Below, one piece after another: positions 1 through 35,507 of a stretch of DNA of 35,507 nucleotides. This DNA comes from Promicromonospora citrea. GTDB taxonomy: Bacteria > Actinomycetota > Actinomycetes > Actinomycetales > Cellulomonadaceae. Below the pieces are notes generated by a model. That model was not told the origin of the DNA, did no database searches, and saw nothing but the letters and a program-made list of their open reading frames with translations. Numbering within the stretch: position 1 is the stretch's first letter; each line of letters opens with the position of its first letter. Location of the stretch: contig NZ_JABEMG010000038.1 of the NCBI RefSeq assembly GCF_013004695.1, positions 1 through 35,507 on the forward strand, in the 5' to 3' direction. The position numbers were made by a program, and so were the translations under genes.

Positions 1-106
1 CGCCCAGGAGGCAGTGGATCTCGCCCGGCTCGACCACCAGGTCGATGTGGTCGTTCGCGACGAGCGCGCCGAAGCGCTTGGTGATACCGCGCAGCTCGAG
101 CCGCAT
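1..106 (-). CDS. ABC transporter ATP-binding protein, N-terminal fragment
   Basis: Only the first 35 codons lie in the window; the gene runs off the left edge. The visible protein begins MRLELRGITKRFGALVANDH and continues with VEPGEIHCLLG, the typical opening of an ABC nucleotide-binding domain up to just before Walker A. The ATG at 106 is preceded by GGAAGGAA, a good ribosome binding site. It lies about 90 bp downstream of a BMP/PnrA-type lipoprotein gene on the same strand. By analogy with BMP-family nucleoside importers, it is probably the ATPase that energises that system. The Walker A and later motifs are outside the window, so the family is inferred from the start and the neighbour. Confidence 0.85.
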   Translation of the reverse strand, partial: MRLELRGITKRFGALVANDHIDLVVEPGEIHCLLG

Positions 107-143
107 GGGGTTCCTTCCCGAGATGGGGGACGTGCTCATGACA

Positions 144-183
144 GGTCCCGGGGAACACGGCGCAGGCCGTACCCCCCGGGACC
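144..183 (-). terminator. Hairpin between BMP lipoprotein gene and ABC ATPase gene
   Basis: GGTCCCGGGG (144-153) and CCCCGGGACC (174-183) are a perfect 10-bp inverted repeat with a 20-nt loop. It starts 14 nt past the lipoprotein stop and ends before the ATPase start. No T-run follows. It may act as a partial terminator or a 3' mRNA stabiliser that keeps the binding protein more abundant than the ATPase; that role is inference. Confidence 0.5.
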
Positions 184-196
184 ATGGTGCGTCATG

Positions 197-1279
197 TCAC
201 TGCGCGAGGTAGGACTCCACCTCGACGTCACCGGCGATGATCGACTCCTTGAGGGCCTCGACCTCGTCCCACAGGGCCGGGTCGACCTTGTCCTCGAAGT
301 TGTGCAGCGGGGCGATGTCCACGCCGCCGTTCTCCAGGGTGCCGACGTACGGCGTCGGGTCGAACTCGTCGTTGCCCGAGGAGAGCACCGCCTCCTTCGT
401 GGAGACGTCCATGCCCTTGAGGATGGAGGTCAGCACGATGTCCTGGGTGGTCGGGTCCGAGTCGTAGAAGTCGGCGTCGACACCGATCAGGGCGACGTCC
501 TCGCCCGAGTCCTCGATCGCGTCGATCGCGGACTGGTAGATCGGGCCACCGACGGGCAGGATCACGTCGACGCCCTGGTCGAGGATGTTCTGCGCCGTGG
601 TCTTCGCGGCGGGGTCGGCCGCGAAGCCGCCCGTGAACGAGCCCTTCTTGCCGTCCCAGCCGACGAGCTCGACGTTCTCGCCCTTGGTCTCGTTGTAGTA
701 GTCGACGCCCTGCTTGAAGCCGTCCATGAAGATCGTGACGGTCGGGTAGTCCATGCCGCCGAAGGTGCCGACCTTGCCGGTCTCCGAGTAGCCCGCCGCG
801 AGGTAGCCGGCGAGGAACGCGCCCTGCGCCGTGTCGTACAGCAGCGGCTTGATGTTGTCCGCGTCCGCGTTGCCGTCGAAGTCCGCGTCGGCCGCGTCGT
901 CGATGATGATGTAGTCGATGTCCGGGTTGGCCGTCGCCGACTCGATGGTGGTCGCCGACAGCGCGAACCCGACCGTGACGATCGCGTCGCAGGACTCGGC
1001 CACGAGGGACTCGACGTTGCCCTTGTAGTCGTTCTCCGACGCGGACTGGACGTCGACCAGCTCGGTGCCGAGCTCGTCGGCCGCCGCCTCGGCGCCCTCG
1101 AAGCTGAGCTGGTTGAAGCTCTTGTCGTCGAAGCCACCGGCGTCCGACACGATGCAGGGCTTGAAGTCGCCGGCAGCGGCGGAGCCGTCGCCCGTGGACT
1201 CGGTGGGGGCCTCGCCGCAAGCCGCGAGCGCGAGCGCCGTTGCTCCCGCAAGGGCGGTAAGCCGAACAGCCTTCTTCAC
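197..1279 (-). CDS. BMP/PnrA-family ABC transporter substrate-binding lipoprotein
   Basis: A 360-residue extracellular solute-binding lipoprotein of the BMP (basic membrane protein, PnrA-like) family, whose characterised members bind nucleosides. Residues 1-20 form a lipoprotein signal peptide ending LALAAC, so Cys21 is the lipidated residue; a Gly/Ser/Thr/Glu-rich linker follows. The mature part has family features: ACIVSD-like opening (PCIVSDAGGFDDKSFNQLSF), a stretch near DYIIIDD and the DQGVDVILPVGGPIYQSA region. The start is GTG at 1279 with AAGGAG 5 nt upstream. The downstream ABC ATPase on the same strand supports a transport operon. The ligand cannot be read from sequence; nucleoside import is inferred from the family. 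Confidence 0.93.
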   Translation of the reverse strand: MKKAVRLTALAGATALALAACGEAPTESTGDGSAAAGDFKPCIVSDAGGFDDKSFNQLSFEGAEAAADELGTELVDVQSASENDYKGNVESLVAESCDAIVTVGFALSATTIESATANPDIDYIIIDDAADADFDGNADADNIKPLLYDTAQGAFLAGYLAAGYSETGKVGTFGGMDYPTVTIFMDGFKQGVDYYNETKGENVELVGWDGKKGSFTGGFAADPAAKTTAQNILDQGVDVILPVGGPIYQSAIDAIEDSGEDVALIGVDADFYDSDPTTQDIVLTSILKGMDVSTKEAVLSSGNDEFDPTPYVGTLENGGVDIAPLHNFEDKVDPALWDEVEALKESIIAGDVEVESYLAQ

Positions 1280-1367
1280 AGGTGCTCCTTCGATGTTCTT
1301 GAGGGCCGGAGGGGACCCTATACCGCACCGAGGGTAGCCAGCGCATCCTGCGTTTCGCGTTTCGAGA

Positions 1368-1392
1368 CGGTAACCGCAGGAAGTCGTTACCG
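1368..1392. promoter_or_regulatory. Inverted repeat CGGTAAC-N11-GTTACCG upstream of BMP operon
   Basis: Perfect 7-bp inverted repeat, CGGTAAC (1368-1374) and GTTACCG (1386-1392), centred about 100 bp upstream of the lipoprotein GTG. Symmetry and position fit a dimeric repressor or activator operator. A weak -10 candidate, TAGGGT (1320-1315 on the minus strand), lies between it and the gene. No regulator gene is adjacent, so the binding protein is unknown. Confidence 0.4.
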
Positions 1393-1445
1393 AAGCGTCA
1401 TCGACCGGAACATCTTCGCGTCACCCGCGTGCCCCGGTGGCGAGG

Positions 1446-2738
1446 TCAGCGGACCGCGAACTGCGCCAGGGTCCGCACGCCCACGCCGATCGCCCGCTCG
1501 TCGACGACGAGGTCGCCCTGGTGCAGGTCATAGGTCCGGCCGCCCGGGGTACGCACGCCGAGACGCGCCATCGTGCCGGGCACCTTGCGCAGGTACCACG
1601 CGAAGTCCTCGCCGCCCATGGACTGCTCGGTGAGCTGCACGGCGTCGGGCCCGACGGCGTCGCGCACCGCGTCCTCGAGGTCGCACGTGGCCTCGGTCTG
1701 GTTCTCGACCGGCGGCACGCCGTGCGTGACCGTCACCGAGACGTTGACCTGGTACGGGGCGACGACCTGCTCGACCGCCTCGCGCACGATCTCGCCCGCC
1801 TTCTCCCACGCGCGCACGTCGAGGCAGCGCAGCGTGCCCTTGAGCACGCCGGTCGACGGGATGGCGTTGGGGGTCGAGCCCGCCTGCACGGCGCCCCACG
1901 TGAGGTTGACGCCCGAGCGGGGGTCGAGGCGGCGGCCCAGCACGGCAGGGGTCTGCGTGATGACCTGGCCGAGCGCGAAGACCACGTCGCCGGTCAGGTG
2001 CGGGCGCGAGGTGTGCCCGCCGGGCGACGTGATGGTCACGATCACCGAGTCGCTCGCGGAGGTGATGGGGCCGATGCGCGTGCCGACGTGCCCGACGTCG
2101 AACTTCGGGTCGCAGTGCAGCGCCGCGATGCGGTCCACGCCGTCCAGCTCGGAGGTGCGGTTGATGATGTCCTCCGCGCCGCCGGGGAAGACCTCCTCGG
2201 CCGGCTGGAAGAACAGGCGCACGCCGCGGCGCAGCCGCCCCTCCTCGTGCAGCCGGGCCAGCACGAGCCCGGCCCCGAGCACCACGGTGGTGTGCACGTC
2301 GTGCCCGCAGGCGTGCGCGACGCCCGGCTGGGTCGAGGCGAACTCCACGCCGCTGGTCTCCTGCAGCGGCAGCGCGTCGAGGTCGGCGCGCAGGCCCACG
2401 CGCCCCTCGCCGTCCGGCCCGTGGTCCGGGCCGATGTCGCACACGAGCCCCGAGCCGATCGGCAGCAGGCGGGGCTCGAGGCCCGCGGCGCGCAGCCGGT
2501 CGGCGACGGCCTGCGTGGTGCGCACCTCCTTGCGGGACAGCTCGGGGTGCGCGTGCACGTCGCGGCGGAAGGCGACGAGCTCGTCCTCCAGCTGCTCGGT
2601 CAGCTCGCCCACGCGGGCGGCCAGGCCTGCGACGACGTCCGTCGCGTTGCCCCCGGGCACGTCCCCGACGGGCATCTCGTCGTTCGAAACGATCAGATCG
2701 AAGTCGGCGAGGCTGACGGGCGGCTGGGTGGGGTTCAC
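1446..2738 (-). CDS. M20 family metallo-amidohydrolase
   Basis: About 430 residues, a zinc-dependent amidohydrolase/peptidase of the M20 aminoacylase/hippurate hydrolase type that would cleave N-acyl or amide bonds of amino-acid derivatives in the cytoplasm. Visible motifs in order: HPELS (about 64-68), RADLDAL (117-123), ACGHDVHT (143-150, metal binding), PAEE with a following GGA, and GGEDFAWYL near the C terminus. I chose the GTG at 2738 rather than the upstream in-frame ATG at 2798. TACGTT (2750-2745) lies 6 nt before this GTG, the spacing of an actinobacterial leaderless promoter, so upstream codons would not be transcribed. Another GTG at 2741 is possible. The gene stands alone between the BMP operon and manC. 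The substrate is unknown. Confidence 0.9.
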   Translation of the reverse strand: MNPTQPPVSLADFDLIVSNDEMPVGDVPGGNATDVVAGLAARVGELTEQLEDELVAFRRDVHAHPELSRKEVRTTQAVADRLRAAGLEPRLLPIGSGLVCDIGPDHGPDGEGRVGLRADLDALPLQETSGVEFASTQPGVAHACGHDVHTTVVLGAGLVLARLHEEGRLRRGVRLFFQPAEEVFPGGAEDIINRTSELDGVDRIAALHCDPKFDVGHVGTRIGPITSASDSVIVTITSPGGHTSRPHLTGDVVFALGQVITQTPAVLGRRLDPRSGVNLTWGAVQAGSTPNAIPSTGVLKGTLRCLDVRAWEKAGEIVREAVEQVVAPYQVNVSVTVTHGVPPVENQTEATCDLEDAVRDAVGPDAVQLTEQSMGGEDFAWYLRKVPGTMARLGVRTPGGRTYDLHQGDLVVDERAIGVGVRTLAQFAVR

Positions 2739-2744
2739 CACACC

Positions 2745-2750
2745 AACGTA
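2745..2750 (-). promoter_or_regulatory. Leaderless -10 (TACGTT) for the M20 gene
   Basis: TACGTT matches TAnnnT and lies 6 nt before GTG 2738 (3 nt before GTG 2741), with no Shine-Dalgarno in between. This sets the start choice. No convincing -35 is visible. Confidence 0.5.
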
Positions 2751-2819
2751 GCGCCGTCCGGCTCGCGAGACACGGCCTGGACCGTGATGTCCCACCATGC
2801 GGACGTGCGGGCTCTCACA

Positions 2820-2840
2820 GACCGGGCGAACCGCCCGGTC
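2820..2840 (-). terminator. Terminator-like hairpin after manC
   Basis: GACCGGGCG (2820-2828) and CGCCCGGTC (2832-2840) form a perfect 9-bp stem with a 3-nt loop, 6 nt past the manC stop. There is no clear U-tract, as is common in high-GC actinobacteria. Confidence 0.6.
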
Positions 2841-2846
2841 GCCCCC

Positions 2847-3980
2847 TCAGAGCAGGTCGTCCCGCCCGCGCTCCCGCACGGCCGCGACCACGTCCTTCAC
2901 CTGCTGCGCCCGGGCGCGCGTGGTGACCAGCAGCGCGTCGGGCGTGTCCACGACCACGACGTCGTCCAAGCCCAGCACCGTCACCAGGCGGCCCGACGCC
3001 GGTACCACCACCGAGCCGGCGCTCTCGATCCGCAGCACGTCGCCGGGGTCACCGAGCACCTTGGCGCCGCGGTCGTCGTCCGAGGGCAGGAGGACGGCCA
3101 GCGAGTTGTAGTCCCCGACGTCGTCCCACCCGAACGTCCCCGGGACGACGGCGACGCCGCCCGCCGCCGCGACCGGCTCGGCCACGGCGTGGTCGATCGC
3201 GATCTTCTCCAGGCCCGGCCACTCCTCCTCGAGCACCGCACCCCGGCGCGGGGTGTCCCAGGCGTCCGCGACGCGGCGCAGCGCGTCGTGCAGCGCGGGG
3301 CGCTGCTCGGCGAGGTGGCCGAGCAGCACGGACGTGCACGCGACGAACATGCCCGCGTTCCACCGGTACTCCCCCGAGGCGAGGTAGGCCCGCGCCGTCG
3401 CGGCGTCGGGCTTCTCGGTGAACCCGCGCACGTGCAGGGTGTGCGGGGCGCCCTCGACGCCGAGCGGCTCCCCCGAGCGCACGTAGCCGAACGCGGTCGA
3501 CGGGCGCGACGCCGCGATGCCCACCGTCGTGACATATCCCGCACGGGCGGCGGCGACCGCCTCGCGGACCGCGAGCTGGAACGCCCGCGTGCCGCTGATC
3601 ACGTGGTCGGCGGCGAACGACCCGATGACCACGTCGCCGTGCCGCCGCTCCAGGACGGCCGCCGCCAGCCCGATCGCCGCCATCGACTCGCGCGGCGCCG
3701 GCTCGGCCAGGATCGCGTCGTCGGACAGGCCGGGCAGCTGCGCGCGGGCGGCCGCGACGTGCTGCTCCCCCGTGACCAGCACGACGCCGTCGGGCCCGGC
3801 GAGGGGGCGCAGGCGGCGCTCCGTGGCCTGCAGCAACGACTCGCCCGAGCCGACGAGGTCGTGCAGGAACTTGGGCTCCCCGCCGCGCGACAGCGGCCAC
3901 AGCCGCGTGCCGGACCCGCCGGCCGGTACCACTGCGAAGAAGTCGTCGATCGGGGACGATAGGTCGGCGGCCGAAGTCAT
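2847..3980 (-). CDS. manC: Mannose-1-phosphate guanylyltransferase
   Basis: A 377-residue nucleotidyltransferase predicted to make GDP-mannose from mannose-1-phosphate and GTP in the cytoplasm, supplying mannosyl groups for cell-envelope glycans. The N-terminal signature at about residues 14-38, FFAVVPAGGSGTRLWPLSR then PKFL, is the sugar-nucleotide pyrophosphorylase motif with the activating Arg and Lys. Further family motifs are FTEKPDAATA, WNAGMFV and WDDVGDYNSL. The length fits the single-domain form without the C-terminal isomerase domain. I chose the ATG at 3980 because the homologous region starts right after it; the open frame extends to 4238 but lacks similarity there. CATCCT lies 7 nt before this ATG and could be a leaderless -10. 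It is divergent from sdhC. Confidence 0.9.
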   Translation of the reverse strand: MTSAADLSSPIDDFFAVVPAGGSGTRLWPLSRGGEPKFLHDLVGSGESLLQATERRLRPLAGPDGVVLVTGEQHVAAARAQLPGLSDDAILAEPAPRESMAAIGLAAAVLERRHGDVVIGSFAADHVISGTRAFQLAVREAVAAARAGYVTTVGIAASRPSTAFGYVRSGEPLGVEGAPHTLHVRGFTEKPDAATARAYLASGEYRWNAGMFVACTSVLLGHLAEQRPALHDALRRVADAWDTPRRGAVLEEEWPGLEKIAIDHAVAEPVAAAGGVAVVPGTFGWDDVGDYNSLAVLLPSDDDRGAKVLGDPGDVLRIESAGSVVVPASGRLVTVLGLDDVVVVDTPDALLVTTRARAQQVKDVVAAVRERGRDDLL

Positions 3981-4097
3981 GCCCCGCAGGATGTCAGCCC
4001 GGCGACGTTCGCGCAGCGATAACCTGCCGACCTCACCCGCGGACGTCCAGCAACGCGCGAGCAACCTGACGGGTGCCCGAACTTGCGACATCTCCCC

Positions 4098-4113
4098 TGT
4101 GGGATCAGTCACA
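4098..4113. promoter_or_regulatory. CRP/GlxR-like site upstream of sdhCDAB
   Basis: TGTGGGATCAGTCACA matches the CRP-family consensus TGTGA-N6-TCACA at nine of ten half-site bases; the only deviation is G for A at position 5. It lies 128 bp upstream of the sdhC start, in the manC-sdhC divergent region. GlxR/Crp control of succinate dehydrogenase genes is known in other actinobacteria. Binding here is inference. Confidence 0.5.
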
Positions 4114-4129
4114 AAGGCTGTGTCTCGAT

Positions 4130-4149
4130 GCCCGGCAGGGCCGCCGGGC
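4130..4149. other. Hairpin in the manC-sdhC intergenic region
   Basis: GCCCGGC (4130-4136) pairs perfectly with GCCGGGC (4143-4149). It sits between the CRP-like site and the sdhC -10. Function unknown; the simplest reading is a chance GC-rich stem. Confidence 0.3.
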
Positions 4150-4174
4150 GGCGTTCGAGGCGACCAGTTGTCAT

Positions 4175-4180
4175 TACAGT
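4175..4180 (+). promoter_or_regulatory. Candidate -10 of the sdh operon (TACAGT)
   Basis: TACAGT fits TAnnnT and lies 45 bp upstream of sdhC, downstream of the CRP-like site. The -35 region (about 4152-4158) is poor, which would fit an activator-dependent promoter. Confidence 0.4.
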
Positions 4181-4225
4181 GGGGACCAGCCACCCCCAGC
4201 CGGACAGCCATAGGAGGCTCCCGAA

Positions 4226-4609
4226 GTGCCCACCGCACCAGCAGGCACGTTGTACCGCGGCCGAGAAGGCATGTGGTCGTGGGTCGCGCACCGCGTGACC
4301 GGCGTGCTCATCTTCTTCTTCTTGCTCGTGCACGTGCTCGACACCGCGCTGGTCCGCGTGTCCCCCGAGGCGTACAACGCAGCGATCGGCACGTACCAGA
4401 CCCCGATCATGGGGCTCGGCGAGGCCGGCCTGGTCGCCGCGATCGTCTTCCACGCCTTCAACGGCATCCGCATCCTGTTGGTGGACTTCTGGGCCCAGGG
4501 CCCGCGCTACCAGAAGGTCATGCTCTGGGTGGTCGTCGGCCTGTTCGTCGTGACCATGGCGGGCTTCCTGCCCCGTCACCTCGTCAACGTCTTCACCGGG
4601 GGGCACTGA
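4226..4609 (+). CDS. sdhC: Succinate dehydrogenase cytochrome b subunit SdhC
   Basis: A 127-residue integral membrane subunit of complex II that helps bind heme b and quinone. Three hydrophobic segments are visible: around GVLIFFFLLVHVLDTAL, GLVAAIVFHAFNGIRILLV and VVVGLFVVTMAGF. The family signature appears as a His in the first helix (LLVHVLD) and H-A-F-N-G-I-R in the second. The start is GTG at 4226 with AGGAGG at 4212-4217, an optimal distance. It is the first gene of an sdhCDAB operon; its TGA overlaps the ATG of sdhD by one base, so translation is probably coupled. Gene order C-D-A-B matches the M. tuberculosis Rv3316-Rv3319 type. Confidence 0.95.
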   Translation: MPTAPAGTLYRGREGMWSWVAHRVTGVLIFFFLLVHVLDTALVRVSPEAYNAAIGTYQTPIMGLGEAGLVAAIVFHAFNGIRILLVDFWAQGPRYQKVMLWVVVGLFVVTMAGFLPRHLVNVFTGGH

Positions 4610-5073
4610 TGACGCACGGAACCGCCGCTGTGGCCAAGGTGGACTCCCCGCGGTCCCCGTACGTGCGCCGCAAGACGACGCGCGGCAACTACGAGCTGTA
4701 CTCCTGGGTCTTCATGCGGGCCTCCGGCGTGGTGCTGCTCGTCCTGATCTTCGGGCACCTGTTCGTCAACCTCCTGGTGGGCGACGGTGTGCACGCCATC
4801 GACTTCGGCTTCGTCGCCGGCAAGTGGGCGAGCCCGCTGTGGCAGGTCTGGGACCTGCTCATGCTGTGGCTCGCGATGATCCACGGCACCAACGGCGTGC
4901 GCACCATCATCAACGACTACGCCACCAAGGACGCGACGCGCGGCATCCTCAAGGGCCTGCTGTACCTGGCGTTCGCCGTCGTGGTCGTGCTGGGCACCCT
5001 GGTGATCTTCACGTTCGACCCGTGCCCCCCGGGCGCGCCCGCCGAGCTGCTCGCCTCCTTCTGCACGGCCTGA
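4609..5073 (+). CDS. sdhD: Succinate dehydrogenase membrane anchor SdhD
   Basis: A 154-residue second membrane anchor of complex II. Three transmembrane stretches are visible: [18 protein letters not shown], the segment around [16 protein letters not shown], and [16 protein letters not shown]. The His in IFGHLF and the His in [15 protein letters not shown] are the expected heme/quinone-pocket positions; the latter follows the H-x3-G-x-R-x4-D pattern seen in SdhC/SdhD families. The hydrophilic N terminus (about 30 residues) is cytoplasmic. Its ATG overlaps the sdhC stop by one base. A 73-bp spacer then separates it from sdhA, which carries its own strong ribosome binding site. Confidence 0.94.
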
Positions 5074-5146
5074 GCACGGCACCCGTAGCACCGGCACACC
5101 CCCAGCCCCACACCCCGAACCTCATCAGCAGGAGGCATCGAGCCCG

Positions 5147-6979
5147 ATGCAGACCCATCAGTACGACGTCGTGATCGTCGGCGCGGGCGGCGCAGGCATG
5201 CGCGCGGCCCTCGAGTCGTCGAAGGAGGCCCGCACCGCGGTGATCTCCAAGCTGTACCCCACCCGCTCCCACACCGGTGCCGCCCAGGGCGGCATGGCCG
5301 CGGCCCTCGCCAACGTCGAGGAGGACAACTGGGAGTGGCACACCTTCGACACGGTCAAGGGCGGCGACTACCTCGTCGACCAGGACGCGGCGGAGATCCT
5401 CGCGAAGGAGGCCATCGAGTCGGTCCTCGACCTCGAGCGGATGGGCCTGCCCTTCAACCGCACGCCCGAGGGCAAGATCGACCAGCGCCGCTTCGGCGGG
5501 CACACGCGTGACCACGGCCAGTCCGCCGTCCGCCGCGCGTGCTACGCGGCCGACCGCACGGGCCACATGATCCTCCAGACGCTCTACCAGAACTGCGTCA
5601 AGCAGGAGGTGGAGTTCTTCAACGAGTTCTACGTGCTCGACCTCATCACCGACCACGACCTCACCACCGAGGAGATCGCGGCGGGCGAGGAGGTCAACGC
5701 GACCGGCGTCGTCGCCTACGACCTCGCCACCGGTGAGATCCACGTGTTCCAGGCCAAGGCGATCATCTTCGCCACCGGCGGCGCAGGCAAGATCTTCAAG
5801 ACCACCTCGAACGCCCACACCCTCACGGGTGACGGCATGGCCCTGGCCTACCGCCGCGGCCTGCCGCTGGAGGACATGGAGTTCTTCCAGTTCCACCCGA
5901 CAGGCCTCGCGGGCCTCGGCATCCTCCTGTCGGAGGCCGCCCGCGGCGAGGGCGGCATCCTGCGCAACGCCGACGGCGAGCGCTTCATGGAGCGGTACGC
6001 CCCCACCATCAAGGACCTCGCGCCGCGCGACATCGTCGCCCGGTCGATGGCCAACGAGGTGCGCGAGGGCCGCGGCGCCGGCCCGAACAAGGACTACGTG
6101 CTGCTCGACCTGACGCACCTCGAGCCCGCGCACATCGACGCGAAGCTCCCGGACATCACCGAGTTCGCGCGCACCTACCTCGGCATCGAGCCGTACACGG
6201 AGCCCGTCCCCGTCTACCCGACGGCGCACTACGCGATGGGCGGCGTGCCGACCAACGTGCAGGGCGAGGTGCTGCGCGACGGCGTCAACGTCGTCAAGGG
6301 CCTGTACGCCGCCGGCGAGGTCGCGTGCGTGTCGGTGCACGGGTCCAACCGCCTCGGCACCAACTCGCTGCTCGACATCAACGTCTTCGGCAAGCGCTCG
6401 GGTCGTGCGGCCGCCGCGTACGCCAAGACCGCGTCGTTCCACGAGCTGCCCGAGAACCCCGCCGAGCGCGTGGTCGCGCAGCTCGAGGAGATGCGCAACC
6501 GCCCGGACGGCGAGCGCGTCGCGGACATCCGCAAGGCGCTGCAGGAGACCATGGACCTCAACGCCCAGGTGTTCCGCACGGGCGAGTCCCTGAACCAGGC
6601 CCTGTCCGACATCCGCGAGCTGCAGAAGCGCTACCGCAACGCGTCGGTGCAGGACAAGGGCAAGCTCTTCAACACCGACCTGCTGGAGGCCATCGAGCTC
6701 GGCTTCCTGCTCGACATCGCCGAGGTCACCGTGGTCGCGGCGATCAACCGCAAGGAGTCGCGCGGCGGTCACTACCGCGAGGACTTCCCGCAGCGCGACG
6801 ACTCGAACTACATGCTGCACACGATGGCCTACCGCCGACCGCCGGAGGCCTCCGACAAGGCCGAGGGTCACGTGAAGGGCTACTTCGACCACGTCGAGCA
6901 GTTCGACGGCTACAAGGTCGTCCTGGGCTCGAAGCCCGTCATCCAGACCCGGTACGAGCCGATGGAGCGTAAGTACTGA
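5147..6979 (+). CDS. sdhA: Succinate dehydrogenase flavoprotein subunit SdhA
   Basis: A 610-residue flavoprotein that oxidises succinate to fumarate on the cytoplasmic side of complex II. The N terminus shows the FAD Rossmann motif [10 protein letters not shown] (residues 11-20) and [12 protein letters not shown], where His42 is the expected covalent FAD attachment site. Active-site motifs follow: FQFHPTGL, the arginine-rich ARGEGG region, and TAHYAMGGV. The C-terminal region has [15 protein letters not shown], typical of SdhA/FrdA. Length is normal for the family. AGGAGG lies at 5130-5135, 11 nt before the ATG. Its TGA overlaps the sdhB ATG by one base (ATGA). Confidence 0.97.
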
Positions 6980-7737
6980 TGACTGCCACTCTCGAAGCCG
7001 ACGCACCGTCCGCCGCGGGCGAGATCCCCTCGTTCACGGTCACGCTGCGGGTCCGGCGGTTCAACCCCGAGGTGTCCGACGAGGCCACCTGGCAGGACTT
7101 CACCGTCGAGGCGCACGGCACCGACCGCATCCTCGACGCCCTGCACAAGATCAAGTGGGACGACGACGGCTCGCTCACGTTCCGCCGGTCGTGCGCGCAC
7201 GGCGTGTGCGGCTCGGACGCGATGCGGATCAACGGCCGCAACCGTCTCGCCTGCAAGACGCTGCTCAAGGACGTCAACCCCGACAAGCCGATCACCGTCG
7301 AGCCCATCAAGGGCCTGCCCGTGGTCAAGGACCTCGTGGTCGACATGGAGCCGTTCTTCGCCTCCTACCGCGAGATGATGCCGTTCCTCATCACGTCGGG
7401 CAACGAGCCGTCGCGCGAGCGCTACCAGTCCCCCGAGGACCGCGCCCGCTTCGACGACACGACCAAGTGCATCCTGTGCGCCGCGTGCACGTCGTCCTGC
7501 CCGGTGTTCTGGACGGACGGCCAGTACTTCGGCCCGGCCGCGATCGTCAACGCGCACCGCTTCATCTTCGACAGCCGTGACGAGGGTGGCTCGCAGCGCC
7601 TCGAGATCCTCAACGACAAGGAGGGCGTGTGGCGCTGCCGCACGACCTTCAACTGCACCGAGGCGTGCCCCCGCGGCATCGAGGTCACGAAGGCCATCCA
7701 GGAGGTCAAGCGCGCGATGATCACCCGCGCCTTCTGA
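6979..7737 (+). CDS. sdhB: Succinate dehydrogenase iron-sulfur subunit SdhB
   Basis: A 252-residue electron-transfer subunit carrying three clusters from FAD to quinone. The [2Fe-2S] ligands are Cys72, Cys77, Asp80 and Cys92 in SCAHGVCGSD...LAC; Asp at the third position also occurs in the E. coli enzyme. The [4Fe-4S] cluster uses Cys164, Cys167 and Cys170 (CILCAAC) with Cys230. The [3Fe-4S] cluster uses Cys174, Cys220 and Cys226 (WRCRTTFNC). It is the last gene of the operon. The stop codon is followed at once by the 16-bp-period inverted-repeat element, which probably terminates transcription. Confidence 0.97.
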   Translation: MTATLEADAPSAAGEIPSFTVTLRVRRFNPEVSDEATWQDFTVEAHGTDRILDALHKIKWDDDGSLTFRRSCAHGVCGSDAMRINGRNRLACKTLLKDVNPDKPITVEPIKGLPVVKDLVVDMEPFFASYREMMPFLITSGNEPSRERYQSPEDRARFDDTTKCILCAACTSSCPVFWTDGQYFGPAAIVNAHRFIFDSRDEGGSQRLEILNDKEGVWRCRTTFNCTEACPRGIEVTKAIQEVKRAMITRAF

Positions 7738-7860
7738 CCCCGCCGAGGTAGTCACCTGGCGAGGTAGTCACGTAGCGAGGTAGTCATCGGGCAGGTGACT
7801 ACCTCGCTACATGACTACCTCGCCAGGTGACTACCTCGCCACGTGACTACCTCGGCGGGG
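7738..7860. repeat. 16-bp-period inverted-repeat element, copy 1 (between sdhB and yihY)
   Basis: Three direct copies of GAGGTAGTCA start at 7745, 7761 and 7777, and four inverted copies (TGACTACCTC) start at 7796, 7812, 7828 and 7844; every step is 16 bp. The block 7745-7786 is the reverse complement of 7796-7837 with one mismatch in 42 bp, so a very long hairpin with a 9-nt loop can form. A second pairing register joins CCCCGCC plus the first unit (7738-7755) to the last unit plus GGCGGGG (7843-7860), 18 bp perfect. The element starts directly after the sdhB TGA. The yihY stop codon (TAG on the minus strand, 7849-7847) lies inside the last inverted unit. A second copy is at 19834-19977. Bidirectional terminator function is inference. 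Confidence 0.9.
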
Positions 7861-8722
7861 CGGGGTTGGACATCCAGGCGCAGGTCAGGAGCAGGGCGCG
7901 TGCCAGGAGGTTGACCAGCACGAGGATCGTGACCACCACGGCGAACGACGCCAGCAGCGCGTTGCGTGACGCCGCCTCGGTGACCAGCTCCGTGCCGAGG
8001 TAGCGCAGCCCGCCGGCCAGGACGCCGACCACCAGCGCACCGCCCACCAGGTCGCGCCGCGCAGGGCGCACGCCGCCCACCCACCGCACGACGGCGGCCA
8101 CCACCGCCGCGTCGAGCAGCAGCGTCACCAGCGCGCCGCCCGCGCGCACGGCGAACGACACCACACCGCCGTCCAGGCCGAGCGACTCCAGCACCCAGGG
8201 CACCGCCGCGGCCACCGCCACGCTCGACGCCGCGGTGACGAGCACGCCGACGCCCAGCAGCACGAAGCCCAGGAGCTGCCGCAGCCGCTCGGTGACCAGG
8301 TTCCCGGCGCCGTCCGTCTCGCCGAACATCGCGCGCACCGAGCTGCGCAGCGCCCCCATGAACCCCGTCGCCGACCAGAGCAGCACGAGGGCGGCGACGA
8401 CCGACGTCCAGCTCAGCCCCGTGGACAGCACGAGGTCCGACGGCGCCAGCACACCCCCGCCGCCGGTGTCCACCAGCCCGGGCAGCCAGGTGTCCACCTC
8501 CGTGAGGACGGCGTCGCGCAGGGCCGCGTCGCCGCCGAGCACCCGCACGAGGATCGTCCAGCCGATGGCGAGGGCGGCGAACAGCGAGAACAGGGCCGCG
8601 TACGCCATGCCGCCGCTGAGGACGGGTCCGTTGGCGGTGGTGAACCGCTCGAGCGCCCGGGCGGGGCGCGTCGCCTGCCAGCGCGCCCACAGCGCCGTGC
8701 CGAGCTCGATCAGCCGCTTCAT
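7847..8722 (-). CDS. YihY/BrkB family inner-membrane protein
   Basis: A 291-residue polytopic membrane protein of the YihY/virulence factor BrkB family, once misnamed RNase BN; its biochemical role is not established. It shows about six hydrophobic segments, including AYAALFSLFAALAIGWTI, VVAALVLLWSATGF, a long segment around LLGFVLLGVGVLVTAASSVAV, and a C-terminal LASFAVVVTILVLVNLLARA. The ATG at 8722 has no Shine-Dalgarno but TAGGCT lies 7 nt upstream, so a leaderless transcript is likely. The last residues (PAPPR) and the TAG stop are encoded by the end of the repeat element, so the element has shaped this C terminus. It is convergent with sdhB. Confidence 0.88.
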   Translation of the reverse strand: MKRLIELGTALWARWQATRPARALERFTTANGPVLSGGMAYAALFSLFAALAIGWTILVRVLGGDAALRDAVLTEVDTWLPGLVDTGGGGVLAPSDLVLSTGLSWTSVVAALVLLWSATGFMGALRSSVRAMFGETDGAGNLVTERLRQLLGFVLLGVGVLVTAASSVAVAAAVPWVLESLGLDGGVVSFAVRAGGALVTLLLDAAVVAAVVRWVGGVRPARRDLVGGALVVGVLAGGLRYLGTELVTEAASRNALLASFAVVVTILVLVNLLARALLLTCAWMSNPAPPR

Positions 8723-8729
8723 CGCGCCG

Positions 8730-8735
8730 AGCCTA
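8730..8735 (-). promoter_or_regulatory. Leaderless -10 (TAGGCT) for yihY gene
   Basis: TAGGCT followed by 7 nt and ATG 8722, with no ribosome binding site. It fits the TAnnnT-N6/7-start pattern seen repeatedly in this window. Confidence 0.5.
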
Positions 8736-8752
8736 TGCGGACGCCGCCCAGC

Positions 8753-8770
8753 TCACCGGGCGGGCGGTGA
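8753..8770 (-). terminator. Small hairpin after the 2H phosphoesterase gene
   Basis: TCACCG and CGGTGA form a 6-bp stem with a 6-nt loop, 6 nt past the stop at 8777. An alternative pairing, CCGCCC (8744-8749) with GGGCGG (8758-8763), overlaps it. It also overlaps the presumed -35 region of the yihY promoter. Confidence 0.35.
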
Positions 8771-8776
8771 ACCGTC

Positions 8777-12202
<3,426 letters not shown>

Positions 12203-12206
<4 letters not shown>

Positions 12207-13165
12207 GGGCTCTCGATGGCTCCTGTCACGGTGTGCCACCCGCGGGCGATGCGGGGCAGGACCCCGGCATCGTAGCCATGCTCACCGAACGATGCCACGA
12301 GCTGGGTCAGCACCTCCTCGGGCGCCTCCGCGACGACGTCGACGACCATGTCGTCCGACTGCCACGCCACGTGGGTCGGCTCGGTCGCGAGGACCTGCAC
12401 GCCGCCGGGAGCCGCGTCGTCGCCCGGGGCGAGCTGGCCCGCGCGCTCACGGACCACCGCACGCCCGTCCGGTCCGGTCAGGTCGATCTCGAGCGTCTGC
12501 CCCTTGTCACCCACGAGGCGCATCGCCGAGACGGTGTACCCGGCGGGCAGCTCGGCGGGCGCGACCCAGCCGTGATCCTCGGCCCAGTCGAGCGCCGCGG
12601 CCGTCATGTCGTCCGGGGACTCGTCGAACGTGGCGAGCACGTCCTGCCCCGCCGCGACGTCGTCCGGACCGGTGCGCCCCAGCATGGTCATGCTGGTCTG
12701 CGCGGAGAGCTGCGGGGAGACCACGGGCATGTCGCCCAAGCTGAACAGGGCAAGGCCCAGGACGCCGACGCCGCCGACGCCGAGCGCCGCGATCCGGGCG
12801 GTGCGCCGACGCCGCGCCGACCGCTCGATGCTGCCGTCGAAGCGGGCGCTGCCCGCGAAGCCGCCCGTGAACGACGCCGTCTGCCACGCGGGCGCGGCCA
12901 GCGGGTCCGGGCCGAGCAGCGGGCGGCGCAACGGGTCCTCGTCCGTGGGCGGGATGCTCGCCTGGAGCGCCATGAGGCGCGCCGTGAGCGCCGGGTCCGG
13001 CACCACGTCGGCGGCCGACGAGAGGGCACGCCGGGCCGCGCGGGCCGTGTCGAGCTCGCGGGCGCACAGGCGGCACGTCGTCACGTGGCAGAGCGCCTTC
13101 TCGGTCTCGGCGGGCGAGAGCTGGCCGTCGGCCAGCGCGCTGATCAGGTCCCCGAGATGGCCCAT
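12203..13165 (-). CDS. rseA: RseA-like transmembrane zinc anti-sigma factor
   Basis: About 320 residues, predicted to hold the ECF sigma factor encoded upstream in an inactive complex at the membrane. The N-terminal anti-sigma domain has the zinc motif H-x3-C-x2-C: His27, Cys31, Cys34 in CHVTTCRLC. A basic stretch RSARRRRTAR precedes one transmembrane helix (about 124-143), and the rest is an extracytoplasmic domain of about 175 residues. The ATG at 13165 overlaps the last base of the sigE stop (TGATG); a GTG one codon earlier is also possible. The extracellular domain is longer than in the short M. tuberculosis RseA (Rv1222) and may sense a signal; that is inference. Confidence 0.88.
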
Positions 13166-13764
13166 CACGCACCCCCGCGGGTCGGGGCAAGATGCTCCAG
13201 CGCGTCGCGCAGCTGGGCCCTGGCGCGGTGGATGCGGGAGCGCACGGTACCCAGCTTCACGCCAAGGGTCACGGCGATCTCCTCGTAGCTCAGGCCCTCG
13301 ATGTCGCACAGCACCACGGCCGCACGGTACTCGGGGCGCAACGCGTCGAGCGCTCGCTGCACGTCCTCGTCGAGGTTGGCGTGCTCGTAGCCGCGCTCCG
13401 GCCGACCGAAGTCGCCGGTGTCGGCCACGTGGCTGTCGTCGTCGCCCATCGCCTCCATGCGGATGCGCTTCTTGCGACGCGCGCCGTCGAGGAAGAGGTT
13501 GGTCGTGATGCGGTGCAGCCAGCCCTCGAACGTGCCGGGCGTGTAGCTCGACAGGGACCGGAAGACGCGGATGAACGTCTCCTGCGTGAGGTCCTCCGCG
13601 TCCTGCTTGTTGCCCGTCAGGCGGTAGGCCAGGCGGTAGACGCGTGCGGAGTGCTCCCGCACGATCTCCTCCCACGTGGGCGGCTGCCAGGGCATGGCGG
13701 CGGCACCGGCGCCCGAGGGGGCCGGTGCGCCTGCGTCTGCTGCGCGAGTACTCACAGAAGTCAT
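13165..13764 (-). CDS. sigE: SigE-like ECF RNA polymerase sigma factor
   Basis: A 199-residue ECF sigma factor. Region 2 contains [20 protein letters not shown] and TQETFIRVF (about 40-68); region 4 contains [20 protein letters not shown] near the C terminus, the helix-turn-helix for the -35 element. I chose ATG 13764 (MTSVSTR), which has GAGAGGA just upstream; the open frame extends to 13833. An internal ATG (MPWQPPT, residue 24) is an alternative, since M. tuberculosis SigE uses several starts. Upstream lies a GGGAAC/CGTT promoter of the type SigE-class factors recognise, so autoregulation is likely. It is followed by rseA, htrA and tatB and divergent from an O-methyltransferase, as in M. 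tuberculosis Rv1220c-Rv1224. Confidence 0.94.
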
Positions 13765-13773
13765 CGTCCTCTC

Positions 13774-13800
13774 AACGCACGTGTCGGCCCAGTCGTTCCC
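13774..13800 (-). promoter_or_regulatory. Predicted SigE-type autoregulatory promoter of sigE
   Basis: GGGAAC (13800-13795, minus strand) and CGTT (13777-13774) are separated by 17 nt, fitting the published SigE-class consensus GGGAAC-Y-N15/16-CGTT. CGTT is only 9 nt before the sigE ATG, so transcription would begin at or within a few bases of the start codon. Confidence 0.6.
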
Positions 13801-13852
13801 ACGGGCTGTACCCTGACGCCGCACGTGATGCACACATCTGGACGAGTCCAGC

Positions 13853-13865
13853 GGAGGAAGCCATC
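13853..13865 (+). promoter_or_regulatory. Shine-Dalgarno and probable ATC start of the O-methyltransferase gene
   Basis: GGAGGA (13853-13858) lies 4 nt before ATC (13863-13865). There is no ATG, GTG or TTG in this frame between about 13740 and the conserved domain, so this Shine-Dalgarno points to an ATC initiation codon. Confidence 0.5.
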
Positions 13866-14513
13866 AGCACAGCGGAGCCGTCGGGCCACGGCAGGGTCGC
13901 GGCCTGGGTCTACAGCGAGGCCTTCGTCCCCGAGGACGAGGTGCTGCTGCGTGCCCGCGAGCGGGCCGCCGAGCTCGGCACGCCCGCCGTGCTGCCCGGC
14001 GTCGGCGCGGTGCTGCGGGTGCTGGCCGCCGCGACCGGCGCACGCGCCGTGGTCGAGGTCGGCACGGGAGCGGGCGTCGCGGCGCTCTGGCTGCTGCGGG
14101 GCATGCCGCTCGACGGCCAGCTCACGACCATCGACCGGGAGGTGGAGCACCAGCGGGCCGCGCGGGTCGCGTTCGCGGAGGACGGCGTCGCGCCGCAGCG
14201 CACGCGCATCATCCCCGGCCGGCCGGGCGACGTGCTGCCCCGCCTCACGGACGCCGCGTACGACCTGGTGCTGGTGGCGAGCGACCCGCTCTCCTACCCG
14301 GAGTACGTGGACGAGGCCCTGCGCCTGCTGCGGCCGGGCGGCGTGCTCGCCGTCGACGGGGCCTTGCTGCGGGACAGGGTCGCGGACCCGGCGCGCCGCG
14401 ACGAGCTCACCACCGTCGTGCGCGAGGTCGGCCGGGCGCTGCGCGCCGACGACCGGGTGCTGCCCGCCATGCTGCCGAGCGGGGACGGGCTGCTGCTGGC
14501 CGTCCGCCGCTGA
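13863..14513 (+). CDS. O-methyltransferase family 3-like protein (non-standard start)
   Basis: About 216 residues of a class I SAM-dependent methyltransferase of the O-methyltransferase family 3 (CCoAOMT-like) type, positional equivalent of M. tuberculosis Rv1220c next to sigE. The SAM motif is EVGTGAG (65-71) and the following acidic loop is [10 protein letters not shown]. Two family positions differ: the usual DADK-type metal loop reads VASDPLSY (139 onward) and the usual DN pair reads DG (165-166), so divalent-metal use may be lost. No ATG, GTG or TTG start is available in frame; I place the start at ATC 13863 behind GGAGGA. A frameshift near the start, or an assembly error, is the alternative. 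Substrate unknown. Confidence 0.8.
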
Positions 14514-14633
14514 ACCACGCCGGGGCAGCTCGGGCGGCGGACAGCCGGGACGAGGGGGCCGAGGGGCCCGGGGTACCGCCAGGACGGAGCCGTCGGCGCG
14601 TGGGCCGTCGGCGACGAGACCGTCAGCCAGAGG

Positions 14634-14801
14634 TCAGGCGACGACGGTCTGGAGAGCGTCGCCGAGCTCGCTCGCCTCGGTCGCGTTCAGCTCGACGACG
14701 AGCCGGCCGCCGCCCTCGAGCGGCACACGCATGACGATGCCGCGCCCCTCCTTGGTGACCTCGAGCGGTCCGTCACCCGTCCGCGGCTTCATCGCAGCCA
14801 T
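14634..14801 (-). CDS. DUF3117 domain-containing small protein
   Basis: A 55-residue protein of unknown function, highly conserved in actinobacteria (M. tuberculosis Rv1211 type). It begins MAAMKPRTGDGPLEVTKEGR and continues with RVPLEGGGRLVVEL, almost invariant in the family. I chose ATG 14801 over the in-frame ATG 14816 because GGGAG lies about 8 nt upstream of it and homologues begin MAAMKP. It sits downstream of the folP2-like gene, with its own TAGAAT promoter. Confidence 0.9.
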   Translation of the reverse strand: MAAMKPRTGDGPLEVTKEGRGIVMRVPLEGGGRLVVELNATEASELGDALQTVVA

Positions 14802-14875
14802 GTGTGGCTCTCCCATTCCGTTGTCCGGTGTCTAGCAGCGTTCATGTTCCCGGCGAACGCCGAGGGCACGGACCC

Positions 14876-14881
14876 ATTCTA
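14876..14881 (-). promoter_or_regulatory. -10 element (TAGAAT) for the DUF3117 gene
   Basis: TAGAAT on the minus strand, one base from TATAAT, about 75 bp upstream of ATG 14801 in the gap after the folP2-like gene. The -35 (around 14899-14905, GAAAGT) is weak. Confidence 0.5.
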
Positions 14882-14935
14882 GTTCAATTGGCGCCCCTTA
14901 CTTTCCACCGGCGACATTCCGTTCGGGTCTCGAAG

Positions 14936-15847
14936 TCAGGCCAGGCCGCGCACGGCGGCCGCGGGCGGCGCCTCGTCCCGCACCGCCGCCACGAGGTCGA
15001 GCACGCGTCGGGTGGCCTGCACATCGTGGGCCCGGAACACCCGCGCACCGAGCCACGCGGCGACCGCGGTGGCGGCCAGCGTGCCCTCGAGCCGCTCATC
15101 GGCCGGCAGGTCCAGCGTCTCGCCGACGAAGTCCTTGCGGGACAGCGCCATCAGCAGCGGGAACCCGAGCCCGGCGAGCGTGCCCGTGCGGCGCAGCAGC
15201 TCCAGCGAGTGCCACGTGTTCTTGCCGAAGTCGTGCGTGGGGTCCACGAGCACCGACGCGCGCGGCACCCCGGACGCCACGGCGCGCTCGGCGCTGCGGC
15301 GCAGGGTCGCCACGACGTCGTCGAGCAGGCCGCCGGGGTACTCGACCCGGTGCGGGTCGGTGCGGGGCACCGCCCCGCCCGTGTGCGAGCAGACGACGCC
15401 GACACCCGCCGCGCCCGCCACCTCCACGAGGTGCGGGTCGTGGCCCGCCCACGTGTCGTTGATCAGGTCGGCGCCCGCGTCGATCGCCGCCCGCGCGACG
15501 CCGGCCCGCCACGTGTCGACCGACACGAGCAGGTCGGGCACGGCCGCGCGGACCGCCGCGACGAACGGCACGACGCGGCGGATCTCCTCCGCCTCGTCGA
15601 CGGGATCGCCGGTCCCCGCCCGCACGCCGCCGACGTCGAGGATCTCCGCGCCGTCGGCGTACGCGCGCTCGGCCGCCGCGAGCGCCGCCGCGTCGTCGGG
15701 CACGCGCGCGGGAGCGTAGAACGAGTCGGTGGTGCGGTTGAGCACGGCCATCACGACGGGGCGCACGGCGCGTCCGTCGCGGCCCAGCTCGCGGCCGCGC
15801 AGCACCAGCGGCGGGGACGACGGCGGGACGGGGGCGGGGTCGGCCAC
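14936..15847 (-). CDS. Dihydropteroate synthase-like protein (FolP2 type)
   Basis: A 303-residue TIM-barrel protein of the dihydropteroate synthase family. It closely resembles the FolP2 paralogue (M. tuberculosis Rv1207) rather than FolP1: motifs NRTTDSFY (37-44), DVGGVRAG (71-78), SVDTWRAGVARAAIDAGADL, INDTWAG, CSHTGGA, THDFGKNTWH and a C-terminal VRGLA. The standard synthase reads N-x-TPDSFSDGG at the first loop, so the pterin loop is altered. M. tuberculosis FolP2 was reported to lack dihydropteroate synthase activity; whether this protein has it is uncertain. The GTG at 15847 abuts the stop of the upstream LOG gene without a gap, implying coupling. Confidence 0.88.
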   Translation of the reverse strand: MADPAPVPPSSPPLVLRGRELGRDGRAVRPVVMAVLNRTTDSFYAPARVPDDAAALAAAERAYADGAEILDVGGVRAGTGDPVDEAEEIRRVVPFVAAVRAAVPDLLVSVDTWRAGVARAAIDAGADLINDTWAGHDPHLVEVAGAAGVGVVCSHTGGAVPRTDPHRVEYPGGLLDDVVATLRRSAERAVASGVPRASVLVDPTHDFGKNTWHSLELLRRTGTLAGLGFPLLMALSRKDFVGETLDLPADERLEGTLAATAVAAWLGARVFRAHDVQATRRVLDLVAAVRDEAPPAAAVRGLA

Positions 15848-16711
15848 CTACGCGCCGCCCAGGGTGGTCGGCAGCCAGAGGCCCTGCGCCCCCGGGCCCG
15901 CTGCCTCCTCCTGCTCCTTCTCCGCCACCGCGGCGGCCTGCAGTGCGGCCTGCTCCGCCGCGATCTGGTGGGCACGCTCGACGACGTGCCGCACGGCCTC
16001 GGCGGGGTCGTCGGTGAGGTAGATGATGTCGAGGTCGGCCTCGCTGATGGTGCCGTGCTCGAGCACGCTGGTGCGGAGCCAGTCCATGAGCCCGCCCCAG
16101 TAGCTCCTGCCGACGAGGACGAGCGGGAACTGCGTGACCTTGTGCGTCTGGACGAGCGTGACGGCCTCGAACAGCTCGTCGAACGTGCCGAACCCGCCGG
16201 GCATGACGATGAAGCCCTGCGCGTACTTGAGGAACATCGTCTTGCGCGCGAAGAAGTAGCGGAAGTTGATGCCCAGGTTGACGTACTGGTTGACGCCCTG
16301 CTCGAAGGGCAGCTCGATGCCGAGCCCCACCGACGTGCCGCCCGCCTCGGCGGCGCCCTTGTTGGCGGCCTCCATGATCCCGGGGCCGCCGCCCGTGATG
16401 ACGGCGTAGCCCGCCTCGACCAGCATCCGGCCGACGTCCTCGCCCGCCCGGTAGTCGGGGTGGTCGGGCTTGGTCCGGGCCGACCCGAAGACCGAGACGG
16501 CGGGCCCCAGCTCCGCGAGGGCGCCGAAGCCCTCGACGAACTCGCTCTGGATGCGCATGACCCGCCACGGGTCGCTGTGCAGCCAGTCGGTGTCCTGGTC
16601 GGAGGCCAGCAGCCGCTGGTCGGTCGTGGTCTTCGGGATCTGGTTCCCGCGGAGGAGCACCGGTCCGCGGCGGTACCCGCGGCCGGTCTCCGGGAGGCCT
16701 TCGTCGCTCAT
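15848..16711 (-). CDS. LOG family protein (cytokinin riboside phosphate phosphoribohydrolase-like)
   Basis: A 287-residue Rossmann-fold protein of the TIGR00730/LOG family; characterised members release free bases from nucleoside monophosphates. The diagnostic motif PGGFGTFDE (171-179) is present, as are TGGGPGIMEAANKG (107-119) and an N-terminal conserved RGNQIPKTTTDQRLL extension found in actinobacterial proteins. Equivalent to M. tuberculosis Rv1205 in both family and position. TAGCGT lies 6 nt before ATG 16711 and overlaps the dapE stop codon, so the gene probably has its own leaderless promoter while remaining readable from dapE. Confidence 0.9.
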   Translation of the reverse strand: MSDEGLPETGRGYRRGPVLLRGNQIPKTTTDQRLLASDQDTDWLHSDPWRVMRIQSEFVEGFGALAELGPAVSVFGSARTKPDHPDYRAGEDVGRMLVEAGYAVITGGGPGIMEAANKGAAEAGGTSVGLGIELPFEQGVNQYVNLGINFRYFFARKTMFLKYAQGFIVMPGGFGTFDELFEAVTLVQTHKVTQFPLVLVGRSYWGGLMDWLRTSVLEHGTISEADLDIIYLTDDPAEAVRHVVERAHQIAAEQAALQAAAVAEKEQEEAAGPGAQGLWLPTTLGGA

Positions 16712-16717
16712 GCGCCC

Positions 16718-16723
16718 ACGCTA
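16718..16723 (-). promoter_or_regulatory. Leaderless -10 (TAGCGT) overlapping the dapE stop
   Basis: TAGCGT is 6 nt upstream of the LOG-gene ATG 16711. Its first three bases are the TAG stop codon of dapE (16723-16721). Confidence 0.5.
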
Positions 16724-17848
16724 TCCGTCGAGCAGCCAGGCTCGCAGCGCGTCACGGCACTGCGCGAGCTGCGCGACGGGGAGGCGTTCGTCGTCCTTGT
16801 GGGCGAGCAGGGGGTCGCCGGGCCCGAAGTTGACGGCGGGCACGCCGAGCTCGGCGAACCGCGCGACGTCGGTCCACCCGTACTTCGGGGCGGGCGCGCC
16901 GCCGGTGGTGTCGAGCACGGACCGTACGAAGGCGGCGGCGAGCGGGTCGTCGAGGCCGGGCCGAGCGCCGCCCGCGGCGTCGGTCACCTCGACGTCGAAG
17001 CCCTCGAAGACCTCGCGCAGGTGCGCCTCCGCCTCGGCCACGTCCCGCGACGGCGCGAACCGGTAGTTCACCTCGACGGTGCACGCGTCGGGGATGACGT
17101 TGCCCGCGATGCCGCCCTCGATGCGCACAGCGTTCAGGCCCTCGCGGTAGACCAGGCCGTCGACCTCGACCTCACGCGGCTCGTAGGCGGCGAGGCGGGC
17201 GAGCACGGGCGCGACCGCGTGGATGGCGTTCTCGCCGGTCCAGGCGCGTGCCGAGTGGGCGGCGACGCCGCGGGTGCGCACCTCGACGCGCATCGTCCCG
17301 TTGCAGCCGCCCTCGATGCCGGCGTTCGACGGCTCGCCCAGGATGGCGAAGTCGCCGTGCAGCAGCTCCGGGTGGTTGCGGGCCAGGCGGCCCAGGCCGT
17401 TGAGCGACGAGTCGACCTCCTCGTGGTCGTAGAAGATCCACGTGAGGTCGTGCGCGGGCAGGCGGCCGGGCGCGCCGAGCTCGGCGGCCAGCGCGACCGC
17501 GACCGCCACCCCGCCGAGCATGTCGACCGTGCCGCGGCCCCACAGCACCGCGTCGGGCCCTGCGCCCTCGAGCCGCGTCGGCAGGTTGTCCGCGACCGGC
17601 ACCGTGTCGATGTGCCCCGCGACCACGACGCGGCGGTCGCGGCCCAGGTCGGTGCGGGCGACGAGCGCGTCGCCGTCGCGCACGAGCGTGAGGTGCGGCA
17701 GGTCGCGCAGCAGGCCCTCGATCGCGTCGGCGAGCTCCTTCTCCGCGCCGCTCACGGACGGGATGTCGCACAGCGCGCGGGTGAGGTCCACGAGGTCCGC
17801 GCCGGGGCCGGCCGGGTCGAGCAGAACGGGGTCGATCGAGGTGTCCAC
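16721..17848 (-). CDS. dapE: Succinyl-diaminopimelate desuccinylase
   Basis: A 375-residue M20 metallopeptidase that hydrolyses N-succinyl-LL-diaminopimelate in the lysine/meso-DAP pathway, feeding peptidoglycan synthesis. Metal and catalytic motifs: GHIDTVP with His79 and Asp81, GRGTVDM with Asp109, DHEEVD with the Glu pair at 143-144, and LGEPS. The C-terminal HKDDE supplies the last metal His. The GTG at 17848 is preceded 6 nt upstream by TAGGGT, a leaderless arrangement. It is divergent from dapD, the enzyme two steps earlier in the same pathway, with only 42 bp between the start codons. Confidence 0.95.
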
Positions 17849-17890
17849 AGGCCCACCCTAGGTGCTGCCCGGGTTCGTTAGGCTGGGCGC
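17849..17890. promoter_or_regulatory. 42-bp bidirectional leaderless promoter region, dapE/dapD
   Basis: On the minus strand TAGGGT (17860-17855) is 6 nt from the dapE GTG; on the plus strand TAGGCT (17879-17884) is 6 nt from the dapD ATG. Neither gene has a Shine-Dalgarno. The two -10 boxes are 18 bp apart, so each -35 position falls on or near the opposite -10, and the two promoters probably compete for polymerase. Confidence 0.6.
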
Positions 17891-18838
17891 ATGACGACCG
17901 CATGGGGCTTCGGCCTGGCCACGATCGCCGACGACGGCACCACTCTCGACACCTGGTACCCCGCCCCGGCCCTCGGTGACGCCCCGGCCGGCGCGACCGC
18001 GCCCGGGTCCCTCGCGGCGCTCGAGGGCACCGACGAGGTGCGGCGCGTCCGGCTCGAGGTCGTGAGCACGCAGATCGACCTCGCCGACCCGCCGAAGGAC
18101 GCGTCCGACGCGTACCTGCGCCTGCACCTGCTGTCGACCCGCCTCGTGCCGCCGCACGGCCTGAACCTCGACGGCATCTTCGGCGTGCTGGCCAACGTCG
18201 TGTGGACGAGCGCGGGGCCGTGCGCGGTCGAGGGCTTCGAGGAGACGCGCGCGCGGCTGCGCACCCGTGGCCCGGTCGCGGTCTACGGCGTCGACAAGTT
18301 CCCGCGCATGGTCGACTACGTGATGCCGTCGGGTGTCCGCATCGCCGACGCCGACCGCGTGCGCCTGGGCGCCTACCTCGCCCCCGGCACGACCGTGATG
18401 CACGAGGGGTTCGTCAACTACAACGCGGGCACGCTCGGCACCTCCATGGTCGAGGGCCGCATCTCCGCGGGCGTCACCGTGGGCGACGGGTCCGACGTCG
18501 GTGGCGGCGCCTCGATCATGGGCACGCTGTCCGGCGGCGGCAAGGAGGTCGTGTCCCTGGGCGAGCGGTGCCTGCTCGGCGCCAACGCGGGCCTCGGCAT
18601 CCCGCTCGGCGACGACTGCGTGGTCGAGGCGGGCCTGTACGTCACGGCGGGCACCAAGGTCACCATCCTCGGTGCCGCGGTCGACCCGACCGGCGACGGC
18701 ACGGCGGCCGTCAAGGCGCGCGAGCTCGCGGGCCGCAGCAACCTGCTGTTCCGCCGCAACTCCACGACCGGCACCGTCGAGGTGCTCGACCGCACGGGCG
18801 TCGGCATCGAGCTGAACGACGCGCTGCACGCGAACTGA
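17891..18838 (+). CDS. dapD: 2,3,4,5-tetrahydropyridine-2,6-dicarboxylate N-succinyltransferase
   Basis: A 315-residue acyltransferase of the actinobacterial DapD type that succinylates tetrahydrodipicolinate in lysine/DAP synthesis. The C-terminal half carries hexapeptide repeats of a left-handed beta-helix ([20 protein letters not shown] and onward) with conserved [20 protein letters not shown] and [20 protein letters not shown]. The N-terminal domain (to about residue 135) matches the longer actinobacterial form. It starts at ATG 17891 behind a leaderless TAGGCT. M. tuberculosis Rv1201c is the equivalent, also divergent from dapE. Confidence 0.96.
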
Positions 18839-18885
18839 CGCCCCTCCCCAGGACGCACCGCACAGAAGTACGCGAGGAAGCACGC

Positions 18886-19836
18886 ATGGCACTCGTGGCC
18901 GAGGTTGCCCCGCCTCCCGCCGCACCCCGGCGCCCGGTCCGGCGCGCCCTCCGGTACGTGGTCGCGATCGCGTCGGTGTGCGCGGTGGCGACCGTCGGCG
19001 TCGTCGTCGGGCTCAACCGCCTGACGGGCGGCGGGCCCGTCACCGAGCGGTGCACCGCGGAGCTCGACGGGTCGGACTGGTTCCTCTCCCCCGACCAGGC
19101 CGACAACGCCGCGCTCGTGGCCGGCACGGCCGTCGCCCGCGGGCTGCCCGCCCGGGCCACGACGATCGGCCTGGCCACGGCCCTGCAGGAGTCGAAGCTC
19201 ATCAACATCGACCACGGTGACCGGGACTCCGTGGGCCTGTTCCAGCAGCGGCCGTCCCAGGGCTGGGGCACCGCCGAGCAGATCATGGACCCCGTGTACT
19301 CGGTCAACGCGTTCTACGACGTGCTCGTCGAGGTCGAGGGCTACGAGGACATGGCCGTCACGGACGCCGCGCAGACGGTCCAGCGGTCGGCCTACCCCCA
19401 GGCGTACGCGCAGCACGAGATGCGCTCCCGGGCCTGGGCGTCCGCCCTCACCGGCAACTCCCGCGGCGTGCTGTCGTGCGAGCTCGGTCCGGTCGCGGAC
19501 GCCGACCAGCGGGCGCCCGAGGCCGCACGGGACACGGTGGCCGGCCGGCTGGGCCGGGACCTCGGGCTCGCGCCGGCGACCGACGGGGCGGCCGAGACCA
19601 GGCAGGACCCGGCGTCGTCGGCCGTGACCGTGGACGCGACGCCGCTCACGCCCGACGACCCCGAGCGCGGCGCGTGGGCGACGGCCCAGTGGGCGGTCGC
19701 CACCGCCAAGGCGACGCAGGCGATCGAGGTGCGCGTGGCCGACCAGGTGTGGCTCCGCGAGGAGGCCGCGTGGCTCCCGGCGGAGAGCCCGCTGCCCCCG
19801 GGCCAGGTCCGCATCGTCGCCGACGCATCCGAGTAA
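18886..19836 (+). CDS. Membrane-anchored protein with lysozyme-like region, function unknown
   Basis: A 316-residue protein with a cytoplasmic Pro/Arg-rich N terminus, one transmembrane helix (about 23-43) and a large extracytoplasmic part. Residues about 65-170 contain GLATALQESKL and DSVGLFQQRPSQGWG, resembling a lysozyme/transglycosylase-type fold with Glu102 as a candidate acid; this resemblance is by eye. Similar actinobacterial proteins are often listed as hypothetical, or wrongly as heavy-metal transporters. The C-terminal about 80 residues are Ala/Asp-rich. The start ATG 18886 has GAGGAAG 5 nt upstream. It follows dapD by 47 bp on the same strand, and a role in cell-wall metabolism would fit, but this is inference. 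Confidence 0.8.
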   Translation: MALVAEVAPPPAAPRRPVRRALRYVVAIASVCAVATVGVVVGLNRLTGGGPVTERCTAELDGSDWFLSPDQADNAALVAGTAVARGLPARATTIGLATALQESKLINIDHGDRDSVGLFQQRPSQGWGTAEQIMDPVYSVNAFYDVLVEVEGYEDMAVTDAAQTVQRSAYPQAYAQHEMRSRAWASALTGNSRGVLSCELGPVADADQRAPEAARDTVAGRLGRDLGLAPATDGAAETRQDPASSAVTVDATPLTPDDPERGAWATAQWAVATAKATQAIEVRVADQVWLREEAAWLPAESPLPPGQVRIVADASE

Positions 19837-19977
19837 CCCCGCCCCGCCGAGGTAGTCACTTGGCGAGGTAGTCACGTAGCGAAGTAGTCACCCGGCGCGC
19901 GCCAGGTGACTACCTCGCCCCATGACTACCTCGCCAGGTGACTGCCTCGCCACGTGACTACCTCGGCGGCGGGGTTA
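19834..19977. repeat. 16-bp-period inverted-repeat element, copy 2 (between membrane protein gene and oppDF)
   Basis: Same design as copy 1. Direct GAGGTAGTCA units begin at 19849, 19865 and 19881 (the third is GAAGTAGTCA); inverted units begin at 19907, 19923, 19939 (TGACTGCCTC) and 19955, all 16 bp apart. The loop holds the palindrome GGCGCGCGCC. The outer arms extend into the neighbours: TAACCCCGCC on the left begins with the TAA stop of the upstream gene, and CGGGGTTA on the right ends with the complement of the oppDF TAA stop. The arm AACCCCGCCCCGCCGAGG, joined directly to a unit, is shared with the reverse complement of the right end of copy 1. Confidence 0.9.
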
Positions 19978-21792
19978 GTTGCCGGCGTCGGTCATGAAGC
20001 CGCCGAGGCCCGAGGCGTTGCCGCCCTCGTCCTGGCGCGGCTGCGGTCGCTCGTAGTCGTCCTCGACGTGCAGCTCGGTGACGTCGTCGCCGAGCTGGGC
20101 CAGCAGGGCGTGCCGGGCCTCGCGACGTCGGCGCTGCTCCAGGGGCTCCGGCACGGGCGCCGCGGCGATGAGCCGCTGCGTGTACTCCTCGCGGGGGTGG
20201 TGCAGCACCTCCTCGCGCGGGCCCTGCTCCACGATGCGGCCGTTCTGCAGCACCACCACGCGGTGGGCGAGCAGGTCGATCACCGCGAGGTCGTGGCTCA
20301 CGAACAGGCACGCGAACTTGTACCGCTCCTGCAGCGCCGTGAACATCTTCAGCACGTTGGCCTGCACCGACACGTCGAGGGCCGACGTCGGCTCGTCCGC
20401 CACCAGCAGCTCGGGGTCGAGCGTGAGGGCGCGGGCGATGCTGACCCGCTGCCGCTGGCCGCCCGAGAGCTCGTGCGGGTAGCGGTTGTAGACGCTGCGC
20501 GGCAGCTCGACGGCGTCGAGCAGCTCGAGCACGCGGCGGCGGCGGGACTTGTCGTCGCCTTCCTTGTGCACCACGAGCGGCTCGGCGATGACGTCACCGA
20601 TCGGCAGGCGCGGGTTGAGCGAGGACGCCGGGTCCTGGAAGACCACGCCGATGCGCCGGCGCATGGCCTTGAGCTCCTTGCCGCGCATCTTCCTGAAGTC
20701 GTTGCCGAGCAGCGACACCGAGCCGGACGCGGCGGGGATGAGACCCAGCGCGCACTTCGCGATGGTCGACTTGCCGGAGCCCGACTCCCCCACGAGACCG
20801 ACGATCTCGCCCTGCGCCACCGACAGCGTGATGTCGTCGCACGCGCGGAACGTCGGCTTGCCGACGCGGCGGTACTCGATGACGAGGTTGCGCAGGTCGA
20901 GGGCCGGCAGGTCCTCCGGGGCCGCCGTCACGGCAGCCACGTCGCCGAACTGGCCGGGGCCCGCACCCAGGTGCGGCACGGCGGCGAGCAGGCGCTTGGT
21001 GTACTCGTGGCGGGGGTGGTTGAGCACCTGGTCCGCCGTGCCCGTCTCGACGAGGTCGCCCTTGAGCATGACGGCGACGCGGTCGGCCATGTCCGCCACG
21101 ACGCCCATGTTGTGGGTGATGAGCAGGATGCCGGTGTTCAGCTTGTCCTTGAGCGAGCGCAGCAGGTCGAGGATCTCGGCCTGCACGGTGACGTCGAGCG
21201 CCGTCGTCGGCTCGTCCGCGATGATCACCTTGGGGTCGCACGCGATGGCCATGGCGATGACGACGCGCTGCCGCTGACCGCCCGAGAGCTCGTGCGGGTA
21301 CTGCTTGAGCCGGCGCTCCGGCTCGGGGATGCCCACCATGGCGAGGAGCTCGGCGGCGCGCGCCGTGGCCTGCTTGCCGAAGGCGATGCCGTGCAGCTGG
21401 AGGCCCTCGGTGAGCTGGTCGCCGATGGTGAGCACCGGGTTGAGCGCCGTCATCGGCTCCTGGAACACCATGGCGACGTCGTTGCCTCGCATGTCGCGCA
21501 GCGCCTTGCCGTCGAGGGCGTTCACCGTCTTGTCGCCGACGCGCACGGTGCCGTTGATCCGCGCGTTGCGCGGCAGCAGGCCCAGCGCGGTCATCGACGT
21601 GACCGACTTGCCGGAGCCGGACTCGCCCACGAGCGCGACGACCTCACCGGGGCGGACCTCGAGGTCGATGCCCTTGACCGCGTGCACGTCGCCGAACTCG
21701 GTCTTGAAGGTGACGTCGAGGCCCTCGAAGGAGAGGACCGCGTCGCCGGTCGCGGAAGCCGGACCGGGCGTGCTGATGTCGAGAGTGGTCAT
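19975..21792 (-). CDS. Oligopeptide/dipeptide ABC transporter, fused tandem ATPases (OppD-OppF)
   Basis: A 605-residue protein with two complete ABC nucleotide-binding domains of the oligopeptide type, energising the OppABC importer. The first (about 20-275) has Walker [12 protein letters not shown], signature LSGGQRQRV and Walker [12 protein letters not shown]; the second (about 300-550) has [12 protein letters not shown], a second LSGGQRQRV and [12 protein letters not shown]. Fusion of OppD- and OppF-like halves is common in actinobacteria. The C-terminal 50 residues are acidic. Its ATG lies 2 nt after the oppC stop, so it is coupled to the permease. Its TAA is the outermost part of repeat copy 2. 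Confidence 0.94.
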
Positions 21793-21794
21793 CC

Positions 21795-22793
21795 TCAGTC
21801 CTTGGTCCGGTTCTGGCGGGGGTCGAAGGCGTCACGCAGGCCGTCGCCGATGAAGTTCACGCACAGGGCGATGGTCAGGATCATGATGCCGGGCCACCAG
21901 AACAGCCACGGCCGCGTGGTGAACGCCGCCTGGTACTCCGAGATGAGCGTGCCGAGCGAGGTATCGGGCGGCTGCACGCCGAAGCCGAGGTAGCTCAGCG
22001 ACGTCTCGAGCAGGATCGCGCTCGAGATGGAGAGCGTGGCGGACACGATGATCACGCCGACGGCGCTGGGCAGCACGTGCTTGGTGATGATGCGCCACGC
22101 GCCGGTACCGACCGCCTGCGCCGCGAGCACGAAGTCACGCTCGCGCAGGGACAGCACCTCGCCGCGCACGAGGCGGGCCAGGCTGGTCCATGTCACCAGG
22201 CCGAGCACCAGGGCGAGGCCCCAGATGCCGGAGTCGCCCGCCATGCGGCCGAGGACCGCGGCGACCGCCAGCAGCGGGATGATGATGAACACGTCGGTGA
22301 TCCGCATGAGGATCGCCTCGATCCAGCCGCGGTAGAACCCGGCCAGCGCCCCGATGAGCGTGCCGACGACGGTCGAGATGATGCCGACGGCGAACGCGAT
22401 GATGAGCGAGAACTGCGTGCCGCGCATCACCAGCGAGAAGTAGTCCTTGCCGCCGGTGTCCTGGCCGAACGGGTACTCCCACGTGGGCGCGCCGTCGCCG
22501 ATCTTGTCGTACTGGAGCGTGTAGTCCTTGGGCCACCAGCCCGGGATCGGGCCGATGCCGATGGACGTGAACGCGACGACGATGATCACGCCCAGCACGA
22601 TCATCGACGTGATGGCGCCGCGGTGCCGGAAGAACCGGCGTGCCACGAGCTGGCCCTGGCTGTAGGACTTGTCCTCGCCGGGCAGCGGCGCGGCCGAGCC
22701 ACCGGCCGCGAGACCGACGGCGTCGGTGCTCGCGGGGCCGATCTGCGGCTCGTAGTCCTCGCCGTCCGGGTTGCTGTTCCTGATGTCACTCAT
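21795..22793 (-). CDS. Oligopeptide ABC transporter permease (OppC-like)
   Basis: A 332-residue inner-membrane permease of the binding-protein-dependent type. A hydrophilic N-terminal tail of about 60 residues (acidic, then RRFFRHRGA) precedes the first helix ITSMIVLGVIIVVAFTSI; four or five further helices follow. The cytoplasmic EAA-type loop is DFVLAAQAVGTGAWRIITKH followed by VLPSAVG. SYLGFGVQPPDTSLG is typical of OppC/DppC. ATG 22793 has AGGAG about 9 nt upstream. It sits 27 bp after oppB and 2 bp before oppDF. Confidence 0.93.
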   Translation of the reverse strand: MSDIRNSNPDGEDYEPQIGPASTDAVGLAAGGSAAPLPGEDKSYSQGQLVARRFFRHRGAITSMIVLGVIIVVAFTSIGIGPIPGWWPKDYTLQYDKIGDGAPTWEYPFGQDTGGKDYFSLVMRGTQFSLIIAFAVGIISTVVGTLIGALAGFYRGWIEAILMRITDVFIIIPLLAVAAVLGRMAGDSGIWGLALVLGLVTWTSLARLVRGEVLSLRERDFVLAAQAVGTGAWRIITKHVLPSAVGVIIVSATLSISSAILLETSLSYLGFGVQPPDTSLGTLISEYQAAFTTRPWLFWWPGIMILTIALCVNFIGDGLRDAFDPRQNRTKD

Positions 22794-22820
22794 GTCTGTG
22801 TCTCCTGCCGTCGCCCGCGC

Positions 22821-24341
22821 TCAGCGCCGGATCCGGGGGTCGAGGGCCGCGTACGCGAGGTCTGCCACAAGGTTCATCAGCACGGCGGCGACACCGGTGA
22901 CGAGGAAGAACGCCATGACCGGCGCCGGGTCGACCGCGTTGAGGCCGTCCTGGAACAGCGCGCCCATGCCCTTCCAGCCGAACACCTGCTCCGTGATGAC
23001 CGCGCCGCCGATGAGCGCGGCGAAGTCGAACGCGACGATCGTCGTGATGGGGATCAGGGCGTTGCGGAACGCGTGCTTGACGATGACCTCGCGCTCGGAC
23101 AGGCCCTTCGAGCGGGCCGTGCGCACGTAGTCCTGGTTGAGCGTCTCCAGCATCGACGAGCGGGTGTAGCGCGAGTGGGTGGCCACCGAGACCAGCGTGA
23201 GCAGGACGGTCGGCAGGATGATCTGCGTGCCCATGTCGAGCACCCGCTCCCAGAAGTCGCCCGTGAAGTTCGGCGTCTGCGAGCCGATCGTCGAGATCGG
23301 CCGCGACTTGAGGCCCAGGAAGCTCGCCCAGTTGGCGATGAGGATGTCCCCGACCACCAGGAGGCTCGTGATGACGCCCGTGACCAGGGTGACGAGCACG
23401 GCCTGCCGGCGGGAGAACCCGCCCCAGGCGGCGCCGATGCCGGCCGAGACGAGCAGGGTGAGCACGAACAGCCCGGCGAGGAGCAGCCAGGACGGCTGGT
23501 TGACCAGGAGCGGCGCGAAGGCGAGGTAGGCGACGACACCGACGACGGTGGTGGTGAGCGCCGCGTACAGGACGCGCCGGTTGCGCAGGCCCGTGACCAG
23601 CGCGGTGACCAGCACGCCCGCGGCGCCGGACACCACGAGCACGCCCGCGAGGCCGAAGGTGGGCTCGCGCCACCAGTTGAGCGCGTTGAAGACGAACATC
23701 ACGACGGCGACGAAGGCGAAGGCCGAGCCCGCCGTGACCAGGCGCCGGCGCGTCGAGCCGCCCAGGACCGCCTGCAGCACGAAGCCGACGACGGCCGCCG
23801 CGATGACGATGGTCCAGGGCGCGTACTGGCCCACCGCGATCCAGTTGTTGTACTGGATGGCGGCGTACTCCTTGAGCAGCGTCGCGGCCCAGAACACCGG
23901 CAGCGAGAAGAAGAGGAAGGCGCTGAACGTGATGGTGTAGTCGAAGCCCGAGTACTGGCGGATGGCGGTGAGGATGCCGAGCGCCACGCCGACCACGATG
24001 GCGAGCAGCGTGGCCAGGGTGATGAGCCGCAGCGACGATGCCGCGGCCTGCTGCGTCAGGCCGAGGACCTGGACGCCGTTGATCGTCACGCCCAGGTCGC
24101 AGTTGCCGGTGAAGCAACCGAGCACGCCGGAGAGCCAGTCCCAGTAGCGCTCGAGCGGGCTGTCGTCGAGCCGCAGGAGCTCGGCCCGCTGGGCCATGAG
24201 CTGCTCACGGTTCTGCGCGTTCGACTCGCGCAGGTCCTTGAGCGGGTCACCGGAGTTGATGACCAGCATGTACATGAGGAACGACGCACCGAGCAGGACG
24301 AGCGCCGAGACGCCGATGCGCCGGAGGATGAACTTGAGCAC
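22821..24341 (-). CDS. Oligopeptide ABC transporter permease (OppB-like) with inserted membrane domain
   Basis: About 506 residues, much longer than the usual 300-340 of OppB/DppB. The N-terminal part (1-170) and the C-terminal part (346-506) are OppB-like, including the EAA-type loop DYVRTARSKGLSEREVIVKH (405-424). Between them (about 172-345) lies an extra hydrophobic region with roughly five or six predicted helices. I chose GTG 24341, which has AAGGGG 6 nt upstream and is followed by LKFILRRIG, the normal OppB opening; the in-frame start at 24413 would add 24 unconserved residues. A hairpin between oppA and this gene may lower its expression. The role of the insertion is unknown. Confidence 0.88.
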   Translation of the reverse strand: MLKFILRRIGVSALVLLGASFLMYMLVINSGDPLKDLRESNAQNREQLMAQRAELLRLDDSPLERYWDWLSGVLGCFTGNCDLGVTINGVQVLGLTQQAAASSLRLITLATLLAIVVGVALGILTAIRQYSGFDYTITFSAFLFFSLPVFWAATLLKEYAAIQYNNWIAVGQYAPWTIVIAAAVVGFVLQAVLGGSTRRRLVTAGSAFAFVAVVMFVFNALNWWREPTFGLAGVLVVSGAAGVLVTALVTGLRNRRVLYAALTTTVVGVVAYLAFAPLLVNQPSWLLLAGLFVLTLLVSAGIGAAWGGFSRRQAVLVTLVTGVITSLLVVGDILIANWASFLGLKSRPISTIGSQTPNFTGDFWERVLDMGTQIILPTVLLTLVSVATHSRYTRSSMLETLNQDYVRTARSKGLSEREVIVKHAFRNALIPITTIVAFDFAALIGGAVITEQVFGWKGMGALFQDGLNAVDPAPVMAFFLVTGVAAVLMNLVADLAYAALDPRIRR

Positions 24342-24401
24342 GGGTTGCCCCTTCGAGGCGGACGCAGCACGGCGTCTGCTGAGGAAAGCGATCAGTGGGT
24401 C

Positions 24402-24407
24402 ACTGTA
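24402..24407 (-). promoter_or_regulatory. Candidate internal -10 (TACAGT) before oppB
   Basis: TACAGT lies 60 bp upstream of the oppB GTG and downstream of the oppA hairpin. It could give oppBCDF expression independent of oppA. No clear -35. Confidence 0.3.
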
Positions 24408-24462
24408 GGGCACAGGATGAAATGCGCCACCATCGACCCTGGTCAGGTCAGGAAATTATCCG

Positions 24463-24479
24463 GCCGGTGCCGGACAGCC
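24463..24479. repeat. 17-bp direct repeat, copy near the oppB leader
   Basis: GCCGGTGCCGGACAGCC, identical to 26372-26388. It lies between the oppA terminator hairpin and oppB, and contains the inverted repeat CCGG-TG-CCGG. Confidence 0.6.
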
Positions 24480-24516
24480 CTGCGGGGAAGGGAACAGCTG
24501 CTCCCTTCCCCGCAGG
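24479..24516 (-). terminator. Strong hairpin between oppA and oppB
   Basis: A perfect 15-bp stem, 24479-24493 paired with 24502-24516, with an 8-nt loop, 18 bp past the oppA stop. There is no U-tract. It probably acts as a partial terminator or 3' stabiliser that favours the binding protein over the rest of the transporter, a common arrangement. Confidence 0.75.
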
Positions 24517-24534
24517 TACTGCGTCAGCCGCGCG

Positions 24535-26352
24535 TCAGGAGGCGCGGGACCACTGCTCGGCGTTCCACACCACGCCGCCCTGGGCGGCGGTGGCACGCAC
24601 GTTCGACACGCTGGAGCTGCTGGCGATCACGCCCGGGTGGGCGAACAGCGGGATACCGAAGAGGGTGTCCCACAGCTGCTTCTCGATGACCACGCGCTGC
24701 TCGGCGTGGACCGCCTCGTCCGTGGTCGAGGAGAGCGTCTTCCATGCCTCGTCCACGGTCTCGTCGGAGTACTTGCCGTAGTTCTGCTGACCGGTGGACG
24801 AGTAGATGTTCTCGCCCGAGGTGATCTGGCCGGAGCCCTGCCACGCGAAGAGCGCGACCTCGTAGTCACCGTTCGGCAGGTCCTTGTCGAAGAAGTCCTC
24901 GGCCGCCGAGTCCTGGATGTCGAAGCCGACCTGGTCGCACGAGGCCTTGATGGCCTCGACCTCGGCCGCGCGGCGCGGGTTCGGGGCGGCGTAGCCGATC
25001 CGGATCGTCGTGCCCTCCTCGAGGCCCGCGGCCTCGAACTTCTCCTTGGCGGCGTCGAGGTCGACCTCGTCGTACCGGCCGTCGTAGGCCTCGGACACGG
25101 TGGCCTCGTAGTCCTCCGTCTGGAAGGGGAAGACCTCGCGGGCGTTCATGACGACGGCCTCGGGGTCGATCGGCTTGATCAGGTCGTCCACGATCTTCTG
25201 GCGGGGCACGCAGTACGCGAACGCCTCGCGCGCCTCCAGGCTGTCGGCGAAGACGCCGGAGCCGAAGTTGAAGTCGAGGTGCTCCCAGGTCAGGGTCTGA
25301 CCCGTCTCGACCTTCACCGCGTCGCCGAGCTGCTCGAGCTGCTGCACCGTGTCGACCGTCGGGCCGTTCGGGTTGATCGCGTCGAGGTCACCGTTGGCGA
25401 GCGCCTGGATCTGCGCGTCGGCGCCGACCACGCGGAACGTCAGCTCCTTGGTCGCGGCGGGCGTGCCCCAGTACTTGTCGTTCGCCTCGAGGGTGATGTA
25501 CTGGCCGGCCTCCCAGCCGTCGGCCTTGAAGTCGTACTGGCCCGTGACGGGCGCCAGCGCGGGGTCGGGGACCTCGCCCGGCTGCGACAGCCAGCCCTCG
25601 TTCCAGAACTCCGCGGCCTTCTTCAGGACGTCCATGTCGAGGTCCTGGATCGCGGTGACGAGCTCCTCGGTGGAGACGCCGGCCTGCTCGGCCACGACGT
25701 GGGCCGGGAACGGCGAGTTGATGAGGATCCGCCAGTCGGCGTTGACGCGCTCGTAGTCGTAGGTGAACGACTTGGCGTCCGGCGAGTCCGCCTGCGGGCC
25801 CTCGGGCACGTAGTCACCCAGGGTCAGGCCGGAGATGTGGTTGAACAGCGGGGTCTCGCTCGCGTCGTCCGTGACCTTGCCGTCCTCGGTGACGGCCTGG
25901 GCGGCCCAGTCGAGCAGGTAGTCCGCGTAGGTGACGGGCGTGCCGTCCGACCACGCGGCCTCGTCGTTGAGGGTGTACTCGACCTGCAGCGGGTCCTCGG
26001 ACACGGCCTCGTAGGTGCCGTAGGCCTCGTCCGGGCACACCGTGCCGTCGACGCCCCAGTACCAGAAGCCGCTGAACAGCCGGTCGGTGACCGCGGTGTT
26101 GTACGTGGAGTACGTCTCCGGCGTGTTCGAGTTGTAGCCGAGGAACTCGTCCTCGTTGGAGACCTTGATCTCGCCGTCGGCCGTGGTGACGTCGCCGATG
26201 TCCGCCTTGCAGGGGCCGTCGGCCGCCGCCGAGGCGGCCGTGCTCTCACCCTCGGCCGGCTCGTCGTTGCCCGCCGGGCTGGTGCACGCCGAGAGCAGCA
26301 GCGCGCCACTGGCGGCCACTGCGACGGCGGCGCTCAGTCGCCTGATCTTCAA
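24535..26352 (-). CDS. Oligopeptide ABC transporter substrate-binding lipoprotein (OppA-like, SBP family 5)
   Basis: A 605-residue extracellular peptide-binding lipoprotein of solute-binding family 5. The signal peptide runs to the lipobox LLSAC, lipidated at Cys23, followed by a Glu/Ala/Ser-rich linker. Family regions include LNDEAAWSDGTPVTYADYL (the entry motif, near residue 140), FPAHVVAEQAG, and repeated segments around DKYWGTPAATKELTFRVV and DLDAINPNGP. The start is TTG at 26352, 5 nt after AGGAGG, so translation should be efficient despite the weak codon. It is the first gene of an opp operon on the minus strand (A-B-C-DF). The ligand class is inferred from family and operon. Confidence 0.94.
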   Translation of the reverse strand: MKIRRLSAAVAVAASGALLLSACTSPAGNDEPAEGESTAASAAADGPCKADIGDVTTADGEIKVSNEDEFLGYNSNTPETYSTYNTAVTDRLFSGFWYWGVDGTVCPDEAYGTYEAVSEDPLQVEYTLNDEAAWSDGTPVTYADYLLDWAAQAVTEDGKVTDDASETPLFNHISGLTLGDYVPEGPQADSPDAKSFTYDYERVNADWRILINSPFPAHVVAEQAGVSTEELVTAIQDLDMDVLKKAAEFWNEGWLSQPGEVPDPALAPVTGQYDFKADGWEAGQYITLEANDKYWGTPAATKELTFRVVGADAQIQALANGDLDAINPNGPTVDTVQQLEQLGDAVKVETGQTLTWEHLDFNFGSGVFADSLEAREAFAYCVPRQKIVDDLIKPIDPEAVVMNAREVFPFQTEDYEATVSEAYDGRYDEVDLDAAKEKFEAAGLEEGTTIRIGYAAPNPRRAAEVEAIKASCDQVGFDIQDSAAEDFFDKDLPNGDYEVALFAWQGSGQITSGENIYSSTGQQNYGKYSDETVDEAWKTLSSTTDEAVHAEQRVVIEKQLWDTLFGIPLFAHPGVIASSSSVSNVRATAAQGGVVWNAEQWSRAS

Positions 26353-26371
26353 TGTTCCTCCTCAGGGGAAT

Positions 26372-26388
26372 GCCGGTGCCGGACAGCC
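26372..26388. repeat. 17-bp direct repeat, copy near the oppA leader
   Basis: GCCGGTGCCGGACAGCC, identical to 24463-24479, 20 bp upstream of the oppA TTG start and in the same orientation. The two copies bracket oppA. Confidence 0.6.
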
Positions 26389-26413
26389 GGCGCCGCGCCG
26401 CAGCGCGCGACCG

Positions 26414-26431
26414 GGTGAGACGTCCGTCACC
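26414..26431. promoter_or_regulatory. Inverted repeat GGTGA-N8-TCACC upstream of oppA
   Basis: A dyad about 62 bp upstream of the oppA start. A possible -10, TAGCGT on the minus strand (about 26450), lies just upstream. The placement would suit an operator. The regulator is unknown. Confidence 0.3.
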
Positions 26432-26587
26432 GTCATGGTTTCCGCTCACGCTACTCACGCGTTGGGAGGATTTGCCCAAGTTCGCCGTCGGGTGGATCTG
26501 ATCGTTACCGACCTGATATCGCCCCGTAGCGGCACCGTCGCCGCGCAAGACATACCGAAACCGCCCGTTAACACCTCGGGTGAAAGC

Positions 26588-27022
26588 TCAGACCCAGCCG
26601 TGGGACCGCGCCACCGCGACGAGGACGCCGCGCGTCGCCAGCACCTGCTCCGCCGTGAGCGAGGGCACGCCGGCGAGCAGCACCTCGGTCACCTCGGCGA
26701 CGAGCTCCCGCTCGGTCGGGGTCTCCCCCGCGCGCGAGGCGGCGTCGGGCAGGGGCGGGAGGAAGGCGGGAACGCCGACGGGCGCCGGGCTCGCGCCGAC
26801 CCCGGCGAGCACCGGCGCGGGTGTCACGAGCGTGACGGTGGAGGCCTTCAGGCCTCGGTCGCCGTCCTCCACGGTGAAGTCGACGACCGCCCCGACCGCG
26901 AGGTGCCGCTTGTCGAACTCGAGGTCGTTGACGTGGATGAACACGTCGTCACCCCCCGTGTCCGGAGCCACGAACCCGTACCCGCGCACCTCGTCGAACC
27001 TGATGACCTTGCCTTGAACCAC
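26588..27022 (-). CDS. Cold-shock-domain protein with C-terminal extension
   Basis: A 144-residue protein. Residues 1-70 are a cold-shock (OB-fold) nucleic-acid-binding domain with RNP1 as GYGFVAP (14-20) and RNP2 as VFIHV (27-31), opening VVQGKVIRFDEVRGYG. Residues 71-144 are an Ala/Pro-rich linker and a predicted helical tail ending ARSHGWV, absent in the 67-residue CspA type. The start is GTG 27022 with GGCGGAG about 6 nt upstream; an alternative GTG is at 27031. It probably binds single-stranded RNA in the cytoplasm; the tail is uncharacterised. Divergent from a GNAT gene, with TACACT as a possible -10 nearby. Confidence 0.9.
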   Translation of the reverse strand: MVQGKVIRFDEVRGYGFVAPDTGGDDVFIHVNDLEFDKRHLAVGAVVDFTVEDGDRGLKASTVTLVTPAPVLAGVGASPAPVGVPAFLPPLPDAASRAGETPTERELVAEVTEVLLAGVPSLTAEQVLATRGVLVAVARSHGWV

Positions 27023-27058
27023 GACACACACTCCGCCTCGTCGGTGTCCCTGCGGAAT

Positions 27059-27076
27059 CGAGTGTAGGACGAGTGT
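27059..27076. repeat. Tandem CGAGTGT repeat in the csp/GNAT divergent region
   Basis: CGAGTGT at 27059-27065 and again at 27070-27076, an 11-bp step, about one helical turn. It overlaps TACACT, the probable -10 of the cold-shock gene, and might be a regulatory site. Confidence 0.3.
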
Positions 27077-27120
27077 CCAACTTCTCGCCCTCGGGCGCGC
27101 CACCGTTCGCCCACGGGCGT

Positions 27121-27126
27121 TACGGT
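27121..27126 (+). promoter_or_regulatory. Leaderless -10 (TACGGT) of the GNAT gene
   Basis: TACGGT followed by 6 nt and ATG 27133, with no Shine-Dalgarno. Confidence 0.5.
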
Positions 27127-27132
27127 GCCGGT

Positions 27133-27714
27133 ATGACAGCCCGCGCGACGGTCCGCGCCCTGGACACCGCCGAGGTGCTGCGGCGTGCGGACGAGCTGGC
27201 CGACGTCTACCAGCGCGCGTTCGGGTGCTCCGCCGCACGGCGCGACCACTTCCGCGACACGCGGCTCGCCTACCTGCCCCTCTACGACGGCGCCGTGACC
27301 CTCGCCGCCTTCGAGGGCGAGACGGTTGTCGGCTTCGTCTACGGCTTCGACTACCAGCCGGACCACTGGTGGCCCCGGCTGGTCGGCCCCGCCCTCGCCG
27401 AGGCGGGCCACGCGAGCTGGACGCACGACGCGTTCGAGCTCAACGAGCTGGAGGTGCTGCCGGAGCACCAGGGCCGCGGGCACGGGACAGCCCTGCTGCG
27501 TGCGCTGCTGGAGCGGCTGCCGCACCGGCACACGCTGCTGTCCACGACCGCCGACCCCGCCGACCGCGCCAAGGTGCTCTACCGGCGGCTGGGCTTCGTC
27601 GACCTCGTGCCCGGCTTCCGCTACCCGGGCGTCGCGGAGCCGGCGAACCTCATGGGCCACCGGCGTGTCACGCCGGCGCCGAGCGGCCAGGACGGTCAGC
27701 GCGTCCAGACGTAG
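27133..27714 (+). CDS. GNAT family N-acetyltransferase
   Basis: A 193-residue acetyl-CoA-dependent acyltransferase. The GNAT core is visible as ELNELEVLPEHQGRGHGTAL, with the pyrophosphate-binding Q-G-R-G-H-G loop, and the C-terminal LYRRLGFVDL helix-strand. TLAAFEGETVVGFVYGF is the central strand pair. The ATG 27133 is the leaderless start; the upstream in-frame ATG 27073 lies before the -10. The substrate cannot be told. Its 3' end overlaps the convergent gene by 19 bp. Confidence 0.88.
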   Translation: MTARATVRALDTAEVLRRADELADVYQRAFGCSAARRDHFRDTRLAYLPLYDGAVTLAAFEGETVVGFVYGFDYQPDHWWPRLVGPALAEAGHASWTHDAFELNELEVLPEHQGRGHGTALLRALLERLPHRHTLLSTTADPADRAKVLYRRLGFVDLVPGFRYPGVAEPANLMGHRRVTPAPSGQDGQRVQT

Positions 27715-28484
27715 GGCGTGGTCGTGGAGACGCGCGCGAACCCGTACCGCTCGAGGATCGGGCGCGAGTACGCGGTCGAGTCGCTGTGGACGAGGGTCTT
27801 GCCGCGCGCCAGCGCCGAGCGGGCCCGCGCGGAGGTGAGGGCCCGGTAGATGCCGCGGCCGCGCCACTCCTGCCGCGTGCACCCGCCCCAGATCCCCGCG
27901 AAGTCGGTGCCCGGGACGGGCTCGAGCCGCCCGGCCGACACGATCTCGCCCGCGGCCTCGGCGACCCAGAGCTCCATGCCGTCGTCCAGCGCCTGCCGGC
28001 GCAGCACGGCGTTCGCCGTCTCGTCCGACGGCGGGGCGCCGAACACCTCGTCCTGCATCGCGCACATCGCGCGGACGTCGGCCTCGGCCGTGACCGGGCG
28101 CAGGGTGACGCCGTCGGGCAGGGGCACGTCGACCGCCAGGGCCGCGGCCTCGCCGATCATGATCGACTCCTGCTCCTCCGGCACGAACCCGTGCTCGACG
28201 AGCGCGTCGTGCAGCCCGGGCGCCCGGTCGTGACCGCGCGTCTTCCACTCGACGCGCGTGATGCCGCCGTCGGCCCGGTAGTGCGCGACGGCGGCATCGA
28301 CGAGCGAGCGCACCCCGGCCTCGTCGGCCCCGCCGAGATCGCGGTAGGTGACGAACCCCCGCCCGCCGAGGAAGGTGACCAGGCGCAGCGGCCCCCACGG
28401 GGTGACCGCCACGGCGCTCGGCGTCTCGGCGTCGGTGCGCAGCTGCTCGTCGTAGGCCTGCAGCAGGCGGGAGGTGTCGGTCAT
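27696..28484 (-). CDS. GNAT family N-acetyltransferase
   Basis: A 262-residue protein whose C-terminal half (about 130-262) is a GNAT domain: VTLRPVTAEADV, then IVSAGRLEPVPGTDFAGIWG, the CoA loop RQEWRGRGIYRAL and the terminal SRPILERYGFARVS. The N-terminal half (VAVTPWGPLRLVTFLGG, VEWKTRGHD, GLHDALVEHGFVPEE) resembles a second, degenerate GNAT-like unit, a tandem arrangement common in actinobacteria. I chose ATG 28484 (MTDTSRLL) over the open frame to 28520. It is convergent with, and overlaps by 19 bp, the preceding GNAT gene; the two are not close copies of each other. Confidence 0.85.
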   Translation of the reverse strand: MTDTSRLLQAYDEQLRTDAETPSAVAVTPWGPLRLVTFLGGRGFVTYRDLGGADEAGVRSLVDAAVAHYRADGGITRVEWKTRGHDRAPGLHDALVEHGFVPEEQESIMIGEAAALAVDVPLPDGVTLRPVTAEADVRAMCAMQDEVFGAPPSDETANAVLRRQALDDGMELWVAEAAGEIVSAGRLEPVPGTDFAGIWGGCTRQEWRGRGIYRALTSARARSALARGKTLVHSDSTAYSRPILERYGFARVSTTTPYVWTR

Positions 28485-28499
28485 GGGCCGACGATCCCG

Positions 28500-28519
28500 T
28501 GCCGGGCCGAGGCCCGGCA
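28500..28519 (-). terminator. Terminator-like hairpin after the BCCT gene
   Basis: TGCCGGGCC and GGCCCGGCA form a perfect 9-bp stem around a 2-nt centre, about 20 bp past the BCCT stop and before the downstream GNAT gene. Confidence 0.55.
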
Positions 28520-28538
28520 ACGGAATATCGGCGGCGGC

Positions 28539-30371
28539 TCAGCCCTTCGCGACGGCGGGACCGTCGCCGGCCGGGACCCCGTCGACCGGGCTGCCGTCCC
28601 CGCCGTCGTCGGGCGTCGCCGCCGACGTCGCGAGCTCGAACGGCTCGCCGTCGTGCTTCTCGACACCGGTCTCGACCGTCTCGGACAGCACCTGCACCGC
28701 CAGCGCGCGCTTGAGCACGAGCGGGTCGTTGGACAGGTCCTTCCACAGCGCGACGCACAGCACGAGCATGACCACGACGAACGGCAGCGCCGAGACGATC
28801 GTGATGTTCTTCAGACCGTTGAGGGCGCTGGCCGGGTCGTCGCCGCCGGCGAGCAGCATCGCCGCCGCGACCGCGCCGGTGCTCACGCCCCAGAAGATCA
28901 CGGCCTTCTTGCTCGGCTCCTCCGCGCCGTTCTCGGACAGCCCGCCCATGATGATCGAGGCGGAGTCGGCGCCCGTGACGAAGAAGATCGCGACGAGCAC
29001 GACCGCCAGCACCATGAGCGCGAGCCCGACCCAGCCCGGCACGGGCAGCGCGCCGAGGGTCTGGAAGAAGATGAGGTCGAAGTTGATGTCGGCCCCGCCC
29101 TCACCGATCGCCGCGAGCGCCGCGCCGGTGGCCTGCGCCTGCTCGGCGCGCTCCTGCAGGCCGATGGCGCCGCCGCCGAAGATCGCGAACCAGACGGTCG
29201 AGACGACCGACGGGACGAGCAGCACGCCGGTGACGAACTGGCGCACGGTGCGGCCGCGCGAGATGCGGGCGATGAACGGGCCGACGAACGGCGTCCACGA
29301 CACCCACCAGGCCCAGTAGAAGATGGTCCAGGACCCCATCCAGTCGGACAGGCTCTGGTCGCCGGACGCCGCGGTGCGCGAGGCCATGTCGGGCAGGTCG
29401 CCGACGAAGGCGCCGATCGAGGCGGGGAGCACGTTGAGGATGAACAGCGTGGGCCCGCCGACGAAGACGATGACCGCGAGCAGCAGCGCCAGCCACATGT
29501 TGGCGTTGGACAGCCACTGGATGCCGCGCTCGATGCCCGACACGGCAGACAGCACGAACAGGCAGGTCAGGACGGCGATGATGAGGACGAGCGTGACCGT
29601 GCCGACCGACTCCATGATGCCGGAGTGCTGGATGCCGCCGCCGATCTGCAGGGCGCCGAGGCCCAGGGAGCAGGCGGAGCCGAAGAGGGTCGCGAGGATC
29701 GCGAGGATGTTGATGACGCGCCCGCCGGTGCCGTTGACCGCCTTGCGGCCGAACAGCGACGTGAACATCGAGCTGAAGAGCTGCGAGCGCCCGAGGCGGT
29801 AGGTGCCGTAGGCCATGCCGAGGCCCACGATGGCGTACATCGCCCACGGGTAGATGGTCCAGTGGAACAGCGTCTGGCCCATGGCGGTGGACGCGGCGGC
29901 GGGCGTCGAGCCCTCGACGGTGCCGGGCGGCGGCGCCATGTAGAAGTAGAGGGGCTCGCCGACGCCGTAGAACATGAGGCCGATGCCCATGCCGGTCGCG
30001 AACATCATCGCGATCCAGGAGGGGGTGGAGTACTGCGGCTTCTCGCCGTCCTGCCCGAGGGGGATCTTGCCGAAGCGGCCGAGCGCCACGACGATCACGA
30101 AGACGGCGAAGATGGTGGCGGCGATGACGAACAGCCAGCCGAAGTTGCCCAGGACGCCGGTGAGGGCGGAGTCGGCCACCGCGCCGAGGGTCTCGGAGCT
30201 GACGAAGCCCCACACGATGAAGGCCAGGGCGATGAGGCCCGCGACGCCGAAGACGACGCGGTCGGTACCGACGCGCTGGTCCTGGGGCCCGCGCGCTGCT
30301 CGCTCGACGCGGTGCGCGGCACGCTGCACGCGGCTGACGAGGGTCTTGGTGGTCTCTGAGGTAGTCATCAC
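28539..30371 (-). CDS. BCCT family betaine/carnitine/choline transporter
   Basis: A 610-residue secondary transporter of the BCCT family, most like glycine betaine/choline uptake systems used in osmoprotection. About twelve hydrophobic helices are visible. Two diagnostic stretches are GMGIGLMFYGVGEPLYF (the GMGIG form typical of Na+-coupled BetP-type carriers rather than the GIGIS of CaiT) and WAWWVSWTPFVGPFIARISR with RGRTVRQF, the family signature. The N- and C-terminal cytoplasmic tails (about 35 and 90 residues) are charged and may sense osmolarity, as in BetP. The start is GTG 30371 (or ATG 30368), 6 nt after AAAGGAGG. A single repeat unit, GAGGTAGTCA, covers the first codons. Confidence 0.93.
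   Translation of the reverse strand: MMTTSETTKTLVSRVQRAAHRVERAARGPQDQRVGTDRVVFGVAGLIALAFIVWGFVSSETLGAVADSALTGVLGNFGWLFVIAATIFAVFVIVVALGRFGKIPLGQDGEKPQYSTPSWIAMMFATGMGIGLMFYGVGEPLYFYMAPPPGTVEGSTPAAASTAMGQTLFHWTIYPWAMYAIVGLGMAYGTYRLGRSQLFSSMFTSLFGRKAVNGTGGRVINILAILATLFGSACSLGLGALQIGGGIQHSGIMESVGTVTLVLIIAVLTCLFVLSAVSGIERGIQWLSNANMWLALLLAVIVFVGGPTLFILNVLPASIGAFVGDLPDMASRTAASGDQSLSDWMGSWTIFYWAWWVSWTPFVGPFIARISRGRTVRQFVTGVLLVPSVVSTVWFAIFGGGAIGLQERAEQAQATGAALAAIGEGGADINFDLIFFQTLGALPVPGWVGLALMVLAVVLVAIFFVTGADSASIIMGGLSENGAEEPSKKAVIFWGVSTGAVAAAMLLAGGDDPASALNGLKNITIVSALPFVVVMLVLCVALWKDLSNDPLVLKRALAVQVLSETVETGVEKHDGEPFELATSAATPDDGGDGSPVDGVPAGDGPAVAKG
30358..30367 (-). repeat. Solitary GAGGTAGTCA unit at the BCCT start
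   Basis: The same 10-mer as in the two large elements, here alone and inside the first codons (ATG ACT ACC TCA) of the BCCT gene. Probably chance, but the only full unit outside the two elements that I found. Confidence 0.4.
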
Positions 30372-30517
30372 GACGGCCCTCCTTTCCCGCCCCGGGTCTG
30401 CCGGGTGGTCACACGGGAGGGCCAGATCTCCTTACACGTATGAAAAGGTCTCCAGACGACCCTCCACGCTAACAGCACACCATCTTTCACCTCCGGTCGT
30501 GCGGCCGCCACGCGACC

Positions 30518-30543
30518 GTGCGGGCCGGGTGGCCGGCCCGCAC
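30518..30543 (-). terminator. Terminator hairpin of the sugar ABC operon
   Basis: GTGCGGGCCGG (30518-30528) and CCGGCCCGCAC (30533-30543) form a perfect 11-bp stem with a 4-nt loop, 3 nt past the last permease stop. No U-tract follows. A second dyad, CGGTCG (30494-30499) and CGACCG (30513-30518), abuts it. Confidence 0.7.
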
Positions 30544-30546
30544 GCG

Positions 30547-31464
30547 TCAGCCCTTGAGACCGCTGTGCGCGAGGCCCTGGACGAACTGCTTCTGGGCGAC
30601 GAGGAAGACCGCGAGGACGGGCAGCACGGTGAGCGTCGTCGCAGCCAGCTGCACGTTCCACATGGGCCCGCCGTACGCGTCGACGTACTGCGTGAGGGCC
30701 TGCGGGAGGGTGAAGCTCTCCTTGCTCGAGAGGTACACGACGGGCTCGAGGTAGAGGTTCCACGACTTGAGGAACGTGAAGATCGCCACGGCGCCGAGCG
30801 CGGACCGGGACAGGGGGACGGCGATGCGCCAGAACACGCCCCAGCGGCCGAGCCCGTCGAGCCGGCCGGCCTCCTCGAGCTCCGTGGGCAGCCCGAGGAA
30901 GAACTGCCGCATGATGAAGACGGCCAGCACGGCGGGCGCCCCGAGGACCGGGACGACGATCAGGGGCCAGTGGGTGTCGACCAGCCCGAGCGTGTTGACG
31001 ATGCGGAACAGCGGGACGATCGTCACCTCCGCCGGCACGAGCAGACCGACGAGGACGAGGACGAACAGGGCGTTCGCGCCGGGGAAGCGGATCCGCGCGA
31101 ACGCGTACCCCGCCATCGCCGCCACGAGCATCGTGCCGAGCGTGACGACCACCGCGATGTAGAGGGAGTTCCAGTACTGCTGCGCGAACGGCTGCAGCGT
31201 GAACACCCGCCCGTAGGCGTCGAACGACGGGTCCTGGGGCCACAGCGTCGGTACACGGCGCAGGATCTCGCTCATCGGCTTGAGGCTCGAGGTCGCCATC
31301 CACCACGTGGGGAAGACGAACGGCAGGCTGAGCACGGCGAGCACGACCACGAGCAGCCACCGCGTCAGGCCGCGCCGGGCGCGGGCCCGCCGCCGCGGCA
31401 GCGGGACGAGGACCGGGGTGGCGGGCGCCTCCGTCTCGGGAGCCGTGATGATCTCAGACCTCAT
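30547..31464 (-). CDS. Carbohydrate ABC transporter permease (MalG type)
   Basis: A 305-residue permease with six predicted helices. A basic N-terminal tail (PRRRARARRGLTR) precedes helix 1 (WLLVVVLAVLSLPFVFPTWW). The cytoplasmic EAA loop reads EEAGRLDGLGRWGVFWRIAV followed by PL, where it would contact the shared ATPase. NSLYIAVVVTLGTMLVAAMA and the C-terminal QKQFVQGLAHSGLKG are typical of MalG-like proteins. The ATG at 31464 overlaps the upstream MalF-type gene by 11 bp. It is the last gene of the operon; no ATPase gene follows. Confidence 0.94.
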   Translation of the reverse strand: MRSEIITAPETEAPATPVLVPLPRRRARARRGLTRWLLVVVLAVLSLPFVFPTWWMATSSLKPMSEILRRVPTLWPQDPSFDAYGRVFTLQPFAQQYWNSLYIAVVVTLGTMLVAAMAGYAFARIRFPGANALFVLVLVGLLVPAEVTIVPLFRIVNTLGLVDTHWPLIVVPVLGAPAVLAVFIMRQFFLGLPTELEEAGRLDGLGRWGVFWRIAVPLSRSALGAVAIFTFLKSWNLYLEPVVYLSSKESFTLPQALTQYVDAYGGPMWNVQLAATTLTVLPVLAVFLVAQKQFVQGLAHSGLKG

Positions 31465-32341
31465 GGAAGACCCACCTCTTGCGTGACTGCCACTGGAGCA
31501 GCGTCAGGACGAGCACGATGACGAACAGGAGCACGGCCAGCGCGCTCGCGTAGCCGAACTCGTTGAACCGGAACGCCTGCTGGTACAGGTAGTAGACGAG
31601 CACCGTGGTCGAGCTCCCGGGCCCGCCGCCGGTGAGCACGTCGATCTGCGCGAACACCTCGAGCGACCCGACGATCGTGATGATCGACACGAGCAGCACG
31701 GTCGGGCTGATGAGCGGCAGCGTGACGGAGCGGAACCGGCGCCACGCGCCGGCCCCGTCCAGCCGGGCCGCCTCCTGCAGCTCCTCGGGCACGCCCTGGA
31801 GCGCCGCGAGGAACAGGATCATGTTGAGGCCGACGTTCTTGAAGACCTGCACGATGATCACGGCGGCCATGGCGGCGTCGGGGCGCCGCAGCCAGTTGGG
31901 CCCCTCCACGCCGAGCACGGAGAGGAAGCCGTTGATGCCGCCGTCGGCCTGGAGCAGGAAGCTCCAGACGATGGTCCAGGCGACCAGGGACACGACGACC
32001 GGCGAGAAGAAGAACGTGCGGAACGTCGTGGTGCCGGGCAGCCGCTGGTTGAGCAGGACGGCGAGCAGCAGCGCCAGCGCGATGTTCACCACGACCAGCC
32101 CGACCGAGAACCAGAGGGTCGCCCGGAGCGCGTCCGCCAGCCCGGGGTCCGCCGCCATGCGCTGGTAGTTCTCCGCGCCGACGAACGTGAAGGTGTTCGC
32201 CAGCACGTTCCACTCGTGCAGCGAGTACCAGACCACCATGACGAGCGGCAGCACGACGAACGCGAGGGAGCCCAGCACCACGGGGGCGACCATGGTGTAC
32301 CCGACGAGCCGGTCGCGGCGCACCGCCGCCGACGCCGCCAC
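31454..32341 (-). CDS. Carbohydrate ABC transporter permease (MalF type)
   Basis: A 295-residue permease with six predicted helices, beginning MVAPVVLGSLAFVVLPLVMV. Its EAA loop is LQEAARLDGAGAWRRFRSVT followed by LPL, and VLTGGGPGSSTTVLVYYLYQ is a hallmark of MalF-like proteins. The start is GTG 32341, 3 nt after the binding-protein stop, and the 3' end overlaps the MalG-type gene. It forms the transmembrane pore with that partner. Confidence 0.94.
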   Translation of the reverse strand: MAASAAVRRDRLVGYTMVAPVVLGSLAFVVLPLVMVVWYSLHEWNVLANTFTFVGAENYQRMAADPGLADALRATLWFSVGLVVVNIALALLLAVLLNQRLPGTTTFRTFFFSPVVVSLVAWTIVWSFLLQADGGINGFLSVLGVEGPNWLRRPDAAMAAVIIVQVFKNVGLNMILFLAALQGVPEELQEAARLDGAGAWRRFRSVTLPLISPTVLLVSIITIVGSLEVFAQIDVLTGGGPGSSTTVLVYYLYQQAFRFNEFGYASALAVLLFVIVLVLTLLQWQSRKRWVFHEV

Positions 32342-32344
32342 GCC

Positions 32345-33658
32345 TCAGTCCTCCAGGAGCGGCGTGATCGCCGCGCAGGTGTCGGCCAGCACGGCCTCGA
32401 CGTCGGCGTCCTCGACCCACAGCGCGTCGAGCTCGGCGCGCACCGTCTCCGAGAGCTTGGCGAAGCTCGCGTGGGCCGGCTTGGTCACGGCGTCCTGCAC
32501 GCTCTCGACGACGACGGCCTCGAGCTGCTCGGCCGACAGCCGGGGGTTGGCCGCGGCCAGGTCCTCGCCGTTGAGCAGCGAGGCGCGCGGCGGCGGGAAG
32601 TACGCGGCGAGCTGCGCGGCGTTCTCCGGGTTGGTGAAGTACGCGAGGAAGTCGGCGGCGACGTCGGGGTGCTCGCCCGCCGCGAAGACGCCGATGCCGG
32701 CCTGGCCCACGACGTCCTGCTGCCCGGCCGGGCCGGCGGGCAGCGGCACGACGTCCCAGGAGAACGAGTCGTCGAGCGACGACGCGCGGCTGATCTGCGT
32801 GATGGTCATCGCGGCGTCGCCCGCGAAGAAGTCGGCCGTGGTGCCGGGCTCCGGGAGGGCGCCGTCGGTGAACACGGCGTCGTGGAACCAGGTGAGGGCG
32901 TCGACCATCGCCGGGTCGGTGAAGGTGCACTCCGTGCCGTCGGCGCTCCACGGCTGGGCCTGCCAGCCGGACCAGACCGTGGCCAGGTTCTCCCACGCCT
33001 GGTAGTCGAAGTCGCGCACCACGAGGCCCTGCTTGCCCGTGTCCTGCGCGGTGGCCGCCGCGATGTCGCGGGCGGCGTCGAAGGTCCACCCGCCGTCGGC
33101 CACCAGGTCCGCCGGGTTCGGCTGGCCTGCCGCGGCGAGCTGGTCGGTGTTGACGAAGACCGCGAACGGGCTGGTGGAGAACGGGTAGGCGTAGAGCCCG
33201 TCGCCGTCCTCCCACAGCGACAGGGCGCTGGGCACGAGGTCGTCCGCCGCGTACCCGTCGGTGCCCTCGAGCACGGGGCGCAGGTCGACCAGCGCGCCGC
33301 TCGCGACGAACTCGGGCGCGTTGCTCTCGAACACCCACGCGAGGTCGGGCGCGTTGCCGCCCGCGAGCTGGGTGGTCAGGGCGGTGGTGTAGTCCTCGAA
33401 CGGGATCGTCTCGAACGAGACGCCCGCGACGAGCTCCGGGTTCTCGGCGACGTACGCGTCGGCGATGGTCTGGAAGAGCTCGAGCTGGGCCTCGTCCGCC
33501 GTCCAGACGGTCATCCGCAGCTCGACCGGCTCGTCGGGCGTCTCGGGCTCACCGGCCGGGGCGGACGAGCCGCCGGCGCAGGACGTCAGGGCCAGTGCGG
33601 TGCCGAGCGCGCCGACGGCGGCCGCCGTCCTGCGGGCCCGGGTGGGGTGTGCAGACAT
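32345..33658 (-). CDS. Sugar ABC transporter substrate-binding lipoprotein (family 1)
   Basis: A 437-residue extracellular solute-binding protein. The signal peptide ends ALTSC, lipidated at Cys27, followed by a Gly/Ser/Pro/Glu linker. The mature protein begins with VELRMTVWTADEAQLELFQ and has family-1 regions such as NAPDLAWVFESNAPEFVASG, VFVNTDQLAAAGQPNPADL and FFAGDAAMTITQ. The start ATG 33658 has AAGGAG 5 nt upstream. Many Trp/Tyr residues in the mature region fit stacking on sugar rings. It lies 56 bp after the FAD oxidoreductase gene, on the same strand. The sugar is unknown. Confidence 0.93.
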   Translation of the reverse strand: MSAHPTRARRTAAAVGALGTALALTSCAGGSSAPAGEPETPDEPVELRMTVWTADEAQLELFQTIADAYVAENPELVAGVSFETIPFEDYTTALTTQLAGGNAPDLAWVFESNAPEFVASGALVDLRPVLEGTDGYAADDLVPSALSLWEDGDGLYAYPFSTSPFAVFVNTDQLAAAGQPNPADLVADGGWTFDAARDIAAATAQDTGKQGLVVRDFDYQAWENLATVWSGWQAQPWSADGTECTFTDPAMVDALTWFHDAVFTDGALPEPGTTADFFAGDAAMTITQISRASSLDDSFSWDVVPLPAGPAGQQDVVGQAGIGVFAAGEHPDVAADFLAYFTNPENAAQLAAYFPPPRASLLNGEDLAAANPRLSAEQLEAVVVESVQDAVTKPAHASFAKLSETVRAELDALWVEDADVEAVLADTCAAITPLLED

Positions 33659-33714
33659 CAGTTCTCCTTCGGACTGAGACGAACCGGTGGGGGGTGCGGG
33701 AAGACGCTCGGGCG

Positions 33715-35337
33715 TCAGTACGGGTGGACGCCGTCGGGCCAGCGGAGCTCGACGCCCGCGGCGACGAGCTCGGCCTGGTAGTCGGCCAGGAGCCCGGGAC
33801 CGGACTGCACGGCGTGCGGCGTGGTGCCGGTGGCGAGGCAGAAGGCCGCCAGGTGGCCTGCCGCCTCGCCGACGTTCCACTCGACCGGGTGCAGCCGGTA
33901 GCACCCGTTCGTGATGTGGGTGGTCCCGATGTTCTTGTTGCCGGCGAGCAGGTTGGTGGTGCGCTGCGGCAGCAGGGCGCCGAGCGGGATCTCGAACGGC
34001 GTGGACGGCACGTCGATGTAGGTGTCGCCGCCCGTCGAGGGGTGCAGGTCGATCCGGTACATGCCGACGCCGACCGAGTCGTCGTACCGTGTCGCGCCGG
34101 CGTCGCCGCGCACGGCGTAGGAGACGTCGTTCTCCGTGACGGTCGTGACGGCGCGGATGCGGCGGGACTCGCGGTGGTACGCGGCCTGGGCCAGCCCGTC
34201 GGGGTGGCCCGTGACGTCGGGGCGCAGCCGCAGCCCGGGGAAGCCCGTGCCACCGTCGGCCCGCGGTGCCTCGGTCTGCATCCAGTAGAGCATCGACAGG
34301 CTGAGCTGCCGCGCGTCCGCGACGCGGGCCTCCTCCACCTCGCGGGGCACGTCGAGCACGTGGTCGAGGAAGTAGTCGATGCTCGGCCAGTTCACGAGGC
34401 ACAGGTCGCTCGCGTAGGCGCCGGGCTCGTGCAGGTCGCGCGCCGCGATGCGGCGGAACAGCCAGAGGTTGCCGTCGCCGGCGTTCCTGGACTGGTCGGC
34501 GTCGACGGCGAGCGGGTCGTCGCCCGGGTTGGGCGTGAACGAGCGCTTCTCCAGCGCGAGCGTGCGCGGGTTGGGCGCCGTCCAGGACAGGAGCTGCTCG
34601 CCGCCCCACGCGGCCGGCGCGTGCTCGCGCCAGAAGTCGTACCGCGCGGGCCGGTCGATCGTGTGGTCCCCGTCGACGTGCTCGACGACGAAGCACACGC
34701 TCAGCGCCTGCACGTTGTCCGGCTGCGCCTGCTCGGGGGCGCTGGGCTCCCCGGTGTCGTGCCGCGACTCGAACCCCGTCACGTACTCCGTCCCCGTCAG
34801 GGGCAGCAGCTCGCCCGTCTCGGTCGCGTCGATCGTGTAGGCGGCGGCGACGGTGACCTCGTCGCCGTCGAGCACCGACCGCAGCGTCACGGAGGTGACG
34901 CGGTCGCCGTCGGTCGTGGCGGCGACGGGGCGCACGCGCTCCAGGAGCCGCACCCGGCCGGTCGAGCGGTACGGGGCGAGCATCTCCTCGAGCACCCCGA
35001 CGGCGACGCGTGGCTCGTGGCACAGCTTGGACACCCAGCCCGCGCCGGGGTTGAGCTCGGCCCACCGCCGGGCGTCGTCGGTCAGGGGGTAGCGGCGGCG
35101 GTAGACGTCGCGGATCCCGTCCCGCAGCGCGCGGTACCGGGCGGTCACGCCGAACCGCTCGACCCACGGGTGCTCGTCCGGGGGCACGGCCTGCGAGGTG
35201 AGCTGCCCGCCGATCCACGGGTGCTCCTCGGTGAGGACGACGAAGGCGCCGCGGTCGGCGGCGGCCAGCGCCGCGGCGATGCCGCCGAGGCCTGCGCCCA
35301 CCACGAGCACGTCGGTCTGGAGGTCGGGAGAAGTCAC
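33715..35337 (-). CDS. FAD-dependent oxidoreductase (FAD_oxidored family)
   Basis: A 540-residue flavoprotein with an N-terminal FAD-binding Rossmann motif VGAGLGGIAAALAAADRGA (13-31) and EEHPWIGGQLTSQAVPPDEH, the form seen in the PF12831 FAD-dependent oxidoreductases found near sugar-uptake and glycan-utilisation genes. Later motifs include YTIDATETGELLPLTGTEYV and LLAGNKNIGTTHITNGCYR, the C-terminal FAD/substrate region. The start is GTG 35337, the last start codon before the conserved domain; its ribosome binding site is weak. It heads or sits early in the sugar ABC operon, so oxidation of an imported sugar or sugar-derived compound is a reasonable inference. No signal peptide, so cytoplasmic. 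Confidence 0.88.
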   Translation of the reverse strand: MTSPDLQTDVLVVGAGLGGIAAALAAADRGAFVVLTEEHPWIGGQLTSQAVPPDEHPWVERFGVTARYRALRDGIRDVYRRRYPLTDDARRWAELNPGAGWVSKLCHEPRVAVGVLEEMLAPYRSTGRVRLLERVRPVAATTDGDRVTSVTLRSVLDGDEVTVAAAYTIDATETGELLPLTGTEYVTGFESRHDTGEPSAPEQAQPDNVQALSVCFVVEHVDGDHTIDRPARYDFWREHAPAAWGGEQLLSWTAPNPRTLALEKRSFTPNPGDDPLAVDADQSRNAGDGNLWLFRRIAARDLHEPGAYASDLCLVNWPSIDYFLDHVLDVPREVEEARVADARQLSLSMLYWMQTEAPRADGGTGFPGLRLRPDVTGHPDGLAQAAYHRESRRIRAVTTVTENDVSYAVRGDAGATRYDDSVGVGMYRIDLHPSTGGDTYIDVPSTPFEIPLGALLPQRTTNLLAGNKNIGTTHITNGCYRLHPVEWNVGEAAGHLAAFCLATGTTPHAVQSGPGLLADYQAELVAAGVELRWPDGVHPY

Positions 35338-35384
35338 GCGGGGATCCGTCCTGTCGGGGTCTGTCTCTGGTCCTGGTGGGGCAC

Positions 35385-35507
35385 TCAGCGCGCGGTTCGG
35401 CCCGGCGGCGCCAGGGTGGCTCCCTCGACGTCCGGGCACGCGAGCACCTGGTGCAGCTCCGCCTCGGTCACGGCGGTCGGCCGCCGGGCGTCGCGCTCGC
35501 GGCGGGG
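35385..35507 (-). CDS. C-terminal fragment of an unidentified protein
   Basis: An open frame from the right edge to TGA at 35387-35385, at least 40 codons, ending VEGATLAPPGRTAR. It is on the same strand as, and 47 bp upstream of, the FAD oxidoreductase gene. It carries the same high-GC codon bias, so it is probably the end of a real gene in the same operon. No family is recognisable from this piece. Confidence 0.5.
   Translation of the reverse strand, partial: PRRERDARRPTAVTEAELHQVLACPDVEGATLAPPGRTAR

Follow-up and report, generated by a model that had tools for sequence, protein, structure and literature searches.

The array between sdhB and a BrkB-family gene

The window analysed here, a 35,507-nt stretch of Promicromonospora citrea DNA, contains two convergent genes separated by a gap that is a hairpin and almost nothing else (Table 1). 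From its protein sequence, we take the left gene to be sdhB, which encodes the iron-sulfur subunit of succinate dehydrogenase; the right gene encodes a BrkB-family membrane protein. By reading the sequence and scanning it with one mismatch allowed, we found that seven exact GAGGTAGTCA units fill this gap (7738–7860) between the convergent stops, starting at 7745, 7761 and 7777 on the + strand and at 7796, 7812, 7828 and 7844 on the - strand. The initial annotation had placed these three direct and four inverted units on a single 16-bp grid; the units are as it described them, but the step is 16 bp within either arm and 19 across the centre, so the array consists of two grids rather than one. 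The stop codon of the BrkB-family gene is the TAG of the outermost right-arm unit (7847–7849, - strand).

Table 1 Features at and around the two arrays of the window.
Feature	Position	Strand	Basis or remark
sdhB, left convergent gene	6979–7737	+	Gene call; full-length relatives in 13 of 13 genus genomes searched
Outer stem base CCCCGCC	7738–7744		Directly 3' of the sdhB stop codon (7735–7737)
Left arm with three GAGGTAGTCA units of 16 bp; spacers CCTGGC and CGTAGC	7745–7786	+	Sequence and scan
Loop and loop-closing bases	7787–7795		Sequence and fold
Right arm: four inverted units	7796–7853	-	Scan
Outer stem base GGCGGGG	7854–7860		Sequence
BrkB-family membrane protein gene, right convergent gene	7847–8722	-	PF03631, E 6.7e-26
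Second array: 3 forward and 4 inverted units, 2 of 7 with 1 mismatch	19842–19974		Scan

The arms at 7744–7786 and 7796–7838 are 98% complementary over 43 nt, with one mismatch, in line with the pairing of about 42 bp per side that had been noted at first. An alternative register, 7738–7787 with 7811–7860, is 94% complementary over 50 nt. The predicted fold has an MFE of -114.6 kcal/mol on the + strand (z -14.8 against shuffles) and -112.5 on the - strand (z -17.3 against shuffles). The - strand centroid contains an outer 18-bp stem formed with unit 7, and both registers occur among the folds.

Over the whole window, 16 matches to GAGGTAGTCA with at most one mismatch were found against 0.86 expected, and none of 100 shuffles reached 16. 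The second array is likewise flanked by convergent genes, at 18886–19836 (+) and 19975–21792 (-). A lone match at 30358–30367 is probably due to chance, because it lies at a gene start, where the aligned sequence of the sister genome is ordinary. At gathering thresholds, Rfam has no family that matches anywhere in the window, and no phage or plasmid record matched the array.

A large family at gene ends in the source genome

In the source genome (G000, 4.96 Mb in 290 contigs), the two strands together carry 338 exact GAGGTAGTCA units; the reversed control gave 1. The stretches fetched around the arrays contain at least 72 clusters with 374 units at up to two mismatches; these clusters include 304 of the 338 exact units, the other 34 being unplaced. 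Of the clusters, 46 are face-to-face arrays, 20 are one-armed and 6 are single units, so that 66 have two or more units.

Flanking genes were called with a home-made codon-model caller rather than taken from annotation. Apart from two at contig ends, which were left out, 44 face-to-face arrays could be classified: 29 lie between convergent genes, 14 between codirectional genes and 1 between divergent genes. Where a gene pair has no array, the corresponding counts are 51, 318 and 81, which gives an odds ratio of 15 for convergent gaps (29 of 44 against 51 of 450; Fisher P 3e-15). The initial annotation had regarded a family-level role as unlikely if the genome held only two copies with no bias to convergent ends; the unit count and the strong bias clearly rule out that case.

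The genes facing these arrays tend to stop shortly before them, with 56 of 96 gene ends in G000 lying 5–25 nt ahead of the first unit. Codirectional arrays (n=29, three genomes) follow the upstream stop by a median of 14 nt and precede the next start by a median of 80 nt. The trinucleotide GCC directly precedes the outermost unit at most outer ends: 90 of 112 in G000, 60 of 68 in the sister genome G011 and 20 of 26 in a further congener, G008. At some ends, as at the BrkB-family gene, the TAG of a unit is itself the gene stop: unit 1, 2 or 3 provides it at 17, 3 and 1 of 96 ends in G000, at 9, 3 and 0 of 61 in G011, and at 6, 1 and 0 of 23 in G008.

The one-armed arrays of G000 are distributed over 8 convergent, 5 codirectional and 4 divergent gaps and 3 contig ends. 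Arrays in divergent gaps are rare (5 of 66), and four of the five are one-armed (L046, L049, L063 and L076), placed on the 5' side of genes; at L049 and L063, the gene concerned additionally has a face-to-face array at its 3' end. An operator role for the one-armed divergent arrays was considered and set aside, as Pfam searches of six neighbour proteins gave no common theme (a sugar-binding protein, GPP34, a LacI regulator, a dehydratase, a sub-threshold GH43 and one protein without a match).

Predicted folding separates gaps with arrays from the rest. Among convergent gaps of 20–250 nt in G000, the median z was -10.9 with an array (n=34) and -3.1 without (n=35), and codirectional gaps without an array gave -0.4 (n=183). 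A run of at least four T within 12 nt beyond the stem was absent from all 226 flanks of three genomes (0 of 132, 0 of 68 and 0 of 26). Measured against a canonical intrinsic terminator, the arrays therefore have the GC-rich hairpin after the stop, as predicted by folding, and lack the U-tract.

Two dialects of one unit across the genus

A second spelling of the unit, GARRTAGAAC, first became visible at the same gene ends of congeners, where the architecture is unchanged. We distinguish the two dialects by positions 8–10, TCA in GAGGTAGTCA and AAC in the second form. Paired TCA units occur in G000 and in 4 of 12 congeners, and paired AAC units in 9 of 12. The sister genome G011 has no GAGGTAGTCA pair and 191 GARRTAGAAC pairs at the same 16-bp step, the reverse of G000 (185 TCA and 0 AAC pairs). 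Counted in the same way (TCA/AAC), the other congeners gave 1/242 (G008), 1/94 (G005), 0/72 (G006), 0/39 (G010), 0/10 (G003), 32/8 (G004), 4/1 (G012), 0/1 (G009) and 0/0 (G001, G002 and G007). TCA-form loci were found on contigs of Promicromonospora iranensis, P. soli and P. panici. Outside the genus, paired units of either dialect were absent from 46 more distant relatives, and the looser pattern of GARRTAG at a 16-bp step gave one single match among 395 other genomes of the order.

In a two-locus tree, G000 and G011 are sisters, with 93.4% nucleotide identity at those loci. The tree places the TCA-rich pair G004 and G012 among AAC genomes, with several deeper nodes poorly supported; on this placement, either there was more than one change of dialect or the two forms are both ancient.

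Shared sites with different spelling

Of 34 arrays sampled in G011, 14 coincide with an array site of G000, 12 of them by both flanking orthologues and 2 by one. This sample was drawn with the facing-units pattern from those listed of its 116 matches, one-armed arrays thereby falling outside it. If 750 convergent sites are assumed, chance overlap of the 66 G000 arrays with these 34 would give 3.0 shared sites (P 2e-7), and if 500 are assumed, 4.5 (P 2e-5). At one further G011 array site (L161), a single unit is left in G000. One candidate pair, L153/L052, was rejected as a shared site, since the array of G000 is found on the opposite side of the gene and there is no unit in the matching gap. 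For G008, 2 of 13 arrays share a G000 site, the sample being the first arrays among the matches listed, on two contigs.

At the sdhB site, the right-hand stop is the TAG of the outermost unit in both G000 and G011, and at one further site shared by the two it is the TAG of unit 2 in both; at the remaining shared sites, the distance from stop to array varies between them. The second array of the window (site 2, after the gene at 18886–19836) has counterparts such that arrays are present in 6 of 13 genomes, in AAC form in G008, G003 and G005 and in TCA form in G000, G012 and G004; each array is written in a dialect that occurs in its own genome, and G011 has one degenerate unit. At a third site, G000 and G008 have arrays and G005 has a single unit (G009 had no usable sequence at sites 2 and 3). 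The G008 array at this site looks like an addition, because it adjoins an apparent older terminator, a hairpin also found in congeners without the array.

Where the array is missing, a hairpin may still be present. Downstream of sdhB, the 11 congeners without an array carry other inverted repeats (z -2.2 to -7.8), so the hairpin is kept there while its sequence turns over. The replacement is weaker at the other two sites. For site 2, z is +1.2 in G002, which lacks a hairpin, and -1.5 in G011, whose hairpin is weak; for site 3, eight unit-free genomes gave z values of -1.5 to -2.9 and one gave -9.2.

Uniform units, variable spacers and unequal arms

Within a genome, the units are strikingly alike. 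In the fetched G011 arrays, positions 8–10 read AAC in 222 of 223 GARRTAG units; in G000 they read TCA in 320 units, TCG in 27, TAC in 14 and ACA in 7, with few others. No array mixing TCA and AAC was found in the fetched stretches of G000, G011 and G008; the P. iranensis array L004 has one AAC amid TCA units. The 4-nt spacer, on the other hand, is polymorphic and drawn from a small set common to both dialects, 134 of 156 G011 spacers being among the ten commonest of G000.

The initial annotation had drawn attention to two competing pairing registers. Both do occur in the folds of the sdhB array, but the family as a whole does not support the idea that they matter in themselves. Only 10 of 39 arrays in G000 and 12 of 34 in G011 have as many units in one arm as in the other. 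Spacers facing each other across the stem match at a frequency of 0.56 in G000 (pool 0.51, P 0.03; shuffled order 0.54, P 0.10), 0.64 in G011 (pool 0.46, 0 of 2000; shuffled order 0.62, P 0.26) and 0.58 against 0.59 in G008. Counted from the loop outward, the match in G011 is 0.78, 0.78 and then 0.50; in G000 and G008, the spacers hardly match across the stem. When whole 16-mers are compared with the innermost units included, the match exceeds that of shuffled order in G000 and G011 (0 of 3000 each), though not clearly in G008 (P 0.09); once the innermost units are omitted, neither G000 nor G011 surpasses shuffled order (P 0.10 and 0.19; all these P values are uncorrected over several versions of the comparison). 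Spacer matching as proof of an RNA stem thus had a mixed outcome across the three genomes. Since spacer matching is confined to the neighbourhood of the loop in G011 and slight in G000 and G008, pairing alone does not explain the conservation of the unit, and since outer units do not match beyond shuffled order, it is the unit sequence, and not pairing only, that is kept alike.

A central palindrome of the form GGGGC or AGGGC, then GCTGATCAGC or a similar sequence, then GCCC, recurs in the loops of some arrays of both dialects (L148, L150, L156, L165, L167 and L170 in G011; L029, L075 and L084 in G000), and its stem varies between copies on both sides.

An IS30-like element at the arrays

At six contig ends of G000, an array unit runs directly into the terminus of an insertion sequence. 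One end of this sequence is found at four of them (L034, L039, L052 and L056, on C35, C61, C142 and C227) and what is apparently the other at two (L043 and L062, on C76 and C245). At the latter, a 39-aa reading frame is similar to the C-terminal part of IS30-family transposases, the annotation borne by most of the 12 records listed. The joins read IS|TAGTCAC or IS|CTACCTC, which places the break at the TAG, with an apparent 3-bp TAG duplication. As these sequences come from separate contig ends, we infer both the duplication and the membership of the two ends in one element. The arrays appear to be a target of this IS30-like element and to break the assembly at these points. Neither this element nor the dialects and shared sites could be seen by the initial annotation.

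Comparison with known repeats and terminators

Work on dispersed hairpin repeats in bacteria mostly concerns REPs, whose stem is internal. Literature searches, including searches by the unit sequence, whose matches were judged by title, gave no recognised description of the 16-bp array family among the matches listed, which together with the Rfam result bears out the earlier impression of a repeat without a name. The available text of PMC12306157 and PMC2267715 has nothing on it either.

According to the sections consulted of three papers, REP, BIME and REPIN sequences are dispersed extragenic hairpin repeats with GTAG or CGTC tags and species-specific classes, and in the genomes diagrammed there REPs lie mostly in convergent or codirectional gaps, less than 20 bp from 3' ends (PMC3733652, PMC3116915, PMC3686654). 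REP elements are also described, in the part of the source at hand, as targets of insertion sequences (PMC1525189). The 16-bp arrays resemble REPs in being extragenic, present in many copies and located at gene 3' ends in convergent and codirectional gaps. They differ in construction, since a REP unit is its own stem-loop (stem of 5–13 bp), whereas the 16-bp unit is no palindrome and pairs only between opposed arrays, with head-to-tail order as the rule. The terminal GTAG of REPs is unpaired and more than 90% conserved in most families; the arrays have a GARRTAG core with its TAG paired, and GTAG is not conserved, 92 of 225 units in G011 arrays reading GAGATAG. The text that names GTAG REPs for Proteobacteria, Cyanobacteria, Chloroflexi and the PVC group makes no mention of Actinobacteria (PMC3733652).

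The DNA uptake sequences of Neisseriaceae are similar in another respect. In the portion of the source drawn on here, they form dialects around a conserved core, and inverted pairs of them form terminator-associated hairpins (PMC3630211). The likeness thus extends to a motif of about 10 bp, species dialects, a conserved core and hairpin-forming inverted pairs; uptake sequences, however, number in the thousands within and between genes, unlike the 338 exact units in tandem clusters described here. As to termination, a survey of 13 genomes argues, in the part available, that hairpin termination needs no poly-U (PMC8355165). The hairpin terminators and clusters without a U-tract treated there share with the arrays a strong hairpin soon after the stop codon; as far as that text goes, they are not built of one repeat, whereas the 16-bp unit builds tens of sites with a far longer hairpin.

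What sets the family apart is a hairpin assembled from a non-palindromic tandem unit, together with sister species that differ in spelling at the same gene ends, unmixed in the sampled arrays. One spelling over some 70 scattered sites offers a testable case of genome-wide concerted change in bacteria, and the arrays are candidate two-sided insulators for high-GC actinomycetes.

Interpretation and alternatives

The arrays are a new repeat family of this genus of soil bacteria, and their probable role is to mark the ends of genes and insulate them. With somewhat better than even confidence, we read them as genus-restricted, REP-like dispersed elements that act as two-sided 3'-end hairpins without a U-tract and are homogenised within each genome. 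A two-sided element of this kind fits their position and their strong predicted hairpins. A full element consists of a head-to-tail array of the non-palindromic 16-bp unit facing an inverted array; both convergent RNAs would fold this hairpin at their 3' ends. Such a hairpin might stop RNA polymerase without a U-tract, shield the RNA ends and insulate the gene pair. Slippage would add or remove units by one 16-bp step each, some agent would spread the arrays to gene 3' ends in a REP-like manner, and uniformity of the units within one genome might be maintained either through exchange among its arrays or through a factor, host-encoded or mobile, that recognises the dialect. Such homogenisation within each genome is what we propose to explain why sister species spell the same site differently. 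Several observations fit this reading less well: the lack of T runs beyond the stem, the poor matching of spacers away from the loop, the twenty one-armed clusters of G000, the five arrays in divergent gaps, the weaker replacement at sites 2 and 3, the apparently added G008 array at site 3 and the fact that only 2 of 13 G008 arrays are at G000 sites.

Of the alternatives, a selfish origin is the one we take most seriously, while judging it rather unlikely. The arrays would then be miniature elements moved by an IS30-like or other transposase that prefers gene ends or hairpins, and termination would be incidental. Their restriction to the genus and patchy copy number speak for it (0 pairs in three congeners, then 1, 5, 10, 39, 40, 72, 95, 185, 191 and 243 over the other genomes), as do the apparently added G008 array and the single G005 unit at site 3, and the IS30-like element joined to units at their TAG on six contig ends. 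Yet no terminal repeats, target duplication or source gene were seen for the arrays themselves, the IS30-like element targets the units with no sign of moving them, and codirectional arrays adjoin the upstream stop instead of being scattered through the gap.

It is less probable still, though conceivable, that the unit is the recognition site of a host protein that binds it genome-wide as DNA or RNA, as ComP does with the Neisseriaceae uptake sequences, and that an alteration of that protein led to the switch between TCA and AAC. The near-uniform positions 8–10 in G011, beside polymorphic spacers shared between dialects, would suit such a protein; a sweep from one founder unit is disfavoured by the same spacers, since the spacer would have swept too. 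Against it, uptake sites are scattered and number in the thousands, whereas the units sit together in some 70 arrays; the cognate protein is hypothetical, and G004 has both dialects (32 TCA and 8 AAC pairs). A bolder and more doubtful version is that Promicromonospora marks the 3' ends of chosen genes with a species-specific word, GAGGTAGTCA or GARRTAGAAC, read by a dedicated, co-evolving host factor, such that a change of the factor changes all words in place and leaves the 4-nt spacers polymorphic. If true, it would be a system for marking gene ends that has not been described before.

A translation-stop cassette, in which arrays are kept to halt ribosomes that run past lost or suppressed stops, seems to us quite improbable. 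Because 16 leaves a remainder of 1 when divided by 3, three units do give a TAG in all three frames from either side, the TAG belongs to the GARRTAG core of both dialects, and a unit TAG is the stop at 40 of 180 array-facing gene ends in the G000, G011 and G008 samples. However, the other flanking genes end elsewhere, mostly ahead of the array, two thirds of all periods would cycle the frames equally, and the bias to unit 1 (32:7:1 for units 1, 2 and 3) is not expected from a random-frame safety net. Finally, although several contig ends bear arrays, chance likeness among ordinary intrinsic terminators or an assembly artefact can be dismissed, given the reversed control (338 units against 1), the pairs in separately assembled congeners, some with few contigs, and the different unit of the sister species at shared sites.

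Other repeats at array sites

A long perfect hairpin beginning with ACGTGTCAGAC recurs at L106, L109 and L198 (G006 and G007), at gene ends that carry 16-bp arrays in other congeners. Unrelated short repeats were observed around ACCGACCGAAGTCA after sdhB in G008 (L092) and around ACGAAGTCTGCAGTC at site 3 in G011 (L190).
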